A stretch of 64,000 nt of DNA from Eubacteriales bacterium (lineage in GTDB: Bacteria > Bacillota > Clostridia > Acetivibrionales > JANLFN01). Below the pieces are notes generated by a model. It did not search any database and was not told where the DNA came from. It was given only the letters and a program-made list of their open reading frames with translations. Positions within the stretch are counted from its first letter, which is position 1. Each line of letters opens with the position of its first letter. The stretch is taken from positions 62,001-126,000 of the forward strand of contig JANLFN010000002.1 in NCBI GenBank assembly GCA_024655885.1, in the 5' to 3' direction. Below, one piece after another: positions 1-64,000 of this stretch. A program made the translations under genes and the position numbers.

Positions 1-1
1 T

Positions 2-712
2 GGATGGTGGTGTGAAGGCTATAACGGGAAAAATGGTTGGGCCATAGGGGATGATACATTTTACCCAAACGAGGTTTCCCAGGACAATGCGGACAGCGAA
101 TCCATGTACAACACCCTTGAAAACTTGATCGTACCCCTATTCTATGACAGGGACGAAAAAGGGGTCCCCGTCAAATGGGTGGGTATCATGAAGGAATCCA
201 TAAAATCGCTGGCTTACAAATACAACACCCATAGAATGCTTCAGGACTACATAGCGAAAATGTACATCCCTTCCATGGAAAGAACGGACAGAATTGTCCG
301 GAACGGTTTCAGTCTTGCCAGGGATTTATCCGGTTGGAAGCAGTTTATAGAAAAGCACTGGTCAAACGTTCAGGTGATGGCGGATAAAGCCATGAACCAG
401 CTCATGCAGCATAAATCCATGTCGGGTGAAACCATCAAGATCTCAACCACGGTTTCTCTGGGGGAAATTCAGCCCTCCAGCGTCAAGGTTGAGCTTTACT
501 ACGGCGGCATCGGAAAGAACGGCATGATTGAAAATCCGGAAATCCAGGAGATGCAGGTGGAAGAAAAGCTGGACGCCGGTATGTTCCGGTATTCCGCCTA
601 TATCCAGCTGCTGGAAGGGGGGGAATACGGCTACACCTTTCGTGTGATTCCCTATCACCCCGAACTCATCAATAAATTTGAAATGGGCCTTGTACGCTGG
701 GTGGTCCAGTGA
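2..712 (+). CDS. glgP: alpha-glucan (maltodextrin/glycogen) phosphorylase, C-terminal part
   Basis: This is the 3' end of a gene that begins before the window; the frame is open from base 2. The visible 236 residues carry the GT35 phosphorylase signature GWWCEGYNGKNGWAIG, then a C-terminal domain with a helical stretch (SIKSLAYKYNTHRMLQDYI) and a beta-rich tail. Such enzymes use phosphate to release glucose-1-phosphate from alpha-1,4-glucans in the cytoplasm. The GWW-EGYNGKNGWAIG form and the beta-rich C-terminal extension fit the long alpha-glucan phosphorylase branch (TIGR02094-like) rather than the glycogen phosphorylases of animals. The start cannot be judged. The next gene is convergent. 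Confidence 0.85.
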   Translation, partial: GWWCEGYNGKNGWAIGDDTFYPNEVSQDNADSESMYNTLENLIVPLFYDRDEKGVPVKWVGIMKESIKSLAYKYNTHRMLQDYIAKMYIPSMERTDRIVRNGFSLARDLSGWKQFIEKHWSNVQVMADKAMNQLMQHKSMSGETIKISTTVSLGEIQPSSVKVELYYGGIGKNGMIENPEIQEMQVEEKLDAGMFRYSAYIQLLEGGEYGYTFRVIPYHPELINKFEMGLVRWVVQ

Positions 713-764
713 CAAAAAAGGATAAAGACGGGCGCTCCCGTTATGAGCATGCGCGCCATGGGTG

Positions 765-805
765 CCAAGGAGTCCTCCCCTGTCACATCAAAGAACCGTC
801 CCCTG
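765..805. repeat. GGGGACGG-type dispersed repeat fragment
   Basis: The bases caaagaaccgtcccctgtc with a flanking cctcccctgtcaca half resemble the short GGGGACGGTTCTTTG-type repeat scattered in many clostridial genomes. It lies at the 3' end of the convergent gene to its right and supplies that gene's last about ten codons and stop. A related GGGGAC hairpin occurs near 10.9 kb. Confidence 0.4.
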
Positions 806-1781
806 TCGCACTTTTAAGCTGCGCCGACCATTTGCCGCACCTGTCGCCCCACCGGGCAATGGTCTCTCCATCGGAGGATATTTCTATAACCTCACAGAGG
901 TTGGAACAGCCTTTGCACTCTATACTTTTTGACTTATAGCTGCATTCAGCGGTTTCAAAGCCGTAAAAATTGGTTTTCCCCTTTCCTTCCTCCATCTTTT
1001 TCTTCGCAATCAATGCCGCTCCGTATGCGCCCATCACATCATAGTATTTGGGAATAACAAGCCGTTTTCCCAGAGCCCTTTCAAAAGCCGCCGCTATGCC
1101 CACATTCGCCGCCACTCCCCCCTGGAATACAATGGGTTCGGAGATTTCCTTCCCCTTTGCCAGGTTGTTCAAGTAGTTCCTCACCAGGGCCTCGCACAGC
1201 CCGCCGATGATATCCTCAAGGCTGTGGCCTGTCTGCTGTTTATGGATCATGTCCGACTCCGCAAATACCGCACACCTTCCTGCAATTCTCACCGGCGATT
1301 GGGACCGCAGGGCATAGGAGCCGAACTCTTCAATGGGAATGCCCAGGCGTGAGGCCTGCCGGTCCAGAAAGGAGCCTGTGCCGGCGGCACACACGGTGTT
1401 CATGGCAAAGTCGCATACTACCCCATTCTTAAGAATAATAATTTTCGAATCCTGGCCTCCAATTTCCAGGATTGTATTTACATCCGGAATCATCCGCTGT
1501 GCGGCCACCGCATGGGCTGTGATCTCATTTTTAACCGCATCGGCGCCAATAATCGCGCCGGCCAGCTGTCTTCCGCTTCCCGTTGTTCCTACGCCCTTTA
1601 TGTATACATCTTTTTCCAGATTTCCGGCCAGGGTCTTCATACCGTCCAGAAGCACATTGATGGGCTTTCCACAGGTACGGAGGTACAGCTTGTACACAAT
1701 ATTTTCATCTTCATCCATAACAACCAGGTTTGTACTGACAGATCCAACATCAACTCCTAGATAATACCCGGTTTTCTTCAA
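783..1781 (-). CDS. acyl-CoA dehydratase activase (BadF/BadG/HgdC ATPase family)
   Basis: The protein is an ASKHA-fold ATPase of the type that drives electrons at low potential into 2-hydroxyacyl-CoA dehydratases or related radical enzymes. Visible motifs are the phosphate-1 loop GVDVGSVSTNLVVMD, LEIGGQDSKII, and two cysteines in the positions that bind the [4Fe-4S] cluster between subunits of HgdC (TVCAAGTGSFLD and GRCAVFAESD). A further C-terminal CKGCSNLC could bind metal. I chose a TTG start because AGGGAGAGG sits just upstream; an in-frame start at 1829 would overlap the upstream gene by 80 bases. It overlaps the preceding gene by about 30 bases, so the two are probably translationally coupled. 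The last residues come from a dispersed repeat. The partner dehydratase is not identified, so the substrate is unknown. Confidence 0.85.
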   Translation of the reverse strand: MKKTGYYLGVDVGSVSTNLVVMDEDENIVYKLYLRTCGKPINVLLDGMKTLAGNLEKDVYIKGVGTTGSGRQLAGAIIGADAVKNEITAHAVAAQRMIPDVNTILEIGGQDSKIIILKNGVVCDFAMNTVCAAGTGSFLDRQASRLGIPIEEFGSYALRSQSPVRIAGRCAVFAESDMIHKQQTGHSLEDIIGGLCEALVRNYLNNLAKGKEISEPIVFQGGVAANVGIAAAFERALGKRLVIPKYYDVMGAYGAALIAKKKMEEGKGKTNFYGFETAECSYKSKSIECKGCSNLCEVIEISSDGETIARWGDRCGKWSAQLKSATGDGSLM

Positions 1782-2865
1782 TGGTTGTCCTCTCCCTTCT
1801 CTTTTCCAACAAGTCCGTAAATGCCTCAATTCTTGTCAAATACCCTGCCTCTCCGGTCATTTCATCAATAATCAACGTGAGCACGGGAATGTCGAAATCC
1901 CGGGATATGGCAGGCAAGATGCTCTGGGCCACTATTTCCGGCATGCATGTAAGAGGATACACCTGCACCACTCCGTCATAGCCGTCCTTTGCAAAAAGCA
2001 CGGCGTTCCCTATGGTTTCCTGGGCATGGCCTCCGATCATTTTTCCCAGGTAAGGCGCGGCCGCCTCCACATACCTCAAATCCCTCGGAAGGTGCAGTGC
2101 GCTCTTAATGATATGGTCAATAATCCAATTGCTGATGGTAACGGGACGTTCCACTTCAATTCCCATGTTGCCCAGCTTGGAATCTAAATAAAAGCTGGTA
2201 TAGGAATCTATGGTGGTGTAGATTTCCCCCACGATCCCTACTTTTAGAGGTTTAAAGCTCCTGTCGATTTCGAGGGACAGCAGCTCCCTGCGCGTGTCCT
2301 CCACGAGTTTCCGGGCCTGGTCATATCCTCTCGCCTCCCTCATATCCTCCTGGAAGGCCTTGTATATCCTGTCGGTGGACCCCTTCACAATTTCCCTGGG
2401 CCTGATTTTAAACGTCAGCTTTTCAAGCTCGTCCACCTGTTTGGCTATCCGGGTGGTATTCCTGATGGCCCTAAAAATTTTATGAATGTCAAAACCTCCG
2501 GCCAACCGCTTAACCCTGTTTAAAAATTCTTTAAGGTTTCCGTTGGGCATTTCGAGTATAATGATATCCATATTGAAACCTGCGTCGTTTAAAATCTCCT
2601 TTTCCAGTGCCCCGTAATAGCCGAACCGGCACGGTCCGCACCCTCCCACCATCAGAATGGTATCCGCTCCCTGCTCATAGGCCTGGATATAGTTCCCAAG
2701 GTTTATTTTCAAAGGCAGGCATGCTGATTCAGGGGCATACTTTGTGCCTATCTCCAGCGCTTTTTTATTGTTGAAGGGCGGTACTATGTACTCGGCCCCC
2801 AGCTCATCCAGAAGTATTTTCCCTACAACATACACATTACCCATGTGCGGAAATGTAATTTTCAT
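1750..2865 (-). CDS. 2-hydroxyacyl-CoA dehydratase-like protein (COG3581 type)
   Basis: 371 residues, middle gene of a three-gene operon with overlapping ends. Conserved cysteines appear in ESACLPLKIN and VGGCGPCRFGYYG, and near the C-terminus is IDEMTGEAGYLTRIEAF, which is also present in the upstream protein (DEHSGEAGLNTRLEAF). These are features of the DUF2229/2-hydroxyglutaryl-CoA dehydratase-related proteins commonly found beside an HgdC-type activase in Clostridia. The ATG has a GGAGG ribosome binding site. The biochemical role of this non-canonical dehydratase group is not established. A radical or difficult two-electron reduction driven by the downstream activase is the usual inference. 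Confidence 0.75.
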   Translation of the reverse strand: MKITFPHMGNVYVVGKILLDELGAEYIVPPFNNKKALEIGTKYAPESACLPLKINLGNYIQAYEQGADTILMVGGCGPCRFGYYGALEKEILNDAGFNMDIIILEMPNGNLKEFLNRVKRLAGGFDIHKIFRAIRNTTRIAKQVDELEKLTFKIRPREIVKGSTDRIYKAFQEDMREARGYDQARKLVEDTRRELLSLEIDRSFKPLKVGIVGEIYTTIDSYTSFYLDSKLGNMGIEVERPVTISNWIIDHIIKSALHLPRDLRYVEAAAPYLGKMIGGHAQETIGNAVLFAKDGYDGVVQVYPLTCMPEIVAQSILPAISRDFDIPVLTLIIDEMTGEAGYLTRIEAFTDLLEKRRERTTIEENRVLSRS

Positions 2866-3832
2866 TTTCCTTCCTCCACCGGATCATATCTAGAAATGCT
2901 TCAAGTCTTGTATTTAAGCCTGCTTCCCCCGAGTGCTCGTCAATGGTCAGGATGGTAAAAGGAATATCCCGGCTGTGCCGGAGCTTTCTTTCCACCAGAT
3001 CACATACAAAGGAATCAATGCCGCACCCGAAGGACATCAGGTATATTACTCCGTCAATATCGCTCCTGTCTAAAATATGAAGGGCTGTTCCCGCAGCCTT
3101 TCTCCCGAAATTCCAGAACATCCGCTTAAAAAGCTGTGCCGATTTTTCATTGATAATCTCCTCACTCACGTTTTCCACGGTTATGACATTGGCGTTGGAA
3201 CACCTGAGTTTATAAACCAGGTCCATATTAATGTAGCTGTCGTAGAGGTTATACGCATGGCCTATCACCACAATGTTTAGCCGGCCATTCCGGGACCCGG
3301 CCACAGCCTTCGGCTGGCTGCCGTCCAGCAAATCTCCGGGGAATTTGCCGTTTACCCCCTGTTTTACAAAATCGCCGTAGGCTTTTAAAGCCATATGGCA
3401 AGCTCTCTCTATTCTTTTCTTATGGCTGCAAAAGTAGCTTCCAATTTCCAGTGCGGCTTTGAAAGCCGCTGCATTTGATTTTCTCAGGTTGATCTCGGTA
3501 CCGATGATTTGAGGCAGTTCTTCAAATGAGTTTCTTATCATGTCGGGGAGTCCCCCGAACTTCGGGCATACATACTCGCCTCTCGAAATACTTGTATACC
3601 TGGGAATGAACAGGCAGTCCACCCTGTCCTTCAGGTTGATCACGTGTCCGTGAAACAGCTTGACGGGCAGGCACGCTTCATCCACGCAGGATTTCACTCC
3701 ATCGTCCAGTATTTTTTTTGTGGTGCGGTCGGATACCACAATTTCAGCACCCAGTTCCTCGAAAAATGTTTTCCAGAATGGAAAGAGCTGATAGTAAAAC
3801 AGGCTTCTCGGAATCCCTATCTTTTTTTTCAT
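2837..3832 (-). CDS. DUF2229 / CoA-protein-activase-related protein (COG3580 type)
   Basis: First gene of the activase operon. It starts MKKKIGIPRSLFYYQLFPFW, typical of COG3580 proteins, followed by SCVDEACLPVKLFHGHV, MSFGCGIDSFVCD and a C-terminal DEHSGEAG motif; the cysteines could hold an iron-sulfur cluster. I prefer the ATG at 3832 because AGGTG lies 6 bases upstream; a GTG three codons earlier would also be in frame. It overlaps the next gene by 29 bases. The three proteins probably form one redox complex. The substrate cannot be predicted from the neighbours, which are glycolytic. Confidence 0.75.
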   Translation of the reverse strand: MKKKIGIPRSLFYYQLFPFWKTFFEELGAEIVVSDRTTKKILDDGVKSCVDEACLPVKLFHGHVINLKDRVDCLFIPRYTSISRGEYVCPKFGGLPDMIRNSFEELPQIIGTEINLRKSNAAAFKAALEIGSYFCSHKKRIERACHMALKAYGDFVKQGVNGKFPGDLLDGSQPKAVAGSRNGRLNIVVIGHAYNLYDSYINMDLVYKLRCSNANVITVENVSEEIINEKSAQLFKRMFWNFGRKAAGTALHILDRSDIDGVIYLMSFGCGIDSFVCDLVERKLRHSRDIPFTILTIDEHSGEAGLNTRLEAFLDMIRWRKENENYISAHG

Positions 3833-3880
3833 TAGCAACACCTCGAAAAGTATTATTAACCTTCAAACTTTTAATTATAC

Positions 3881-3909
3881 AAAAAAAGAAGGCCGCAACA
3901 GCCTTCTTT
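3881..3909 (-). terminator. rho-independent terminator after fba
   Basis: On the minus strand a 9-bp stem (AAAGAAGGC/GCCTTCTTT) with a 7-base loop is followed by seven T. It lies 110 bases after the aldolase stop and just before the activase operon, so it separates the two units. Confidence 0.7.
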
Positions 3910-4019
3910 TCCTCAGCGGTTTTTCAGGGCAAAGCCCTTGAAACACCCATCCGTCTTCTGGGCAAAACCATCATTATCTAAAATACCGCACAAAAACAGC
4001 CTTCCTTTTTCCGGGTCCT

Positions 4020-4949
4020 CTAAGCTTTTCCACTGCAGCCCAATACATTGACCAGCTTGTTTTTAACCAGTTCTTTAATGGCAGTCCTGGCAGGCCCCAA
4101 ATACTGCCTGGGGTCGAAGTCTCCCGGCTTTTCGGCAAAATGTTTCCGGATGGTGGCGGTCATGGCAAGCCTCAGGTCCGAATCTATGTTGATTTTGCAC
4201 ACAGCCATGGACGCGGCCTTTCTAAGCATCTCTTCAGGGACGCCCCTGGCACCGGGCATCTGTCCGCCGTATTGGTTGATCATATCCACAAACTCAGGGA
4301 TTACCGAAGACGCTCCGTGCAGCACGATGGGGTATCCGGGCATTCTTCTCTGTATTTCTTCAAGAATGTCGAACCTCAGTTTTGGCTCTCCCTTAAACTT
4401 ATAGGCTCCATGGCTTGTTCCTATGGCAATTGCCAGAGAATCTACTCCTGTCCTGCTCACGAACTCCTCTACCTGGCCGGGGTCGGTAAAGGCCGCATCC
4501 TTGTCGGCAACATTTACAGCGTCCTCTATTCCCGCCAGCCTTCCAAGTTCTCCCTCAACAACAACCCCTTTAGAGTGTGCGTAGTCAACAACCTGTTTTG
4601 TCAGCCTGATGTTTTCCTCAAAAGGATGCTTGGACCCATCGATCATAACCGAAGTAAAGCCCCCGTCAATACAGGCCTTGCATATTTCAAAATCCTCCCC
4701 GTGGTCCAGGTGGACGCATATGGGCAATCCTGTATCCTCAACAGCCGCTTCAATCAGCTTCATGAGATAAATGTGCTTTGCATATTTTCTTGCCCCTGCG
4801 GATACCTGCAGGATCAAAGGTGCATTTACCTCTTTTGCGGCTTCGGTAATGCCCTGAACGATTTCCATGTTATTCACGTTGAACGCGCCAATGGCATAGC
4901 CGCCCTCATAGGCCTTCTTAAACATTTCCTTCGATGTAACTAGTGGCAT
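4020..4949 (-). CDS. fba: class II fructose-bisphosphate aldolase
   Basis: Zinc-dependent aldolase that splits fructose-1,6-bisphosphate into dihydroxyacetone phosphate and glyceraldehyde-3-phosphate in the cytoplasm. Visible landmarks in order: IGAFNVNNMEI near the N-terminus, the zinc/active-site segment CVHLDHGED, VVEGELGRLAG, AIAIGTSHGAYKFKG, VLHGASSV and CKINIDSDLRLA. The 309-residue length is normal. I start at the ATG coding MPLVTS because GGAG lies 8 bases upstream; a GTG nine bases earlier overlaps that site. It is monocistronic with its own terminator. A PPi-dependent phosphofructokinase is encoded 1.2 kb away in divergent orientation, so two successive glycolytic steps are neighbours but not co-transcribed. 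Confidence 0.95.
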   Translation of the reverse strand: MPLVTSKEMFKKAYEGGYAIGAFNVNNMEIVQGITEAAKEVNAPLILQVSAGARKYAKHIYLMKLIEAAVEDTGLPICVHLDHGEDFEICKACIDGGFTSVMIDGSKHPFEENIRLTKQVVDYAHSKGVVVEGELGRLAGIEDAVNVADKDAAFTDPGQVEEFVSRTGVDSLAIAIGTSHGAYKFKGEPKLRFDILEEIQRRMPGYPIVLHGASSVIPEFVDMINQYGGQMPGARGVPEEMLRKAASMAVCKINIDSDLRLAMTATIRKHFAEKPGDFDPRQYLGPARTAIKELVKNKLVNVLGCSGKA

Positions 4950-5096
4950 AAAGAACACTCCTTCGAATTTATATATTTATTATTATAACCCGGTTTAAAC
5001 AGGCATAATCTTCCTTATATATAATTTATAATACTTACCCGAAAAAATAAAGCATCAAACAAAAAATCTTGCTGCCTGAACCCCCCGCCCAACTTG

Positions 5097-5846
5097 CTAA
5101 ATTTTGAATACAAAAAAGTTAATTGCCGCAAGAATAAGAAGGATCAGCGGCTGGTGCACCACATACACCAGCAGGGTGTTTCTCCCCAAAGTGCTTATGA
5201 TATTGTCTTTTATCGAAAAACGGAAAATACTTCTCTTCTCCCTGTAAATAAGCTTGCCTAGGGCTATCCCTATGATAAAAACTCCCAGCCAGGGCACCAG
5301 GGGGTAATAATCGGAAGAGTAAAAACGGCTGTTGATGATCCCGATGGGAAACAGGAAATCCAGCGAGGTACTAAGCCTTGAAAATACCTGTCCCAGAGCA
5401 ATAATTCCTGCGCTCAGCGCCACCAGCAAATAGGGGCTGATTTTTTCAAGCACAGGAAAAAGCAGCATGCTGATACCGAAAAAATGCAGCACGCCGAACT
5501 TTATTCCCATATACGAAGATGAAAAATGGGCCACCGATACGGCAAGATAATCGGCCAGATGGGTGACAAAAGAAATAATAAGTGCAACGCCCAATATTTT
5601 AACGCCGTTTCTGATTACATTCCTGCTGAACCGGCAGCTTATGCCGGAAATGAGCATAAACAGGACAACCGAAACCTTTCCGATGTAATAATTGAGTCCC
5701 CAGGAATAAGAAACGGGGCTGTTATAAAATTCTTTCAAATTGTATATGATATGAAAATAGATCATTAATAAAAGGGCTATCCCCCTGAAAAAATCCAGTT
5801 CCCATATGCGGTTTTGGAGCGGCAGGGGCTTTGTGTAAATAGACAT
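5097..5846 (-). CDS. DUF1624 / heparan-alpha-glucosaminide N-acetyltransferase-like membrane protein
   Basis: 249-residue integral membrane protein with about seven hydrophobic segments. The N-terminal RIWELDFFRGIALLLMIYFH motif (WE-D-RG) is that of the DUF1624/HGSNAT catalytic-domain family, which is related to membrane acyltransferases. The C-terminal TLGRNTLLVYVVHQPLI is also typical. The acceptor is unknown for the bacterial members. It stands alone between aldolase and phosphofructokinase. The ribosome binding site is weak (AGGAT). Confidence 0.75.
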   Translation of the reverse strand: MSIYTKPLPLQNRIWELDFFRGIALLLMIYFHIIYNLKEFYNSPVSYSWGLNYYIGKVSVVLFMLISGISCRFSRNVIRNGVKILGVALIISFVTHLADYLAVSVAHFSSSYMGIKFGVLHFFGISMLLFPVLEKISPYLLVALSAGIIALGQVFSRLSTSLDFLFPIGIINSRFYSSDYYPLVPWLGVFIIGIALGKLIYREKRSIFRFSIKDNIISTLGRNTLLVYVVHQPLILLILAAINFFVFKI

Positions 5847-5972
5847 AGCAATCCTATAATTTCCTTCTCATGTATGACATCGGTAATGATATTATTTTAA
5901 CATTGAATCCATTTTTTATAAACAGAAAATAAATATTTTTACAACTATTGTTAAAAAATTAACATATATTGG

Positions 5973-6001
5973 TTGATTTTTGCATCCGATTATGCTATAT
6001 T
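5973..6001 (+). promoter_or_regulatory. sigma-A-type promoter for pfp
   Basis: TTGATT, a 17-base spacer, then TATATT. It predicts a transcript start near 6008 and a leader of about 138 bases before the pfp ATG. I see no known riboswitch in the leader. Confidence 0.45.
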
Positions 6002-6145
6002 TTTATTGGTTTTAGTTTATCGCAGGACAATAAAGCCAGTGGAACGTATTGAAATAATCGAATAATGCAAAAATATATTATCAAATTGTTCTTTAAACCC
6101 CAGAAGCCTAATATGATTGAAATAGAATAACAGGAGGTTATTTTA

Positions 6146-7393
6146 ATGAGTGAATTGAAAGGTGCATGTGTATTTGGCCAGTCCGGCGGTCCCACTGCCG
6201 TAATCAACGCAAGTGCGGCAGGCGTTATACAGGAAGCCATGAATCAGAGCTGCATTACCAATGTCTATGGCGCTGCTCACGGCATCAAGGGCGTATTGGA
6301 CGAAAATTTCTATGACATGAGCAAGGAAGACCCCCATGAGCTGAATCTTTTAAAAACGACTCCCTCCTCCGCTCTCGGTTCTGTCCGTTACAAGTTGAAA
6401 AGCCCGGAGGAGGACGAAACGGATTATAAGAGGCTGATAGAAGTTTTTAAAAAGCACAATATCCGGTACTTCTTCTACAACGGAGGAAACGACTCCATGG
6501 ATACCTGCAACAAGGTGAGCAAATACCTGCAGAAAGCAGGCTATGAATGCAGGGTTATGGGGATACCCAAAACCATTGACAACGATCTGTGGGGAACCGA
6601 CCACTGCCCGGGTTACGGCAGCGCTGCAAAATATATTGCCACTTCCGTCATGGAAGTATATCATGATGCAAGAGTATACGACAAGGGAATGATAACCATC
6701 CTTGAAATTATGGGAAGAAATGCCGGCTGGCTTACGGCTTCTTCAGCCCTTGCTTCTCATGCGGGTGCCGGACCGGATCTCATATACCTTCCTGAAATTG
6801 ACTTTGACCTGGACAGGTTTCTTGATGAAGCATCTTCCATCTACAGGAAAAACGGGAATGTGATTGTTGCAGTTTCCGAAGGAATCAAGGACAAGAACGG
6901 AAAATACATTTCCGAATACGGCTCCGACCTTGCACAGTCAAAGGATGCTTTCGGCCATGCACAGCTGGGTGGCCTGGCTGCAACCCTTGCAAGCATTGCG
7001 AAGCAGAAAACGGGCGCCAAGGTCAGAGGCATTGAGTTCAGCCTTCTCCAGAGGTGTGCAGCGCATTTGGCATCGCTGACGGATGTGAATGAAGCCTACT
7101 GGGCAGGCCAGATGGCTGTTAAATATGCGGTGGAGGGTAAAACCGATTACATGGTTGCTTTTGAAAGAGCGGAAGGTCCGGAATACAAATGCAACATTAA
7201 GCTGATTAATCTCACCGATGTTGCCAATGCCGAGAAAAAAATTCCCAGAGAATGGATCAATAAGGAGGGCAACGGTTTAACCGGAGATTTTATAAAATAT
7301 GCTCTGCCTTTAATCCAGGGCGAATCAAAGCCTCCGATGGAAAATGGGCTTCCCAGATTTTCCCGGTTGAAGAAAGTGCTTGTGGATCAATAG
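6146..7393 (+). CDS. pfp: diphosphate-dependent 6-phosphofructokinase
   Basis: Phosphorylates fructose-6-phosphate with pyrophosphate instead of ATP, saving ATP in glycolysis. It opens with the nucleotide/PPi loop CVFGQSGGPTAVIN. FYNGGNDSMDT follows, with Asp where ATP enzymes have Gly, and then the PPi-type active site MGIPKTIDNDLWGTDHCPGYG. Further in are MGRNAGWLTA and LGGLAATLASI. 415 residues is usual for the clostridial PPi enzymes. AGGAGG lies about 9 bases before the ATG. A strong hairpin follows the stop. The Asp and Lys (PKTIDND) specificity residues make PPi use likely. Confidence 0.93.
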   Translation: MSELKGACVFGQSGGPTAVINASAAGVIQEAMNQSCITNVYGAAHGIKGVLDENFYDMSKEDPHELNLLKTTPSSALGSVRYKLKSPEEDETDYKRLIEVFKKHNIRYFFYNGGNDSMDTCNKVSKYLQKAGYECRVMGIPKTIDNDLWGTDHCPGYGSAAKYIATSVMEVYHDARVYDKGMITILEIMGRNAGWLTASSALASHAGAGPDLIYLPEIDFDLDRFLDEASSIYRKNGNVIVAVSEGIKDKNGKYISEYGSDLAQSKDAFGHAQLGGLAATLASIAKQKTGAKVRGIEFSLLQRCAAHLASLTDVNEAYWAGQMAVKYAVEGKTDYMVAFERAEGPEYKCNIKLINLTDVANAEKKIPREWINKEGNGLTGDFIKYALPLIQGESKPPMENGLPRFSRLKKVLVDQ

Positions 7394-7411
7394 GCATTGA
7401 CGGATATCCCG

Positions 7412-7461
7412 CTAAAAGGAGAAAGGCGGGTCAACCCATACGCCCACCTTTCTCCTTTTAG
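7412..7461. terminator. bidirectional hairpin terminator between convergent genes
   Basis: CTAAAAGGAGAAAGG pairs with CCTTTCTCCTTTTAG across a short GC-rich loop region. The T-rich arms serve pfp on the plus strand and the convergent zinc-ribbon gene on the minus strand. Confidence 0.7.
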
Positions 7462-7483
7462 GTATGCAGGCCGGTGTATTATA

Positions 7484-7846
7484 TCACATGTCCAGCTTTG
7501 ATCCACATCTGGGGCAGTATATATAGCCTCTTTGCACTTTGGCATTACACCCCGGGCATTGCTTTTGGCCCTTGATTTCAACGATCTTTTCCTTCAGTTT
7601 TTCTATTCTGTCTTCACAATCTCTTATTTTCTCACATTTTAAGTTTATTTCTTCCTCTATGGGCCTTTCACCCTTATATGCCTCGTACACCAAGTTCCCA
7701 ATCTCAAGCATCAAAGTCCTTATCCTGTCCTCTTCGGATTTTATATCCATGTTGATTCTCGATATCTCCACAAACTCCCTTGATGAGTTAACCGCAGCTC
7801 TTGCAGAATTTGCCAGCTTATTGCGGGCGCCTTCCAGTATCGACAT
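7484..7846 (-). CDS. coiled-coil zinc-ribbon protein
   Basis: 120 residues starting at MSILEGARNKLANSARAA (GGAG, 9 bases upstream). Residues about 15-90 form an amphipathic coiled coil and the C-terminus is a zinc ribbon (CPGCNAKVQRGYIYCPRCGSKL). It is a paralogue of the protein at 62.8-63.3 kb: both have S-EFVEI/EIVEI followed by NMDIKSEEDRI/NVNIGAEEDKI and the ribbon after KQCPGC/KLCPGC. No membrane segment. Function is unknown; zinc ribbons of this type are common in clostridial proteins. Confidence 0.75.
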   Translation of the reverse strand: MSILEGARNKLANSARAAVNSSREFVEISRINMDIKSEEDRIRTLMLEIGNLVYEAYKGERPIEEEINLKCEKIRDCEDRIEKLKEKIVEIKGQKQCPGCNAKVQRGYIYCPRCGSKLDM

Positions 7847-7897
7847 CGGCACAGCTCCTTTCCTAATAACCGGATATTCGACAAGCAAGTGAAAATA

Positions 7898-8485
7898 TTA
7901 CTTTGTCCCGCGTCTCAGGTTCTTTTTTTTAGTCACTGAATACCCGAAATATCCCAACGGCTTTTCCAGGCTCCAGTACTCTCCGTGAGAAAAGCATATA
8001 AGATCGGCTTTGTCGAGACACAGCTTCCCCTTTTGGTCTATCAGGCTTTCATCTACGTTTACCGCCGCTATCTCCCCTAAAAACATGTGGTGGGAGCCCA
8101 GTTCGATTACATCCTTTACAAGGCATTCGATATTCACGGGGCTTTCCTTTATGAGAGGCACATCCACCCTGGAAGCTTTCTCCGGCGTCAGCCCCGTTGA
8201 AGCAAATTTATCTGTGTCCCTTCCCGATTTTACGCCGCAAAAATCAGTAGCATGGGCAAGCTTTCTTGTGGTCAGGTTGACCACGAACTCTCCCTTATTT
8301 TTTATAAGATCATAGGAATACCTCTCCTTGCGAACGGATATGGAGAGCATGGGAGGCTCGGAATTAATGGTGCCGGCCCATGCCAGCGTAATAATGTTAG
8401 GTTTTCCTGCCTGGTCCACGCATGTCACTAAAACTACGGGTACCGGGTTTAATATGGTCGAGGGTTTCCAAACTTGTTTGGATAT
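7898..8485 (-). CDS. flavin reductase-like FMN-binding protein, apparent AUA start
   Basis: The protein has the flavin-reductase-like fold common in anaerobes: NPVPVVLVTCVDQAGKPNI, ITLAWAGTINSEPPMLSISVRK, YSYDLIKNKGEFVVNL and a YFGYS tail. It should bind FMN and act in NAD(P)H- or ferredoxin-linked reduction; the partner is unknown. The conserved N-terminus (KQVWKPSTILNPVP) lies upstream of the first usable GTG (8428). Between it and the in-frame stop there is no ATG, GTG or TTG. An ATA codon at 8485 sits 9 bases after AAGGGAG, so I place the start there. The alternative is an assembly error or initiation at 8428 with loss of the conserved strand. The gene follows the endonuclease gene by 16 bases, which could allow translational coupling. 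Confidence 0.7.
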   Translation of the reverse strand: MSKQVWKPSTILNPVPVVLVTCVDQAGKPNIITLAWAGTINSEPPMLSISVRKERYSYDLIKNKGEFVVNLTTRKLAHATDFCGVKSGRDTDKFASTGLTPEKASRVDVPLIKESPVNIECLVKDVIELGSHHMFLGEIAAVNVDESLIDQKGKLCLDKADLICFSHGEYWSLEKPLGYFGYSVTKKKNLRRGTK

Positions 8486-8501
8486 ATTGATACACTCCCT
8501 T

Positions 8502-9224
8502 CTATTTTCTTTTTACCGTGGCCTGGGCATCCTGGCGGACAGGCGCCGTAGCCCTATTGCTTTTTTTAAACTTGCATAGGACACCGAGAGGGCATTCCAT
8601 GCAGTCAGGTTTTTTTGAAAAGCAGTAGTGCCCGCCTATCCCGTCAATCTGCGCATGAAATTCATTAAACAGCCGGGTATCGTGCGGAAGGTTGCCCATA
8701 AAAAATTCCTGCATCTCCCTATAGCGGATATTCTCCTCAAAGAAGCCCAGCCTGTTAAATATCCTCCTCGTATACGCATCTACTACGAATATTGGTTTTT
8801 CAGCCGCATACAGAATTATACAGTCCGCGGTTTCTTCCCCTATTCCGTATAATTTCAGCAGTTCCTCTCTAAGGGCGTACATTTCCTGCTCAAAGAACCG
8901 GTCCGGACAGCTCCCGTACTTTTCCCTTAAAAGCATGCAAAAGCTTTTCAGCTTCCTTACTTTTTGCTTGTAAAACCGGGTGCTCCTTATCAGTTCTTCA
9001 AGTCTCTCGTCATCCGCTTCACATATACCCTCCACACTTAATAACTGTTGAGCTTTCAAATTGTCTATGGCCGTAACAACATTTTTCCACGATACAAACT
9101 GGGTTAAAATAGCCCCAACAGCTACCTCAAAGCTTGTATCCGCAGGCCACCAGTTTTTAGGGCCCGCTTTTTCGTACATCAGGTTGTATATATGCAGCAG
9201 CCTCTGTTCCATATTTCGCTTCAT
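8502..9224 (-). CDS. endonuclease III-like DNA repair protein (HhH-GPD, [4Fe-4S])
   Basis: Base-excision repair glycosylase/lyase family. Helix-hairpin-helix ELLKLYGIGEETADCIILYA is followed by the catalytic-region FVVDAYTRRIFNRLG and a C-terminal cluster motif C-x6-C-x2-C-x5-C (YCFSKKPDCMECPLGVLC). Family members use Lys in the hairpin and Asp in VDAYT; here the Lys position is Glu (GIGEETAD), as in the MIG/HP0602-like branch, which suggests a mono-functional or altered glycosylase. 240 residues. It ends with a basic tail. The flavin-reductase gene follows directly. Confidence 0.85.
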   Translation of the reverse strand: MKRNMEQRLLHIYNLMYEKAGPKNWWPADTSFEVAVGAILTQFVSWKNVVTAIDNLKAQQLLSVEGICEADDERLEELIRSTRFYKQKVRKLKSFCMLLREKYGSCPDRFFEQEMYALREELLKLYGIGEETADCIILYAAEKPIFVVDAYTRRIFNRLGFFEENIRYREMQEFFMGNLPHDTRLFNEFHAQIDGIGGHYCFSKKPDCMECPLGVLCKFKKSNRATAPVRQDAQATVKRK

Positions 9225-9417
9225 CCTTCATCCAACGTGCAGCAGTGCATTCATTCTATATATTATACACCTTATTTGGACCTTTTAGCTATATAAAATA
9301 GGTTCCAAGAATGGGCCAGGTAACATAACATAGAGAAAGACATATAATGTAATACCTGTGTTTTAGTTTAAACCCACAGTTCAAGTAATATAACATATTA
9401 ACGGGAGGATTGTATTT

Positions 9418-10854
9418 ATGCGTATGAGGAGAGAACGAACCGGAAAATCGAAAGCAACTGCGCCAAAGGTCTATGAGGATAAAATCATGACCGCCTACAG
9501 AAGCGGAAGCATTGACGAAGAAACAAAAATACTACTGTATCTGCGTCTTCTATTTGACACCGAGCACCTTTCCCGGGAATACATCCCCGATGCACCCATA
9601 AAAAGCGGTACCACCATTGTAGAGGAAATCTACAACTATATAGGAAAAAGAAATGCCAGAAAGGATATTGTCGAAGAGGCAAACCGCTATCTGGAATCGG
9701 CGGTTCCCCCTCTCGACAGGGTCTATACCAGTCCCGGCGGTTTTTTCACCCTGCACTATACGACCAAAGGGACGAATGCCGTTCCGGGTTCCGGCTCCCC
9801 GAACATTGAAGTTCCTGCCTATGTAAAAGCGGCAGGAGAATATTTTGACAGGAGCAAATATGTAACATGTGATTTGCGGGGTTTTAAAAAACCTGTCCTG
9901 GATTACGGAAAGGAAAGCTACCATGTTTACATATACGATCTGAAGGGAAAATACGGCATCACTTTCCCCATTTCATTCTATAATACGGGCAAGTACAAGC
10001 CAAGGGTGGCTTCCGGCTTTATCAGCATAGACAACAACTACTCAAGTGCCAAGGGCTTTAAGAAAAGCTGGGAGGATTGTCTGAAAGTGACGGCAGCCCA
10101 CGAATTCTTTCACGCGGTTCAAAACGCCTATAATGCGGATGCGGATTCCTGGTGGAAGGAGGCCTCGGCCACATGGAACGAAGATGAGGTATATGATTCG
10201 GTCAACGACTATTTCCAATATCTGGGTAATGTCTTCTCAGCCCCTGACAAGCCGTTGGAAAACAGCAGCTACGGCGGTGTGGTTTTTGCAAAATACCTGT
10301 CTGAAAACTACGGAGGCTACAGCATAATCAAGAGTATCTGGGAATGCCAGGCCGAAAGGTTCAGGAACAGCATAAACGCCATCGACTATGCCATAAGGCA
10401 GAGTTACAGCGGGGAAAACATCGGCACTCTATACGGCGGTTACGCGGCCTGCAATTTCAATCCCGCCCAGTACTACAGGGAAGGAAAGCTGTGGCAGCAG
10501 TCCGTTTCTATTAGAGACACCCATACGGCTTACCCCGTTGCGCAGAGGGATGGGAAGCTGGACCACCTGGCATCCAACTACCAGTTGTTCAAGCCATTTT
10601 CCCAGGGAAGTAAATCATTAAAAATAACGGTGGAAGGTTCAAAAGATGTAAATTGGGGGATTAAAGTGCAGAAAAGGCGGAAAATAGACGGCCTGTGCGA
10701 TGAAGCCAAAGTCAGGCTGGACAGCAGCCGTCAAAGAGCGGAAATCCTGTGCGACTCCTTTGGAGACTACTACAGCGAGGTGTGTCTCATCCCCGCAAAC
10801 CTTGAAAAGAATTTAGACGGAGCTGTATATAAATACTCCGCCGTGGTTGAATAA
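9418..10854 (+). CDS. putative zinc metalloprotease (MXAN_6640-like)
   Basis: 478 residues with an HExxH zinc motif (TAAHEFFHAVQNAY, around residue 228) and a downstream WWKEASATWNED that could supply the third ligand. The N-terminal part (SIDEETKILLYLRLLFD, SGTTIVEEI) and the middle region resemble the MXAN_6640 family of predicted metalloproteases. There is no signal peptide and the N-terminus is very basic (MRMRRERTGKSK), so export, if any, would be unconventional. GGGAGG precedes the ATG by 9 bases. A GC-rich hairpin lies after the stop. The C-terminal 120 residues look like a beta-sandwich. Confidence 0.7.
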   Translation: MRMRRERTGKSKATAPKVYEDKIMTAYRSGSIDEETKILLYLRLLFDTEHLSREYIPDAPIKSGTTIVEEIYNYIGKRNARKDIVEEANRYLESAVPPLDRVYTSPGGFFTLHYTTKGTNAVPGSGSPNIEVPAYVKAAGEYFDRSKYVTCDLRGFKKPVLDYGKESYHVYIYDLKGKYGITFPISFYNTGKYKPRVASGFISIDNNYSSAKGFKKSWEDCLKVTAAHEFFHAVQNAYNADADSWWKEASATWNEDEVYDSVNDYFQYLGNVFSAPDKPLENSSYGGVVFAKYLSENYGGYSIIKSIWECQAERFRNSINAIDYAIRQSYSGENIGTLYGGYAACNFNPAQYYREGKLWQQSVSIRDTHTAYPVAQRDGKLDHLASNYQLFKPFSQGSKSLKITVEGSKDVNWGIKVQKRRKIDGLCDEAKVRLDSSRQRAEILCDSFGDYYSEVCLIPANLEKNLDGAVYKYSAVVE

Positions 10855-10884
10855 AATTAGGCGGGAGCAGGTATATTTTGGGGA

Positions 10885-10911
10885 AGGAGGGGACCGGTCC
10901 GTCCCCCTGCC
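10885..10911. repeat. GGGGAC hairpin repeat between convergent genes
   Basis: GGGGAC-CGGTCC-GTCCCC forms a compact hairpin flanked by AGG and CCT. It resembles the dispersed GGGGACGG repeat seen near 0.78 kb and sits exactly between two convergent stop codons, where it may act as a terminator. Confidence 0.4.
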
Positions 10912-12252
10912 TTACCCCATTTTCTCACAGGCCCTCGCCAGCCTGTCCAGGGTACTGCAGTCAAGCATGGTGCAGTGTCTCCTGAACCCCTCCATACCCG
11001 CAATCCGGCTCCATTCCGCTTCCGGGACGGGATTAAGCCAGAGGATTTTTTTAACCTTTGAAGCCAGCACCCTGATTTTCTCTATGGTCTTATCCGTTTC
11101 CAGGGTCTTGGCATCGCTTACAATAAGCACAATGGTTGATGAATTAAGCTTTGCATGGGCCTCTTCCAGTATATGGGACACCGCCGTGTTGATATTGGTT
11201 CCCTTTCTCCACACGCTGCTGTTCACAATTTGCTGTTCAAAGCCCGGCAGATTTACAAACTCACGGAGATTCAGGCGCTCCACCTCTTCGGAAAAAATAT
11301 AGCTGTCCGCCGCCGCATGGGAATGCATTCCCATCATAAATTGAAGCACAAAGCCTGAAAACCTGTACATGGATGCCGACACATCACACAGCATCAGGTA
11401 TTTGTCCTTTCTCTTGGGACGTTTTTTATATTCCAGCCTGAACTGCACAGCCCCGGTACTGAGGTTGCTCCGGATGGTTTTCCTTATATCCAGCCTTGCT
11501 TTTTTGCTGCTCCTCCTGTACCGCCGGGAGGCTTTCTTCTTAAGCTTCTCCACCATCAGTTGAATCAGGCGCACCACCTGGGGAATGTCGGCGTCGCCGA
11601 TGCCGCTGATATTTTTGTATAAAAGGCTTTTTTCCCTGCGCATTTCATTATTTACATTCCACGCCAGTATTCCGGCTTCAGAGGGCAGTTCCCCGAATAT
11701 ATCTTCCGCCGGATCCCAATTTCCTTCCAGCCTTTGTTTCATGCTGTTCAGCTTCCCGTGGACAAGGCCCTCCACCAGCGAGCGGAACTCCGGCCTTACA
11801 TTCTTGCCGTAGGAGGTTTTCTCGAGAAAATCCAGGATGCTCTTCTTTTCCTCTCCAGTCAGGCTGGCGTACACCATCTTTTGTTCATCCGAAAGCCTGA
11901 TTTCCTTTTCCTGGAATTTCAATTTCGACACCTCTTCGCTGATTTCCCGCTTTCTCCGGCTGATTTCCTCCAGCTTTTGATTCACATATTCCACCCTTTC
12001 CCCGGGAGGGACAAAAAATGAATCAAAGGACTTTGAAAAAATCCTCCTTTCCTCCTCCCCCTTTGCAAGGCATGCGGCCAAAGACGTCTTGACCTGATCC
12101 CGGTCAAGGGCATTCACGTAGTTTAAGGCCTGTACCGCATCCATGGATTCGGAAATGCTCACCCGGATTCCGGCCATTCTTAAAACATCAATGAACTCAA
12201 CTATGTTCTCCGTCAACAAATCCGCTGAATCCCCCGCTCTTATAAAATTCAA
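10912..12252 (-). CDS. CoxE-like VWA-domain protein
   Basis: 446 residues. The C-terminal half is a von Willebrand A domain with a MIDAS motif (LMLCDVSASMYRFSGF, DxSxS) and STIVLIVSDAKTLE. The N-terminal half is helical and charged (FIDVLRMAGIRVSISE start typical of CoxE/YehP-type proteins). The gene starts inside the 3' end of the MoxR-type ATPase gene (56-base overlap), so the pair is co-translated. MoxR/VWA pairs act as chaperones that insert metal or remodel partner complexes; the client is not evident here. A shorter TTG start at about 12214 cannot be excluded. Confidence 0.8.
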   Translation of the reverse strand: MNFIRAGDSADLLTENIVEFIDVLRMAGIRVSISESMDAVQALNYVNALDRDQVKTSLAACLAKGEEERRIFSKSFDSFFVPPGERVEYVNQKLEEISRRKREISEEVSKLKFQEKEIRLSDEQKMVYASLTGEEKKSILDFLEKTSYGKNVRPEFRSLVEGLVHGKLNSMKQRLEGNWDPAEDIFGELPSEAGILAWNVNNEMRREKSLLYKNISGIGDADIPQVVRLIQLMVEKLKKKASRRYRRSSKKARLDIRKTIRSNLSTGAVQFRLEYKKRPKRKDKYLMLCDVSASMYRFSGFVLQFMMGMHSHAAADSYIFSEEVERLNLREFVNLPGFEQQIVNSSVWRKGTNINTAVSHILEEAHAKLNSSTIVLIVSDAKTLETDKTIEKIRVLASKVKKILWLNPVPEAEWSRIAGMEGFRRHCTMLDCSTLDRLARACEKMG

Positions 12253-13123
12253 CCAGGTCTTCCCTGCTTTTCAGCACAAAGCCTATGGTCTTTTCAGTCC
12301 CGTCTTCGTCCAGCCGTTTTTTATCCAGCGCCATCAGCGCAGCTACCCAATCCAGGGTTTCCGCAATGGACGGTTTTTTAAAAATCCTGTCGTTGTTTCT
12401 TAGATAGGCCGCCGCTGCCGCCACATCCCTCGCAAGCTTCTCCGATACCCCGGGCAGCCTTGCGTTTATAATCCTTACTTCCTTTTCAACCGAAGGATAA
12501 TCTATGAAAAGGTACGCACACCTTCTTTTCAAAGCATCCGAAAGCTGTCTTGTATTGTTGCTTGTGAGGATAACCACCGGCTTGTTTTTTGCCCTGACGG
12601 TGCCCAGCTCGGGTATGGAAACCTGAAAGTCCGACAGTATTTCAAGCAGAAAGGCTTCAAATTCCTCGTCGGTTTTATCGATTTCATCTATGAGCAGCAC
12701 CGACTGCTTTTCACTGTTTATGGCTTTAAGGAGCGGACGTTCCAGCAGAAAATCCTCGGTGAACAGGCTTCCAAGCTTTGAAAGCTGATCCTCAATACTG
12801 TAGCAGGCGTTGTTTCCGCCGGCTTTTCCTCCTTCGCCGTTCCCCTGTGCCAGGCCAAGCTGTATGCTCAGCAGCTGCTTCTGATAGTTCCACTCGTAAA
12901 GGGCTTTGGATTCATCCAGTCCCTCGTAGCACTGCAGCCGGATAAGCTCCGCCCCCAATGCGGAGGCAAGGACCTTTGCGACTTCCGTTTTGCCCACACC
13001 GGCCGCTCCCTCTATCAATAAAGGCTTCCCCAGTTTTAGGGCAATATAAACGGTTATAAGAAAATCCTCTTCAAATATATAGCTCTCGGCATCCAGCGAC
13101 CTGCGAAGAGTCATAAGATCCAT
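12197..13123 (-). CDS. MoxR-family AAA+ ATPase
   Basis: 308 residues. Walker A GAAGVGKTEVAKVLA, Walker B SVLLIDEIDKTDEEFEAFLLEIL, sensor-1 VILTSNNTRQLSDALKRRC and the arginine-finger region of MoxR proteins are all visible. It is the partner of the overlapping VWA gene. A glycine/asparagine-rich insertion (GNGEGGKAGGNNA) sits about residue 105. The start ATG is preceded by AGAGAGG. The complex probably matures or activates another enzyme, as established for other MoxR/CoxE systems; no client gene is adjacent. Confidence 0.88.
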   Translation of the reverse strand: MDLMTLRRSLDAESYIFEEDFLITVYIALKLGKPLLIEGAAGVGKTEVAKVLASALGAELIRLQCYEGLDESKALYEWNYQKQLLSIQLGLAQGNGEGGKAGGNNACYSIEDQLSKLGSLFTEDFLLERPLLKAINSEKQSVLLIDEIDKTDEEFEAFLLEILSDFQVSIPELGTVRAKNKPVVILTSNNTRQLSDALKRRCAYLFIDYPSVEKEVRIINARLPGVSEKLARDVAAAAAYLRNNDRIFKKPSIAETLDWVAALMALDKKRLDEDGTEKTIGFVLKSREDLVEFYKSGGFSGFVDGEHS

Positions 13124-13251
13124 AGAATTGACCTCTCTTTGTCGTATTTGTTCTCTTGAAAATGTTCATCAAGCACCTTGCTTTTTATCTTTCCACTATT
13201 TTATCACTTGTAACATCCTATTGCCCGATTAAATATTTGGATTTGCAGCGC

Positions 13252-13986
13252 TTATTTCCCAATGGCCACCGTAATTATGTAATAAACAAAAGGAATTAAA
13301 ACACCAGGGAGCAAATTCCCCACCTTGATCCTTTTAAACTCCAGGAGGTTGGTTCCTATGGCCATAATCAGGATGCTTCCCACAAGGGATACCTGCGTTA
13401 CCACGGCATCTGCCAGCCAGGGTTTTATAAAACCGGCCAGCAGCGTTATGCTTCCCTGGTAAATCAAAACCGTAAGAGCTGAAAGCGCAACGCCTATTCC
13501 CATGGAGGCGGCGAAAACAACCGAGGTAACACAGTCCAGGATTGACTTTGCCAGGAGGGTTGTGGCGTTTCCCGTCAGACCGTCTTCAATTGAGCCCACA
13601 ATGGCCATTGCCCCCACGCAAAATACAAGACTCGCGGTGACAAACCCTTCCGCCACATTTCCTCCGCTTTTCATGAATCTGCTCTGAATCCACGATCCCA
13701 TTTTTTCCAGCTTGTTCTCTATATCCAGGAGCTCCCCTATAATCCCTCCCAGGACCAGACTGAAAATCATGGTCATAATGTACTGCCTGTCCAATTTTCC
13801 GCCGTCCGCAACCTTATATATCCCCTGCAGTGCGCCGGATATGCCGATAAACAGCACCGACAGGCCGACGCCCTGCATAATGATATTTTTAAACCTCTGG
13901 GGAAGTCCGTTTTTGATAAAGCTCCCTGCAACCCCTCCGGCAACCACCACAGCCGCATTTACAATAGTCCCTAATCCAATCATCAT
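13252..13986 (-). CDS. DUF554 family membrane protein
   Basis: 244 residues with about seven hydrophobic segments. It begins MIGLGTIVNAAVVVAGGVAGSFIKNGLPQRF and carries VGAMAIVGSIEDGLTGN and AASMGIGVALSA, all typical of the DUF554 (YdfK) family of likely transporters. The substrate is unknown. It is monocistronic, with AGGGG before tandem ATGs. Confidence 0.85.
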   Translation of the reverse strand: MMIGLGTIVNAAVVVAGGVAGSFIKNGLPQRFKNIIMQGVGLSVLFIGISGALQGIYKVADGGKLDRQYIMTMIFSLVLGGIIGELLDIENKLEKMGSWIQSRFMKSGGNVAEGFVTASLVFCVGAMAIVGSIEDGLTGNATTLLAKSILDCVTSVVFAASMGIGVALSALTVLIYQGSITLLAGFIKPWLADAVVTQVSLVGSILIMAIGTNLLEFKRIKVGNLLPGVLIPFVYYIITVAIGK

Positions 13987-14079
13987 TTCAACCCCTTAGC
14001 TAAAATTAAACAGCTTTTTATATTATATCACTTAAATGGAAGAGGGACGAATACTACTTTGCTAATTTCTTGTATTTTC

Positions 14080-15441
14080 TTATGTTTTTTGGGAATTGGC
14101 GGCTTTAGCCTCTTCCCACAGCCTATCCGCCGTATCCGCCCATTTTTGAGATATCTCACGGCACTTTTCGGTAAGTTTTTCTACGGGTTCGCCGTCCATG
14201 GGCTGGGTGGAGTGAGCTCCCGATTTTATAACCATAGTCTTCAACCTGTCGGGGTTATCCAGCAGCGGGCACGGCCTCAGATGGTTTTTATTGAAGGGAA
14301 TGTTCTCCTTATACTGCATGAATAACGGCGATTTCAAGGATTCAAGCAGGCTCACGTCACGGATGTTCACGTTGGAATAGTGTATAAATGCGCAGGGCTC
14401 CACATCTCCGCCGGCATTAATATGGAGGTAGTGCCTCCCTCCCGCAATACAGCCGTTTACATACTCACCGTCATTCCAAAAATCCAGAACGAATACGGGT
14501 TTGGTCTCCCTGAACTTTCTTACCTGGTAGTACATGAATTTCCGCTGTTCGGGAGTTGCCAGCAAATCGGGTACGGCTCTCTTTCCCAGGGGCATATAAG
14601 TAAAGTACCAGCCGAATTTGCAGCCTTTGTCAATCATCAGGTCCACATATTCCTCACTACCCACCACTTCGGTGTTCTTGCTGTGGTAGCAGGTTGAGTA
14701 GCCGAAAGCCAAACCATGTTCCTTGAGTATATCCATGGCTTTCATAATTTTTTTATAAGTTCCCCTGCCTCTCCGCATATCCGTCTCTGTTTCAAAGCCT
14801 TCTATGCTGACGGCCAACGCCAGGTTGCCCACTCTCTGCATATCCTTTGCAAAGGCTTCATCCATAAGCGTCGCGTTGGTAAAGGCCAGGAACATGCAGT
14901 CATGATGTTTTTCAGCCAGCCGGATCAGGTCATCCTTCCGCATCAGAGGCTCCCCTCCCGAATACAGGTAAAAATAAATCCCCAGCTTTTTGCCCTCATT
15001 AATAATCCTGTCCATGGTTTCCAGGCTGAGGCTTGAGCCCCTGTCGTACTCTGACGCCCAGCATCCCGTACAGCTTAAATTGCAGGCAGCCGTCGGGTCC
15101 ATAAGAACAGCCCAGGGTACCGCGCAATGATGCTTTTTTCTGTTTTTTTCGGTAATCTTGCCGCCTATGAGAGATGCATTCACAACAAAGTTGAGGAGTA
15201 TTTTTTGAATCACGTTGGGGTGCAGATCATGCAATGCGTTTCTAATTAAAAGATTCCAGTTGTTTTTATCGTCTTTTATAATATGCCTTGTTTTTTCAAT
15301 GGTGTTTTTATATGCCCCTGTCAGATCAAACCTTTCAATCTTATCCAAAAGTCCGGGCAGGTTTTTATCGGGATCTTTTAAGACATAGTTCAGTGAATGC
15401 TTTAACATAATTGAAGCAATAAAATGCCGAGCAGACCTCAT
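14080..15441 (-). CDS. radical SAM protein with SPASM-like C-terminus
   Basis: 453 residues. The radical SAM cluster motif is MDPTAACNLSCTGCWASEYD (C-x3-C-x2-C), followed by YLYSGGEPLMRKDD. A C-terminal cysteine cluster (NGCIAGGRHYLHINAGGDVEPCAF, then RPCPLLDNP) suggests one or two auxiliary iron-sulfur clusters. The N-terminal about 110 residues are helical and not part of the radical SAM core. I begin at the ATG coding MRSARHF because GAAGGGTGA lies just upstream. No peptide precursor or obvious substrate gene is adjacent, so function is open. Confidence 0.82.
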   Translation of the reverse strand: MRSARHFIASIMLKHSLNYVLKDPDKNLPGLLDKIERFDLTGAYKNTIEKTRHIIKDDKNNWNLLIRNALHDLHPNVIQKILLNFVVNASLIGGKITEKNRKKHHCAVPWAVLMDPTAACNLSCTGCWASEYDRGSSLSLETMDRIINEGKKLGIYFYLYSGGEPLMRKDDLIRLAEKHHDCMFLAFTNATLMDEAFAKDMQRVGNLALAVSIEGFETETDMRRGRGTYKKIMKAMDILKEHGLAFGYSTCYHSKNTEVVGSEEYVDLMIDKGCKFGWYFTYMPLGKRAVPDLLATPEQRKFMYYQVRKFRETKPVFVLDFWNDGEYVNGCIAGGRHYLHINAGGDVEPCAFIHYSNVNIRDVSLLESLKSPLFMQYKENIPFNKNHLRPCPLLDNPDRLKTMVIKSGAHSTQPMDGEPVEKLTEKCREISQKWADTADRLWEEAKAANSQKT

Positions 15442-15602
15442 GGAAATCACCCTTCACCTATTTATCTTATTTACTTCAATCCATGTTATAATTATATTTT
15501 TAAAACATTTTAAAAATACTAGCTTTCACAAAATATATATCGCAAAGCCGGTTGCTCATATGGCCCCCGTACTTCTATAGACCCCATCCGGCGGAATGGA
15601 CC

Positions 15603-16946
15603 TTATTTATTCAAGCCTCTCGCTACAATGTCCATCAACCGGTCCCTGGAGTTCAACTCGGGATTGTCAATCACAAGCTCCAGAAGTCTGTCCAGCATCT
15701 CCCCTATTTCCTTTCCACGCTTAAAGCCGAGGCTCATCAAATCGTTGCCGTCTACAGCCAGGTCCTTTAGGTCCATGCACTCACCTTTTTCCTTGATCCC
15801 GTAAAAAATGCTCCGGATGCGCTCCAGCTCCTTGAGCCTGCTCTCTGAATATTGGGGATTCTGCGCCCTCTTGTCTGCCTCTTTCACCTTGAGCAGGTCG
15901 AGGAACAGGTCCTCACCCAGCTGACGGACAAACCTTTTTACCGACTTCGGGCTTGGTTCAATGTTTTTGTCATGGTATTCTATCAAGTCCAATATGCTTT
16001 TAGCGGACTTATTATCAAACCTGAGTCTTTTCAAAACCTGTCCCGCTATGTTTGCACTTTCACGGGGATGTCCGTAGAAGTGGTCTATTCCCGCGGCATC
16101 GGTGGTTTTGGTTCCGGGTTTTCCTATATCGTGCAGCAGCATGGTCCAGCGGAGTATTTTATCTCCGGCAATGCAGCCCACGGATCTTAAGGTATGTTCC
16201 GCCACATCATAAATGTGGTATGGATGCTTCTGGCCTGTACTAAAGCAGGGTATGAATTCGGGAAGAATATATTGAAGCAGTCCCGTATCGTTTAAAAGTG
16301 AAAACTTCAAAGGGTGTTGGGACAGTAAAATTTTTGTCAGCTCATCCCTGATTCTCTCCCCGCTTATCTTATCAATCAGGGAGCTGTTTTCCCGAATGGA
16401 ATGAAAAGTGCCCTCCTCCATGGAAAAATCCAGCTGGGCGCAAAACCGGACGGCTCTCAGCATCCTGAGGGCATCCTCGCCGAACCTGCGGGCCGGGTCC
16501 CCCACGGTACGGATGACACGGCGGGAAATATCCTCCATGCCGTTGTAAAAGTCGACATACCCGTGCAAAGGGTGGTATGCAATGGCGTTAACCGTAAAGT
16601 CCCGCCTTCCCAAATCCTCTTTAAGGGAAGACGTAAACCGCACGGTGCCGGGGCGGCGATGATCTATATATGCGCCTTCAGTCCTGTATGTAGTGACCTC
16701 GTAGCTGGCATCATTAGCCGGAAGAGTTACAGTACCGTGCTTGACTCCCGTATTAACGGTCTTTTTAAATAAGTTCTTCACTTCATGGGGTTTGGCATTT
16801 GTGGCAATATCCCAGTCCGACGGTATTCTGCCCAGGATACTGTCCCGTACACAGCCGCCCACCAGATATGCTTCAAACCCATGACCGTTTAGAGTCTCAA
16901 TAATTTCATGTACCTCAGGAGGAACCTCCATATTTTTTGTCTTCAT
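15603..16946 (-). CDS. cca: CCA tRNA nucleotidyltransferase / poly(A) polymerase family
   Basis: Adds or repairs the 3' CCA of tRNA. The nucleotidyltransferase head shows YLVGGCVRDSILGRIPSDWDIAT (GG and DxD catalytic motif), then RRPGTVRFTSSLKEDLGRRDFTVNA, and GEDALRMLRAVRFCAQLDF. A following HD domain contains LLHDIGKP and EYHDKN. 447 residues fits the class II bacterial enzymes with an HD domain. AAAGGTGA sits directly before the ATG. Alone in its transcription unit. Confidence 0.93.
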   Translation of the reverse strand: MKTKNMEVPPEVHEIIETLNGHGFEAYLVGGCVRDSILGRIPSDWDIATNAKPHEVKNLFKKTVNTGVKHGTVTLPANDASYEVTTYRTEGAYIDHRRPGTVRFTSSLKEDLGRRDFTVNAIAYHPLHGYVDFYNGMEDISRRVIRTVGDPARRFGEDALRMLRAVRFCAQLDFSMEEGTFHSIRENSSLIDKISGERIRDELTKILLSQHPLKFSLLNDTGLLQYILPEFIPCFSTGQKHPYHIYDVAEHTLRSVGCIAGDKILRWTMLLHDIGKPGTKTTDAAGIDHFYGHPRESANIAGQVLKRLRFDNKSAKSILDLIEYHDKNIEPSPKSVKRFVRQLGEDLFLDLLKVKEADKRAQNPQYSESRLKELERIRSIFYGIKEKGECMDLKDLAVDGNDLMSLGFKRGKEIGEMLDRLLELVIDNPELNSRDRLMDIVARGLNK

Positions 16947-17067
16947 TTCACCTTTTTCCTTACTAAAATTATGTCCGTATTATAGCCCATCCCACCAGGG
17001 ATTATTGCTTCGGCGGCGAAAAATCCGGCGCGGTGTGCAAAAATTACACGCCCTGCGGCGGAAAAGC

Positions 17068-17442
17068 TCAGTCGAACCTGTCAATGATGGCCCTCACCAC
17101 CTCGTCAAAGGGGAGCTGCCCAATCTGATCCATCAGCATATCCAACTGGGTTTTGCGCCTTAACGAACCGGAAAGCAAAATTTCAACCCTTTGACGCTTA
17201 TCAACTAAAACAGAGGTAACCTCAAAAACCCCTCCCAGGAGTCCTGCAATTACCAGTGCCTTTTCAGGAGAAATGGCGGCATTTCTGCTGGTGCCGCTGC
17301 TGCCGCTCCCGGCGCTGCTATTGTGTTTTCCGTCCTTACCGCCACTGCTGTTGTTCTTTGAACCCGTAGCCGCCGTATCTCCCACACCTAACCGGGCCGC
17401 AACTTCCTTGATTAATGAATCAAACTGGTCGGATGAAAACAA
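17068..17442 (-). CDS. small protein with Gly/Ser/Asn-rich linker, unknown function
   Basis: 124 residues starting at TTG, justified by AAGGAGG 7 bases upstream. An N-terminal helix (FDSLIKEVAARLGVG) is joined by a low-complexity S/G/N/K linker (about residues 24-55) to a C-terminal domain (VIAGLLGGVFEVTSVLVDKRQRVEILLSG). The C-terminus LPFDEVVRAIIDRF resembles a short helical hairpin. The preceding gene encodes a tiny membrane protein and the two are probably co-transcribed. I do not recognise a family. Confidence 0.65.
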   Translation of the reverse strand: MFSSDQFDSLIKEVAARLGVGDTAATGSKNNSSGGKDGKHNSSAGSGSSGTSRNAAISPEKALVIAGLLGGVFEVTSVLVDKRQRVEILLSGSLRRKTQLDMLMDQIGQLPFDEVVRAIIDRFD

Positions 17443-17464
17443 CGAGGTTCCTCCTTCTTGTTAA

Positions 17465-17596
17465 TTAAACCGTGGTAAAAATGGCCGGTTCCGTCGACAC
17501 AGTGGGCGGCGTGGCATTGCCGGTAATATAGATAATAAACAGCAGGGAAGTAATAACAAACAGCAGATTGTGTTGGGTCTCATCCGAAAGAGCCAT
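17465..17596 (-). CDS. 43-aa single-span membrane protein
   Basis: Short reading frame with a GGATGTG ribosome binding site a few bases before ATG. It codes for MALSDETQHN, one hydrophobic helix (LLFVITSLLFIIYI) and a Pro/Thr-rich tail (NATPPTVSTEP). It ends 22 bases before the TTG of the linker protein, so the pair forms a small operon. Function unknown. Confidence 0.6.
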   Translation of the reverse strand: MALSDETQHNLLFVITSLLFIIYITGNATPPTVSTEPAIFTTV

Positions 17597-17808
17597 GATC
17601 ATCACATCCTATGCGCAAAGATTACAATAGTATTATATTAATGCGGCTATCAGTTGTTGCAGGATTCTGCCCGGGTCAATTTGATGCCGCCAAGTCATCC
17701 CGACGGAATTTTGATTTGTGGCCCCACAACGGCTATTCCCACATGCCGGTTTGCATGGGCCGGCAATGGGGCCAAGGGACGAAATACCGTAATCTTTGAG
17801 TGCAAGCC

Positions 17809-19167
17809 CTAATTTCTCAGGCTGTGAATGGGCGCCGGAATCCTTCCTCCCCGCTTTATAAAATTGCTGCTCTGGAAAGGGTTCACTTTCATAACGGGGC
17901 CTGAACCCAGAAGCCCTCCGAATTCCACCACATCGCCCACTTTTCTTCCCGGAGCCGGGATGATTCTTACGGCCGTCGTCTTGTTGTTGATCATCCCGAT
18001 GGCTGCCTCGTCGGCAATGATGGCCGATATGGTTTCCGCGCTGGTGTCGCCGGGAACAATGATCATGTCCAGCCCCACCGAGCACACGCATGTCATGGCC
18101 TCAAGCTTTTCAATGGTGAGTGCGCCGGCCTTCACCGCATCCACCATTCCGGCATCCTCGCTGACGGGAATAAAGGCGCCGCTCAGGCCTCCGACATAGG
18201 AGGAAGCCATGATGCCTCCCTTTTTCACCGCGTCGTTTAAAAGCGCAAGAGCGGCGGTAGTTCCATGGGCTCCGCATTTTTCAAGGCCCATTTCCTCAAG
18301 TATATGGGCTATGCTGTCCCCCACCGCCGGTGTCGGAGCCAGGGACAGGTCCACAATTCCAAAAGGCGCGCCCAGGCGTTTGGACGCCTCCTGGGCCACA
18401 AGCTGGCCCATCCTGGTGATTTTGAAGGCGGTTTTTTTGATGATCTCGGAAACCTCTCCGAAATCGGCGTTCTTGGCCTTTTCCAGGGCGCTCTTCACCG
18501 CGCCGGGGCCGCTGACGCCTACATTGATAACGCATTCCGGTTCGCCCACCCCGTGGAAGGCGCCGGCCATAAACGGGTTGTCCTCCGGCACATTTGCGAA
18601 TACAATGAGCTTTGCACAGCCAACCCCGCTGTTATCCGCCGTTAGCTCGGCGGCTTTCTTAATAATCTCCCCCATTTTGCTTACCGCATCCATATTAATC
18701 CCTGCTTTTGTGGTTGCCACATTCACGGAGGAGCACACCTTTTTCGTGGCGGAAAGGGCATAAGGAATGGATTCCATCAATTTTAAGTCTCCCTTTGTAT
18801 AGCCCTTGTGCACAAGCGCCGAAAACCCTCCGATAAAATTGACCCCCACGGTATCCGCCGCCCTGTCCAGGGTTTCCGCATATCCCACATAATCCTCGTC
18901 ACTGCTGCATTCTGCTATAAGGGATATAGGCGTCACGGATATTCTCTTATTTATGATGGGTATGCCGTACTCCCTTTCAATGTCCTCTCCCACCTTTACA
19001 AGGTTTGACGCCATCGAAACAATCTTGTCGTATATCCTGCCCCTGGCAACTTTGCTGTCCGAATGGCAGCAATCCCTGAGGGATATTCCCATGGTTATGG
19101 TCCTGATATCAAGATTTTCATCCTGTATCATTTTTATTGTCTCCATTACCTCTGACGGTCTGATCAT
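17809..19167 (-). CDS. PFL family protein (UPF0210/DUF711)
   Basis: 452 residues, matching the UPF0210 family usually encoded with a UPF0237 ACT-domain protein, as here. Landmarks: [73 protein letters not shown] and the end [15 protein letters not shown]. The fold is related to pyruvate formate-lyase/glycyl-radical enzymes but the radical loop is absent; activity is unknown. GGGGG lies before the ATG. The upstream ACT gene ends 11 bases before. Confidence 0.9.
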
Positions 19168-19178
19168 CCTCTGTCCCC

Positions 19179-19448
19179 CTATACGCGATGCATTGAATTA
19201 AAAATATCCTCATGCTGGATTCTCACTGAAACCCCAAGCTCTTCACCCTTTTTCTCAAGCTTGTCGGACAGTTCGCTGAAGTTAGCGTTTATTTTTGATA
19301 TGTCCACCAGCATAATCATTGTAAAAATATCCTGCATTATAGTTTGAGATATATCCAGTATGTTTACGTTGCAGTCGGCCAATACGCGGCTGACACCCGC
19401 GATAATACCCACACGGTCGCGTCCGATTACGGTTAACACTGCTCTCAT
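19179..19448 (-). CDS. ACT-domain protein (UPF0237)
   Basis: 89 residues forming one ACT domain: [33 protein letters not shown], then [20 protein letters not shown] domains bind small ligands such as amino acids. It is first in a two-gene operon with the PFL-family gene and is likely its regulator or sensor subunit. GGAGGG lies 5 bases before the start. Confidence 0.9.
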
Positions 19449-19659
19449 AGGAAACCCTCCCTGAAAATAAATGGGCTGTAAATCATCACAGTCTACGGGT
19501 AAAGAATGCGTGAAAGAAAACAGCGGCAGCCATCGGATTTTTACCCATAGACCATGTTCTCTACTAAAGTAATAGTTATTATAAAGTATTATAAAGTAAA
19601 AATCGTTTTTCTTCCAGAGTTTGATTAAGAAAAGGAAGACTATTTTCCGGAAGGGCTAT

Positions 19660-19695
19660 AAAATAAAAAGCGCATTGCAGTGTGCAAAACGCTTT
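19660..19695 (-). terminator. terminator after the glutaredoxin gene
   Basis: On the minus strand AAAGCG pairs with CGCTTT, with an inner TTGCA/TGCAA stem, followed by TTTTTATTTT. It lies about 80 bases after the glutaredoxin stop. Confidence 0.6.
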
Positions 19696-19777
19696 AAAAT
19701 TGATCCACGATATAATTTCAGCAGTTCTCCTGTGATTTGCTCTAAAAACCCAATCTCTATGCTTCCTTTAAATCGTA

Positions 19778-20014
19778 TTATTGGCTGGCGCCCAGCAACC
19801 TGTCGATTTCTCCCTGGTTGAAGCCCACAACAATATGGCCGTCGATATCCAGTACCGGAACTCCCCTTTGTCCGGATTTTCTGATCATTTCCATAGCGCC
19901 CGCCCGGTCTTCCGAAACATTGACTTCGTTAAACTTCACTTCCTTGGAATTCAAATACTCTTTTACTTTGGTACACCAAGGACATGTTTTGGTTGTATAC
20001 ACAGTAACATTCAT
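19778..20014 (-). CDS. glutaredoxin-family thiol-disulfide protein
   Basis: 78 residues with a thioredoxin fold: VTVYTTKTCPWCTKVKEYL (CPWC redox pair), SGQRGVPVLDID with the cis-Pro, and GFNQGEIDRLL. Such small proteins reduce disulfides or serve ribonucleotide reductase or peroxide-detoxifying enzymes. A ferredoxin-like gene lies 68 bases upstream in the same direction, but the spacing and a T-rich gap leave co-transcription open. Confidence 0.9.
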   Translation of the reverse strand: MNVTVYTTKTCPWCTKVKEYLNSKEVKFNEVNVSEDRAGAMEMIRKSGQRGVPVLDIDGHIVVGFNQGEIDRLLGASQ

Positions 20015-20082
20015 TTCTTATACCTCCATAATAATTAAGTTATTTTTTTATTATTTCCACCATGGTCTTCATTTATTTTACG

Positions 20083-20265
20083 CTATTCATCTCTTATGGC
20101 TCCCATAGGACAGACGAAAATACACTTTTCACACGCCAGGCACTTTTCATTGTCAACTATTGGAGCTTCATACCCTTTTTGGGTCAAAGCCCCGGCAGGA
20201 CATACGCTGACTGCGGGACATTTATGATTTTGCGGGCACAGCTTTTTGTGGACCACTACCTTCAA
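20083..20265 (-). CDS. small ferredoxin-like [4Fe-4S] protein
   Basis: About 60 residues. One complete cluster motif NEKCLACEKCIFVCPMGAI is near the C-terminus. The N-terminal half has KLCPQNHKCPAVSVCPAGAL, an altered second motif, so one regular and one atypical cluster are possible. I prefer a TTG start because GGGAG lies 8 bases upstream; the ATG two codons earlier is only 2 bases from that site. It probably serves as an electron carrier. Confidence 0.75.
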   Translation of the reverse strand: MKVVVHKKLCPQNHKCPAVSVCPAGALTQKGYEAPIVDNEKCLACEKCIFVCPMGAIRDE

Positions 20266-20597
20266 TACCATCACTCCCTTTGGGCAAGGGCACTCCTACC
20301 CATAAATTATATGTACCCTTATTGATTCTATTATAACAAACGCCGAATATTATATCAATATATCTCGATATATAAATATAATAATTGTATCGTATGCCTT
20401 TACCGGATTGGGATTTTAATCCCAATACCATGGATCACTAAAAGTGAAAAACACTAATATTTTTAAGGTTGTCAAAAAGTAAATTTTATGTTAATATTAA
20501 TACTAACACTGTGTAGTTGTCTTGGATTAAAGATAACGCACTTCAAGCCTTTCAATATCCAATTCGATACATAGATTATATGAATGTGGGGGTTGCT

Positions 20598-21383
20598 ATG
20601 TCAAATCAATTCTTAAGCATTGACGCCTATCTTGAAAGAATCAAGTATGAAGGGAAAACAGACGTTTCTTATGAGACCCTGTACGGTCTGCACACATCAC
20701 ACACACTGAACGTACCTTTTGAAAACCTGGACGTTTATTTCAAAAAGCCCATTTTGCTTGACAGGGATTCCTTGTTCAAAAAAATAGTTGAAAATAAACG
20801 AGGCGGGTATTGCTTTGAAATGAACGGCATTTTCTCCTTCGTCCTTCAAGAGCTTGGGTTTAAAGTAACCAATCTATTGGCGAGAGGAACTATGGACGGT
20901 AAAACTTATTTTGCAAAGACTCATCAGGTATTAATGGTAGAAATCGGGGAAAAAAGATGGCTGGCCGACGTGGGCTTTGGGAACGACGGCATCACGGCTC
21001 CCGTTTTGCTGGAGGAGGGCATAGACCAGCAGCAGTTCACCCACACCTTCCGGCTTCTTAAAGACCCTAAATTCGGCTATGTGCTGCAAAATAAAGTGGG
21101 GGACGAATACCGGTATATGTATGCCTTCACACTGGAGGAATGCTATCCCGCGGATTATCTGATGTCCAACCATTTTACCGCTACTTTTCCCGGTTCCTTT
21201 TTTACCACAATGAAAATGTGCACCATGCCTACAATAAAAGGACGCATTACATTGACCGACAGGAATTTTAAGATACTTGAAAACGGCCAGGTTTCGGAGA
21301 AAAAGTTATCCAGTGATGCCGAGTTTGATGAAATACTAAAAAAATATTTCGGACTGGATATGGATTTAATAAGAAAGCCCTGA
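20598..21383 (+). CDS. arylamine N-acetyltransferase
   Basis: 261 residues when started at the ATG preceded by GGGGGTT; a TTG 81 bases upstream is in frame but lacks a ribosome binding site. The NAT triad is visible: Cys in NKRGGYCFEMNG, His in FAKTHQVLMVEI and Asp in WLADVGFGN. NVPFENLDVYF and the family length fit. The enzyme transfers acetyl from acetyl-CoA to arylamines and hydrazines through a cysteine intermediate. Monocistronic, flanked by AT-rich DNA. Confidence 0.9.
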   Translation: MSNQFLSIDAYLERIKYEGKTDVSYETLYGLHTSHTLNVPFENLDVYFKKPILLDRDSLFKKIVENKRGGYCFEMNGIFSFVLQELGFKVTNLLARGTMDGKTYFAKTHQVLMVEIGEKRWLADVGFGNDGITAPVLLEEGIDQQQFTHTFRLLKDPKFGYVLQNKVGDEYRYMYAFTLEECYPADYLMSNHFTATFPGSFFTTMKMCTMPTIKGRITLTDRNFKILENGQVSEKKLSSDAEFDEILKKYFGLDMDLIRKP

Positions 21384-21400
21384 CCCCCGGCTCCGTTTGT

Positions 21401-21589
21401 TCACCCCTGCCGCTCTTTAAAAATCCCCAGGGACATTCTCTGTGCAGTAGGCATCGCCGCCAGTTCTCCGGCGGCGGTCGTCTTATCGCCGGCGCCCGTT
21501 GAAGCTCCCTACAGCATCACCTTTATGCCATTTTGACCGACGGCCGTGATAAGGGCTGTGTTGGGATGTGCGTCTTTAAGTTCGACCGT
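21401..21589 (-). pseudogene. coding relic with internal stop, unidentified
   Basis: A 62-codon open stretch without a start reads coding-like (HPNTALITAVGQNGIKVML, then after one TAG, GASTGAGDKTTAAGELAAM). The single in-frame TAG and missing 5' end suggest the tail of a lost gene. I do not recognise the family. Composition is more GC-rich than the flanks. Confidence 0.3.
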
Positions 21590-21685
21590 TTAAAAAGGAA
21601 GATAACAAACAACGGTCATCTTCCCATCATCCAATATGGTATTTATTTTTTTTAAATGAAATTGTACTCCATGGGATTGTGGAAA

Positions 21686-21805
21686 TCAGACCTTTTCTTT
21701 CTTAGGAATGCTGTCATAGTTTTCATTTTCCTGCTTTTTATCCACTTTTTCAATAATATAGAGAGCAACAAGTAAAAACACAATAAAAGCAAGCTTGATA
21801 AACAT
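21686..21805 (-). CDS. 39-aa membrane-anchored peptide
   Basis: AAGGTGG lies 6 bases before an ATG coding MFIKLAFIVFLLVALYIIEK, one membrane helix followed by a charged tail rich in Lys and Glu. The frame is open further upstream (to a TTG at 21934) and there encodes a cysteine-rich stretch (CERCFTEECAACE), but that start has only a weak ribosome binding site. The short form is my choice. Function unknown. Confidence 0.55.
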   Translation of the reverse strand: MFIKLAFIVFLLVALYIIEKVDKKQENENYDSIPKKEKV

Positions 21806-22271
21806 TTTGAACCACCTTCTATATGTTTTGCAATTGTTCCTTTTATAGGTCAACCCGGCTCTTGCAAAAGCATATTCCTTGATTTCACAGGCTGCGCATT
21901 CTTCCGTGAAGCACCTTTCACACAGCCTATACAAATTACCTGTGAATGAAGAAACGGTTAAGCCGATTCATTAGACTTAACCGCTTATGTTAAATATGAT
22001 CGTGATTCTTTAGAAATCCATGCCTTCATATTTTAACGAAAGAGGATTAAGCCTGTATGTCAATAGATATTTTCCTATACTAAGTAATAATACGATTGCC
22101 GCATCATTTTGTTTGAGATCCAGGCTAAAATATTTACACATTAGCAATCCTCTTAAGAATGATCTCTCTATAAAAAATTGTATAATAGGACACTCAATAC
22201 TGTCAATGAAATTACTTTAATGTAATTATATTGTAAACTGGTTGTAACATTATTCCACAGCGGTGTTTTCC
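21806..22271. other. AT-rich intergenic region, no gene recognised
   Basis: Contains the possible upstream extension of the 39-aa gene, a CGGTTAAG/CTTAACCG inverted repeat near 21957-21984, and several short T/A runs. No reading frame with a credible ribosome binding site was found. Confidence 0.5.
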
Positions 22272-22778
22272 TCAATACTTGCCTGCCAGATCAAACAAGG
22301 TATCCCCGCTGACCCTGTACACCGTCCACTCATCCATGGGCACTGCCCCCATCCGCTTATAAAACCCAATGGAGGGTTCATTCCAGTCAAGGCACCACCA
22401 TTCAAGCCTTCCGCAGTTCCTCTCCACCGCCAGCTTTGCCAGGAAGGAAAGGATAATCTTGCCTATTCCCCGGCCTCTCATTTCCGGCTTTACATACAAA
22501 TCCTCCAGGTATATTCCATATTTTCCCATAAATGTGGAAAAGTTGTGAAAAAACAAGGCAAATGCCACCGTTCTTCCTTCATACTCACCCAGGACTACTT
22601 CCGCCGCTCTGCGTACAAAAAGCGATTCCCGCAGAGACTCCTCGGTTGCGGCCACCTTGTCCAGCATATTTTCATACTCGGCCAGTTCCCTGATCAACCC
22701 CAGAATGACAGGCGTGTCCCTTTCCTCCGCAAAGCGGAGCTTAAAGCCTTCCAATTTCGTATCAAGCAATTTGTTCAT
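22272..22778 (-). CDS. GNAT N-acetyltransferase (diamine/thialysine acetyltransferase-like)
   Basis: 168 residues from the ATG behind GGAGG. The acetyl-CoA loop is VKPEMRGRGIGKIILSFLAKLA, followed by RLEWWCLDWNEPSIGFYKRMGA, a pattern seen in spermidine/spermine and thialysine N-acetyltransferases. N-terminal FAEERDTPVILGLIRELAEYE also fits that group. It may acetylate a polyamine or lysine analogue; substrate is inferred only. It lies 45 bases after the DUF4173 stop on the same strand and may be the last gene of that operon. Confidence 0.83.
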   Translation of the reverse strand: MNKLLDTKLEGFKLRFAEERDTPVILGLIRELAEYENMLDKVAATEESLRESLFVRRAAEVVLGEYEGRTVAFALFFHNFSTFMGKYGIYLEDLYVKPEMRGRGIGKIILSFLAKLAVERNCGRLEWWCLDWNEPSIGFYKRMGAVPMDEWTVYRVSGDTLFDLAGKY

Positions 22779-22823
22779 AATTCCTCCACAATGGGCAGCA
22801 TACATAACTCAGCATCAATATGA

Positions 22824-24356
22824 TCATTCATTTTCGTATTTCAGGTCGTATTTGTCAAGTAGGGCTTTGGCCCTATACCGGGAAATATTGAAGGACTGCC
22901 AGCCCCTACCCTCATTTAGGGCTTTTTTGGCACCGTATAAGCTGTTTTGGAAAGCAGGGGAGAGATTTTCGTCGTTCACCAGCTGTACTAGCAACGGTAC
23001 GGCATCATAGGACAGCCTGCCCAGATAATATTCGTCAATATGGCCTGTATTCCTGTAACGCTCAATGTTGTTTTCCACAATAATCACGTCGATATTGATA
23101 TAGTTGACGATCAGATAGGCCAGCAAGGCGGTGACAATGTACCCCTTGAGCATAGGAACCTTTTCGCTCCACACCCTGCACACCGTGATAACCAGTATGG
23201 CCAGCACAAATACCATGAAGGCATGGGTCAGTATCCTCAGATAGGTGTAACCATAAGCCTCCTCATACATCCACATCCTGTAAAAGGCCGAAAGCAGCAT
23301 TACCGCAGTGCAGGCAACCAGCAGGGAGTTAAATACCTGGATAAGCCTGCTCAGCGCTTGGCGGTCCTTTTTGGTAAGATACATATCGAGCAGCAGAATG
23401 CACAAATTGATCAGCGTGACGGCAATTAATTCAAAAAAACCCCTTCTGGCATACTCGGAGTATGTGAAATTCTGTGGTACAACACCGCCGAAAAGGTATG
23501 TAAACTGTATAACCGTAAAGACAACATAAATAATGTTCACGGAAAGAAGTACGGTTGCCGCTGTGATCGGATCTATCAGGCCGTTCTTCAGCGCGCTGTC
23601 CTGGGGTTCGGCAGCGGCTGAGCCTGCCCTTGCCTCAAGTAAGCTCCAAAGATAGCTGAAAAATATCAATGAAGCGGACAGGATGAAAATGAAACGCACG
23701 ATCCACTCCCCCGGATTCAGGCTCTTAAACAGGTCGGGTAGGTGGCTTACATAGTTTCCAAAAACCTGGTCTGCGGAAGAAAGCAGGGGAATGATGATCA
23801 AAAACAGCGGAATTGAAATAAAAAGGCCGGTAAAAATTTTCACTGCCACGCCGTATCGGCCCTTTCCCACTTTTCTTCGGACCAATTCCACCAACAGGAC
23901 AAAAGGCTTGCCTATGTGCAAAAATGTCCTGCAGAACATGCTGTTTAAAATATCTTTAATAAAACCCGCCTTATGCCACTCATGCCTGTTGTTTTTTGTG
24001 AGCAGGGTGGTCTGGGCAAGGATAAGCATAGGTATGCCTAAAAAGTTTAATACCCCGAAAACCCTGTTTGAAAAAATCAAGTAAGTAAAGGACAGCAGCG
24101 CCACAGGTATGCTTAAAAGCCACCCAAAATTAAATTTAAACTCCAGAATGCCGCGGGAGTTATAGATGAATGCGGCATAAAACAGCAATATAAATATCGG
24201 GTAAGAGATGCCCACCGTTTTCCCATAGAACAAATAGTCGCAGAGAACGCCTAAAACCGCACAGGATATCAGCAGACATATATTTTCCGTGCTGATTGTA
24301 TTCCCCTTTATGGTTTGGTGACCATTTTCATTTTTGACTTCCGTCAAATCTTCCAC
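22824..24356 (-). CDS. DUF4173-containing multi-span membrane protein
   Basis: 510 residues with about twelve hydrophobic segments. The C-terminal YTYLRILTHAFMVFVLAILVI and YINIDVIIVENNIERYRNTGHIDEYYLGRLSYDAVP regions match the DUF4173 (DUF4153-like) family, whose role is not known. It follows an XRE regulator and a DUF2975 protein in the same direction, an arrangement common in Firmicutes and likely one operon under the regulator. Confidence 0.85.
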   Translation of the reverse strand: MEDLTEVKNENGHQTIKGNTISTENICLLISCAVLGVLCDYLFYGKTVGISYPIFILLFYAAFIYNSRGILEFKFNFGWLLSIPVALLSFTYLIFSNRVFGVLNFLGIPMLILAQTTLLTKNNRHEWHKAGFIKDILNSMFCRTFLHIGKPFVLLVELVRRKVGKGRYGVAVKIFTGLFISIPLFLIIIPLLSSADQVFGNYVSHLPDLFKSLNPGEWIVRFIFILSASLIFFSYLWSLLEARAGSAAAEPQDSALKNGLIDPITAATVLLSVNIIYVVFTVIQFTYLFGGVVPQNFTYSEYARRGFFELIAVTLINLCILLLDMYLTKKDRQALSRLIQVFNSLLVACTAVMLLSAFYRMWMYEEAYGYTYLRILTHAFMVFVLAILVITVCRVWSEKVPMLKGYIVTALLAYLIVNYINIDVIIVENNIERYRNTGHIDEYYLGRLSYDAVPLLVQLVNDENLSPAFQNSLYGAKKALNEGRGWQSFNISRYRAKALLDKYDLKYENE

Positions 24357-24408
24357 TTCAAGGATCCTCCTTCAATTGAATTTGTCCTGTCGCTGTCCAA
24401 ATTCGCTT

Positions 24409-24654
24409 TTATTCTTCGCTTTCCTTTTTATCCGTCCCGTCTTCATTCTCCCCGGGCAAATACTCCAGAATATCTCCCGGCTGGCAGTTTAAAGCCCTGC
24501 ATATTGCTTCCAGGGTAGTAAACCGTATAGCTTTCGCTTTATTGTTTTTCAGGATGGACAGATTGGCCGGGGTCAGGTCAATTTTCGAAGCCAGTTCGGA
24601 AGAGCCCATTTTTCTTTTAGCCATCATAACATCCAGGTTTACAATGATCGGCAT
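24409..24654 (-). CDS. XRE-family helix-turn-helix regulator (YozG-like)
   Basis: 81 residues: a compact Cro/C1 helix-turn-helix (MGSSELASKIDLTPANLSILKNNKAKAIRFTTLEAICRALNC) and an acidic tail. This short form is regularly encoded next to DUF2975 proteins, as here (11-base gap). It probably represses or activates its own operon; no operator was recognised. AGGGGAGG lies before the ATG. Confidence 0.9.
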   Translation of the reverse strand: MPIIVNLDVMMAKRKMGSSELASKIDLTPANLSILKNNKAKAIRFTTLEAICRALNCQPGDILEYLPGENEDGTDKKESEE

Positions 24655-24665
24655 AGCATCCTCCC

Positions 24666-25127
24666 CTATATGGTCAAATCATTTTCCTCTTTGACTATGA
24701 CCGCCTGATGAAACACCTCGGCCAGTATAATGCAAAAGAGTCCGGCGATGATAAAAACCATAGCAATAATAATGGTCAAAAAGGAGTTGAAGCAAATAAT
24801 TTTTACAACATAAGCCAGGGAAATAAAGAAGGATGCAAAGGATATGCGCTTGAGGCTATGTACATTCCCCATTATAAAGGGATTTCCTTTGTTTATAGCT
24901 TTGAATATCCTCCGCAGTTCATTTACAATGACAAGGCATGCAAAGCCTGTGATGTATAAAAAGACAAGCAAAAAATTGTAGTTTTCCCCGTTGATGCGGT
25001 ATATGTTTTCAAAATACCATTTGAGCAGCAGAGGCAGAAAAATAAATATCCCAATCCCCCCGATAAAAACCAGGTCTAAAAACCGTTTCACCCAGCCCGA
25101 CAGGCCTTTCTCATCCAAAATCGCCAT
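24666..25127 (-). CDS. DUF2975 membrane protein
   Basis: 153 residues, four predicted membrane helices with a charged loop (NELRRIFKAINKGNPFIMGNVHSLKRIS) typical of DUF2975. First gene of the DUF2975-XRE-DUF4173 unit. AGGAGGG precedes the ATG. Function unknown; the family is often linked to an XRE switch. Confidence 0.87.
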   Translation of the reverse strand: MAILDEKGLSGWVKRFLDLVFIGGIGIFIFLPLLLKWYFENIYRINGENYNFLLVFLYITGFACLVIVNELRRIFKAINKGNPFIMGNVHSLKRISFASFFISLAYVVKIICFNSFLTIIIAMVFIIAGLFCIILAEVFHQAVIVKEENDLTI

Positions 25128-25330
25128 CGTCCATACCCTCCTTAGTTTTTAACTGCATTCATATCCAGTATACAGCAGCTATTAATAATTATCAATATGT
25201 TTTTATCGTTTTTCGATAAATTATTATCGTTTTACGTTGTAAAAAATTAAGTAAGAGATTCCTATATCCATTTCCCGTAAAAACTGATATAATAGTGTTT
25301 ATCCACGTAAATTGAAGGAGTGTCCATAGG

Positions 25331-25579
25331 ATGAAGGATTATTTTGTAGAAAAGGCCTTAAGCCTGGGAGCAGATCATGCTGTGGTTTTTAACATCAGTG
25401 ACATTGAGTTTGACCCGCGGACCATACTTAAATGCATGTTTGGCTGCAGTGACTGGGGAAAGGGCCATACATGCCCCTCAAGGCCCAATTCTCCCAGTGT
25501 TGCGGAAAAGACCAGCAGCAAAACTGGTATTCGGCGGTTTTTATCGAATAATACCGGGATTTATCTCAAAGTCTTTTAA
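25331..25579 (+). pseudogene. truncated DUF2284 metal-binding protein
   Basis: The first about 57 residues (ALSLGADHAVVFNISDIEFDPRT, then ILKCMFGCSDWGKGHTCPSRPNSPS) match the start of DUF2284 proteins, which are about 170 residues long and carry further cysteines. Then the frame runs into unrelated sequence and stops at 82 codons, overlapping the end of the convergent amidohydrolase gene. The 3' two thirds have been lost, presumably by a deletion. GGAG lies before the ATG and a promoter region is retained. Confidence 0.7.
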
Positions 25580-26443
25580 CTGTAAAGCTTTAGCCCCATT
25601 TTCCAAACACATTCTTTCTATATCCCCTCTTTTCAGACCGGCTCTTTCAAAATGTTCCACCTCATCCAGCAGCCCGCTTCCATGGCCCACCAGGTAGGCT
25701 CCCGCATCGCTGCCTAAAGCTACCTTGACACCTATTTCAAGGGCCTTTTTCAAATTTTCAACCTGCCCTTCATACACTCTTTGAATCACTTCCCGCTCCT
25801 TTTCAAATCGTCCGTCCTCCGAAGCCAGAATGTTTCCCAAGGGTGCAAGGGTGGGGACCCATACAATACCCCTTTCAGCCATGCCGTAGAGCTCTGCCTC
25901 GGATATCAAGTATCCGTGCTCAATGGTGTTGACTCCGGCTTTTACGGCTCTTCCCACCCCTTCCCTGCCGTTGGCGTGCACCATGACAGGCAGGCCGCAG
26001 TCCTTTGCCCATTCCACCATATACTTCATTTCGTCCAGGGTAAAGGTTGTAGCCCCCACGTCTCCGTATTTTTCAAAATTCACTATCCCTGTTAAAACAA
26101 TTTTTAAATGGTCGGGTCTATATTCCAGGAGAGATTTGAATTCTTCCTTAAAGCTGTCCAGGCCGTCTACGGGTTTGCCTAAAAACGAACCGTAAAAACC
26201 CTTCCTGTACAGGGCATAGATGGGGGATTTATAAATTATTCCCTCGGAAGGCGCTATTTCCCTGGCTAAGCGGGAGGCAAAAATGCCGTCTCCGCCATCT
26301 CTTAAAATGCTTATGTTCCGCATTTTATACTGCTTGAAAATCTCCCTGATCCACTGGGTTTTCCGTTCTATAGGGGAAGCCTTCCATGACCGCCTGTTAA
26401 ACAAACCATTTAAAGCTATATGTACATGAGCGTCCATCAACAT
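25541..26443 (-). CDS. amidohydrolase superfamily protein
   Basis: 300 residues from an ATG behind AAGGAAGG/GGGAT. Metal ligands fit the amidohydrolase barrel: MDAHVHI (HxH), VMVHANG, IEHGYLI and ALGSDAGAYL. The C-terminus is short and ends close to the truncated DUF2284 gene, so the 3' end may have been reshaped by the same deletion; a GGTATTCG/CGAATAATACC hairpin lies on the junction. Substrate unknown (imidazolonepropionase- or prolidase-like hydrolase). Confidence 0.8.
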   Translation of the reverse strand: MLMDAHVHIALNGLFNRRSWKASPIERKTQWIREIFKQYKMRNISILRDGGDGIFASRLAREIAPSEGIIYKSPIYALYRKGFYGSFLGKPVDGLDSFKEEFKSLLEYRPDHLKIVLTGIVNFEKYGDVGATTFTLDEMKYMVEWAKDCGLPVMVHANGREGVGRAVKAGVNTIEHGYLISEAELYGMAERGIVWVPTLAPLGNILASEDGRFEKEREVIQRVYEGQVENLKKALEIGVKVALGSDAGAYLVGHGSGLLDEVEHFERAGLKRGDIERMCLENGAKALQLKDFEINPGIIR

Positions 26444-26673
26444 TATCCCATCATTCCTTCCTTTGTCCGTCAATTATTATGAAGCGGCGCATCCGGCGAA
26501 AACAGCATAAAAACCGTTCCTATGGGAGCAGCGCAATCTGCTTTTTATAGCACTATTCAGGATGGTTGTTTTCAAGCAGGCTCATTTATGCTGTTTGCCC
26601 ACTTGCAGGACCATTCACACACCATTATACCACTATTGTAAGCATCTGTAGTATTAAGATTAAAAGCATCAAT

Positions 26674-26712
26674 AAAAAAGCAGGACCGCCTCAAAGGACA
26701 GCCCTCCTTTTT
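26674..26712 (-). terminator. possible terminator at the left edge of the gas-vesicle island
   Basis: On the minus strand AAAAAGGAGG and CCTGCTTTTTT can pair around a loop region with a second short stem, ending in T6. It follows the relic frame at 26714. Confidence 0.35.
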
Positions 26713-26713
26713 G

Positions 26714-26850
26714 ATCATGCCTGTATATTACTTCCAGGACCTTGCTCGTTAGGAATTTGTTCTTCGCTGTTGTTGCCGTTTGTTAGAGCAATGTTCTGGC
26801 CCTTTTGTTTGTTTACATCAATAAAAGATGCAATATAAAAGCTTTTAACG
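26714..26850 (-). pseudogene. coding relic, start lost
   Basis: An open frame of about 45 codons without a start reads SFIDVNKQKGQNIALTNGN and then a polar NSEEQIPNEQGPGSNIQA tail. It lies directly downstream of a 57-aa gene on the same strand. The family is not recognised. The 270 bases to its left, up to the amidohydrolase start, hold nothing I can support. Confidence 0.3.
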
Positions 26851-26862
26851 CCAAATCAATAT

Positions 26863-27036
26863 CTAAATCTTTCTCATGGTATAAGGGGTATTCACCTGGA
26901 AATGAGACATCCGTTGATTTTTTATTTCAGCTCTTAACTGCTCATTTTCGGACAGCACCTCTCTTTTGATATCATCCTTGTATTTTCTCATGGCCTCCAC
27001 ATAGGTATGCAGGCTCAAGGCATTCTGTTCAGCCAT
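26863..27036 (-). CDS. 57-aa charged helical protein
   Basis: GGAGG lies 6 bases before an ATG coding MAEQNALSLHTYVEAMRKYK, a long charged helix (KREVLSENEQLRAEIKNQ) and the end VNTPYTMRKI. No cysteine or membrane segment. It sits at the edge of the gas-vesicle remnants and has the size and helical content of accessory Gvp proteins, but I do not recognise it as one. Confidence 0.5.
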   Translation of the reverse strand: MAEQNALSLHTYVEAMRKYKDDIKREVLSENEQLRAEIKNQRMSHFQVNTPYTMRKI

Positions 27037-27266
27037 TTTTCAGCCTCCAGACTTCTTTTAATCAGTTTACAATAATAATATATTCTGTAAACATAATGGA
27101 GTTACACTTTTTAAGTACAAATTCAGAAAAAATGTTTTAGCATCCACTGACTCACTTTTTATTATCCTTCATGAAACCATGATACAAAGACTTACATATT
27201 TTATCGCAGTTCATATACTGTAGATGTAAATGTAAAATTAAATATAAAAACAGGGGAGGTTTACTC

Positions 27267-27484
27267 ATGTCAGTGAAACATTCTGTTGAATCTTCCAGCC
27301 TGGCAGAAGTGCTGGATAGAATACTTGAAAAGGGGATTGTTATTACCTGTTCCTCCGTGTATCCTTAGTTGGCATTGAATTGCTGGTCATTGACGGGAGA
27401 ATCGTTATCGCAGGAGTAGAAACTTGGTTGGTTTACGCCAGAGCCGTCGGATTACTTGCTCCGAACCTTAAGGAAGAATATTAG
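27267..27484 (+). pseudogene. gvpA: gas vesicle protein A paralogue with one-base deletion
   Basis: GGGGAGG precedes an ATG coding [26 protein letters not shown], the GvpA N-terminus. After about 26 codons the frame breaks. One missing base in ATT-ACC-TGT (expected ATT-GAC-CTG) restores [20 protein letters not shown] and a normal end ([16 protein letters not shown]). The repaired protein would be 72 residues. The gene is in inverted orientation to the intact gvpA. GvpA is the wall-forming protein of gas vesicles. Confidence 0.8.
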
Positions 27485-27579
27485 AGCGACCGCTTGATGG
27501 TCAAAAGATGAGGCTTTAATAAATAATTTACCTTTAAGCCTATTGTTTTACATATCCGCAATCCTTGAATATCCTGTAA

Positions 27580-27607
27580 CAGAATTGGGTTCTAGAACCC
27601 AATTCTG
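27580..27607. repeat. 28-base perfect palindrome
   Basis: CAGAATTGGGTTCT followed immediately by AGAACCCAATTCTG, with no loop. It lies after the frameshifted gvpA copy. It could form a cruciform or serve as a terminator or protein-binding site; no T-run follows. Confidence 0.6.
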
Positions 27608-27672
27608 CCTTCATCCATTGTAATCTTCATCTCCTTACATAAAATGTATACAAGCCCTAGGCTATATTGCGG

Positions 27673-27807
27673 TCAGCACCGGCTTTCCAACCATTTCAAT
27701 CTTTCCTTAAGGGCTCTGTTTTCTTCTTCCAAATCCTTATCCCTATTTTTTACAGCCTGTGAAGAAAGGAAAGGCTCATTCCGCCACCAGTCAATACCCA
27801 TCTCCAC
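27673..27807 (-). other. short open frame downstream of the coiled-coil gene
   Basis: Reads from a GTG as VEMGIDWWRNEPFLSSQ and a charged coiled-coil end (DLEEENRALKERLKWLE). The frame is open further upstream into the coiled-coil gene but without a good start; ribosome binding is weak. It may be the remnant of a gas-vesicle accessory gene. Confidence 0.3.
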
Positions 27808-27863
27808 CGCTTTGTCAACCGGATTGTCTGCGGTTTTACCTGCCGTTCGCTTTGTCTTACGGG

Positions 27864-28157
27864 TTAATATTCGAAAGTAATATGTTTTGTTCTGGATCTT
27901 GAAGGCGGTATTACATCCTCTTCCACAATTTCATACTGCTGTCTGAAATATGCATTGATTTCAAGAATTTCCCTCTGTACCTGCTCAATCCTTCTCTCAA
28001 TCCGCGCCATCCTCGTTTCCGCCATCTGCCTCTCATATTCCAGCCGGCTTAATTCGCTGGACAGCGCATATGCCCTCATATGATAATTCTTGTCTTTCGA
28101 ACCGCCGCTTCGGATTGCCGGCCTCTTATATGCGGATCGGTTCGTCTGCACTTCCAT
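27864..28157 (-). CDS. small coiled-coil protein, likely gas-vesicle accessory
   Basis: 97 residues: a basic N-terminus (TNRSAYKRPAIRSGG), a central coiled coil (LSSELSRLEYERQMAETRMA and on to about residue 75) and a polar tail. GAGAGGAG lies before the ATG. It follows gvpN by 14 bases on the same strand, so it belongs to the gvpA-gvpN operon. Size and coiled coil recall GvpV-type accessory proteins, but the similarity is only general. Confidence 0.55.
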   Translation of the reverse strand: MEVQTNRSAYKRPAIRSGGSKDKNYHMRAYALSSELSRLEYERQMAETRMARIERRIEQVQREILEINAYFRQQYEIVEEDVIPPSRSRTKHITFEY

Positions 28158-28171
28158 AACCTCACTCCTCT

Positions 28172-29101
28172 CTACACCGACCTGGAGATTAAACTGCGTA
28201 TGACATGCTCCATGGTCACAGGAGCCCCCTGGCTCCTTCCCGTGCCTCCCGTGCCCCCTTCGGGTCTGTCCGCAGTTCCCCTCCCTCCTAGAACATCCTC
28301 ACAGATCTTCACAAACATCTCACTCTCCGCTCCGATGGGCACACTCAACAGGTTGGATACCTTCCCTATCATGATGGCCGCCCGCACCGATATGTTTGCT
28401 CCCATTCTCTTCCGGTAATTTCTCACCAGATCTACCACTTTCTTCGCATCTTCCACGTTTAGCCCCGTCTTTGCCACCACAATCCTGATTTCCGTTTCCC
28501 TGTCCCAGTGGTCCAAATTGATGGCGATCATCCGGTCCAGCAGCGCTTCCTGCGTCGCATACACCCCTGCGTATCTCTCCGGATTGCTGGTAAATATGGC
28601 CTTAAAATTCGGGTGTACTTTTATGTAATTCTCTCCCGTCCTGTTGATGGGCAGTTCCAGCACCCTCTCCTCCAAAACTGAAAGTAAAACGTTGTTCGTC
28701 TCCGGCGTCGAGCGGCTGAACTCGTCATAGATCAGGATATACCCCTCCCTGCACGCATCCACCAGTCTTCCGTCAATCCACTGCTGCTCCACCGTTTCAT
28801 CCGTCTTCAGCACCGAGTGGATGTAGTTGTCGATTACCACCTTTTTTCTATACCCGAATTGGCCTCCCACAAACTCCGCAGAACAGATTTCATCACTCCC
28901 GAAAAGGATAATGGTGGGCTGATTGAACAGATGGGCCAGGTGCATGGCCAGGGTTGTCTTCCCGGTACCCGCCGGCCCTCTCAAGTGGACGGGGAATCCT
29001 GCGTTCAGATAGGCTACGGCCCTTGTAATCACATCGTTAATCTTTTCCGTTTCTACAAAGCTTTGCCTCTGTTTAAAATCTACCAGTGTAATTTCTTCCA
29101 T
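28172..29101 (-). CDS. gvpN: gas vesicle AAA+ ATPase GvpN
   Basis: 309 residues from the ATG behind GGGGG. MoxR-type AAA+ domain: HLRGPAGTGKTTLAMHLAHL (Walker A, about residues 42-49), GYILIYDEFSRSTPETNNVL (Walker B) and FKAIFTSNPERYAGVYATQE (sensor 1). The FGSDEICSAEFVGGQ insertion is characteristic of GvpN, which promotes gas vesicle growth. The C-terminus has a Gly/Thr-rich linker (GGTGGTGRSQG). Intact, unlike other gvp genes here. It follows the 35-aa ORF by 13 bases. Confidence 0.9.
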   Translation of the reverse strand: MEEITLVDFKQRQSFVETEKINDVITRAVAYLNAGFPVHLRGPAGTGKTTLAMHLAHLFNQPTIILFGSDEICSAEFVGGQFGYRKKVVIDNYIHSVLKTDETVEQQWIDGRLVDACREGYILIYDEFSRSTPETNNVLLSVLEERVLELPINRTGENYIKVHPNFKAIFTSNPERYAGVYATQEALLDRMIAINLDHWDRETEIRIVVAKTGLNVEDAKKVVDLVRNYRKRMGANISVRAAIMIGKVSNLLSVPIGAESEMFVKICEDVLGGRGTADRPEGGTGGTGRSQGAPVTMEHVIRSLISRSV

Positions 29102-29114
29102 AACAGCCCCCTTT

Positions 29115-29222
29115 CTATTCATCCAGCAGTTTTCCTCTTTCCCGGATACGGGAGCGCTGATAGGACAATACATTATAGTTAAGGAAATCTTTTACTGCCT
29201 GGGTAATTTCCTTTATATACAT
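29115..29222 (-). CDS. 35-aa ORF between gvpA and gvpN
   Basis: A strong GGAGGGG site lies 7 bases before an ATG coding MYIKEITQAVKDFLNYNVLS and then a very basic stretch (YQRSRIRERGKLLDE). It fits tightly between gvpA (12 bases) and gvpN (13 bases). It has amphipathic helix character. It could be a genuine micro-Gvp protein or a translational coupler for gvpN. I know no family for it. Confidence 0.55.
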   Translation of the reverse strand: MYIKEITQAVKDFLNYNVLSYQRSRIRERGKLLDE

Positions 29223-29234
29223 CCTTAGCCCCTC

Positions 29235-29453
29235 CTATTCCATGAGTGACTGATTTGCTCCGGCCGTCAGTCCCACAGCATCTGCATAAACCAGATACTG
29301 TTCAATGCTTGCGATAACCACTCTTGCTTCAATGGTCACAAGTTCGATTCCCACAATCGAAACACGTACGAATATGTCGATAACAATTCCCTTTTCCAGT
29401 ATCCTATCCAAAACCTCTGCCAGGCTTGAAGTTTCAATTGACTTGCCTCCCAC
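29235..29453 (-). CDS. gvpA: gas vesicle structural protein GvpA
   Basis: 72 residues. The GvpA core [38 protein letters not shown] and [16 protein letters not shown] is complete. I place the start at a GTG because GGGGTGA lies 6 bases upstream; there is no ATG in frame in a suitable place. An ATT seven bases after GGGAGG is another conceivable start. It is first in an operon with a 35-aa ORF, gvpN and a coiled-coil gene. Because gvpF/L, gvpG and the AAA gene nearby are broken, the product probably no longer forms vesicles. Confidence 0.88.
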
Positions 29454-29489
29454 ATGCTTCACCCCATTTATTATTTGGCTGTCATAGTC

Positions 29490-29527
29490 TATATGTATGA
29501 ATATGAATTTTTGATTATTACACCTAT
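29490..29527 (-). promoter_or_regulatory. conserved gvpA upstream element, copy 1
   Basis: A 38-base block about 40 bases upstream of gvpA is nearly identical (36 of 38) to a block at 33689-33726 upstream of the decayed third gvpA copy. It contains the minus-strand string GGTGTAATAA. It may be the gvpA promoter or mRNA leader kept from the duplication. Confidence 0.5.
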
Positions 29528-29732
29528 ATTTATCAACAAATTGCGCATAAAATCGGATAGTTTTATAACAACCCAAATATAATATAGAAGAGAGGGAAAA
29601 AATGGATCCCATGAATTCAGAAGCAGAATGAAAAATATGGGCGTGCGCCGTCCCTGCTTCATTAAATTATCCCCTCCTCTTTAGAACAAAAACAAAACCG
29701 TGTAATATAATGAAATCAAGGAGGGATATACT

Positions 29733-31232
29733 ATGTTTGAGATAAGCGCCAAACAATATATATTCAAGTCCTCTGATGAGCAGGTACAAAACGTTTTTTT
29801 CAAACCCGGTGTCGGTTTATGCACCCGTACCATGAGCACGGCAAATACCTGGTCCGAGCCCTCCGTCTTATTGGAAGACGCAGTACCCGGCTTCAGTGCC
29901 TGTCTTGACGGGAATGATACGGTTCATATCTTTTGTCAGATGAAAGACGGCAGCTTAATACATATCCGGTCATCCGAAAATGAGTGGAAAGCATCTCAGC
30001 TGCAGAAGGGAAGAAGTCTGAAGAACTACTGCAAATTTTTAAATGTGGTCAGCATGGAACACACGGTCTACTTCTTTTATGTAGTGGAAGAAGCGGGAAA
30101 AAATCTTTTACTGTTTCAAAGCAAAAGTGGAGGAAACCTCCCTACACCTTCACAGGTAATAACTTCTCTGGACTATTCGAAAAAAAGTCCGTACAGGGTC
30201 CTGGTGCGGGGAAACGACCTTTACGTTTTTTACAGCCGCACCACCGGCAGCTGGAATCAAATCGGATACCAGGTGTACCACGAACCTGAAAATAAATGGA
30301 GCCCCTTTTATCCCCTGATAAACAATAATAAAAATGAAAAAGTTCATTTGACTTCGGTTCTGATGGATGCTCAGGGCCGCCTGCATGTCTGCTGGCAGAA
30401 AACTACCCCCCTGAAGTATGAACTTATATACTCCAGGAGAGATGCTTCTTCCGAAATCGGAAAAGACTATACTGTTGCCACTGCTCCCAGTGATTTTTAC
30501 AATTCCTCCATTCTTTCAATAAACGGAAAAATTATTGTGTACTGGGTAAGGGATAAAAACATTTTTTACTGCATTTCTGAGGATGAGGGAGAAAAATGGA
30601 GTATTTCCAAGAAATATACATCCTACAGCGATGCACTTTTATACTGTATCCAATATTTTCAAAATTCCATTGACAGCGGCACCGAATTATTTACAAATGA
30701 ACTTCCCGGGATTTTAGCCTATGGCTATAAGCTGGGATTTATAGATGATGATTCATTGGAAAGAAAGGAGAGAGACCGGAATATGAATGATTCTCAAGCG
30801 TTAATCATTAACACCTTGAAAATTCTCACAGCCAATGTGGATGATCAAAAAAAGCTCACCGATAAGTTAAAGCATGAAATGGATGAAATCGAGCAAAGAC
30901 AGCGGCACTCCGAATCGGAATTGAACAAGTACATCGCGAAGCTGGATCTGATCTATCCGGATATCACAAATATAAAAACCGCACTTAATGATATAAAAAA
31001 TATGCTGGACCGTTTGAAAATTTCGGAAGCAAAGGAGCAGGCCGAAAAAGTTACTGTAGAAGAACTGAAAGAGCCGGATAGCTCTCCGGATGCCTCGAAT
31101 GAAGTAAACGCCAACAGTCCATCGGATGAAACGGAAAGCAAAAAAAACTACTCCAGGAAAACAGCCATGATCCCCGGCACCGGTTTTGCCCATATAACGC
31201 CGGAATATCTGAGAAGCATGGGCAAAAAATGA
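29733..31232 (+). CDS. beta-propeller plus coiled-coil protein, unknown function
   Basis: 499 residues behind GGAGG. Residues about 1-320 show repeats of the sialidase/BNR kind (CLDGNDTVHIFCQMKDGSLIH, VRGNDLYVFYSRTTGSWNQ, MDAQGRLHVCWQKT, INGKIIVYWVRDKNIFYCIS), suggesting a six-bladed propeller. Residues about 345-430 are a coiled coil (IINTLKILTANVDDQKKLTD onward), followed by an acidic linker and a short C-terminal motif (TGFAHITPEYLRSMGKK). There is no signal peptide or membrane span. It is divergent from the gvpA operon and has its own terminator. No catalytic Asp-box signature was recognised; a binding or scaffold role is inferred. A surface or spore location is possible. Confidence 0.65.
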   Translation: MFEISAKQYIFKSSDEQVQNVFFKPGVGLCTRTMSTANTWSEPSVLLEDAVPGFSACLDGNDTVHIFCQMKDGSLIHIRSSENEWKASQLQKGRSLKNYCKFLNVVSMEHTVYFFYVVEEAGKNLLLFQSKSGGNLPTPSQVITSLDYSKKSPYRVLVRGNDLYVFYSRTTGSWNQIGYQVYHEPENKWSPFYPLINNNKNEKVHLTSVLMDAQGRLHVCWQKTTPLKYELIYSRRDASSEIGKDYTVATAPSDFYNSSILSINGKIIVYWVRDKNIFYCISEDEGEKWSISKKYTSYSDALLYCIQYFQNSIDSGTELFTNELPGILAYGYKLGFIDDDSLERKERDRNMNDSQALIINTLKILTANVDDQKKLTDKLKHEMDEIEQRQRHSESELNKYIAKLDLIYPDITNIKTALNDIKNMLDRLKISEAKEQAEKVTVEELKEPDSSPDASNEVNANSPSDETESKKNYSRKTAMIPGTGFAHITPEYLRSMGKK

Positions 31233-31281
31233 TTCCCCCCTATACTGCGGGTCCATGGAAAAACTCCTTGAATGCACCTTG

Positions 31282-31306
31282 ACCGCATTTCCAATGCGGT
31301 TTTTTT
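31282..31306 (+). terminator. rho-independent terminator of the propeller gene
   Basis: ACCGCATTTCCAATGCGGT followed by T6-7, about 50 bases after the stop. Confidence 0.85.
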
Positions 31307-31351
31307 CGTAGAAAAGTTCGTTTCCACAGGCATCAAAAAAGTCTGCCGGAG

Positions 31352-31408
31352 GGCTTTTCGCCGTAGAGGAATACCCAAGCCTTAAATCCGGCGAAGCCAG
31401 CTTTTTTA
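31352..31408 (+). terminator. second terminator-like hairpin
   Basis: GGCTTTTCGCCG pairs with CGGCGAAGCC over a 25-base loop and is followed by AGCTTTTTTATTTT. It lies before the multicopper oxidase relic and may be left from a lost transcription unit. Confidence 0.35.
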
Positions 31409-31458
31409 TTTTCCGAATATTTTTTGAATAGTTTCATCAGAAATAGCATTCACATAAG

Positions 31459-31658
31459 CGGGTTTTGTTACAAGAATCATCGCACACTTTGAAGGTTTTG
31501 CAGGTTTATACGTATGGCACTGCCATATTCTTGAACATGAGGATTACGAGATGATGCGCCCTTATAAAGTAGTCAAGTGGGCATCAAAATATGACGACAA
31601 AAGCCGGACAACTGTTGAAAGCAGGACATGGACAGCTTCACACAACAGATCACGTTAA
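31459..31658 (+). pseudogene. C-terminal fragment of a CotA-like multicopper oxidase
   Basis: The frame reads VTRIIAHFEGFAGLYVWHCH followed by ILEHEDYEMMRPYKVV, the T1/T3 copper-site end of CotA/bilirubin oxidase-type enzymes (HCHxLEHE, M axial ligand). A stop lies just upstream and nothing N-terminal is present, so about 450 residues are missing. The tail after YKVVK is not family-like. A relic of a spore-coat laccase or manganese oxidase is likely. Confidence 0.8.
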
Positions 31659-31708
31659 ATGCTGGTGGCCCGCAACGTGTGCTGTAACGTTTGAGTAAAA
31701 CCAGGGAT

Positions 31709-31756
31709 CCGGATAAAAAAGAGCGGAAAGAAATGCTTGGACTCTTTTTTATCCGG
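31709..31756. repeat. 15-bp inverted repeat
   Basis: CCGGATAAAAAAGAG and CTCTTTTTTATCCGG are separated by 18 bases. It could act as a terminator in either direction at the 3' end of the decayed minus-strand genes, or be an element end. Confidence 0.6.
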
Positions 31757-31797
31757 ACAATTCTACTTCAGATGACCGAATCCAGGGAATTAAAAAA

Positions 31798-31999
31798 TCA
31801 ATCTATTTGCAGCCGAATCTTTATTTTAAATTTATTTCCGCAATTCAAGCATTCGGCACGGTCTGCGCTCAGTATCTTGAGCCTTTCCACCTGCTGGCAA
31901 AAGGGGAATTCATAATCGATTTCCTTGTCCTTTAAAACCTTATCCAGATTATTTTTTTACATATTCCAGGCAATCTTTATAATTCTCATTAGAAAGCAT
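31798..31999 (-). pseudogene. frameshifted small CxxC protein in the gas-vesicle island
   Basis: AAGGTGAG precedes an ATG coding MLSNENYKDCLEYVKK, then a stop. A one-base frame change at an A7 run continues as NLDKVLKDKEIDYEFPFCQQ to a CLNCGNKFKIKIRLQID end. The repaired protein would be about 66 residues with one CxxC. The single-base lesion resembles those in the neighbouring gvp genes. Family unknown. Confidence 0.5.
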
Positions 32000-32152
32000 A
32001 GGTCTCACCTTCTAATTCTTTTCAATACATACAATATATTAAATAAAGGTCCGATTTGTTCCTTGATTCGTAAAAAATCCGAACCTTTTTGCCGGATGAA
32101 ACAGTTGTACCAATGGTGGATTCCTGTGCATTTTTCAAAGGAGACCTCGTTT

Positions 32153-32405
32153 TTATTCCCATTCGCCGCTTTTTTTTTCGTCACTTTCTTCTTCTGCATG
32201 AGCACGGTTATATTCCCTGGCTGCCCTCAATTGATTCAGAAGTTTTTGCTCTGATTCCGCAAATTCGTTTTCTCCAATTTATCCCATTTCATAAAGGACC
32301 GCCAGGTCCATCAGCTTTTTTTATCTGGTCTTCATCGTACAATTCCTTCAGCGCATAATCGGTTATCGTTTCCAGAAGGTTATAAAGCTTTTTTATGATA
32401 TACAT
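32153..32405 (-). pseudogene. gvpG: gas vesicle protein G, frameshift and nonsense
   Basis: The reading starts MYIIKKLYNLLETITDYALK and ELYDEDQIKK. After an A7 run the frame must shift to continue KLMDLAVLYEMG, then a TAA replaces an expected Lys codon before IGENEFAESEQKLLNQLRAA and a charged tail. Pattern and length (about 84 residues) match GvpG. Two independent lesions make a functional product unlikely. Confidence 0.72.
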
Positions 32406-32530
32406 GATACACATCCTCTCCTGAAGCCTGCCCGGTAAAACTCCATTTTTTATGCAGGGTTTTTATAACTGTTCATTCAGGACTCTAAGCGGCAAATCCT
32501 TACCAGCGGCAATAAAGTAAAGGATGCCTT

Positions 32531-32790
32531 TTAGGCTTTCATTGTGATGCTGGTAAAATTATAGGGAGGCCATGGTCCGGAATAGCTGAACTCCAAAGCA
32601 TCCGAATACTTATCTATGATGGATTCAACCAGGCTGTCAAATTCCCGCTCCTGGTTTTTCGGTATCAAGAACGCCGCATTCATCACCATCAACGGATTAT
32701 TTACATCGTTATTGACCGCATTCCCGTAAGATCCGTTCCGCCGGACACCTCTCCTTCAATAAAGCAGTATACATACTTGCCCTTGTTCAC
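32531..32790 (-). pseudogene. GvpF/GvpL family gene with internal deletion
   Basis: GGAGG leads to a GTG coding NKGKYVYCFIEGEVSGG, the normal start of GvpF/L proteins. Only about 25 codons later, in another frame, comes the family's C-terminal part: NPLMVMNAAFLIPKNQEREF and the signature LEFSYSGPWPPYNFTS. About 150 central residues are missing and the two parts are out of frame. GvpF/L proteins form a structural complex essential for vesicle assembly. Confidence 0.78.
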
Positions 32791-32791
32791 A

Positions 32792-33256
32792 CTAAAATTC
32801 CTCCATCCGGTTTGTAGCCCCCACGGCGATAACATTTTCCAGGCCTTCGATCCCGTCAAGTTCTGTGAGGAATTGCGCCGCAACCGATATTTGGCGGGAG
32901 TCGCTGTGCCCATTCACCGACATCAAGGAGTCAATTTCATCGAAAAAAACAATGCACGGAGCGATCTGCTTAGCCTTCCTGAATATCTCCCGGATGCCTT
33001 TTTCGGTCTCTCCCTGCCATTTGGACAGCAGCTCGGGACCTTTGATCGAAATAAAATTGGCACCGCTCTCGGTGGCTATTGCTCTTGCTACCAAGGTTTT
33101 TCCCGTACCCGGGGGACCATAGAGCAGTATTCCCCTGAGGTTTTTTATCTTCATTGCCGAAAAAATTCCGGAATACTTCAGGGGCGATTCGATGCACTCC
33201 CTCAAACGGGCTTTGATGGAAGAAAGGCCTCCGATCATATCCCAGGTTACGTTTAG
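32792..33256 (-). pseudogene. CDC48-like AAA ATPase gene, truncated at both ends
   Basis: NVTWDMIGGLSSIKARLREC, then GILLYGPPGTGKTLVARAIA (Walker A), CIVFFDEIDSLM (Walker B) and VIAVGATNRMEEF. The family continues after ATNRP with the arginine fingers and a lid domain; here a stop follows at once, overlapping the ribosome binding site of the GvpF/L remnant. The upstream coding region is out of frame (KRFVL then stop). AAA proteins of this type occur in some bacterial gas vesicle clusters. Confidence 0.7.
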
Positions 33257-33530
33257 AGAACAAACCTCTTGCCCTGTATCAGTCCATCCACCGGCAAGAG
33301 GTCATCAAACTAATCCTACAATGACATATTGGTACAGGAAAACATATCTGAAGGAAGATTTTCACTCGACCCGTCTAAGGGAATGGACTTTTCGATGCTA
33401 TTGAAAATCCTTCCGAAAGATATCGTTTTCCAGCCAAACAATGTAGTACTAAAACATCTATATTCCATCTATCTTCTGGCAATAGTCACTTTAAAAATTC
33501 CATTGTTTTCGGATACCGAGATGGCATCCT
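33257..33530. other. degraded DNA upstream of the AAA relic
   Basis: Holds a CCTCTTGCC/GGCAAGAGG inverted repeat (about 33265-33304) and short coding-like stretches on the minus strand interrupted by stops, probably the lost N-terminal part of the AAA gene. Nothing intact. Confidence 0.4.
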
Positions 33531-33630
33531 CTGGTCACAAGTTCCAGTCCCACAATACAAAACACGTACGAATATGTCGATAACAATTCCCTTGCCCGGT
33601 GTCCTGTCCAAACCTGGGGCAAGATTTAAA
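33531..33630 (-). pseudogene. third gvpA copy, heavily decayed
   Basis: The minus strand reads [13 protein letters not shown] with the adjacent bases closely matching intact gvpA (the stretch taacaattcc on the plus strand and flanks), then a frame break. Upstream of it lies a copy of the gvpA leader element. Both ends are degraded. Confidence 0.65.
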
Positions 33631-33688
33631 ATTTAAACGGACTTGGCTGCCAGGCCCCGTACTCCATCCACCATTCCGCCGCCACATT

Positions 33689-33726
33689 TATATGTATGAA
33701 TATGGATTTTTGGTTATTACACCTAT
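33689..33726 (-). promoter_or_regulatory. conserved gvpA upstream element, copy 2
   Basis: 36 of 38 bases identical to the block upstream of intact gvpA (29490-29527). It is better conserved than the coding relic beside it. Confidence 0.5.
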
Positions 33727-33903
33727 GCGGTTCAATACCGAAATAATAAAACCCCCGGTTTGAAACACGAGGGCCCTATACCACAAATTTGTATTTTAGG
33801 TTCCCAAATTTTTAAACATCTTCATGGAGCTTTCCTTTTGGCCATGGGCATTACCGGCAACACACGACTATATTGGAATATGCTTATACCCATATGTAGC
33901 CGT

Positions 33904-34668
33904 TTAATCGTCATCCCTCTCATAATCTTTTTTAAACTTATCCAAAGGATTAAACTTTTGCTCTGGGAAAAACTGGGTGGGGAAAGGGGTCTTCTTTCTG
34001 TCATTAAAGGTATGGCAGTTCTGTGTAGAAGAATTGACCGTTTGTTCAGGCGGCACTGGGCAATATCCGTATGAGGGAATTAGCAGCTGGACGTTACAAG
34101 CGCATTTCACAACAAAGAATACGCCGATATCGAGAGAAAGAAGTCCGCTTGCAGGATTCACCGAATCGTTGAACGCTTCCGCCAAAGCCTCAATCTTGAT
34201 AAGCAACCCATCCGGATCAATGGTATTATTCTGGTCTTCAGGATAACGGATGACACCTATCTGGGTCAGGCAACTGGGACAATAGATTTCATTGATTGTC
34301 AGGTTGAAAGCGGCCTCGTCCACCTGTGTCAGATGGTTGATGCTGTCTGAATAATAAATATTGTACCTGATTTTTACAAATAATTTAAGTTTCTTAAATC
34401 CCGGCTTTACTAAAGAGTCGGTTTTTGATACCACCCTGACTTCTACGATATCAAAACTGTCCGCCCCTTCAAAAGTAAACATGGGATTGATAACCCCCGA
34501 CCCGGGAATCAGTGTAACCGTCCTGACTACACAGTCCCTCAAAGCCACTTGATCAAATATCTTTTGAACTTCAACACAAACCAGTTCATTTGGCGGTGGA
34601 AAATTTTCCGGATCACAAATTTGCCCAGCCTCAATTTTTACATTGTTGGCTTCATCATACTTAGGCAT
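33904..34668 (-). CDS. cysteine-containing protein, possible spore surface protein
   Basis: 254 residues behind GGGAGG. The start KYDEANNVKIEAGQICDP is followed by ELVCVEVQKIFDQVALRDCV, a C-V-V-K-D-x2-x-R-C kind of motif seen in clostridial proteins thought to be spore-coat or exosporium components. A CPSC pair and VVKCACNVQLLIPSYGYCPVPP follow, then a polar, charged tail. No signal peptide. The middle is beta-rich. Location on the spore is inferred only. Confidence 0.5.
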   Translation of the reverse strand: MPKYDEANNVKIEAGQICDPENFPPPNELVCVEVQKIFDQVALRDCVVRTVTLIPGSGVINPMFTFEGADSFDIVEVRVVSKTDSLVKPGFKKLKLFVKIRYNIYYSDSINHLTQVDEAAFNLTINEIYCPSCLTQIGVIRYPEDQNNTIDPDGLLIKIEALAEAFNDSVNPASGLLSLDIGVFFVVKCACNVQLLIPSYGYCPVPPEQTVNSSTQNCHTFNDRKKTPFPTQFFPEQKFNPLDKFKKDYERDDD

Positions 34669-34966
34669 ACATAAACCTCCCTACTACTAAATTTCATGAT
34701 AGACAATTCGGTTTTCCTATGTGTATCAACCTGTTTTTATCTTGATACGGCACTTCAGTATCATTATATTAAGATAGGAAAAAAAAGTTACAAACCGTTG
34801 AAAATTATGCTTTTTCATTTTATGGATTGGAGAATATATTGAATGTACTCAGAAACTTATTTTGAATCATGCATACGCAACATCAAGCTAAGGAAGATGA
34901 TTTTTAGGATTCCTGAATCCAAATATAAAATATATCTGGTAAAATGTAAAAATATGGAATGAAGTT

Positions 34967-36163
34967 TTATCTTTCCCTTTTATAGCTCATCAATGCCGCC
35001 CGCCCCACAGTTCTGTACCCGTGTTTGCGTCTTATTGCGTCCATAGCCCTTTCAAGCCTTTCTTCCTTTTCGGAGCCGCGCTCCCCGCCACCGCAATTGA
35101 ATAGGGAAATCTGGTCCATTTCACAGTCAGAAAAAAAGCCGCTCAGTGAAACACCCAAAAGCCTTACAGGCTTGTTGGCATCCCAGTTTTTCTCCAGGAG
35201 CTTGAGCCCTGCCCCGTAGATTTCTCTCGTCAAATAGGTTGGCTTAAATGTTGTCTGCCGTGTGATGGATTGAAAATTTCCGTATTTGATGGTTAATTGA
35301 ACCGTCCTTCCCTTTTTGCCGTACTTTCTTGCCTCAGCTCCTATCTCTTCGCAGAGAAGCATTAAAACCCTTTTAGCCTGTTCAATATCTGTTATATCTT
35401 CCGGAAGAGTGGTTGAGCGGCCGATGGATTTCATTTCGCCGCGGTTATGGGGTATCACCTGGGAATCGTCCAGCCCGTTGGCCAGGTTTGAAAGCTGGAC
35501 CCCATACTTTCCAAGCTTTTCCTCAAGGGTCTGCCTGTTGAAAACCGCCAGGTCCCCGATGGTTTCAATGCCGAGGCCCTTCAGCTTTACAGCTGTTTGT
35601 CTTCCTATCCCGTACATGGAACTTACAGGCAGGGGCCAGAGCTTGTATTGAATCTCTTCTCTCCACAGTTCGGTAATTCCCAAAGGCTTTTTCATTTCAG
35701 AGGCCATTTTTGCCAAAAACCTGTTTTCAGATATGCCTATAGAACACCAGAGGCCAAGCTCGCCGCGGATGCTGTCCATAATTCCCTGCGCCGCTTTCGA
35801 GGGTTTCCCGAACAGGCTCTCGCAGCCTGTCATGTCCAGCCAGGCTTCATCGATGCTGTTCTGTTCAATAATGGGAGTATACCTGTTTAAGATTGTCATA
35901 ACTCTTTTGGACATGCTTTCATAAAAGCCATGGTCCGGCGGAACCAGGACCATATCCGGGCACAGTTTTTTGGCTTCATGCAGCACCATAGCGGTTTTTA
36001 CGCCGTATTCGCGGGCTTCATAATTTGCAGCCAGAATAATTCCCGTGCGTTTTTTTGGATCCCCGGCCACCGCCGCAGGCCTTCCAACCAGATCCTGATT
36101 CCGGGTCATCTCACAGCTTATGAAAAAGGCATTCATGTCCACCAGAAATATAACTCTTTGCAT
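34967..36163 (-). CDS. dinB: DNA polymerase IV / Y-family DNA polymerase
   Basis: Translesion polymerase of the DinB/UmuC type. Catalytic motifs FLVDMNAFFISCE and QNSIDEAWLDMTG supply the acidic residues. WCSIGISENRFLAKMASEMKKP and the helix-hairpin-helix MYGIGRQTAVKLKGLGIETIGDL follow, then the little-finger domain (IGRSTTLPEDITD). 398 residues from the ATG behind AGGGTG. The C-terminus has no clear beta-clamp peptide beyond QISLFN, which fits a QxSLF clamp motif. No LexA box was recognised upstream. Confidence 0.92.
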   Translation of the reverse strand: MQRVIFLVDMNAFFISCEMTRNQDLVGRPAAVAGDPKKRTGIILAANYEAREYGVKTAMVLHEAKKLCPDMVLVPPDHGFYESMSKRVMTILNRYTPIIEQNSIDEAWLDMTGCESLFGKPSKAAQGIMDSIRGELGLWCSIGISENRFLAKMASEMKKPLGITELWREEIQYKLWPLPVSSMYGIGRQTAVKLKGLGIETIGDLAVFNRQTLEEKLGKYGVQLSNLANGLDDSQVIPHNRGEMKSIGRSTTLPEDITDIEQAKRVLMLLCEEIGAEARKYGKKGRTVQLTIKYGNFQSITRQTTFKPTYLTREIYGAGLKLLEKNWDANKPVRLLGVSLSGFFSDCEMDQISLFNCGGGERGSEKEERLERAMDAIRRKHGYRTVGRAALMSYKRER

Positions 36164-36236
36164 AGGCACCCTGACCGTTACTAAAATCTATAACCATTAT
36201 ATCACAATGGGGAATCCTGCCAAAGGCCATAGGAAA

Positions 36237-37097
36237 TCAATGAATGGCCCTCTTTTTATGTTTTCCCCCCATAATGTCCGAAACATCGGTAATAGTGACA
36301 AAAGCGCCCTCGTCTTTATCATTGATGATGGATTTCAGCTTCGCCACTTCCAAACGTGTGACCACAGAGTAGAGGATGGTCTTCCGGCTGTCGGAATAAC
36401 CGCCCTTACCGTCTAAAAACGTTACACCTCTTCCCAGGCGGGCAATGATGGTTTCTGCTATTTCCTGCCCTTTCTCCGAGATAATGATTGCGGCTTTGGC
36501 CTCATCCAGCCCTTCAATGGTAATGTCGATCACCTTAAAAGCTATAAAATAGGCAATAAGGGAATACATGGCCTTATCCCATCCGAAGGCAAGGCCGGCG
36601 CTGCTCAATATAAAAATATTAAAAAACATAACAATCTGCCCCACCGAAAACACGGTTCTTTTGTTTAGCACGATGGCAACAATTTCCGTTCCGTCCAAGG
36701 AGCCTCCGTAGCGTATTATGAGTCCCACGCCGATTCCCAGGATTATACCTCCAAAAACGGTGGCCAGCAGTACATCGTTGGTTAAGCCCGGAATAGGGTG
36801 GAAAACGGATACCCAAAAGGACAGGCATGTAATTGAGAACAGCGAGGATACGACAAAAGTTTTTCCTATCTGCTTATAGCCAAAAAACAGGAAAGGAATA
36901 TTTAGCACAAAGGTAAAAATTCCAAGGGGTATTTGGGTGAAATGGCTGGCTATGATGGATATTCCCACAACGCCTCCGTCTATGATATTATTGGGTATCA
37001 GGAAAATCTCCAGCCCCGCAGCTGCTAATATTGAACCTATAAAAAGGAAAAAATATTTTTGGATGGCCTTTAACAAAAGATGGTTGTTTTTCATCAT
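36237..37097 (-). CDS. YitT family membrane protein (DUF161/DUF2179)
   Basis: 286 residues: about six membrane helices (FFLFIGSILAAAGLEIFLIP, IIDGGVVGISII, GGIILGIGVGLIIRYGGSLDGTEI) and a cytoplasmic DUF2179 domain (AAIIISEKGQEIAETIIARLGRGVTFLDGKGGYS). The role is unknown. The ribosome binding region is a run of ten G directly upstream of tandem ATGs. Confidence 0.9.
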   Translation of the reverse strand: MMKNNHLLLKAIQKYFFLFIGSILAAAGLEIFLIPNNIIDGGVVGISIIASHFTQIPLGIFTFVLNIPFLFFGYKQIGKTFVVSSLFSITCLSFWVSVFHPIPGLTNDVLLATVFGGIILGIGVGLIIRYGGSLDGTEIVAIVLNKRTVFSVGQIVMFFNIFILSSAGLAFGWDKAMYSLIAYFIAFKVIDITIEGLDEAKAAIIISEKGQEIAETIIARLGRGVTFLDGKGGYSDSRKTILYSVVTRLEVAKLKSIINDKDEGAFVTITDVSDIMGGKHKKRAIH

Positions 37098-37104
37098 TTA
37101 CAGT

Positions 37105-37114
37105 CCCCCCCCCC
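37105..37114. repeat. ten-base C/G homopolymer before the yitT-like start
   Basis: Ten consecutive C (G on the coding strand), 7 bases before the ATG, in the Shine-Dalgarno position. Such tracts can change length by slippage or be assembly-sensitive. Confidence 0.8.
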
Positions 37115-37202
37115 GTCGCTATACGGTTTACAAGCTTATATCCGACACAGGATATCAGGCACTTTGCCAAACAAGGCAAAATACCTGACACCTGATAATA
37201 CT

Positions 37203-37337
37203 TTATTTTTTATTTTGAATTTTATTCATTTCATCGGCTTCTTTGTAGCTTGCTTTTGTCGCGTAATGACCCGCGACAAAGCCCACCGCCATAAGGATCA
37301 CCACGAAAATAACGATGCCCATGCCTACTGCGTTCAT
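37203..37337 (-). CDS. 44-aa single-span membrane protein
   Basis: GGGAGGTG lies 5 bases before ATG. One membrane helix (MGIVIFVVILMAVGFVAGHY) is followed by a polar tail (ATKASYKEADEMNKIQNKK). A nested TATCAGG.../...CCTGATA hairpin lies after the stop (37147-37192). Function unknown. Confidence 0.65.
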   Translation of the reverse strand: MNAVGMGIVIFVVILMAVGFVAGHYATKASYKEADEMNKIQNKK

Positions 37338-37361
37338 TGAATCACCTCCCATATCTATTCG

Positions 37362-37733
37362 TCAGATAAAGAGGCGGCTGATTTTGTATTTACTCGCGTG
37401 GAAATAATGCGAGATGGTATCTTGGATCTGACGGCGGAAATCAAAAATGACTCCCCCGCAATTCAAGTCGTTTACCGAATAGTCTTGACAGCATCCCTGA
37501 GCCTTAGAAAAATCCTGGAGCTTTATTGTGGATAACTTTAAGGAAGGTTTTTTATTATCCTGGCTGAAAACCGGGATATGATCGTTGAAATTGCCGGCCA
37601 GCATGACGGACTTTGCATTTTGGGCATGTTGATCACCCCCGCCGGAGCACCATGCGGGGATTGCCGCTAATTGAAGAACAAATATGAATATCAGCAAGAA
37701 CAATAAAAAGCTAAATAATTTTTTATTTACCAG
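37362..37733 (-). CDS. small secreted or lipoprotein-like protein, unusual start
   Basis: About 123 residues. The frame gives a perfect signal peptide (VNKKLFSFLLFLLIFIFVLQ then LAAIPAWCSGGGD) only if it begins near 37733. There the codon is CTG, 7 bases after AGAGGT. An ATG lies between them but in another frame, with a stop after five codons. The canonical alternative is a TTG at 37703, which lacks a ribosome binding site and shortens the signal. The mature part has cysteines (GCCQDY, NCGG). Either a CTG start or a frame error is needed. Confidence 0.45.
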   Translation of the reverse strand: MVNKKLFSFLLFLLIFIFVLQLAAIPAWCSGGGDQHAQNAKSVMLAGNFNDHIPVFSQDNKKPSLKLSTIKLQDFSKAQGCCQDYSVNDLNCGGVIFDFRRQIQDTISHYFHASKYKISRLFI

Positions 37734-37957
37734 AATTCATACCTCTCAAAAATATCTTTACGGCTAAATTATATCATATATGCCGGTTATTTTAAAATAT
37801 ACTTGCGCCAAGTTGTGCTGGATCATTATTGATATATTGACAATGATAGCCAAAGGTAATATAATTGGCATTATGATTTACTTAGTACCAATTACCTATA
37901 CCATTAGTCCTAGCATCCTATAGTGTGTAATTGGACTTTGAAGGAAACAATAGAGCT

Positions 37958-38042
37958 TGTAAAAGGGCAAACCTTTCGAAAGATAGGGACGCAAAGCTTC
38001 GAGTCTACGGTGTGAAACACTATGACGGTCGGGTTGCCAAGG
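37958..38042 (+). promoter_or_regulatory. cyclic di-GMP-I (GEMM-I) riboswitch
   Basis: GGGCAAACC at the 5' side pairs with GGGTTGCC at the 3' side. Between them lie GGGACGCAAAGC, CTACGG, a GTGTGAAACACTATGACGG arm, all hallmarks of GEMM-I aptamers. A terminator follows within 20 bases, so c-di-GMP binding probably controls read-through into the 85-aa protein and receiver genes. Confidence 0.9.
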
Positions 38043-38060
38043 CGAATTTCATATGCGGTT

Positions 38061-38098
38061 AAGGCCATGGCTTCTTAAGGCCATGGCTTTATTATTTT
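38061..38098 (+). terminator. riboswitch expression-platform terminator
   Basis: Two tandem AAGGCCATGGCTT segments pair in a 13-bp hairpin with a small loop, followed by TTTATTATTTT. Confidence 0.8.
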
Positions 38099-38135
38099 CA
38101 TTACAAATTTATTTATTGGTTAAGGAAAGATTTCT

Positions 38136-38393
38136 ATGGCTTTTAAGGGCAATATCCTAAAGAATGAGAGCTATGACCCTCACTATAGGATAGAGTTTTC
38201 TTATGAAACTGAAGAGGTGTCAATTGAGAAAGGCTACGCAGAGATTATAAGAAGGGCTCCGAGGCCGATCATAACCTATGATTCCGACACCGAATCCAGG
38301 CTTGGGCCTTTTGACAGGGCCAAATTAGAGCTGGAACTTCTAAATCTGGTAATCAATTTCTGGTTTCAGAGGCAAAAAGACAGAACCATTTGA
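38136..38393 (+). CDS. 85-aa protein controlled by c-di-GMP riboswitch
   Basis: Soluble, charged protein. Starts MAFKGNILKNESYDPHYRIE, has beta-rich FSYETEEVSIEKGYAEII, then a conserved-looking RRAPRPIITYDSDTESRLGP and an amphipathic C-terminal helix (FDRAKLELELLNLVINFWFQ). AAGGA precedes the ATG. No family recognised. It is the first gene after the riboswitch, so it probably works in motility, adhesion or sporulation output of c-di-GMP. That is inference. Confidence 0.75.
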   Translation: MAFKGNILKNESYDPHYRIEFSYETEEVSIEKGYAEIIRRAPRPIITYDSDTESRLGPFDRAKLELELLNLVINFWFQRQKDRTI

Positions 38394-38478
38394 GGTTGTC
38401 CTAAGCACTCCATAAGTCTGCAGGGCATTGAAAGGAGATTGGCCTCAAACCTTACAGACAGCCGTTGAGGTGTCTTGC

Positions 38479-38832
38479 ATGAAAAAAGTGTTAATTGTGG
38501 ATAGTTCGGCAAATATGAGAAACAAGCTGAAGATGCTGCTGCAAAAACATGGCTTCGAGGTTGTCGGCGAAGCGGAAGATGGAAGAATTGCGGTCAAAAA
38601 ATTTAAAGAGTTGACTCCCGATATTGTGACAATGGAATTAGACCTGCCCCTGATGGATGGGCTGGAAGCATTAAAGGCTATAAGGCAAATGGACCCTGAC
38701 GCAAAAGTAGCGATAATAACTTCCCAGGACTGTTCAAAAACCATCCGCACCGTCTCTGCGTTAGGGGCAAAGGAGTATTTGCTCAAATCCTTCAGCAGAG
38801 AAAGGATCATTCAAGCGTTAAAAGCCCTGTGA
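38479..38832 (+). CDS. stand-alone receiver-domain protein, Glu at the phosphoacceptor position
   Basis: 117-residue CheY-like receiver from the ATG behind GAGGTG. KKVLIVDSSANMRNKLKMLL has Asp-Ser where active receivers have Asp-Asp. TPDIVTMELDLPLMDGLEAL has Glu (residue 53) where the phosphorylated Asp should be. Thr/Ser (IITSQ) and Lys (YLLKSF) are kept. The changes predict a non-phosphorylatable or constitutively active receiver. It lies 85 bases after the 85-aa gene and is likely in the same riboswitch-controlled transcript. No histidine kinase is nearby. Confidence 0.85.
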   Translation: MKKVLIVDSSANMRNKLKMLLQKHGFEVVGEAEDGRIAVKKFKELTPDIVTMELDLPLMDGLEALKAIRQMDPDAKVAIITSQDCSKTIRTVSALGAKEYLLKSFSRERIIQALKAL

Positions 38833-39064
38833 AAAAAGGGGTTCTATAGGTTTTGCAACACCGCGTGCAGCCGTCTGCAAGCGGCCCGCAAAAAAGAATC
38901 CCTGTGGTTTTCACATCCTCCTTTAGCCTTGGTAAACCCCGCAAAATATAAGCGGCCATAGTGAAATAGGCCTGTATCCGTAGAAATAGATGTTGTATAA
39001 TTTGTATATATATGTTAAAATTGCATGTAAATATAAAATTTTCCTATAGCTAAGGAGGGTTAAA

Positions 39065-40543
39065 ATGTTTAAAAGGAAAGCAGTCTTATTACTGATTTCG
39101 CTTGTCCTGGTTGCCTCTATGCTGGCAGCATGTGCTCCCCAGGGGCAGGATACCTCCAAAGGACAAGAGACATCTCAGCCTGCTCCACAACCCGCAGAGC
39201 AAACGGCAGACGTTGTGGTGGTCGGCGGTGGAGGCGCAGGGCTGTCTGCAGCTATTGAGGCTGCCGGAGCCGGTGCTTCGGTGATTCTTCTGGAAAAAAT
39301 GCAAGCGGTTGGAGGCAGTACCGCCAATGCTGGAGGAATCATATACGGCGCAGAAACACCGGACCAGAAAAGAGCAGGTATAAACGACACCTGGCAGGCC
39401 CTGGTGGATTACTGGGTCCAGAGAGCGGATGGAGATGTGGATAAGGACCTTCTTACGGTTGTGGCACAAAAATCCGGCGAAACTATTGGCTGGATTGAAA
39501 GTTTAGGAGTCACATTTAGGGATCCCATGCCTGCAGGAACCAGCCCCGTACCCAGGGGACACCTGGTGAAGGAAGGCGCAGGGACAGCCATAATTAAGGC
39601 ATTGGAGAAACAGGCAAAAGCAAAGGGCGTAAAAATATTGACCAGCACAAAAGCTACAAAACTGCTTGTCGAAAGCGGTAAGATCACAGGGGTGACTGCA
39701 CAGACAAGCGACGGAAAAGAGGCCAGCTTTAAAGCAAAAGCAGTAATCCTGGCCACAGGCGGATTTGACAGAAACCCGGAATTAATGGCCCAGTATGTGC
39801 CAACCGCCAAGGATGTTCTCACCTGGGTGGGTGAAGGAAATACCGGGGACGGATTAATTATGGCAAGGGATGTAGGTGCTGAAATTGTTGCAAAAGGCGG
39901 TGTCATCGGATTCAGGGGGGTTGCACCCGAACTTCCTTTCATGACGCCTTTGGGAGGAACCGCTTTTAATCCCACCCTTTGGATAAATGAAAAAGGGAAG
40001 AGGTTTATAAATGAGGCCACCGATTATCCCCTGTTCTACAACGAAATGGTTAAGACGGGCGGGAGCAAGTTTTTTGCCGTCTTCGACAGCACGGCTCCCC
40101 AAAACATAAAGGACGCACTGGAATCCGGAATAGAAAAGGGTTATGTATTTAAGGCCTCCACCGTAGAGGATCTGGCGGGGAAAATAGGCGTAGACAAAGC
40201 CACCTTTGCCGCTACCCTTAAGAGATACAATGAGCTGGCAAAGAAAGGCAACGACGAGGACTTTAAAAAGCCTAAGGCTTCAATGACCCCCATTGAAAAA
40301 GCCGATTTTTATGCGGTGAAAATGTCTAAAGGAACCATCGGAACCATGGGAGGACCTAAAATAAATACTAAAACAGAAGTGCTGGATACCAAGGGAAATG
40401 TGATCCCCGGCCTGTATGCGGCGGGAGAAGTGGCGAACGGCCAGTTCTTTAAGGATACATACCCCGCCAGCGGCACTTCCATTCAAATGTGTCTTACTTT
40501 AGGCCGGATCGCAGGAAAGGAAGCGGCAAATTACGGCAAATAA
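39065..40543 (+). CDS. FAD-dependent fumarate reductase-like lipoprotein
   Basis: 492 residues. Signal peptide with lipobox (LVLVASMLAACAPQ), a Thr/Gln/Pro linker, then the FAD loop DVVVVGGGGAGLSAAIEAAG and GGSTANAGGIIYG. The end GLYAAGEVANGQFFKDTYPA, SGTSIQMCLTLGRIAGKEAA is the FAD_binding_2 family's C-terminal signature. No FMN-binding or heme domain is present, so electrons must come from a partner. As a membrane-anchored extracytoplasmic reductase it may reduce an enoate-type or other acceptor. The substrate-site His/Arg pair of classical fumarate reductases is not in the usual C-terminal place. GGAGG precedes the ATG. Confidence 0.85.
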   Translation: MFKRKAVLLLISLVLVASMLAACAPQGQDTSKGQETSQPAPQPAEQTADVVVVGGGGAGLSAAIEAAGAGASVILLEKMQAVGGSTANAGGIIYGAETPDQKRAGINDTWQALVDYWVQRADGDVDKDLLTVVAQKSGETIGWIESLGVTFRDPMPAGTSPVPRGHLVKEGAGTAIIKALEKQAKAKGVKILTSTKATKLLVESGKITGVTAQTSDGKEASFKAKAVILATGGFDRNPELMAQYVPTAKDVLTWVGEGNTGDGLIMARDVGAEIVAKGGVIGFRGVAPELPFMTPLGGTAFNPTLWINEKGKRFINEATDYPLFYNEMVKTGGSKFFAVFDSTAPQNIKDALESGIEKGYVFKASTVEDLAGKIGVDKATFAATLKRYNELAKKGNDEDFKKPKASMTPIEKADFYAVKMSKGTIGTMGGPKINTKTEVLDTKGNVIPGLYAAGEVANGQFFKDTYPASGTSIQMCLTLGRIAGKEAANYGK

Positions 40544-40583
40544 AAATAAATGCTGAATAACTTCGGCAAATCATAATTTCCCG

Positions 40584-40622
40584 GGAGAAAATTCTTGAAG
40601 AAAAAGGATTTTCTCCTTTTTT
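40584..40622 (+). terminator. terminator of the lipoprotein reductase gene
   Basis: GGAGAAAAT pairs with ATTTTCTCC and is followed by T6. Confidence 0.85.
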
Positions 40623-40665
40623 ACACCTTTCTATTTTCTATACCTTTGATTGAGCGCTATTCTGC

Positions 40666-40719
40666 TTGACAAAAGCAGCAGGCAAATTTTATAATATACA
40701 TAGGTCAATATGACCTATG
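40666..40719 (+). promoter_or_regulatory. consensus promoter with palindromic operator
   Basis: TTGACA (40666-40671), 18-base spacer, TATAAT (40690-40695), then CATAGGTCA-ATA-TGACCTATG (40699-40719), a perfect 9-bp inverted repeat over the expected transcript start. It predicts tight repression of the flavin oxidoreductase gene 200 bases downstream. PadR, 2.3 kb away, and TetR, 9 kb away, are candidate repressors. Confidence 0.75.
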
Positions 40720-40900
40720 ACATTTTATCATAAACTATAATGACTTATTCCTATCCGGCAAATATTTTGGATACGCGCTGGTCATAATACTGAGTATAGT
40801 TAAATTTTCTAGCAGTTCAATATGTTAAGTTTTTAACGGGATTTCTTGTTTCCATGAACAGGGCGAATATACAATACTTAATTTCAAAGGAGGACGATTT

Positions 40901-42832
40901 ATGAGCTTTTCCACTCTACTTTCACCCATCAGGGTAAGCGCAATAGAGATCAAAAACCGTTTTGTGGTGCCGGCCATGGGAACCTCTCTCCCCAATCCCG
41001 ACGGCACTGTGTCCCAGCGGCTCGTCGACTACTGGGAGGCAAGGGCAAAAGGCGGCTTTGGCTTGCTGATTGTTGAATTTTCTCATGTGGACCCCCTGGG
41101 TCAGGCCATTCCTTCCCAGTTAGGCGTATGGAAGGATGATTTTATCCCCGGCTTAAAAAAACTTACCGAGACAGTGCACAAATACAACACAAAAACCTTC
41201 CTTCAGCTTCACCACGCCGGAAGGGAAACCAATCACTTCGTCACGGGGAACCAGCCTGTAGCCCCGTCGCCCATCCCTTGTCCGGTAAACAGGGAACTGC
41301 CCAGGGAACTGACTACAAAAGAAGTGTACGACCTTATTGAAAAATTCGGAGATGCCGCTCTGCGTGCAAAAATTGCCGGTTTTGACGGGGTTGAAATTCA
41401 CGCCGCCCATGGCTATCTGGTGGCGCAGTTCATTTCCTCCTATACAAACAAAAGGACGGATGAATTCGGCGGAAGCTTCTCCGGTAGAATGAAATTTGCC
41501 GTAGAATTGATAAAAAATATTCGCAGCAAGGCGGGAAATAATTTCCCCATCAGCTTCAGGATCAGTGGAGACGAGCACGTACCCGGCGGCAGGACAATCG
41601 CCGAATCCAGGCTGGTGGCCAAAGTTCTTGAAGAGGCCGGGGCAAACGCAATTCACGTTTCAACGGGGGTCTACGCCAGCTTGCATTGGACCATCGCTCC
41701 CGCCGCAGTCGCTCCCGGATACAACGCGGGTGCGGCTGCCGAAATCAAAAAGGCTGTGAACATCCCCGTCATCGCCGTCGGCAGAATCAATGACCCTTTC
41801 TTGGCCGAGGATATTGTGGCATCGGGAATGGCGGATATGGTGGCATTGGGCAGGGAATCCCTGGCTGATCCCGAATTTCCTAACAAAGTGGCCTTAGGCA
41901 GAATCGATGAAATTTCACCGTGCATCGCATGCATGCAAAGGTGCCAGGGCGCCGGTGTGGATGCGGAGGATACGGGCGTGTCCTGCCTCGTCAACCCGTT
42001 TACGGGGAAAGAGGGCATCCTTAAAATGGACAGGACAAACCAGCCCAAAAAGATCCTTATTGTAGGTGCAGGACCCGCCGGCCTGGAGGCTGCATGGGTC
42101 GCCGCAATGAGGGGGCATTCGGTTACGGTCTATGAAAAGCTGGACGCACCGGGCGGACAGTACCGTACAGGTGCCATTCCCCCCTTCAAACAGGATATTT
42201 CAAGAGCAATCAATTATTATATGACCATGGGTAGAAAATATGGCGTAGAATACAAATTCGGTACCGAAGCCAATGCGGAACTGATTGAGAAGGAAAAACC
42301 CGACGCGGTCATTCTGGCTACCGGAGGAGTACCGCTGATACCCAAAATCCAGGGAATAGACAGTCCCAAGGTGGTCAATGCCGTTGATGTGATTGAGGGA
42401 AAGGTCTACGTCGGAGAAAAAGTGCTTATCATCGGAGGTGGTCTGGTAGGGGTTGAAACAGCCGATTTATTGGGTGAGCACGGCCATAAGGTGACCATCG
42501 TCGAAATGCTCCCCCAAATCGCCGGGGATGAAAATCCCACAACCAAATATTATTTGTTGGACAGATTAAAAAATTACGGTGTGGAAATGCTTACCGGCTT
42601 TAAAGTCAAAGCGGTCCTTGATGACGGCGTTTTGTGTGAAAAAGACGGCATTGAGCAAAAGCTTGAAGGTTATGATTCCATTGTCCTGGCCATAGGCTCC
42701 GTTGCATACAACCCATTGGAGGATAAGATAAAGGACAAGGTTGCTGAAGTGCATGTAATCGGAGACGCAGTCAAAGCCAGAAAAGCGCTGGAGGCAATCT
42801 CGGAAGGAGCCAGGCTGGCCGTAAGGATATAA
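40901..42832 (+). CDS. NADH:flavin oxidoreductase, dienoyl-CoA reductase/old yellow enzyme type
   Basis: 643 residues in the three-domain order of FadH-type enzymes. First comes an FMN TIM barrel (KNRFVVPAMGTSLPNPDG, LQLHHAGRETN, EIHAAHGYLVAQFISSYTNK, GGRTIAESRLV). Then a [4Fe-4S] motif C-x2-C-x3-C-x11-C (CIACMQRCQGAGVDAEDTGVSC region). Last an FAD/NAD(P)H domain (ILIVGAGPAGLEAAWVAAMRGH and KVLIIGGGLVGVETADLLGE). Such enzymes reduce activated C=C bonds, for example enoates, dienoyl-CoA or enones. AGGAGG precedes the ATG. It follows a tightly operator-controlled promoter, so it is likely induced by a specific substrate. Confidence 0.92.
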   Translation: MSFSTLLSPIRVSAIEIKNRFVVPAMGTSLPNPDGTVSQRLVDYWEARAKGGFGLLIVEFSHVDPLGQAIPSQLGVWKDDFIPGLKKLTETVHKYNTKTFLQLHHAGRETNHFVTGNQPVAPSPIPCPVNRELPRELTTKEVYDLIEKFGDAALRAKIAGFDGVEIHAAHGYLVAQFISSYTNKRTDEFGGSFSGRMKFAVELIKNIRSKAGNNFPISFRISGDEHVPGGRTIAESRLVAKVLEEAGANAIHVSTGVYASLHWTIAPAAVAPGYNAGAAAEIKKAVNIPVIAVGRINDPFLAEDIVASGMADMVALGRESLADPEFPNKVALGRIDEISPCIACMQRCQGAGVDAEDTGVSCLVNPFTGKEGILKMDRTNQPKKILIVGAGPAGLEAAWVAAMRGHSVTVYEKLDAPGGQYRTGAIPPFKQDISRAINYYMTMGRKYGVEYKFGTEANAELIEKEKPDAVILATGGVPLIPKIQGIDSPKVVNAVDVIEGKVYVGEKVLIIGGGLVGVETADLLGEHGHKVTIVEMLPQIAGDENPTTKYYLLDRLKNYGVEMLTGFKVKAVLDDGVLCEKDGIEQKLEGYDSIVLAIGSVAYNPLEDKIKDKVAEVHVIGDAVKARKALEAISEGARLAVRI

Positions 42833-42873
42833 CCCGGTAAGTCTATAGCAGGCATGGGAGCTATGATTAAAAA

Positions 42874-42904
42874 GGGCTTATTATTCAAAGTAATAGGCCC
42901 TTTC
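42874..42904 (+). terminator. terminator after the flavin oxidoreductase
   Basis: GGGCTTATTA pairs with TAATAGGCCC (one G-U) and is followed by TTTCTC. Confidence 0.6.
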
Positions 42905-43060
42905 TCGATTAATCCGCCATGGGCTCCTTAATCTTTTTCTTGATAAAAAGATGGAGAAAACATATAATCAATGGTGGGTTATATGCTGTGCCGCTTTGTT
43001 AATGCTGCCGGCGGGGCAATTGATCAAATTATGTCTTTTAAGGAGTAAACAGGAGTCCGA

Positions 43061-43576
43061 ATGTTCATAGATATCTATATACTTTCACAGCTAAAGAACG
43101 GGCCGAAGCACGGTTATGAAATCAAAAAAAATGTGGAGTATCTTTTAGGCCCTTATTATGCGTTCAGCAACAACAGGCTCTACCCTATCCTTAAAAAATT
43201 CGAAAAAATGGGTGCGGTGAATAAACAGGTTAAGCAGCAGGAAGGCAAACCCAACCGGCATATATATCACATTACGCAAACCGGTCTTGACCTTTTCTAT
43301 AAAATGCTAAAGGACTATCCGCCTGAAATCGCTTCCAATGACAGTGAGTTCTGCGTACGTTTATGTTTCTTTCACCTATTGGATGAGCAAAGCCGTCAGG
43401 ACATATTAAACAAAAGAAAGGAAGCGCTGGAAAATCAGCTTAAGCACCTGGAAAAGATCATCGCCGACATCACCGATAAAAAAGAGCTTACCCCCTTCTC
43501 GTACTATAATTATGAGTTCTCCAAGTCCTGTGCGCTGCTTGAGCTTGAAATGATCAACAAGCTGCGGCAAATTTGA
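43061..43576 (+). CDS. PadR-family transcriptional regulator
   Basis: 171 residues. N-terminal winged helix: IDIYILSQLKNGPKHGYEIK and FSNNRLYPILKKFEKMGAVN, then a coiled-coil dimerisation region (QSRQDILNKRKEALENQLKH). PadR proteins often sense phenolic acids or drugs and repress detoxification genes. Neighbouring redox genes and the palindromic operator at 40.7 kb make it a candidate local repressor. AAGGAG lies somewhat far upstream of the ATG, with a closer AGGAG 7 bases away. Confidence 0.9.
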   Translation: MFIDIYILSQLKNGPKHGYEIKKNVEYLLGPYYAFSNNRLYPILKKFEKMGAVNKQVKQQEGKPNRHIYHITQTGLDLFYKMLKDYPPEIASNDSEFCVRLCFFHLLDEQSRQDILNKRKEALENQLKHLEKIIADITDKKELTPFSYYNYEFSKSCALLELEMINKLRQI

Positions 43577-43659
43577 AAACCCCATGATTGCGCCGAAAAG
43601 TACGCCAGGAGATGTGAAAGGAACCGTCCGCATCCTGAGCGGACGATTCCTTCCGAGAA

Positions 43660-44787
43660 TTATTCCAGGCAGGCCAGAATCATGGCTTTTACATTCTCAA
43701 GCTTGGCATTGGGAGGCACGCTGCAGCCCGAGGACATAATAAACCCCGCAGGGCCGATTTCATCCACCAGTCTCTTGGAGTACCTGTATACCTCGTCAGA
43801 TGTGCCAAGCGTCAGAAGCGCCGGCGAAACATCGCCCGTAATGCACATATGGCCTCCAAGGACCTCCTTGATCTTGAAAATATCCGTCAGGCTGTCGGGG
43901 TCAAAAATTCCTCTCCCCTTGGGAACTTCGGTGAAGTACGGCAGGAAACCCTCCCAGTTTGAATCCATATGGAAAAATATGTTTGACCCCTCTTCAATGG
44001 CCACATCTGCACAATGTTTTACAAAAGGCCAATAGAACTTTTCAAACGTCTTTCTGGATATAAAATCGCTCCCTGCACGGGTACCGCCTATGCCTGCCCA
44101 TAACGGCTTCGATTCACGTACGGCCTTTCTTACGCCTTCAAGTATTTCTTTCTCCATAACCTCTAAAGCCGCGGATACCTTGTCAGGTATCCTGTGCAAG
44201 TCTTTATAGAACCTGGAAATTGAACGGGCGGCGCTGAGCGTCTCAAAGGTGGGTGCGGCCCCTGCGAACAATCCTCCTCCCAGCTTCGCACGTCCCATTT
44301 GATCCACCTTTTTCTGGAATTCAGCCATATATTCGATATCTTCAGGTTTAGGAGCGAAAAAATCGGGCGAAAATCCGATTCTTTGCTGAAGCTCACGGCT
44401 TACATAATTCCATCCCTTATCTATGAGGGTATCATAGTCTTCCTCCGTCATGGGGCCCTGTTCATCAATCTGCCATATGGCATCCTCCGGCAGTTCACGT
44501 CCGGGGAGCTTCATCCTGGAGAACCACATGGCTCCAAAGGCTTCTATATTCATTCCGGCCGCCGGAGGAGCATCGATTTCCTCAAGCACCGGCAGTGAAT
44601 AGGCTTTTAAAACCATTTCATCCGCCCATTTAGGCCTTCGGATATAATCCGCCATTTTTGCCGAGGGATCCCCAAATTTGATGAAACATGGACCATTCAG
44701 GCTTATGGGCACCCTGTCCGGTTTTCCCAGGGCTACGGCTGTTTTAAACCTGTTCGTGCGCAGTTCGGTCATTTCCTGTGGCGTCAT
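43660..44787 (-). CDS. uroporphyrinogen decarboxylase-family protein, probable methyltransferase
   Basis: 375 residues of the URO-D fold (VPISLNGPCFIKFG, NIFFHMDSNWEGFLPYFTEV, GHMCITGDVSPALLTLGTSD, GFIMSSGCSVPPNAKLENV). HxD, GD and a Cys in SSGCSVPP are positioned as in MtaA/CmuA-type cobalamin-dependent methyltransferases, where His and Cys bind zinc and a thiol. Without heme-biosynthesis genes nearby, a methyl transfer or O-demethylation role is likelier than URO-D. A GGAACCGTCCG/CGGACGATTCC hairpin lies after its stop. Confidence 0.78.
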   Translation of the reverse strand: MTPQEMTELRTNRFKTAVALGKPDRVPISLNGPCFIKFGDPSAKMADYIRRPKWADEMVLKAYSLPVLEEIDAPPAAGMNIEAFGAMWFSRMKLPGRELPEDAIWQIDEQGPMTEEDYDTLIDKGWNYVSRELQQRIGFSPDFFAPKPEDIEYMAEFQKKVDQMGRAKLGGGLFAGAAPTFETLSAARSISRFYKDLHRIPDKVSAALEVMEKEILEGVRKAVRESKPLWAGIGGTRAGSDFISRKTFEKFYWPFVKHCADVAIEEGSNIFFHMDSNWEGFLPYFTEVPKGRGIFDPDSLTDIFKIKEVLGGHMCITGDVSPALLTLGTSDEVYRYSKRLVDEIGPAGFIMSSGCSVPPNAKLENVKAMILACLE

Positions 44788-45040
44788 TTTACTTCACCTC
44801 CATATATTTTTTTAAATCCCCGTTTTTTCCCCATATGTATCCCCCTTCACTATTTGTATATATAACTATATTATCATATTAATACAAGCAAATCATTATA
44901 CAAAAAGCTGAAGAAAAGGGGCTTGAAATTATGCATTATGAGAAAAGCCTGGCCAGAAAGCGCTTGATTTCAGTCTTAGCCCCTGAATTCCCAGGATATG
45001 TCCCATAATTATTTTAAAAATATTGTAAATTGTTTTATTA

Positions 45041-46222
45041 TTAAAAAAACAGACCTGTTAAAGTGTGGTTATAGCTGCCGAAGAATGAATCTTTTAGAAT
45101 TATTCCTTCTCCCGTAAATTCATAGATTGAATAGAGGGAATCCCCTATGGACAAGCAGGGCCCGCCACCGACAATGGTTCGTGTTATCAGCTCGTCTTCT
45201 CCATCTTTGTCATAGTCATAGAACGTATACTGGGGCATTATTAGAAACAAAAAAGATATTTTATCCCAATCAAATTTTTCATTTTTACTCTCCAAATCCT
45301 TTTTGTAATTCTGTAATACACTCATTTCATCCCGGTCCAAAAGAATTTTTTTTGCAGCCTTTTGTCCTCCTATGTGGAGTGTTAAAGCGCCGTTCTGATA
45401 ATCTCCCACCTTGATCTCCCTTTGCAGCTCCCCGTCGGACGACCAGGTTTTCTCCAATTTTCCGTCCTGGTATTGGTAGCACACAAGCCAGGAAGTAGAA
45501 CCGTATTTATTCGTAAACGAATAGGTGATTCCCGCCATGAACTGGCATCTCTTCTTCGTTGGATCTTTCCTTATATACAAGTGGCATATATACTGGTTCC
45601 CCGGAGCAATACTGGAAATGGCATCTCCATTTGCCGCCAGCAGTACCGGAAGGTCCTCATCCTTTATTTTCAGCCTTATATCTCCATCATAATACAATTC
45701 TACATCGTCGTTTTTTCCATCCCCGTTCACATCCATGCTGCAGCTCTGTTCAATAATATCTCTTTCAAAGGAGGCAACCATGACTTCCCCATTGATTTCT
45801 TTCAGAACACATCTGTTCCAGTACCGGTCCGACCATTGGTCTATTCCGTACATCCGGTTTTCTCCGTCAAACCAGAACCGGCCGTTCTGTGTGTCCATGC
45901 AAATATCTTTGTAGCCGGCAAAGCTCAGTTTTATATCCCAGGACGTCGGGTCAGCCATTCCCTGTTCCAATGGGCTGTTCCTCTCCAGCATTTCAACAAC
46001 CCTTGCGGCAAAATACGGTGTCGCCTTATAATTTCCACCGTTTAACCGTTTAATTTTAAGCTCCGGGTTTTTTTCACCTGCAAGGTCGCTCATACTGTCC
46101 TTAAGTTCTTTTTGCTCCCTGGACTGTGTCTGTAATGCAGGTACGGCAGTATTTACCATCTGGCAGCCCGTCAATAGAATCAGGGATATTAAAATACAGC
46201 ATAATGAAAGCAATTTTTTCAT
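45041..46222 (-). CDS. hypothetical lipoprotein with VCBS/calcium-loop-like end
   Basis: 393 residues from the ATG behind GGTGG; signal peptide with lipobox ILISLILLTGC. The mature part is beta-rich. Acidic repeat-like loops (DVNGDGKNDDVELYYDGD and YDYDKDGEDELITRT) resemble calcium-binding FG-GAP/dockerin loops. No family recognised. Nearby divergent or convergent genes are unrelated. It is presumably anchored on the outer face of the membrane. Confidence 0.65.
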   Translation of the reverse strand: MKKLLSLCCILISLILLTGCQMVNTAVPALQTQSREQKELKDSMSDLAGEKNPELKIKRLNGGNYKATPYFAARVVEMLERNSPLEQGMADPTSWDIKLSFAGYKDICMDTQNGRFWFDGENRMYGIDQWSDRYWNRCVLKEINGEVMVASFERDIIEQSCSMDVNGDGKNDDVELYYDGDIRLKIKDEDLPVLLAANGDAISSIAPGNQYICHLYIRKDPTKKRCQFMAGITYSFTNKYGSTSWLVCYQYQDGKLEKTWSSDGELQREIKVGDYQNGALTLHIGGQKAAKKILLDRDEMSVLQNYKKDLESKNEKFDWDKISFLFLIMPQYTFYDYDKDGEDELITRTIVGGGPCLSIGDSLYSIYEFTGEGIILKDSFFGSYNHTLTGLFF

Positions 46223-46584
46223 GTTTTCGGCCACCCGCCCTCTGTTTTCCTTTATCAGACTTAGTGTGCCCCTCAAATGTTCCCGCTTTTTTAAACTATA
46301 TTAAATACGCTGAAGAATTTACAAGGCAGCTTTGCATATTCAATAACAGCCAAGGAATATGCTTTACGAAATCCGAACAAGAATGTAAAAGGTTTTTCGT
46401 AAAACATATAGTGCTTTTTAACATAATAAGCTTCTAAAGATAATGCACTTTAGACCTTACAATAACCAGTTGGGAAACCACCGGCATTAGCGGTGTTGGA
46501 GCAGCCGGAAGATTTAACTTCAAAGTTCGTTATCAATATATTTACAGCCGGTGAAATGCTGCAAATATTGGGTTTAAGCATAAA
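46223..46584. other. gene-poor DNA between lipoprotein and reductase genes
   Basis: Contains one copy (46410-46426) of a 17-base string found again in the inverted repeat at 52056 and a plus-strand open frame with no ribosome binding site. Nothing intact. Confidence 0.4.
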
Positions 46585-46621
46585 GCGGGGAACTATTTTA
46601 TGTTATAAAATAGTTCCCCGC
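46585..46621 (-). terminator. 16-bp perfect hairpin after the flavin reductase
   Basis: GCGGGGAACTATTTTA and TAAAATAGTTCCCCGC with a 5-base loop. It lies about 105 bases after the minus-strand stop. The T-tract behind it is weak (TTTATGCTT). Confidence 0.55.
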
Positions 46622-46726
46622 CAAGCCAGAAGGCTTCCTCTTATATACTCAGTTTATAAGCCAGTGATTTTTCACTCCACCTGATGCCTAGACCTCCCTG
46701 GTTACTAGAAGCTCTCCCCTCGTTTC

Positions 46727-48640
46727 TTATTTGCCCAGGGCCAACTTGGCTGCATTTTCACCCGCAATACGGCCGGAATTCATTGCAAAGCACATGGTCA
46801 GACCTTCCAGATCAGGATAGGAATTGTCATACATTCCTCCCGCATCACAGCCTGCCACATAAAGTCCCGGTATGGGATGGCCGTCCGGTTTGAGGGCCTG
46901 GATATCCTCGTTGATGCGGACCCCGCCGATGGTGGCATAAGCGGAACCGCGGACACGGATGGCATAGTAGGGACCCTTTTTCACAGGGTACTTCAAATAT
47001 TCGGATTTCTTGTAGAAGGTGGTATCCTTGCCTGTTTCAACCGCCTTGTTGTATGTTTCGATGGTCTTTGTGAGCTTTTGTGCATTCATTCCTGTGGCTT
47101 TCGCCAGTTCTTCAATGGTATCCGCCTTGTAGACGATATTTCCTTCTTTCATGAGGGTTTCAATGTCCTTTGGCAGGTTGGGCAGCGGAGGAACCGTTAT
47201 GTTCACGTCATTGCCTCCCTGGGGAGTCATCAAACCGGAGCCGTTCATCTGATATGCGCCCGTCATTTTGATGCCGTTCTTTGTGAATTCGTCAATGCTT
47301 GCCTGGTCAACGATTGTAAAATATTCACCGCCTACAGAGTAAGCCGCATTTCCCCAGAGCACATTGTCATACACCACACCTTCATCCACAAACCGGGAGC
47401 CTTCCCTGTTGACGAACAGCAGGGGAACATCTTTCACCTGGGAAACGGCGTTGTCGAAATAGCGTTCCATAATGGTTTTTGAGCCGACCAGATCAGCCAG
47501 GTGAATTTGAAGCGCATGATCCCCGAATTTATCGGCACCGACTGCCCAGGCCATCTTGACGCCGTCTCCCTGGTTGCCCAGGCCGAAATAGTTGTAATTA
47601 TTAATCTCCGCTTTTTCCTTTACCGCTTCGGTATCTCCGCCAAAGCCGCCGGTACACAGAATAACCGCTTTTGCATGCACGGTAAGCTTGCCGCCGTCTT
47701 CCTTCTTAGCGATGACGCCCGTCACATTGCCCTGTTGGTCGCAAATCAGTTCCTCACCCCTGGTATTGAGCCTCAACTGAGCCCCATACTCTTTTTGAAT
47801 TTTCTCATAGACCTTGGGGAAATCCTGCTGCGAGTTTGTCCACATATGATAGGTTTTCGGATAGTCGATATGCAGCTTTTGATCAATACCCAGGCCCAAG
47901 CGCAAACCGATCCCGTTTTTCATCAGCCAGTCAATGGTATCGCCGGACTTTTCCAGGATAGCGCGCATCAGTGGGCCATTGGAACGGTAGTGGTTATACT
48001 TTACCAAATGGTTGAAAATCTGTTCGGTGGTAACGTTCTGTCCTGCCGCTTTCTGCAGGGAGGACTCTGTTGCCAATAAGCCCATACCGGTTGTGGCCAG
48101 TCCTCCCACCCGGTCCAGCTTTTCCAGGGTCAGCACTTTGGCGCCGGCTTCAGCAGCGGCAATGGAGGCCCCTGTTCCCGAAGTGCCCGCACCCACAACC
48201 ACAACATCAACCGTAACTTCTTCATCCTTGCCTGCCGTCGCTTCCTTACCTTTCATGTTTTCGGTGTCGATGCCCGCCTGCTTCAAGGCCGCAGTGACAG
48301 CTGCAATTACGGCTTTGCTTGTATATGTAGCCCCTGCAACCGTATCAACCTTTACGGTCTGTCTTTGCAGGATTGTTTCCCTCAGCTTTTTAGCGGCTGC
48401 CCCACCTACGTTTTCCGTTTCCTTGGGAGCATCAATTTTTAAATCCGTAATGGTGCCCTTGTCGTCAACGGTAACAGTAACGGTGACATCGCCAAGCCCC
48501 TTTTCAGTAGCAGTATAGGTCCCTGCTTTTACACTTGTACTGCCGGTAGCGGTGGTACTGCTGGTGCCGCCGCCGCAGCCGGTCAACATGACGGAAAAAA
48601 TCAATGTCAATACCATCAGCAAACAAAATTCTCTTTTCAT
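46727..48640 (-). CDS. flavocytochrome/urocanate reductase-like lipoprotein with FMN-binding domain
   Basis: 637 residues. Lipobox SVMLTGCGGG. Residues about 38-120 are an FMN-binding domain with KVDTVAGATYTSKAVI, the site where FMN is covalently attached by ApbE-type transferases. Then the FAD domain: DVVVVGAGTSGTGASIAAAE, GGLATTGMGLLA, ILCTGGFGGD, and the end GLYVAGCDAGGMYDNSYPDL, EGLTMCFAMNSGRIAGENAA. The order matches extracellular flavin reductases such as UrdA-type and FrdA-type enzymes of Gram-positive bacteria. It lacks classical fumarate-site residues in the C-terminal loop, so another substrate is likely. A TetR regulator and a TetR-type operator lie upstream. Confidence 0.9.
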   Translation of the reverse strand: MKREFCLLMVLTLIFSVMLTGCGGGTSSTTATGSTSVKAGTYTATEKGLGDVTVTVTVDDKGTITDLKIDAPKETENVGGAAAKKLRETILQRQTVKVDTVAGATYTSKAVIAAVTAALKQAGIDTENMKGKEATAGKDEEVTVDVVVVGAGTSGTGASIAAAEAGAKVLTLEKLDRVGGLATTGMGLLATESSLQKAAGQNVTTEQIFNHLVKYNHYRSNGPLMRAILEKSGDTIDWLMKNGIGLRLGLGIDQKLHIDYPKTYHMWTNSQQDFPKVYEKIQKEYGAQLRLNTRGEELICDQQGNVTGVIAKKEDGGKLTVHAKAVILCTGGFGGDTEAVKEKAEINNYNYFGLGNQGDGVKMAWAVGADKFGDHALQIHLADLVGSKTIMERYFDNAVSQVKDVPLLFVNREGSRFVDEGVVYDNVLWGNAAYSVGGEYFTIVDQASIDEFTKNGIKMTGAYQMNGSGLMTPQGGNDVNITVPPLPNLPKDIETLMKEGNIVYKADTIEELAKATGMNAQKLTKTIETYNKAVETGKDTTFYKKSEYLKYPVKKGPYYAIRVRGSAYATIGGVRINEDIQALKPDGHPIPGLYVAGCDAGGMYDNSYPDLEGLTMCFAMNSGRIAGENAAKLALGK

Positions 48641-48833
48641 TTTTCTTCGCTCCTTTATATTTTATTTATATATATGTATATATAAATATGTTTTGCATAA
48701 TATTACATACATTAACACTACTTCTCTCGAAATTATTCCCCTGCAGGATAGAGACAGCAGCATGAAAACTATCCATACCGGTTAATGCGTGGTCTAATGG
48801 CATTGTCTTTAGTTTATAGCAGGTTTTTCACTA

Positions 48834-49100
48834 TTAAGAATTTTGTTTTTGAAATCCTGTGTTCCATATGGAAAAAGGCTCCTCATAACTTGACCGGCTC
48901 GCATGCACTACAGCCGGTTCGGGGCCTTCCCTGGGCCCAAGCACTCTATTTTGTCCCATAACGCCGTAGTATCCATATAATTTTATTCTCAGAAGCTTAA
49001 ACTGCATAAAACCGCTTCTGTCACAAATACTCCAGACGAATCCAGCTTTCACATAGACTGGTTGTTTCCTTTTGGAAAACAATTCATTGACTGAATTCAT
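48834..49100 (-). CDS. 88-aa protein of unknown function, possible relic
   Basis: Starts just after the operator (MNSVNELFSKRKQPVYVKAG, then FVWSICDRSGFMQFKLLRIK) and ends with a polar stretch. It looks coding at the start but less so later and has no clear ribosome binding site. It is first in the transcript toward the FMN-binding reductase, 194 bases upstream of it. It may be a truncated gene. Confidence 0.35.
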   Translation of the reverse strand: MNSVNELFSKRKQPVYVKAGFVWSICDRSGFMQFKLLRIKLYGYYGVMGQNRVLGPREGPEPAVVHASRSSYEEPFSIWNTGFQKQNS

Positions 49101-49148
49101 TGACCGAGGTCACTAACCATATTTTACTACATTAAAAAATTTTGTCAA
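49101..49148 (-). promoter_or_regulatory. promoter with TGACC-N2-GGTCA operator
   Basis: On the minus strand TTGACA (49148-49143), 16-base spacer, TAAAAT (49126-49121), then TGACC-TC-GGTCA (49112-49101) at the expected transcript start. The TetR gene lies immediately upstream, and the transcript runs toward the FMN-binding reductase. Confidence 0.6.
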
Positions 49149-49216
49149 GTTGATTGGATATAATTTATTATCTTTCCGCCGCAGGCTAAATTGAGCGATA
49201 GAAAACGGATCGGCCT

Positions 49217-49816
49217 TTATTTATTGGGTTTGATCATATCGAGAAATGCAAAAACAGCCCCACTGCCTTCTTCTAAAATGTCATATTTGCCGCCACACTT
49301 GCACCAGTCGATCATAATGCCGAAAATAAAACCTTGCAAATATCTGCACAATTTGTCGGTGCTTATGTCGGTTCTTATCTCTCCCTTTTCCTTACCGCTG
49401 TTGATTATTTCTTCCACCAGTTTTCGGTGCAAATGGGCACCTACCGACTGGGGCTCAAATTCTTCCTCTATCATAATTTTGAGAAATGCTCTTGTAAAGT
49501 CCGGGCCTTGATCTTGAATGGTCCGCATATAACAGCCGATATATTCCATAATGCGCTGAATGGACGGCAGTGAAGTATTCCATACTTTTCCGCCAAACAT
49601 TTTTTCATTGACATCCGCCAATATTTCAATCACTATATCTTTTTTGGAACTAAAATATGTGTAAAACGTCCCTTTTGCCACCTTGCATTTAGCACAGATT
49701 TGACTTATCGTCACATTTTCGTAGCCCTCTTCTATAATCAATTGCACTGCTGTTTTCAACAGCTTTTCACGTGTTTTTACTGCTTGCAGCTCTCTTTTGT
49801 TCAATTTCTTTTCCAT
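49217..49816 (-). CDS. TetR/AcrR-family regulator
   Basis: 199 residues from the ATG behind AAGGTGG. HTH: TAVQLIIEEGYENVTISQIC and KVAKGTFYTYFSSKKDIVIE. The C-terminal ligand domain is long and helical (GPDFTRAFLKIMIEEEFEP). It probably binds the TGACCGAGGTCA palindrome 100 bases downstream of its own stop and so controls the reductase transcript. A 20-codon ORF lies directly upstream. Confidence 0.9.
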   Translation of the reverse strand: MEKKLNKRELQAVKTREKLLKTAVQLIIEEGYENVTISQICAKCKVAKGTFYTYFSSKKDIVIEILADVNEKMFGGKVWNTSLPSIQRIMEYIGCYMRTIQDQGPDFTRAFLKIMIEEEFEPQSVGAHLHRKLVEEIINSGKEKGEIRTDISTDKLCRYLQGFIFGIMIDWCKCGGKYDILEEGSGAVFAFLDMIKPNK

Positions 49817-49839
49817 GTCCAAGTCCCACCTTATCCATC

Positions 49840-49902
49840 CTATTGTCTTTTTTCCGCTGCAAAATTCAGGAGAGCCGGGAGTCCAAACAAGCCACTTTTC
49901 AT
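49840..49902 (-). CDS. 20-aa leader ORF upstream of TetR
   Basis: AAAGGAGGTG followed 8 bases later by ATG coding MKSGLFGLPALLNFAAEKRQ. It ends 23 bases before the TetR start. A perfect ribosome binding site makes translation likely; it could be a leader peptide or the remnant of a gene. Confidence 0.45.
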   Translation of the reverse strand: MKSGLFGLPALLNFAAEKRQ

Positions 49903-50011
49903 AACCAGGGCACCTCCTTTTCCCATATTTTTAATACTTCTTTTCTTCAAAATATTTATTTCTTTCTTTTTTAAACCGGAATGCGGCACACTTCCGCGCA
50001 AACATAGGCCG

Positions 50012-50533
50012 TTAAAACTTATTATAATGGAGTTTGCCGTAAAGCAGCTCGCTTTCGTCATAAGGCTTCTTCTCTTCTGCCGGATAGCCAATAGCGACAA
50101 TGCATTCAACCCTGTATTTTGCAGGTATCCCCAGCACCCCTTTGATATAATCCTCTGCTTTTTGGTCGCCGGAATAAAATCTTTCTCTTACCTGAATCCA
50201 GCAAGAGCCCAGCTCCAATGACTGTGCGGTCAGCTGGATAATAATGGAGGCTATCGAAGCATCCTCTATCCACACATCGCATGCTTCCGGGTCCGCAATG
50301 ACAACAATTCCCAAAGGAGCACCTGCTAAAAACTGTGGGCCGTATTCCCTGCATCGGGACAGTTTTTGCAGTAATTCCTTATCGGTAACAGCCACGAACT
50401 CCCAGGGTCTTATGGCCCGTGAAGAAGGGGACAAAAGAGCACTCTTCAGGATGATATCTATTTTCTCCTTTTCCACTTCCCTGCCAGTGAATTTTCTTAT
50501 GCTTCTTCTGGACTTTAACAGGTCAAAAAGCAT
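50012..50533 (-). CDS. nitroreductase-family protein
   Basis: 173 residues. LLKSRRSIRKFTGREVEKEK (FMN-binding start), SPSSRAIRPWEFVAVTD, and IIIQLTAQSLELGSCWIQVR are typical of the small NfsA/NfsB-like FMN family. It probably reduces nitro or quinone compounds. A divergent Crp/Fnr-like site and ferredoxin gene lie 255-340 bases away. AGGAGG precedes the ATG. Confidence 0.9.
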   Translation of the reverse strand: MLFDLLKSRRSIRKFTGREVEKEKIDIILKSALLSPSSRAIRPWEFVAVTDKELLQKLSRCREYGPQFLAGAPLGIVVIADPEACDVWIEDASIASIIIQLTAQSLELGSCWIQVRERFYSGDQKAEDYIKGVLGIPAKYRVECIVAIGYPAEEKKPYDESELLYGKLHYNKF

Positions 50534-50787
50534 GCAAAACTACCTCCTATTCCTATGTCATATAGGTAATTGTATTATTGGGAAATATTGTTGTCAACAT
50601 TAACCTCACGCCTCCCTTTAAAAACAAACTTAAAATCGCAGCCAATCAAAGCCATTCTTGCATTCCGGCATGAAAATTTTAACCTTCTCCCTCATTCGTT
50701 GGTAATAAAAATCAATTTTTATTTCGACATTAGCTTCTCTTGTATGGCCAAAAATATTACAGCCATCATACCGCAAACCACATTCTA

Positions 50788-50834
50788 TTTACGTATCTAT
50801 AGCTACGTAAAAAAGTCAATTTAATTGGTATAAT
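50788..50834 (+). promoter_or_regulatory. Crp/Fnr-type operator at -41.5 and promoter of the ferredoxin gene
   Basis: TTTACGTA-TCTATAGC-TACGTAAA is a perfect inverted repeat with GTA-N8-TAC spacing. TATAAT follows at 50829-50834 with no good -35 box. The repeat centre is about 41.5 bases before the expected start, the place of a class II activator site. Confidence 0.65.
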
Positions 50835-50870
50835 GAATTCAGAGGCAAAAATAAAAGTGAGGTGTTTCAA

Positions 50871-51059
50871 ATGAAAGCACGTGTAGACAGAGAAAAGTGC
50901 ATAGGTTGTGGACTTTGTACCAATATTTGTCCTGAGGTCTTTGAACTTGATGAAGAGGGCCTTGCAAGGGTAAAAGTTTCGGAAATCCCTGAGAGTTCGG
51001 CGGAAGCTGCCGGCGAAGCAGCAGATTCGTGTCCTGCCGAAGCAATTTCAATTGAATAA
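50871..51059 (+). CDS. mono-cluster ferredoxin
   Basis: 62 residues from an ATG behind GAGGTG. REKCIGCGLCTNICPEVFEL and a distal SCPAEAISI hold the cysteines for one [4Fe-4S] cluster plus one extra pair, as in Thermotoga-type ferredoxins. Acidic surface. Likely electron donor for the flavoenzymes around it. Its promoter has a Crp/Fnr-type site and the regulator is encoded 250 bases downstream. Confidence 0.92.
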   Translation: MKARVDREKCIGCGLCTNICPEVFELDEEGLARVKVSEIPESSAEAAGEAADSCPAEAISIE

Positions 51060-51257
51060 CCGATTCACGCGGCCTCCATGGCCAACCGGGTTTGTTGCAG
51101 CAAATGCCCCATGAACTTATAACGGAGTTTGATTTGCCCCCCATTGAATTTACAGGCTCTGAAAACTTGAAGCAATAAGCCGGTGGGATTCTGTGGGCCA
51201 CTAAAAGTAAAAAGATACAGACTTTATCGAATACTTGCATTATGAAAGATATTATTC

Positions 51258-51295
51258 TATAATAGAAAAATAATTACGTATCCCAGGTTACGCAG
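51258..51295 (+). promoter_or_regulatory. promoter and Crp/Fnr-type site before the regulator gene
   Basis: TATAAT (51258-51263), then TTACGTA-TCCCAGGT-TACGCAG with the same GTA-N8-TAC spacing as the ferredoxin site. Its position just downstream of the expected start suggests self-repression. Confidence 0.55.
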
Positions 51296-51309
51296 ATAGG
51301 GTGATGAAT

Positions 51310-52002
51310 ATGAATTCCAGCTGGCTTGAAGTAATATCAAAATCCACTCTTTTTAAAGGGGTAGCTGAGGAAGAAATCCCAAGAATACTTGATTGTTTAA
51401 ATTCTAAGGTTGTGGACTATAAAAAAAATGAGTATGTCGCACTGGCAGATGAAGTATTTAACGGGGTTGGACTTGTTTTAAACGGTGAAGTGGCTGTTAT
51501 TAAAGAAAATTACAGTGGAAGCCGTACCTTTTTGGCAGTTTTCAAAAAGGGGGATCTGGTTGGAGAAATAATTGCCTTTTATGGAGAAAATAAGTGGCCG
51601 GCAACGGTTTTAGCTCAATCCGATTGCACCATCATGTATATTCATCCCGAGAAAATTTTGGATGTTTGCGATAAAGTTTGTTCCTCTCATAAGGCCTTAA
51701 TTTCCAATATGGTAAGAATAATTTCCAAAAAGGCCTTTCTTTTAAACAGAAAGGTTGAATATCTAACGATTAAAAGTATGAACGGCAAACTCAGCAAATA
51801 CCTTCTTGAGCAGTATAAGAAAGCCGGAAGTTCCACATTTACGATACCTTTAAACCGTGAGGAGCTGGCAGACTTTTTGAATGTTTCAAGGCCATCCATG
51901 TCCAGGGAGCTGTGCAAAATGCGAGATAGCGGTATCATTGATTTCTACAGGGAATCAATAAGAATCATCAACCCTGTGAAACTGGAGGAAATGCTTGAAT
52001 AA
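51310..52002 (+). CDS. Crp/Fnr-family regulator
   Basis: About 230 residues; AGGGTG is 6 bases from the ATG at 51310 (GTG 51301 and ATG 51304 are alternatives). N-terminal cNMP-binding-like beta barrel (FNGVGLVLNGEVAVIKENYS, KKGDLVGEIIAFYGENKWPA) and C-terminal winged helix (IPLNREELADFLNVSRPSMS, RELCKMRDSGIIDFY). The barrel lacks the Arg/Ser pattern for cAMP and there is no N-terminal Cys cluster of Fnr, although cysteines occur (DCLN, SDCT, CDKVCS). Ligand unknown. It probably controls the ferredoxin gene and itself through GTA-N8-TAC sites. Confidence 0.9.
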   Translation: MNSSWLEVISKSTLFKGVAEEEIPRILDCLNSKVVDYKKNEYVALADEVFNGVGLVLNGEVAVIKENYSGSRTFLAVFKKGDLVGEIIAFYGENKWPATVLAQSDCTIMYIHPEKILDVCDKVCSSHKALISNMVRIISKKAFLLNRKVEYLTIKSMNGKLSKYLLEQYKKAGSSTFTIPLNREELADFLNVSRPSMSRELCKMRDSGIIDFYRESIRIINPVKLEEMLE

Positions 52003-52054
52003 TATTACTCCTGGGATTTTTTTCATCACGATATTTATACCCCTTTTCCAGTAC

Positions 52055-52109
52055 CAGTGCTTTTTAACATAACAAAACTCTAATATATTCAAAATGTTAA
52101 AAAGCACTG
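52055..52109. repeat. 16-bp inverted repeat
   Basis: CAGTGCTTTTTAACAT and ATGTTAAAAAGCACTG with 23 bases between. Its left arm is also found as a single copy (46410-46426), so it may be an element end or a dispersed repeat. Confidence 0.6.
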
Positions 52110-52120
52110 CTTTGATTGTT

Positions 52121-52171
52121 GTGCCCCGCTTCCAGAACCGAATTCTGTTATGGGACGGGGCACCGGTTTTT
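52121..52171 (+). terminator. terminator after the Crp/Fnr gene
   Basis: GTGCCCCG pairs with CGGGGCAC across a 27-base loop, then CGG and T6. Confidence 0.6.
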
Positions 52172-52193
52172 TAATGTTGAACCATTATACCCC

Positions 52194-53510
52194 TTATTTC
52201 CTGCCTACTCCCTGATATACAAAACCGGCGTTTTTAACATGCTCCGGTTCGTACATATTCCTCAAATCAATGAAAACACACCTATTGACAATTGATTTTA
52301 GCTTTTTGAAATCAAGATGCCTGAACTGCTCCCACTCGGTAAACAGCACAATGCAGTCGCTGTTTCTGCAGGCGGAGTAGACACTGTCGCAATAATGTAT
52401 ATTGAGCAAAGGATAGCTCTTTTTTGCGTTGGGCATGGCTTTTGGGTCATATACCTTTACTGTTGCCCCTTTATCCAGCAATTCCTCTATAACTGCAATA
52501 GCAGGCGATTCCCGAATATCATCGGTTTCCGGCTTGAAGGCGATTCCCAGAATGGTTATTGTTTTATTTTTCAGCTTACCGGCAGCCTTTTTGATTTTAT
52601 TCAGCATTCGTTTTTTTTGGATGCCATTGACCTCCAGCACACTTTTGACTATCCTGGGTGTATATCCCAGAGCTTTCCCCATATTCAGAAGTGCTTTTGC
52701 ATCCTTCGGCAAACAGCTTCCGCCAAAACCGGGCCCGGGATTCAAGTATCCGGCCCCTATCCTGCTGTCCATCCCCATAGCTTTTGATACAACACTTATA
52801 TCAGCGCCGCAGCATTCACACATATTGGCAATTTCATTTATAAAGCTTATCCTGGTGGCTAAAAATGCATTGGAAGCATATTTTATCATTTCCGCCGTCT
52901 CAACTCCTGTAACAAAAAAAGGAATGTCGTGGAGTATTTGGAGATTGTATATTTCCTTCATTATGTTCACAGCCTTGGTACTTTCCGCTCCAATAGCTAT
53001 CCTGTCGGGATTGATAAAATCCTTTACCGCCATTCCTTCTCTGAGAAATTCCGGGTTGGAAACAACATCAAAGCTTATGGATTTATTCCGTTGAAGCAGT
53101 ATATTGTTCACTTCATCCTTAACGGCCCTTCCTGTTCCCACGGGTACCGTACTCTTATTTATAATAAGCTTGTAATCCTCCATGTATCGAGCTATTTCCT
53201 TTGCGGCATGGAATACATATTGAAGATCGGTCGAACCATCCGCAAGCGTAGGTGTGCCCACACATATAAATATGGCTGCGGCGTGCTCCACCGACTCCCT
53301 TATATCTGTAGTAAACTTGAGAGTTCCCCTGCGGACATTGTTTTTAATGATATTTTCCAGCCCCGGTTCATATATAGGTACCACACACCTTTTCAATTTG
53401 CTGATCTTTTCTTCGTCAATATCGGCGCAAAGCACGTTCATCCCGAACTCTGCAAGGCAGGCTCCCGTGACCAGACCAACATATCCAGTGCCTATAACTG
53501 AGATGTTCAT
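52194..53510 (-). CDS. UDP-glucose 6-dehydrogenase
   Basis: 438 residues. NAD loop ISVIGTGYVGLVTGACLAEF; INKSTVPVGTGRAV; SNPEFLREGMAVKDFINPDR; catalytic Cys in GPGFGGSCLPKDAKALLNMG; C-terminal GIAFKPETDDIRESPAI. The enzyme oxidises UDP-glucose to UDP-glucuronate for polysaccharide. It lies 11 bases downstream of the CotSA-type gene in the same operon, so UDP-glucuronate probably feeds a spore or cell-surface glycan. Confidence 0.95.
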   Translation of the reverse strand: MNISVIGTGYVGLVTGACLAEFGMNVLCADIDEEKISKLKRCVVPIYEPGLENIIKNNVRRGTLKFTTDIRESVEHAAAIFICVGTPTLADGSTDLQYVFHAAKEIARYMEDYKLIINKSTVPVGTGRAVKDEVNNILLQRNKSISFDVVSNPEFLREGMAVKDFINPDRIAIGAESTKAVNIMKEIYNLQILHDIPFFVTGVETAEMIKYASNAFLATRISFINEIANMCECCGADISVVSKAMGMDSRIGAGYLNPGPGFGGSCLPKDAKALLNMGKALGYTPRIVKSVLEVNGIQKKRMLNKIKKAAGKLKNKTITILGIAFKPETDDIRESPAIAVIEELLDKGATVKVYDPKAMPNAKKSYPLLNIHYCDSVYSACRNSDCIVLFTEWEQFRHLDFKKLKSIVNRCVFIDLRNMYEPEHVKNAGFVYQGVGRK

Positions 53511-53521
53511 AGCAATTCTCC

Positions 53522-54940
53522 TTAATAATTCCTGTTACGCCATTTTTCAAGGTAGTTCCTGTATGTCTCCGAAAGGGCGGAATAATCTATCTGTCGTGCT
53601 GCCGTCTTTCTTCCGGCTTCTGTTTTTTGCCGGCTTTTTGCTTGGGAAGCTGTTTCCGTTTTTCTCAGCGTCTTGATCTGGGGAGCTGCTTCCTTATTGG
53701 GCAGGGGCTTTACACGGGCGCCATTTTCCAGTTTTTGCTGTATCTTTTGCCGAGGGATCTCTTCCACTCCTTTGGCAGGTACCTTAAGTTTTTCTTCAAC
53801 ACGGGCAAATGCTTGCAGGACCTCAGTTGCAACCCTCTCCCAACTGTACATTCTCTCAGCCAGCATTCGGCCTGTTCTCCCCATCTCCTGGATCTTTGAA
53901 GGCCTGTTTAGAAAATAGTCTATAGAATCGGCCAAAGCATCCGGATTGCTGTAGTCATCTACAACCAGTCCATTTCCTTTGCCTGACACCACTTCAGCAT
54001 TTCCTCCCCTGTTTGTTGTTATTATTGGCAGTCCTGCAGCCATGGCTTCATAGTGAACCCTTGCCAGAGGCTCATTCCACTGCGACGCGCACACGAAAAT
54101 ATCGCCAAGATTATAGTGGCTGATCACTTCGGAAGGAGGCAAGAAACCTGTAAAAACAATGGGGCCGGTTAAGCTTTTTGAAAGATTTTCAACGGATTTT
54201 GTATAATCGTCCGACATATTCCCGCCATACCATTTGCTGCCTATAATGACCAGCGCAACATTACGGTGCACATCCATTACTCTCTTCATTGCTTTCAGCA
54301 GTACATGAACTCCCTTTTTTACACTCAACCGCCCAACAAACAAGACCACCCTGTAGTTTTGGATTTTATATTTCTCCTTAAGCCTTTTCTTATTGGCAGC
54401 GCCTTCCTTTGTCCAGTTTGGCTTGTATTTGTCCGTATCGGCACCGGAATATACAACATTCAGCTTGCTCTCGGCTTCAGGGTAAAGGTTTTTTACCCTA
54501 TCGGCAATAAATCTGCTGACCGTATTAATAAATTCTAGCTTTGATATGCACTCCACCGCTTTTGCAGGCGGCAGCTTTTCAGTTGCAAACATTTCATTGT
54601 GAAGGCTTAGGCTAAACCTGGTGCCGGGTAAAACACTGCTTAGCTCAAGCACCCATGCAGGCCTGTTGAAAACATGTACTAAATCAAAATTTTTTGTCAG
54701 TTTATTTTTCAAGTTGTTTACATATCCCATTTCGTCCTTTGCCGGAACCCGGATATACCTTACCCCATCCTTTTCCTCCTCCTGCGGCAAACCAGGGTAA
54801 TCTATACTAAAAACTGTAATATTATGGTGTTTTGAAATATATGGAAGGATCCCGTCAATATATAATTGAACTGCACCACCTGCTATTGGAGGTACAGGGA
54901 GTTTCTCTGAACTGATCAACGCTATATTCAATTTACTCAC
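53522..54940 (-). CDS. spore-coat CotSA-type glycosyltransferase with Lys/Gln-rich tail
   Basis: 472 residues. GT4 fold: PVPPIAGGAVQLYIDGILPY, LFVGRLSVKKGVHVLLKAMK, and EPLARVHYEAMAAGLPIITT with the GT4 E-x7-E. After about residue 385 the protein has a basic, low-complexity region with (K/R)TET-SQ/GRK repeats, then LSETYRNYLEKWRNRNY. The tail may bind coat or polymer. It overlaps the CotS gene upstream by 8 bases. Spore coat localisation is inferred from the CotS neighbours. Confidence 0.87.
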   Translation of the reverse strand: MSKLNIALISSEKLPVPPIAGGAVQLYIDGILPYISKHHNITVFSIDYPGLPQEEEKDGVRYIRVPAKDEMGYVNNLKNKLTKNFDLVHVFNRPAWVLELSSVLPGTRFSLSLHNEMFATEKLPPAKAVECISKLEFINTVSRFIADRVKNLYPEAESKLNVVYSGADTDKYKPNWTKEGAANKKRLKEKYKIQNYRVVLFVGRLSVKKGVHVLLKAMKRVMDVHRNVALVIIGSKWYGGNMSDDYTKSVENLSKSLTGPIVFTGFLPPSEVISHYNLGDIFVCASQWNEPLARVHYEAMAAGLPIITTNRGGNAEVVSGKGNGLVVDDYSNPDALADSIDYFLNRPSKIQEMGRTGRMLAERMYSWERVATEVLQAFARVEEKLKVPAKGVEEIPRQKIQQKLENGARVKPLPNKEAAPQIKTLRKTETASQAKSRQKTEAGRKTAARQIDYSALSETYRNYLEKWRNRNY

Positions 54941-55961
54941 CCCTTTTCAGTAAATCCACCAGCAAGGATACTTTTGCTTTCTCCAGTTTTGCTATTCTTT
55001 CAATTTCAACCGGTTTAAGCCGCTTATTGTTATCAAACTGATTTTTCAACAGTCCAAAAAACCAATGGGGGAACAACAGGTCTACATACAGGATTTCTTT
55101 TTCCTTTTGGCTCATGGGATTAACCGAACCATACCACTCCAGAACAGCTTTTATTGTATTTTTGTCCCATTGGTTTTTATTCTCAGCAAGTTTGCCTATG
55201 ATTTTCCGTAAATCACGCGCCGGCAAATCGAAGGTGACGCCGTCGAGATCAAGTACGGTCACCCCTTTGTCAGTAGAAATAACATTCCCCGGACCGAAAT
55301 CCTGATGGCAGAGAACAATACTGGAAGAACCTTCGGCTGTCAAATCCCTGTAAGATGTTTTATCAAGCAATTCCAGAGCCTGATTTGCCATATCCACCAT
55401 GGTGTCAACACAACCTAAGAACGCTTTATCTGAGGGAATGGACTCCCTGCTCTTTGCAGCTTCCTTCCAGGCAAGCATCCTGTTTTTCATGGAATTATAC
55501 TGTTCAGGCCATTTTGCCAGTTTTGTCGATACTCTCGAATTTTCCGGAGGTTTATACCCTTTGGATGCTCTATGAAATCCGGCCAGCCCAAGGATGGCTA
55601 TGCGCAAGTCGGCAGGATTGCCGAAATTGAGATCCTTTCCCTGCAGCCATTCATATGCAGCAAAGAGCTGGTCATCATACTGCACAATGGGTTGGTTCCT
55701 TTTATCCAAAATAACACGAGGTACATTCCCCCCTGATTTACTGATAAAAATCTGGGCATTAACTGAAAAAAGCGCCTTATCATAGGACTGCTTCAACCTT
55801 TTCAGGCATAAATAACCCTCTCTCGTTTTGATCTTCCATACCGTTTTAATGGTTCCACTCTGAACTACCGCGATATTTTCCGGCACTATGCCATATCTCT
55901 CCAATACTTTGGCCGCCAATGAATTCAGAGTTTTATCCGTTTCCATCCGTTGATTGTCCAC
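54933..55961 (-). CDS. CotS-family spore coat protein (kinase fold), copy 1
   Basis: 342 residues of the CotS/YutH group with an aminoglycoside-phosphotransferase fold: YGIVPENIAVVQSGTIKTVW, YLCLKRLKQ, VLCHQDFGPGNVISTDKGVT, VLDLDGVTFDLPARDLRKII. The HQDF and DLD catalytic residues are present, so phosphotransfer is possible; CotS is known as a coat protein. GTG start with GGGA upstream. It is a paralogue of the gene at 55987. Confidence 0.9.
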   Translation of the reverse strand: MDNQRMETDKTLNSLAAKVLERYGIVPENIAVVQSGTIKTVWKIKTREGYLCLKRLKQSYDKALFSVNAQIFISKSGGNVPRVILDKRNQPIVQYDDQLFAAYEWLQGKDLNFGNPADLRIAILGLAGFHRASKGYKPPENSRVSTKLAKWPEQYNSMKNRMLAWKEAAKSRESIPSDKAFLGCVDTMVDMANQALELLDKTSYRDLTAEGSSSIVLCHQDFGPGNVISTDKGVTVLDLDGVTFDLPARDLRKIIGKLAENKNQWDKNTIKAVLEWYGSVNPMSQKEKEILYVDLLFPHWFFGLLKNQFDNNKRLKPVEIERIAKLEKAKVSLLVDLLKRGE

Positions 55962-55986
55962 ATTCCTTCATCCCTTTCCAGCGCCA

Positions 55987-57015
55987 TCATGCGGGTATTA
56001 GCGAATCAAATCTATCCATAACAGGAGTTATCGTCTTTTCAAGCGCAGACATCTCCTTTATTCTCTCCAGGTATTTTTCTTTAGACCATTCCTTATCTCT
56101 TTGGTAATAGTATTTATTCATCGCCCCTATGAAAAGGTGCGGAAATAAAATGTCCAGCCCTACAACCTTCCATTCATCCCTGGTAAGGGGATTTTCCGAT
56201 TGGTAATACCCGAAAATTTTCTTAGTGAGCTCCACATCCCATTTGCCGTTCTTTTTCATTACTTTATTTAAAAGTTTTCGAATATCTCTGGCAGGAATAT
56301 CGATGGTTATTGAGTCGGTATCAAGAACATACAGCTTTCCTGATGCGGTCAACACTAAATTCCCGGCCGCAAAATCCTGATGGCAAAGACACCCTGTGCT
56401 CTTAGCCTTGTTAACCCATGCCGCATATTCTTCACACCTTAAGCCCTCTATGGCTTTCCACGCCCGCGAATAGAAGTAAGGAAATTCTTCTATCACTGTT
56501 TTTCCAATTGGGTCAGCAGCTTTTTTTTCCAGTTCCTTTTTATAGAAGCTGTTCATATCCTCAATCTGCTGCTGATAATCATCAATCCAGGTCCCAAGAT
56601 GGCACTTGGGTTTTGAATCAGGCGGGGGCCTGAAGCCGGCGGAAGCTTTGTGGAACCTTGCCATTTCCCTGACTATAATAGCAAGGTGCTGTGAGCCGTA
56701 AGTCGGATTTTTTCCCTCAATTGCATCCAGTAGTACATAACAGGTATCATTTATGTTAACAAAATCCCTGCCATCTTTTGCTTTATTTACAGCCGGCATC
56801 AGCACACCATTTTGTGTAAGATGGCTGACGGCAGAAAGAATGAATTTCAAAGTACTTTCGGAATTTGATATTTTTTTGAGAACTTTCATGCCCGAAGAGG
56901 TTTTTATCCACCAAACGCCTTTTTTATCCTTATAGGTTTCATTTCTAATGCCTGATACTTTTATATCATAGTTGCTTAAAACTTCGTCCAAGGGCTCCCG
57001 GCTTACCAATGGCAA
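55987..57015 (-). CDS. CotS-family spore coat protein (kinase fold), copy 2
   Basis: 342 residues, starting TTG behind AAGGAGA. YDIKVSGIRNETYKDKKGVW, GCLCHQDFAAGNLVLTASGK, YVLDTDSITIDIPARDIRKL and HLFIGAMNKYYY align with copy 1. Same length and order of motifs suggest an old tandem duplication. It is first in the CotS-CotS-CotSA-Ugd operon. AAGGAGA gives strong translation. Sporulation-sigma promoters were not recognised. Confidence 0.9.
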   Translation of the reverse strand: MPLVSREPLDEVLSNYDIKVSGIRNETYKDKKGVWWIKTSSGMKVLKKISNSESTLKFILSAVSHLTQNGVLMPAVNKAKDGRDFVNINDTCYVLLDAIEGKNPTYGSQHLAIIVREMARFHKASAGFRPPPDSKPKCHLGTWIDDYQQQIEDMNSFYKKELEKKAADPIGKTVIEEFPYFYSRAWKAIEGLRCEEYAAWVNKAKSTGCLCHQDFAAGNLVLTASGKLYVLDTDSITIDIPARDIRKLLNKVMKKNGKWDVELTKKIFGYYQSENPLTRDEWKVVGLDILFPHLFIGAMNKYYYQRDKEWSKEKYLERIKEMSALEKTITPVMDRFDSLIPA

Positions 57016-57060
57016 AATTATCTCTCCTTTCCTATAGTCCTATGGGTACAAGAAAGAAGC

Positions 57061-57096
57061 GAAGGGTTGGAAATTTATGCTCCAACCCCTCCGCTC
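57061..57096 (-). terminator. terminator after the amphi-Trp-like gene
   Basis: GGGTTGGA pairs with TCCAACCC, with flanking GCG/CGC pairing, followed by TTCTTTCTT on the minus strand. Confidence 0.6.
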
Positions 57097-57155
57097 AGTT
57101 TCCGAAACGGCAAGGACAGAGTTAATCTCCCTTGCTGATAATCTAGGGGTGTTCT

Positions 57156-57386
57156 CTATTCTGCGGCTTCTTCAGTGAGATTATTTTCCCAGGAAATCTT
57201 GATTGCTAATGAGCCTCCGTCCTCATCCACAGAATATTTGACTTTGTAATCCAGGCCTGCTTCATCAGGAATTTCAACGTTCTGTCCTTCCACTACCAGG
57301 CAGTTTCCAAAAATGTCTTTCAAAACACTCTGCAGATATTGTTTGAGGTCCGCTTTTGTGCCCTGGGATTCATTCTGGTATTTCAT
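57156..57386 (-). CDS. 76-aa acidic protein, amphi-Trp-like
   Basis: N-terminal helix (SQGTKADLKQYLQSVLKDIF) and a beta stretch NVEIPDEAGLDYKVKYSVDE, then GGSLAIKISWENN with the terminal Trp pattern of amphi-Trp domains. AGGAGGG lies before the ATG. A terminator separates it from the CotS genes. Family assignment is tentative. Confidence 0.55.
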   Translation of the reverse strand: MKYQNESQGTKADLKQYLQSVLKDIFGNCLVVEGQNVEIPDEAGLDYKVKYSVDEDGGSLAIKISWENNLTEEAAE

Positions 57387-57633
57387 TCAATGACACCCTC
57401 CTTATTTATTTTTTTTGAGCTGAAAGTATTGCTCATTAACATAATATTAATATTTTTATATTATGTTACCAAAACCGGAAAATTTATGATATGACAACAG
57501 GAACAGCAGAGATTGTGAAAAGAAGATAATCAGAAATAAGTTTTTAAAATACAGCGTCAGGGTCGCAATTTCGGCCCGTCATGCTATAAGGAGGACATTC
57601 CTCAGTCCGCAGAAATTATGAGTATATATTCCA

Positions 57634-58419
57634 TTACATAGCTAATTTTTTTAAAGTTTTTACCTTCATGGCACTATCCAGAATTTTCCGGTTGGCCTGT
57701 TCATTGATGCGTGTAGCCAGCAGACTCTCCCGGCAAAAGCGGTCTGCCGGAGGTACGGGATATTCTCCGCATACATCGATACCGAAAATTCTCTTATGCA
57801 GGGCAATATGCTCAATTAAACGGAGTAGTTGTGCAAGAGTCATATTTCCTTGATCCCAGTCTGTTGCAGCCTCCGATTTATCAAGAACATCTTTGTCAAT
57901 GCTGACATAGACATTGACGGTTGGAATTGCAAAAATAATAGCATTTTTCACCCTATCTTCCCGGTATGTAGAATCGTTTGGGAACACCGAAACCTTCTTA
58001 TTGAAATGTTTGGGTATGGTTACGTCTAAATCGCTTTTTGCACCAATAACAACAACTTTTTTAAGCGACGGAAGCCGCTCAATGGAGGTCAGCACCCAGG
58101 ATCCGCAAGATATAACGGACTGGCAGGGCGGAGGCATCATGTCTGTGTGGTAGTCAAACAGCACCAGGGTAAACGGAGATTTTACTTCCGACAAAAGCAG
58201 GTAAGTCACATAATGGTAATTGCCGCTTCCAATAAAGGTAATTCCCTTATTGCTGCGTTTTCTCAGCCTTTCGCCGATAACCTCCAAAGATTGTATTTCA
58301 CAATATCTATTTGCATTTTTAACATCTGAAAGGTCAATCCACTCATAATCGGTTCTCCGGAAACAGGATTGAGCCTGATATACATCATCAAATCCCAATA
58401 TACTGGTCAAACCTTTCAT
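57634..58419 (-). CDS. arginase/ureohydrolase-family protein
   Basis: 261 residues. FIGSGNYHYVTYLLL, LVLFDYHTDMMPPPC and VYVSIDKDVLDKSEAATDWD give the Asp and His residues that bind the two Mn ions in arginase-fold enzymes, and FGIDVCGEYPVPP completes the site. It is shorter than arginase (about 300) and differs in the substrate region, so guanidine hydrolysis is possible but the substrate is open. It stands alone behind the coat genes. A TTG start a few codons in is possible, since GGAGG abuts the ATG. Confidence 0.8.
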   Translation of the reverse strand: MKGLTSILGFDDVYQAQSCFRRTDYEWIDLSDVKNANRYCEIQSLEVIGERLRKRSNKGITFIGSGNYHYVTYLLLSEVKSPFTLVLFDYHTDMMPPPCQSVISCGSWVLTSIERLPSLKKVVVIGAKSDLDVTIPKHFNKKVSVFPNDSTYREDRVKNAIIFAIPTVNVYVSIDKDVLDKSEAATDWDQGNMTLAQLLRLIEHIALHKRIFGIDVCGEYPVPPADRFCRESLLATRINEQANRKILDSAMKVKTLKKLAM

Positions 58420-58609
58420 CCTCCGGGTACCTCCTCTCGTCTTTGGTTAGCCTGTATCCGGTGTTAAATACACTATATACCCTAACGAAACGTAATGTCC
58501 AATAGTTTTTTAGGTTTTCATCCCCCACAGAAATCTCGGCACGTTGCCGCCACATTTCTTACAATTGCCTTTTAAAGCTAATCCCAAGGGGATTATTATG
58601 AAAGCATAT

Positions 58610-59554
58610 TCAATAATTGTTGTTACTCCGCATTTGTTTTCTCTTATTAGAGGCTGCAATGCCCATTTCATTCCTATATTTGCTTACTGCGCTCCGGGAT
58701 ATGTTTATGCCTTTTTCCCTTAAAACGCTCAAAATCTTTACATCACTCATAGGATTCATCCTGTTTTCCGATTTTATTATCTCTTGTATCATGTTTTTTA
58801 TATTTCTTCTCACGCTTTTTGTGTCATCATTGGACAGTTTTCCACAGGATAAGAATTGTTCCATGGCAAAGTATCCCCAGATGCATTGGATATGCTTGCC
58901 GTTAACCGCTCTGGTCAAAATGCTTCTGTGAATATTTAAGTCTTTTGCGGCCTCTTTTATGGATATTTTTCTCAGGTATTTCTTGCCTCTTTCAAAAAAA
59001 TCTCTCTGGCTGTTTACGATGTATTCCCCTACGTCCCTCAATATGCTGCCTCTCTCTTCTATATGCTTTATCAGCGATTTTGCACTTTCAAGCTTTTCCC
59101 GGATAAACTCCTTTGCCTCTTCGCCCATATCCTCACAGGCCATACTCTTGTAAAAGGAATTAATGCGGATATTGGGAACAGCCTCATCGTAGAGGAATAC
59201 TTCGAATTTATTTTTTATTTTTCTTATGACTAGATCAGGTATCACATAATTGTGAATTATAAAGTCCCGCATTTCTTCAATGCCGTCGTTTTCCTTCTCC
59301 CCGGAAGCTTCCATATCCGAAGCATCGGCTTCTTCCTCCGCTTCCCCCTGGGGGCAGGGGCTTTCAAACTCAAGGTCCCCGTCGCTGTCCACCAGTTCAA
59401 GCACCGGATTTGTTTCAAGCTGCTCCTGCACATATTCAAGCAGGTCTTGGGCGTTCATCTCCAGTATGTCCAAAGCTTTTTTCAGCCGGGGGTTTTGCAA
59501 CTGTTTATAAGACCTGACAGACCTTATTTCGGGATTTAAATTCAAGGTGTTCAC
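58610..59554 (-). CDS. rpoN: RNA polymerase sigma-54 factor, short form
   Basis: 314 residues against about 450-480 for the family. Region I is normal (QLQNPRLKKALDILEMNAQD, LLEYVQEQLETNPVLEL). An acidic region II follows, then the protein jumps straight to YVIPDLVIRKIKNKFEVFLY and NIRINSFYKSM. HIEERGSILRDVGEYIVNSQ and IKEAAKDLNIHRSILTRAVN follow. The C-terminal RpoN box SRSAVSKYRNEMGIAASNKR is intact. About 140 residues, the N-terminal half of the core-binding domain, are absent without any frame break. No bEBP activator gene is in the window. Function as a sigma factor is uncertain. Confidence 0.85.
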   Translation of the reverse strand: MNTLNLNPEIRSVRSYKQLQNPRLKKALDILEMNAQDLLEYVQEQLETNPVLELVDSDGDLEFESPCPQGEAEEEADASDMEASGEKENDGIEEMRDFIIHNYVIPDLVIRKIKNKFEVFLYDEAVPNIRINSFYKSMACEDMGEEAKEFIREKLESAKSLIKHIEERGSILRDVGEYIVNSQRDFFERGKKYLRKISIKEAAKDLNIHRSILTRAVNGKHIQCIWGYFAMEQFLSCGKLSNDDTKSVRRNIKNMIQEIIKSENRMNPMSDVKILSVLREKGINISRSAVSKYRNEMGIAASNKRKQMRSNNNY

Positions 59555-59596
59555 TCCGTAAAAATGCTACTGGTATATTATATACAGGGGACAAAT

Positions 59597-60556
59597 TCAG
59601 TATGAAATTCCTTTATTTCTTGCAAAGGTTATGGTGAACAGATAAAGGACCGCCGTTACAACATACAAAATAAATACGACGATGACGGGCCAGTGCGTCG
59701 TCACGGCAGCTATATCGCCCCTGATACCGCTGATGGAAGGCTTTAAGCGGTACTTCCCTTCGGTTACACTGTCAAAAACTTTTATAAGCATCCAGATAAC
59801 CGCCAGGCTTATCAGGCCCATTACCAGGATGGACCCCATGTTTTGGGACGACAAGGTCACTTCTTTTTGATCCGGCACATTCCTGTAAATATACAGGTAA
59901 AACTCACTCAGGGCATTATTCATAAAGTGGGCAAGCATTCCGGCAAATATTGAATCCGTCTTTATCACATAATAGCCTATCAGCAGGCCTAAAAACACAG
60001 GTCCTAGAAAATTTGTTATATCAAAATGGAAAAACCCGAAAAAGACGGCGGTTATTACAACAGCCTTTATGGACCCTCTGCTCTCATAAGCTCTCAAAAA
60101 CAGCCCTCTATGAAGCAGCTCCTCACATATGGCCGGAACTACGGCAATCATAAAAATCCCCGATGCAAGTTCAAAGGGATTTTGTGGGGCAGAAAGAGGC
60201 TGCCTGGGTATTTCTCCCAAAAACTGCAACAGGAATACTACCAGTGAATTGAACATTGATGCGGAAATATTCGCAAATACGGATATGAGAATGATGATAA
60301 GGGCGGCTTTACCGTCCAGCTTATTAAACCGGAACTCGCGTTTAATGTCCAATCCCTTCACAAGCGCATAAACCAATACGGGAAGAAGTATTGCAACAAG
60401 CTGGTTCACGGTTAAAATCCCATAGAGATGTTTGTCAACAAAATCTGTTCCGAATATATTACTTAAAAAAGACAGCACAACCTGCCAAATGAAAAATATA
60501 AGCGCAAAAGCCAAAAACACCATGTTTGCGCCTGTTACAGTTATTCTGCCCTTCAT
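59597..60556 (-). CDS. CPBP-family intramembrane metalloprotease
   Basis: 319 residues, about eight membrane helices. The Abi/CAAX motifs are AICEELLHRGLFLRAYESRG (EExxxR), FFGFFHFD (FxxxH) and MLAHFMNNALSE (HxxxN). Such glutamic/zinc proteases cleave within membranes; some give bacteriocin immunity. C-terminal VTTHWPVIVVFILYVVTA adds two helices. Monocistronic between sigma-54 and folate genes. Confidence 0.9.
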   Translation of the reverse strand: MKGRITVTGANMVFLAFALIFFIWQVVLSFLSNIFGTDFVDKHLYGILTVNQLVAILLPVLVYALVKGLDIKREFRFNKLDGKAALIIILISVFANISASMFNSLVVFLLQFLGEIPRQPLSAPQNPFELASGIFMIAVVPAICEELLHRGLFLRAYESRGSIKAVVITAVFFGFFHFDITNFLGPVFLGLLIGYYVIKTDSIFAGMLAHFMNNALSEFYLYIYRNVPDQKEVTLSSQNMGSILVMGLISLAVIWMLIKVFDSVTEGKYRLKPSISGIRGDIAAVTTHWPVIVVFILYVVTAVLYLFTITFARNKGISY

Positions 60557-60593
60557 GTGGGAATCCTTTCAGGTTTGAATTTAAGCCGTGTTT

Positions 60594-61196
60594 TTACTCA
60601 ATAATCCTGCTTTCGGTTATAATCTTATCCATCGGCAAATCATACTCTTGAACCGGCACCGAATCAACAATCTGAAGGTCAAAAGCCACCGCAATTTTAC
60701 TGCAGTCAGGCCTTACCCTGGCAAGATACCTGTCATAATACCCTGCTCCATAGCCAAGCCTGTTTTTTAAACCATCAAATGCCAAACCAGGCACCACAAC
60801 CAGGTCTATTCCCCTGGGATCTACCCTGCTTATCCTGTCTTTTTTCGGCTCCTCTATGCCGGAAAATCCAGGTTCCAGATCGCTGCCTATATCATGAATC
60901 TCCGAGGCTATCATATCCTTTTTACGGTCCCCTATGTCCACAATAACGGGAACAGCAATCTTTTTACCGGTTTTGAGGCACTGTTCTATAAAGCCGTGGG
61001 TCATAACCTCATTTCTGAAATCCACAAAGCACAGGATCCATTTGCTTCTTTTAAACTCATCCAGGCTTTTGAGCTTTTCAAAAATTTTATCGCTCTTAGC
61101 CTTAAGCTCGTCCTTTGTAAGCTGGTTTCTTGCAGCTAAAATTTTATTTCTCAGTTCTTTTTTTAAATTTTCCACTTTGATGGTTCTCCTTACCAT
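60594..61196 (-). CDS. 5-formyltetrahydrofolate cyclo-ligase
   Basis: 200 residues. LKKELRNKILAARNQLTKDE at the N-terminus and the family signature RLGYGAGYYDRYLARVRPDC near the C-terminus. It converts 5-formyl-THF to 5,10-methenyl-THF with ATP. AAGGA lies 6 bases before the ATG at 61196; a GTG at 61175 behind AAGGAG is an alternative. It begins 32 bases after the end of the frameshifted zinc-ribbon gene, likely co-transcribed. Confidence 0.92.
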   Translation of the reverse strand: MVRRTIKVENLKKELRNKILAARNQLTKDELKAKSDKIFEKLKSLDEFKRSKWILCFVDFRNEVMTHGFIEQCLKTGKKIAVPVIVDIGDRKKDMIASEIHDIGSDLEPGFSGIEEPKKDRISRVDPRGIDLVVVPGLAFDGLKNRLGYGAGYYDRYLARVRPDCSKIAVAFDLQIVDSVPVQEYDLPMDKIITESRIIE

Positions 61197-61227
61197 TCTT
61201 GTTCCTTTTCCGATTTTTTCTTTCCGC

Positions 61228-61454
61228 TTATTGTTTGAGGGACACCAGCAGGACGCCGATCACAAAATAAAACAGGCACGATAAAAAAAACACGATAAGG
61301 GAAGATATCAGCAAAGCGGTCCCGAAGTGTCCGAAGCCATTTCCTCCGCCTTAAGTCCAAGCAGGCTTCCACAATACGGGCACCGCCTGGACCCTGCCGA
61401 AATCTCTTCACCGCAGTAGCTGCATTTGCTATTCTCGAAACGGGGGGTGTCCAA
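61228..61454 (-). pseudogene. zinc-ribbon membrane protein gene with frameshift
   Basis: GGAGG and a TTG start give a zinc ribbon (NSKCSYCGEEISAGSRRCPY then CGSLLGLKAEE) that stops after 48 codons (61308). In the next frame, starting right there, is a membrane helix (ALLISSLIVFFLSCLFYFVI then GVLLVSLKQ) ending at 61228. Zinc ribbon followed by a hydrophobic C-terminus is a common two-part protein, so a one-base loss is the likely cause. The alternative is a soluble 48-residue ribbon. Confidence 0.55.
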
Positions 61455-61555
61455 ATAAATTCCTCCAATCAGAAGTGTAAATCTTGTCCCGGCATTATCC
61501 TTCTCTTACCGCAGACCCCATGAACTCCCTTTCCGGAGCAATAGCTCCGGGCCCT

Positions 61556-62614
61556 TTATTCCAATGGTACGTACTGCTCAATCTCAGCATCTTGAAAAGT
61601 TCCCATCTGAGTATAGGCAGCCACAGCCGCATCGACAAGGTGGAAGGCAAGTGCCGCCCCGGTTCCTTCACCCACACGCATTCTCAAATTGAGCATGGGC
61701 TCAAAGCCTATGGCTTCCAGGACCAGCCTGCTGCCGGGCTCCGCCGATCCATGGGAAGGCAAAATAAAGTTTTTTACCTCCGGCTTGATTTTTATAGCCG
61801 TCAGGGCAGCTACCGAAGAAATAAAACCGTCAATCAGTATGGGTATTCTGCATGCCGCGGCCCCGATAAAGCATCCCACCATTCCGGCGATATCAAACCC
61901 GCCCAGCTTCGCCAGCACATCAATGGCATCGCCGGGATCCGGACTGTTCACCTCTATAGCCTTCTGGATCACATTGATCTTATGGCTGTATGCTTCACGG
62001 GTCAATCCCGCCCCCTTGCCCACCATAAGATTCACATCGCACTGGGTGAGAACTGCCGCCACCGCACTGCTTGTCGTAGTATTTCCGACACCCATCTCCC
62101 CTGTACCGAGAAGGTTGACACCCCTGCTTTTTAGATCCTTCACGATGGAAATTCCCGTCTCCATGGCTTTGATCGCCTCTTCCCTCGTCATCGCAGGGCC
62201 TTTTACAATATTCCACGTCCCTCTCCTGATTTTCCGGTTTAAAACGCCTTCACAGCTGATTTCATCATCCACCCCTATATCGACTACAACAATATCCGCT
62301 CCCGCATGCCGTGTAAATACGTTGATACATGTTATTCCCCGTGTAAAGTTCTGCGTAACCGAAGAGGTTACGCTTCTGGGACAAGAACTTACTCCCTCCT
62401 CCTCAACCCCATTATCGGCACACATGATGACAACTGTTTTTTTGTCCACCCTGGGAAGGAATTCCCCTGTAATGCCGGCCAGCTGACGCACTACGTCTTC
62501 AAGCCTTCCAAGGCTTCCCAAAGGCTTTGAAAGGCTGTCCAATCTGGCCTGGGCCTTATTCATCATTTCAGTATGCAAACCGCCTATTTCATTAAGAGTA
62601 TCTTGAAATAACAT
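61556..62614 (-). CDS. cobT: nicotinate-nucleotide-dimethylbenzimidazole phosphoribosyltransferase
   Basis: Makes alpha-ribazole-5'-phosphate for the lower ligand of cobalamin. 352 residues. LDSLSKPLGSLGRLEDVVRQ, VVIMCADNGVEEEGVSSCPR, LLGTGEMGVGNTTTSSAVAA, and the catalytic-Glu segment RVGEGTGAALAFHLVDAAVA are diagnostic. It stands alone; no cobalamin riboswitch was seen upstream and no other cob genes are in the window. The URO-D-like methyltransferase at 43.7 kb could use cobalamin. Confidence 0.95.
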   Translation of the reverse strand: MLFQDTLNEIGGLHTEMMNKAQARLDSLSKPLGSLGRLEDVVRQLAGITGEFLPRVDKKTVVIMCADNGVEEEGVSSCPRSVTSSVTQNFTRGITCINVFTRHAGADIVVVDIGVDDEISCEGVLNRKIRRGTWNIVKGPAMTREEAIKAMETGISIVKDLKSRGVNLLGTGEMGVGNTTTSSAVAAVLTQCDVNLMVGKGAGLTREAYSHKINVIQKAIEVNSPDPGDAIDVLAKLGGFDIAGMVGCFIGAAACRIPILIDGFISSVAALTAIKIKPEVKNFILPSHGSAEPGSRLVLEAIGFEPMLNLRMRVGEGTGAALAFHLVDAAVAAYTQMGTFQDAEIEQYVPLE

Positions 62615-62770
62615 GGTATCATCCCCTATGTATTTTATTAGATAATTGTAATTTCAAAGTAACATTATAATTATATAACATATAATCACATATTACAAAC
62701 ATAAGGGGAAAGATAAATTGGGCGAATGGAAATGGTGGAGATGGTGTTTTTCTTCCAATTCTGTTGCCGC

Positions 62771-62803
62771 AAAAAAGCACTGTGAAAATTCACAGCGCTT
62801 TTT
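62771..62803 (-). terminator. terminator after the zinc-ribbon gene
   Basis: On the minus strand AGCGCTGTGAA pairs with TTCACAGTGCT, followed by T6. It ends just after the zinc-ribbon stop codon. Confidence 0.8.
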
Positions 62804-62807
62804 CCCT

Positions 62808-63290
62808 TTAATTCAGCTTTGTACCGCAGTTAATGCAAAACTCCGATTCGGGGCTATTGGATGTATTGCACGACGGACACACCTTGGGGTCAGGTTTTTT
62901 CTCTTCATCCTCTGTTTCTGCCGGCTTCGGCATTTCCTGTTTTGTCCCGCACTTCGGGCAGAAAGCAATTTCCATATCCAATTCCGCACCACAGCCCGGG
63001 CAAAGTTTCGTGTTTTTCAATTCATAAATCTTTTGCCTCATGGAACGGATATTTTCCTCGTAGGATTTGATTTTTCCACAGAGTTCGGTAAAGGCCTCCC
63101 CTACTTCTTTTCCCTCATTAAAAGAAGCATAGACGGCTTTGCCTATTTCTGCATAAGTCTTTTCAATTTTATCCTCTTCCGCTCCTATGTTCACGTTAAG
63201 CTTTGTAATTTCCACAATTTCACTGGACTTTTTGGCTGCCGCCTTGGCTGTTTCGGTTACTTTCTTGGAAATATTATCAAATACTGACAT
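62808..63290 (-). CDS. coiled-coil double zinc-ribbon protein
   Basis: 160 residues from the ATG behind AAAGGAG. Coiled coil (SVFDNISKKVTETAKAAAKK onward), then two zinc ribbons (LCPGCGAELDMEIAFCPKCG and VCPSCNTSNSPESEFCINCG) joined by an acidic/Pro linker. The first 110 residues parallel the protein at 7.5 kb, so the two are paralogues and this one has gained a second ribbon. Function unknown. It is followed by a strong terminator. Confidence 0.78.
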   Translation of the reverse strand: MSVFDNISKKVTETAKAAAKKSSEIVEITKLNVNIGAEEDKIEKTYAEIGKAVYASFNEGKEVGEAFTELCGKIKSYEENIRSMRQKIYELKNTKLCPGCGAELDMEIAFCPKCGTKQEMPKPAETEDEEKKPDPKVCPSCNTSNSPESEFCINCGTKLN

Positions 63291-63528
63291 ATGTAGCTCT
63301 CCTTTCACAAATAAACTATCAAAATCAATCCTATAATAATAATATACTCTATTTCTTTTAAAAAATCAATATATAAGTTAATTATTTTAATAACATTATT
63401 AATTATTTTAACTTTTACAGCGGCCTGCCCATTCCAGGCAATAGGGTCCTTTCCCACGCCGTCAAATATGCGATATGGGATATACTGCCGGAATCCTTTC
63501 CGCTTTCCAGGGGAAGGCAATATTTCAA

Positions 63529-64000
63529 CTATTTTATGTAGTAATCCCGTTCATACAATTTTATGCCGTCCTGATTTTTAAAAATAAAATTGAGTTTCCC
63601 TTTTAAAGGAAAAGCGGATTTTTCTATCTTCACCATATCCTCGGGAAAATATTTTGCTGTGCTCCCGGTCCTGTTTTCCTCCTGCTTTGAAGGGCTATTA
63701 ACACTCACCATCACTTCTACCACTTTTCCTCTCTGGGCGAGGCTTATAATCTTAACCCTGTAATCAAATGAATTCACTTCCCCAAGGGTGCAGTAAAGCA
63801 GCAAATACCTGTTGTAATCCACCCCTGACAGCACAGTGTCCTTAATCTTCCCAAAACCCTTTAAAAACGGCGGTTTGTAGTTGCTTTGAATTATATCAAA
63901 ATGCATATTCACGGGATAGCCCTGGAGTTTCCATGAGTCCATTGACGTCTCCCTCGGCCCCTGGAGGAATTTGCCGTAGTATTGTGAGTACCACTCAAAT
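63529..64000 (-). CDS. unknown protein with PrcB-like pattern, partial at the window edge
   Basis: The frame stays open to the right edge, so the start is outside. The visible 156 residues read ...FEWYSQYYGKFLQGPRETSM, then SGVDYNRYLLLYCTLGEVNS and YRVKIISLAQRGKVVEVMVS, a pattern like the protease-complex-inhibitor PrcB C-terminal domain (GVD, YxVxIxxxxxxGxxVxVxV). The end is FKNQDGIKLYERDYYIK. Identification is tentative. Confidence 0.45.
   Translation of the reverse strand, partial: FEWYSQYYGKFLQGPRETSMDSWKLQGYPVNMHFDIIQSNYKPPFLKGFGKIKDTVLSGVDYNRYLLLYCTLGEVNSFDYRVKIISLAQRGKVVEVMVSVNSPSKQEENRTGSTAKYFPEDMVKIEKSAFPLKGKLNFIFKNQDGIKLYERDYYIK

Follow-up and report, generated by a model that had tools for sequence, protein, structure and literature searches.

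In the 64,000-nucleotide stretch of DNA analyzed in the present study (hereafter, the window), a minus-strand gene for a flavin reductase appears to be intact and to be translated from an AUA codon at 8485, which would be a lineage-specific replacement of an NTG start codon. We assign this reading a probability of approximately 0.74. The AUA start was originally proposed in a first-pass annotation, and it is now well supported by the starts of relatives, by a strong Shine-Dalgarno (SD) sequence at a spacing similar to that of infC, and by the conservation of the protein. The coding sequence (7898-8485) comprises 195 codons, including the ATA, and a stop codon. Its product is a flavin reductase of the flavoredoxin-like type according to its profile and structural matches, with a Pfam match to the flavin-reductase-like domain PF01613 (4.6e-33, 114.9 bits vs. 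a cut-off of 27) and flavoredoxin 2d5m as the best-matching solved structure (1.5e-34, with the alignment beginning at residue 9). Its own genome has a single match.

On the minus strand, the open frame extends from 8512 to 7898, and the only codons ahead of the conserved protein are AAA GAA AAT AGA AGG GAG TGT ATC AAT ATA. The earliest in-frame ATG, GTG, or TTG is the GTG at 8426-8428, and the claim that the conserved N-terminal segment lies upstream of it, with no canonical codon ahead, held true when the frame was read against orthologues. In the search of the order, 40 of 58 genomes, including that of the window, had a match at 1e-70 or better, and the N-terminus was read in 37 of the 39 other orthologues; L062, the N-terminus of which is missing from its contig, and the match in G029, which begins at residue 31 and at base 3 of its contig, were left out. 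Residues 3, 6, 12, 14, 15, and 16, all of which are upstream of the GTG position, were identical in 37/37 orthologues, and a GTG start would thus remove conserved sequence.

Regarding the start codons of these 37 orthologues, ATG was used in 24, TTG in 12, and GTG in one. The codon aligned to the ATA (8483-8485) was ATG, TTG, or GTG in 35, while ATG was found one codon later in the other two (L009 and L054). The ATA itself was shared by none of the 37, and the start is not conserved in close relatives, a property of some but not all known ATN-start genes; the genomes searched included no member of the same genus and only one of the same family (G001), the orthologue of which (L011) is 77% identical and starts with ATG. 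When the comparison was extended to 73 loci in and beyond the order, 71 relatives had an ATG, GTG, or TTG in frame, either at residue 3 or before it, and in a few of them, such as L041, L071, and L072, this codon was well upstream. The remaining two loci were L062, truncated before the N-terminus, and the window gene, which has no canonical start in this region. The gene, therefore, combines two features by which natural ATN-start genes are recognized: a non-NTG codon at the homologous start and the lack of a canonical in-frame option before the conserved sequence.

Translation from the GTG at 8428, yielding a shorter protein, is very improbable. This GTG is the first canonical codon and would be selected by a gene finder restricted to ATG, GTG, and TTG; however, its predicted SD duplex is just -3.1, its use would remove residues 1-19 including the conserved segment WKPSTILNPVPVVL, and a canonical start is located farther upstream in all 71 relatives with an N-terminus. 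The comparison of starts in relatives suggested by the first-pass annotation is, therefore, in favor of the longer protein. At residue 19, the window gene has TTA (Leu), whereas 34/37 orthologues have Met.

The ATA is preceded by an extended SD sequence, AGAAGGGAG (8495-8503, minus strand), that overlaps the stop codon of the upstream gene. As originally described, the ATA (8485-8483) is located nine bases past AAGGGAG (8501-8495), and the spacer is TGTATCAAT (8494-8486). A helix of nine base pairs, one of which is G-U, is predicted between AGAAGGGAG and CUCCUUUCU, with further pairs beyond a bulge. The energy of the predicted duplex was -15.9 kcal/mol for the 22-base leader, and -13.0 without the six bases adjoining the ATA. 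The 16S tail used in this prediction (GAUCACCUCCUUUCU) was taken from relatives in the order because the search for 16S rRNA had no match in the window's own assembly (G000), although this is listed as 100% complete. TGGATCACCTCCTTTCT was present in 13/58 genomes of the order, including all nine single-contig ones, at two to six copies, and had no match in the own assembly or in G001. With the order's tail, the SD sequence is strong, extended, and suitably spaced, and the leader ranked first of 38 orthologues (mean of -9.7 for ATG and -12.8 for TTG). Its rank was also 1/38 with CCUCCUUUCU and was 2/38 with CACCUCCUUUCU, but decreased to 16/38 with the E. coli-like tail GAUCACCUCCUUA, and the argument from SD strength, therefore, depends on the 16S tail.

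Such pairing is rare by chance: -15.9 or better was reached at three of the 3029 ATA trinucleotides on both strands of the window, including the present one, and in five of 2000 shuffled 22-base leaders. In a sample of the own genome (438,693 bases, 12.8%, 309 coding frames), the most favorable canonical start within 80 codons had an energy of -15.9 or better in 11 frames. The first canonical start was 14 or more codons into the frame in 48 of the 309, and among these 48, only the flavin reductase frame had a near-cognate codon ahead with an SD of -13 or better; the runners-up were a GTC (-11.8) and an ATA (-11.6) of other frames. This survey of late starts omits frames with a first canonical start less than 14 codons in, including both infC genes. 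Among the orthologues, SD strength differed between TTG and ATG starts (Mann-Whitney p of 2e-5 to 1e-4), which fits a stronger SD at a weaker start, but is not independent evidence because 11 of the 12 TTG cases were from one genus. No leader hairpin is proposed since the predicted structure of the leader RNA was no more stable than that of shuffles (z = 1.08).

Two other possibilities were considered and rejected. The out-of-frame GTG at 8495-8493 is in the glycosylase frame past its stop and overlaps the SD sequence. A pattern search for an unusual initiator tRNA returned three matches; by eye, L076 resembles an ordinary initiator tRNA with a CAT anticodon and the other two look like chance.

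The infC genes provide an internal comparison for the leader. The own genome has two copies, L074 (G000:C15:245629-246132) and L075 (G000:C7:106839-107342), with apparent ATT and ATC starts. Two copies were also observed in several other genomes of the order, and three in G027 and G037. In all 31 infC loci examined (the two own copies and 29 loci of relatives), TGT immediately followed the SD core and an ATN codon was found eight (8/31) or nine (23/31) bases past it. The apparent starts were ATT in 22, ATC in six, and ATA in three; the latter were L081, L095, and L098, each at nine bases. The leader of the flavin reductase gene resembles that of infC, in its own genome and in the order, in that the SD core is followed by TGT and, at a distance of eight or nine bases, by ATN, and its nine-base spacing matches that of infC in the order; its ATA, however, is not shared by its orthologues. 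Considering the three infC loci with ATA, ribosomes in this order probably initiate at AUA in infC as well, at the same distance, with the reservation that the infC starts are themselves putative because some loci, such as L075, have an in-frame NTG upstream. This spacing also bears on the AUC at 8491, two codons before the ATA, as a start. It is likewise near-cognate and adjoins the SD sequence (-13.0), but is only three bases from GGGAG, and the ATA agrees better with the starts of orthologues and with the eight- or nine-base distance in infC; therefore, we regard the probability of initiation at this AUC as negligible.

Another explanation is that the ATA is a sequencing or assembly error and that the true base is G, resulting in an ordinary ATG start. 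The source is a draft assembly of 65 contigs, the ATA is known from one base in one strain, a single G to A change suffices, and ATG is the most common start among orthologues (24/37); moreover, the finding had been selected for its oddity. On the other hand, when the full 16S tail of the order is used, the window gene has a stronger SD sequence than any of the 24 ATG-started orthologues, which a miscalled start codon leaves unexplained, whereas this argument fails with the E. coli-like tail. We consider an error to be unlikely. A scan for frames broken by a single stop identified 28 same-frame pairs, most of which looked like operon neighbors by eye.

The protein downstream of the ATA looks constrained at the sequence level. 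It retains 51/51 of the columns that are invariant among the 37 orthologues and 41/43 of the additional columns with 90% conservation or more, and in a leave-one-out control, it ranked 24th of 38 from the worst for column conservation. The pN/pS ratio was 0.17-0.20 against eight relatives, with nearly saturated synonymous sites; averaged over all orthologues, the ratio was the eighth lowest of 38. The terminal branch was longer than the median (0.21 vs. 0.11, 32nd of 38). The gene is, thus, not an old pseudogene, while a very recent loss would look identical.

A recent loss of the start, in which the base is real, but the level of translation is inconsequential and decay of the gene has begun, needs to be weighed here. 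AUA was weaker than AUG at the natural sites measured in Staphylococcus aureus (PMC13009471) and in the majority of the Clostridium reporters (PMC9680021), as far as the available parts of these reports extend; the ATA is absent from the 37 orthologues in the order, a loss that is very recent leaves no further trace, and the terminal branch is long. However, the frame is open over its full length with all invariant columns, a low pN/pS, and a strong SD sequence, and the branch length fits the lack of near relatives, with a similar value (0.23) for L011 in the same family. Decay after a recent start loss is, thus, distinctly improbable, and the preferred reading remains that of an intact gene with an AUA start.

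The upstream gene encodes an HhH-GPD DNA glycosylase (8502-9224, minus strand; Pfam PF00730, 1.3e-18), and a zinc-ribbon protein gene is located downstream (7484-7846, minus strand). Among the loci of relatives, the glycosylase gene was a neighbor in at least seven, the zinc-ribbon gene in at least four, and a phosphofructokinase gene in at least 10, all of which are lower bounds due to the short flanks of these loci. The stop codon of the glycosylase gene (TAG, 8504-8502) is 16 bases ahead of the ATA, consistent with the earlier description of a preceding gene that ends just before, and the coupling that was suggested on this basis is plausible at the sequence level. In L014 and L022, the glycosylase gene shares eight bases with the reductase gene; in L007, the two genes are in a single frame uninterrupted by a stop; and in four other relatives, they are 56-98 bases apart. 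In L007 (1380-1560), GGAGG precedes an internal ATG, which may reflect a fusion or readthrough with an internal start.

We propose that the nine-base-pair SD helix would anchor the 30S subunit at a distance of nine bases ahead of the AUA and that the initiator tRNA would then pair with the AUA despite the mismatch at the third position. Initiation may be increased by ribosomes that finish translating the glycosylase gene, which ends 16 bases before the AUA. Output would be expected below the level of an AUG start, perhaps at around a tenth of it, and we infer that it would decrease at high levels of IF3.

AUA starts that are rare and weak, but functional, have already been demonstrated in a few other bacteria. 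In S. aureus, AUA starts of infC, ccpN, and citZ, which, similar to the flavin reductase gene, combine AUA with a strong SD sequence, were detected by Ribo-Ret, and in reporters, the AUA of ccpN and citZ gave approximately 10% of AUG in poor medium, with values as high as 30% for ccpN in rich medium (PMC13009471, in the part of the report available). These are other genes in another order and are backed by Ribo-Ret, together with reporters for ccpN and citZ, while the clostridial case is known from its sequence alone. A further parallel is that citZ is also a metabolic enzyme gene, the AUA of which is limited to strains of one S. aureus lineage (PMC13009471). The AUA of ccpN is conserved to Bacillus subtilis (PMC13009471), whereas the ATA of the flavin reductase gene is absent from its 37 relatives in the order.

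In Clostridium, the relevant values were obtained with engineered gusA reporters, in contrast to the natural gene examined here. With one leader, AUU, AUA, CUG, and AUC gave 5-20% of AUG in C. butyricum and 7-17% in C. sporogenes; with another, six alternative codons including AUA gave 45-85 and 40-100%, respectively (PMC9680021). AUA and other rare starts thus work far better than in E. coli, in which the corresponding values were 0.1-0.3% with the first leader and 0.04-3% with the other (PMC9680021, in the portion available). Among the matches listed in a search of titles and the beginnings of abstracts in the open-licence literature, there was no natural clostridial gene with an AUA start.

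A selected translational throttle, through which reductase output is set by the IF3 level or growth state via the infC-like leader, is conjectural, with some circumstantial evidence in its favor, and we consider it to be doubtful. For infC, with its AUU, AUC, or AUA start, autoregulation by IF3 has been described, and IF3 represses the GTC start of Streptomyces sigR (PMC5472188, from the part of the text available). Flavin reductase is not a translation factor, and, thus, a direct feedback loop of the infC type is not implied. The sigR gene is similar in that a rare start is found on a gene outside translation, but differs in its GTC codon, its actinobacterial host, and its experimental link to IF3 (PMC5472188).

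Few natural AUA starts were found in the literature examined. A clean clostridial case would support the call to reconsider gene annotations in Clostridium that was made in the accessible part of PMC9680021. The alignment of orthologue starts combined with SD strength may identify such genes, whereas a gene finder restricted to NTG codons would cut 19 residues in the present case. If the throttle is real, it would tie a redox enzyme to the fidelity of initiation outside Streptomyces and Staphylococcus, in a genome with two infC genes.

Follow-up and report, generated by a model that had tools for sequence, protein, structure and literature searches.

What might a c-di-GMP riboswitch control through a response regulator receiver that lacks its phosphorylatable aspartate? 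The question is raised by a locus in the window (the whole 64,000-nucleotide stretch of DNA analyzed here), where a GEMM-I leader precedes a gene for a small unnamed protein and a gene for a CheY-type receiver that stands alone and has Glu at its phosphosite. Our best overall explanation, to which we lend about half of our confidence, is a c-di-GMP OFF switch over a two-gene operon, encoding a pseudo-CheY whose effect would be set by its dose and an 85-residue adaptor acting in the chemotaxis pathway. The features concerned are the following:

37837..37865, + strand: sigma-70-type promoter, TTGACA-17-TATAAT, assigned on a consensus match only (12/12 consensus positions)
37956..38041, + strand: c-di-GMP-I (GEMM-I) aptamer (RF01051, 79.5 bits, E 5.4e-14, model positions 1-87, full length)
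38036..38043, + strand: strand A, GCCAAGGC, at the aptamer 3' end; would form one half of the antiterminator by pairing with 38064-38071
38060..38091, + strand: intrinsic terminator, 14-pair stem and T-rich tail (hairpin -20.4 kcal/mol)
38064..38071, + strand: strand T, the 5' arm of the terminator, GCCATGGC, partner of strand A
38136..38393, + strand: open reading frame of the 85-residue protein, narrow unnamed Clostridia family, modeled as a four-stranded sheet with a long C-terminal helix
38479..38832, + strand (start ATG 38479): stand-alone CheY-type pseudoreceiver of 117 residues with E53 and S9 (Pfam Response_reg, 2.5e-26)

The riboswitch leader and its predicted direction

An Rfam search of the 64-kb window returned the c-di-GMP-I aptamer as its sole match, covering the full length of the model and scoring 79.5 bits against a curated gathering score of 35 bits. 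The preliminary description had placed a GEMM-I aptamer and a terminator upstream of both genes, which agrees with this match and with the 14-pair terminator stem; its coordinates were also correct, except that its start lay 2 bases within the aptamer. The aptamer carries a G at Rfam model position 11, which probably corresponds to G11 of the Clostridioides difficile Cd1 riboswitch, itself equivalent to Vc2 G20, the position of selectivity between c-di-GMP and cGAMP (PMC9262584), and the putative ligand is c-di-GMP. A terminator scan of the leader and operon identified one terminator (38060-38091) and none between the two genes (38393-38479), which are probably co-transcribed as a two-gene operon. 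Given the Rfam E-value, the intact reading frames, the saturated third codon positions with amino acids kept and a second locus in the genome that pairs a GEMM-I with the 85-residue family, the arrangement is not a product of chance.

The direction of the switch was approached through the alternative pairing of strands A and T. In the window leader, this duplex has an energy of -14.4 kcal/mol versus a shuffle mean of -8.5 (p 0.024), and the pairing is present in the fold of the 119-nt nascent transcript and gone once the terminator is complete. When the same pairing was compared with shuffles in seven leaders, p ranged from 0.001 to 0.062 in six and was 0.17 in the seventh, a leader that now has a transposase behind it. 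By sequence and energy, the leader therefore has the architecture of an OFF switch, with a terminator and, excluding it, an antiterminator built from the 3' strand of the aptamer. The same strand logic (P, A, T, H) is found in Cd1, which is an OFF switch (PMC9262584), and class I c-di-GMP switches in C. difficile are OFF (PMC11477304). We thus predict a transcriptional OFF switch, in which the operon would be shut at high c-di-GMP; the preliminary description had given no direction.

The opposite direction, in which c-di-GMP binding would block termination and raise operon expression, as in class II switches and CmrRST, appears quite unlikely. Homologous aptamers do include ON architectures (PMC9262584), and minimum free energy folds with the complete terminator favor termination by default. 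However, the proposed antiterminator draws on the 3' strand that the aptamer needs for ligand binding, so that ligand and antiterminator are mutually exclusive, and the folds of the leader showed no ligand-stabilized antiterminator. Since the complete terminator beats the antiterminator by minimum free energy, switching in the predicted OFF direction must be kinetic.

A receiver without its phosphorylatable aspartate

The receiver, whose nearest solved structure by sequence is Thermotoga CheY, was compared with the 29 best-matching CheYs of the order. The phosphosite, Asp in 29/29 of these, is E53 in the receiver (codon 38635-38637, GAA), and the acidic pair at positions 8-9, DD in 29/29, is reduced to DS, with D8 retained and the second Asp replaced by S9 (codon 38503-38505). 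Thus, the substitutions given in the preliminary description, Glu at the phospho-Asp site and Ser for one of the acidic pocket residues, are both confirmed. Its proposed check of whether Glu is conserved among close homologues came out negative, and even among the aligned receivers of its own genome the window receiver is the only one with Glu at this site. T81, K103 and the aromatic Y100 are retained; position 104, Pro in all 29 CheYs, is Ser, the K+2 residue is Phe, and I54, T55, M56, G84 and Q85, invariant across the 29, are all altered. Having lost DD and D from the set that defines a phosphorylatable CheY (DD, D, T/S and K), the protein is, judging by its sequence, a diverged pseudoreceiver. 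Its median identity to the CheY group is 45%, against 60-70% within the group.

Asp and Glu codons are one base apart and every relative has Asp, so an assembly or sequencing error in an ordinary CheY could in principle have produced Glu53. The preliminary description had named Asp-bearing homologues, together with reads showing such an error, as what would count against its reading. The first part is borne out by the 29 CheYs, but the changes at S9, P104 and ~20 further nearly invariant positions occur jointly with that at position 53, and with so many more invariant residues changed, an error as the source of the Glu is very unlikely, to the point of being hardly credible.

A second possibility is that the receiver rides along as a passenger, decaying or neutral, and that the 85-residue protein is the only functional target of the riboswitch. 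Its branch in the tree is long (1.55 versus a median of 0.14, with uncertain placement), no Glu-bearing orthologue was found, and related genomes have the riboswitch-linked 85-residue gene standing alone. Yet the 117-codon frame is open, with 53% identity to the nearest CheY, 80/117 third positions changed, synonymous sites saturated and a dN of 0.41; saturation at this dN implies that selection acted on the frame through most of its history, and we regard the passenger explanation as rather unlikely. A displaced origin was also considered, in which the receiver would be the missing CheY of a CheA on contig C25 that has no adjoining CheY, but this was rejected, since the long branch leaves the place of the receiver in the tree unsettled. 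In relatives, CheAs of the type found there (locus L104 of this genome, G000; C25:36534-41407) have a CheY just upstream, and here an integrase-like gene lies in between instead.

The preliminary description had further proposed that Glu can mimic the active state. In this case, the receiver would be a constitutively active CheY, with Glu53 in place of phospho-Asp; any protein made would drive the motor or some other target, and the role of c-di-GMP would be limited to setting the dose. Glu is the commonest substitute in Asp-less receivers (26%) and some receivers are activated by it (PMC12548384, PMC12632262, PMC4395418); the retention of T81, K103 and Y100 fits such a role, and the C. difficile receiver CmrT, which has Glu and a disrupted DD, has been inferred to be constitutively active (PMC12548384). 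In CheY, however, the change from Asp to Glu is reported as insufficient by itself (PMC4395418), a Phe at K+2, as found here, is reported to bias CheY towards the inactive state (PMC12632262), and the loop residues invariant in the 29 relatives (I54, T55, M56, G84, Q85, P104) are also altered. No paper on CheY D57E came up in our literature search. The mimic idea is thus weaker than first assumed, lacking support where CheY itself is concerned, and we hold it to be an improbable account of this receiver, on a par with the passenger. The other half of the earlier proposal, that the level of c-di-GMP rather than phosphorylation is the input, stands: there is no Asp for ordinary aspartyl phosphorylation, so abundance set by the riboswitch would be the natural input.

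The 85-residue protein and its recurrence behind c-di-GMP-I riboswitches

The protein encoded by the first gene had been described as unknown, and indeed no Pfam or NCBIfam model matched above cut-off. The best Pfam hit, DUF6762, reached 13.3 bits against a cut-off of 27; as a family assignment it was not accepted (best value 0.0067, with member 1 under the cut-off), and NCBIfam gave no match. An AlphaFold2 model built from eight alignment rows (pLDDT 90.9, pTM 0.80) had no match below E 0.05 in a fold search against the PDB and viral models. PilZ and Pur-alpha were discarded because of low TM-scores (below 0.36), and DnaA, the only solved-structure match of the sequence profile, was discarded as chance (E 0.5).

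The family is narrow. In the class sample it occurs in 15/391 genomes, its few known carriers belonging to the order studied here and to one further family of that class, and a phylum-wide search of 398 genomes added one further, weak match. A scan of the genome contigs with the single sequence gave no match, and a 5-row alignment of the family used as query gave seven loci. Residues D14, P15, R39, P42 and E67 are conserved. Members without a riboswitch mostly adjoin a Na/Ca exchanger or DUF421 (YetF) gene, not chemotaxis genes, and these neighborhoods span two orders (L007-L010, L047-L060, L097-L103). Elsewhere (L013, 1028-1740), a tandem pair of distant members is flanked by a RecD-like helicase gene on one side and comFC/YvyF-like genes on the other.

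Five GEMM-I riboswitches and two family members are present in the genome, and both members are directly behind a GEMM-I. Counting roughly, with 5 and 4 chances in ~3,300 genes, we estimate the probability of this by chance at ~2 in a million. The second member is encoded in an operon on contig C10 (L045, 8262-9503, minus strand), in which a GEMM-I is followed by the paralogue, CheX and a YvyF-like flagellar-region protein (5.2e-13, partial match). The CheX assignment relies on PF13690 (8.9e-21), the CheX_Thtogales model being matched at 1.2e-35 but under its curated cut-off, and the ExxN motif, judged by eye, is retained. CheX is a CheY-P phosphatase. The operon sits just behind sigI/rsgI-type genes. 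As for the remaining riboswitches, two lie ahead of genes for HD-domain proteins of the c-di-GMP phosphodiesterase type, and the fifth (L046, contig C31, 2365-2452, minus strand) looks orphaned, with a terminator present and only an ISL3-type transposase behind it on its strand.

A link between the family and c-di-GMP-I-type aptamers is also found in Thermoclostridium caenicola (G101) and two near relatives, the last two of these loci being nearly identical and counted as one; these copies stand alone beside polysaccharide or germination-type genes. In a tree, the four riboswitch-linked members that were tested fall together on one side of a branch (support 82), and only 1/500 shuffles was as low. 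Of the ~130 GEMM-I places in the order whose downstream genes were read, a set that includes tandem pairs and sites truncated at contig ends, those with the family behind them were all in this genome. The recurrence of the 85-residue protein behind c-di-GMP-I riboswitches, which lay outside the view of the preliminary description, is the stronger biological signal of the locus.

Receivers also occur directly behind GEMM-I in the order. In two genomes (G011 and G006; L147 1694-2262, L148 3841-4332), the riboswitch is immediately upstream of an ordinary CheY heading a chemotaxis operon, and in five (L120, L121, L122, L123, L152) it precedes a conserved LytTR response regulator followed by a conserved membrane-type gene. 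The Asp is kept in all of these two CheYs and five LytTR regulators, the window receiver being the exception. Outside this genome, no relative turned up with both the 85-residue protein and the receiver together, so the functional link of the pair rests on one locus.

Proposed mechanism and comparison with known systems

The proposed explanation builds on what can be read along the DNA, namely the aptamer, terminator, alternative pairing, gene order, loss of the phosphosite, paralogous operon and riboswitch-linked subfamily. At low c-di-GMP, the aptamer 3' strand would base-pair with the 5' terminator arm, allowing read-through and synthesis of both the 85-residue protein and the pseudo-CheY, while at high c-di-GMP the aptamer would retain its 3' strand, the terminator would form and both genes would be off. 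Being out of phosphotransfer, the receiver would signal by its amount, most likely in competition with the true CheY for a chemotaxis partner (the motor switch, a CheX/CheC-type phosphatase or CheA). The 85-residue protein would be the constant output of the switch. Since its paralogue and CheX are both under the control of the second GEMM-I, it is probably a small adaptor of this pathway. As the sister copy shares that switch with CheX, the pair probably links c-di-GMP to the control of swimming. We infer that both proteins would act on motility by competing with or modulating CheY, CheX or the motor. Tentatively, and with more doubt than for the operon itself, the 85-residue protein may represent a new, structurally unmatched class of chemotaxis or flagellar adaptor controlled by c-di-GMP riboswitches, its copies acting with a phosphorylation-dead CheY and with CheX, such that c-di-GMP would set motor bias through the dose of proteins that enter the CheY pathway at two points.

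How the on/off state of bacterial pseudoreceivers is controlled is an open question in the field (PMC12632262), and the window suggests a directly testable answer: protein amount, with a second messenger acting through RNA. In addition, c-di-GMP riboswitches appear to have a recurrent target in a small unnamed family without a known fold, and in one genome the CheY pathway appears to be co-regulated at two points, pseudo-CheY and CheX.

Several known systems resemble parts of this arrangement. Cle proteins of Caulobacter are CheY-like and tie c-di-GMP to the motor without phosphorylation, but they bind c-di-GMP via a C-terminal [YF]XGPX[RK]R extension (PMC5677366). This Arg-rich extension is absent from the window receiver, which ends at ALKAL after the receiver domain and whose link to c-di-GMP would be transcriptional. 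CheX/CheC CheY-P phosphatases are represented by the CheX gene of the paralogous riboswitch operon, although the 85-residue protein itself has no similarity to CheX/CheC. The class I riboswitch Cd1/flgB of C. difficile shares the GEMM-I aptamer, the terminator, the antiterminator formed by the aptamer 3' strand and a flagellar context; however, it controls a flagellar operon directly, whereas the window leader would control a two-gene regulatory operon (PMC9262584, PMC11477304). The closest precedent is CmrRST of C. difficile, where a c-di-GMP riboswitch also lies over a receiver, CmrT, with Glu at the phosphosite, DD broken and T/S and K kept; that system has a class II ON riboswitch, a phase-variable promoter, OmpR-type DNA-binding regulators and a kinase (PMC12548384, PMC6837544). 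The window locus encodes only a 117-residue receiver of the stand-alone CheY type, with no DNA-binding domain or adjoining kinase, behind a class I aptamer predicted to be OFF, and adds a new small protein. Thus, the combination of a c-di-GMP riboswitch with a Glu-bearing, broken-DD receiver is already known from CmrRST and is not new as such; what is new here is its occurrence with a class I, predicted OFF riboswitch, a stand-alone CheY type, an unnamed small protein and a sister operon that bears CheX.
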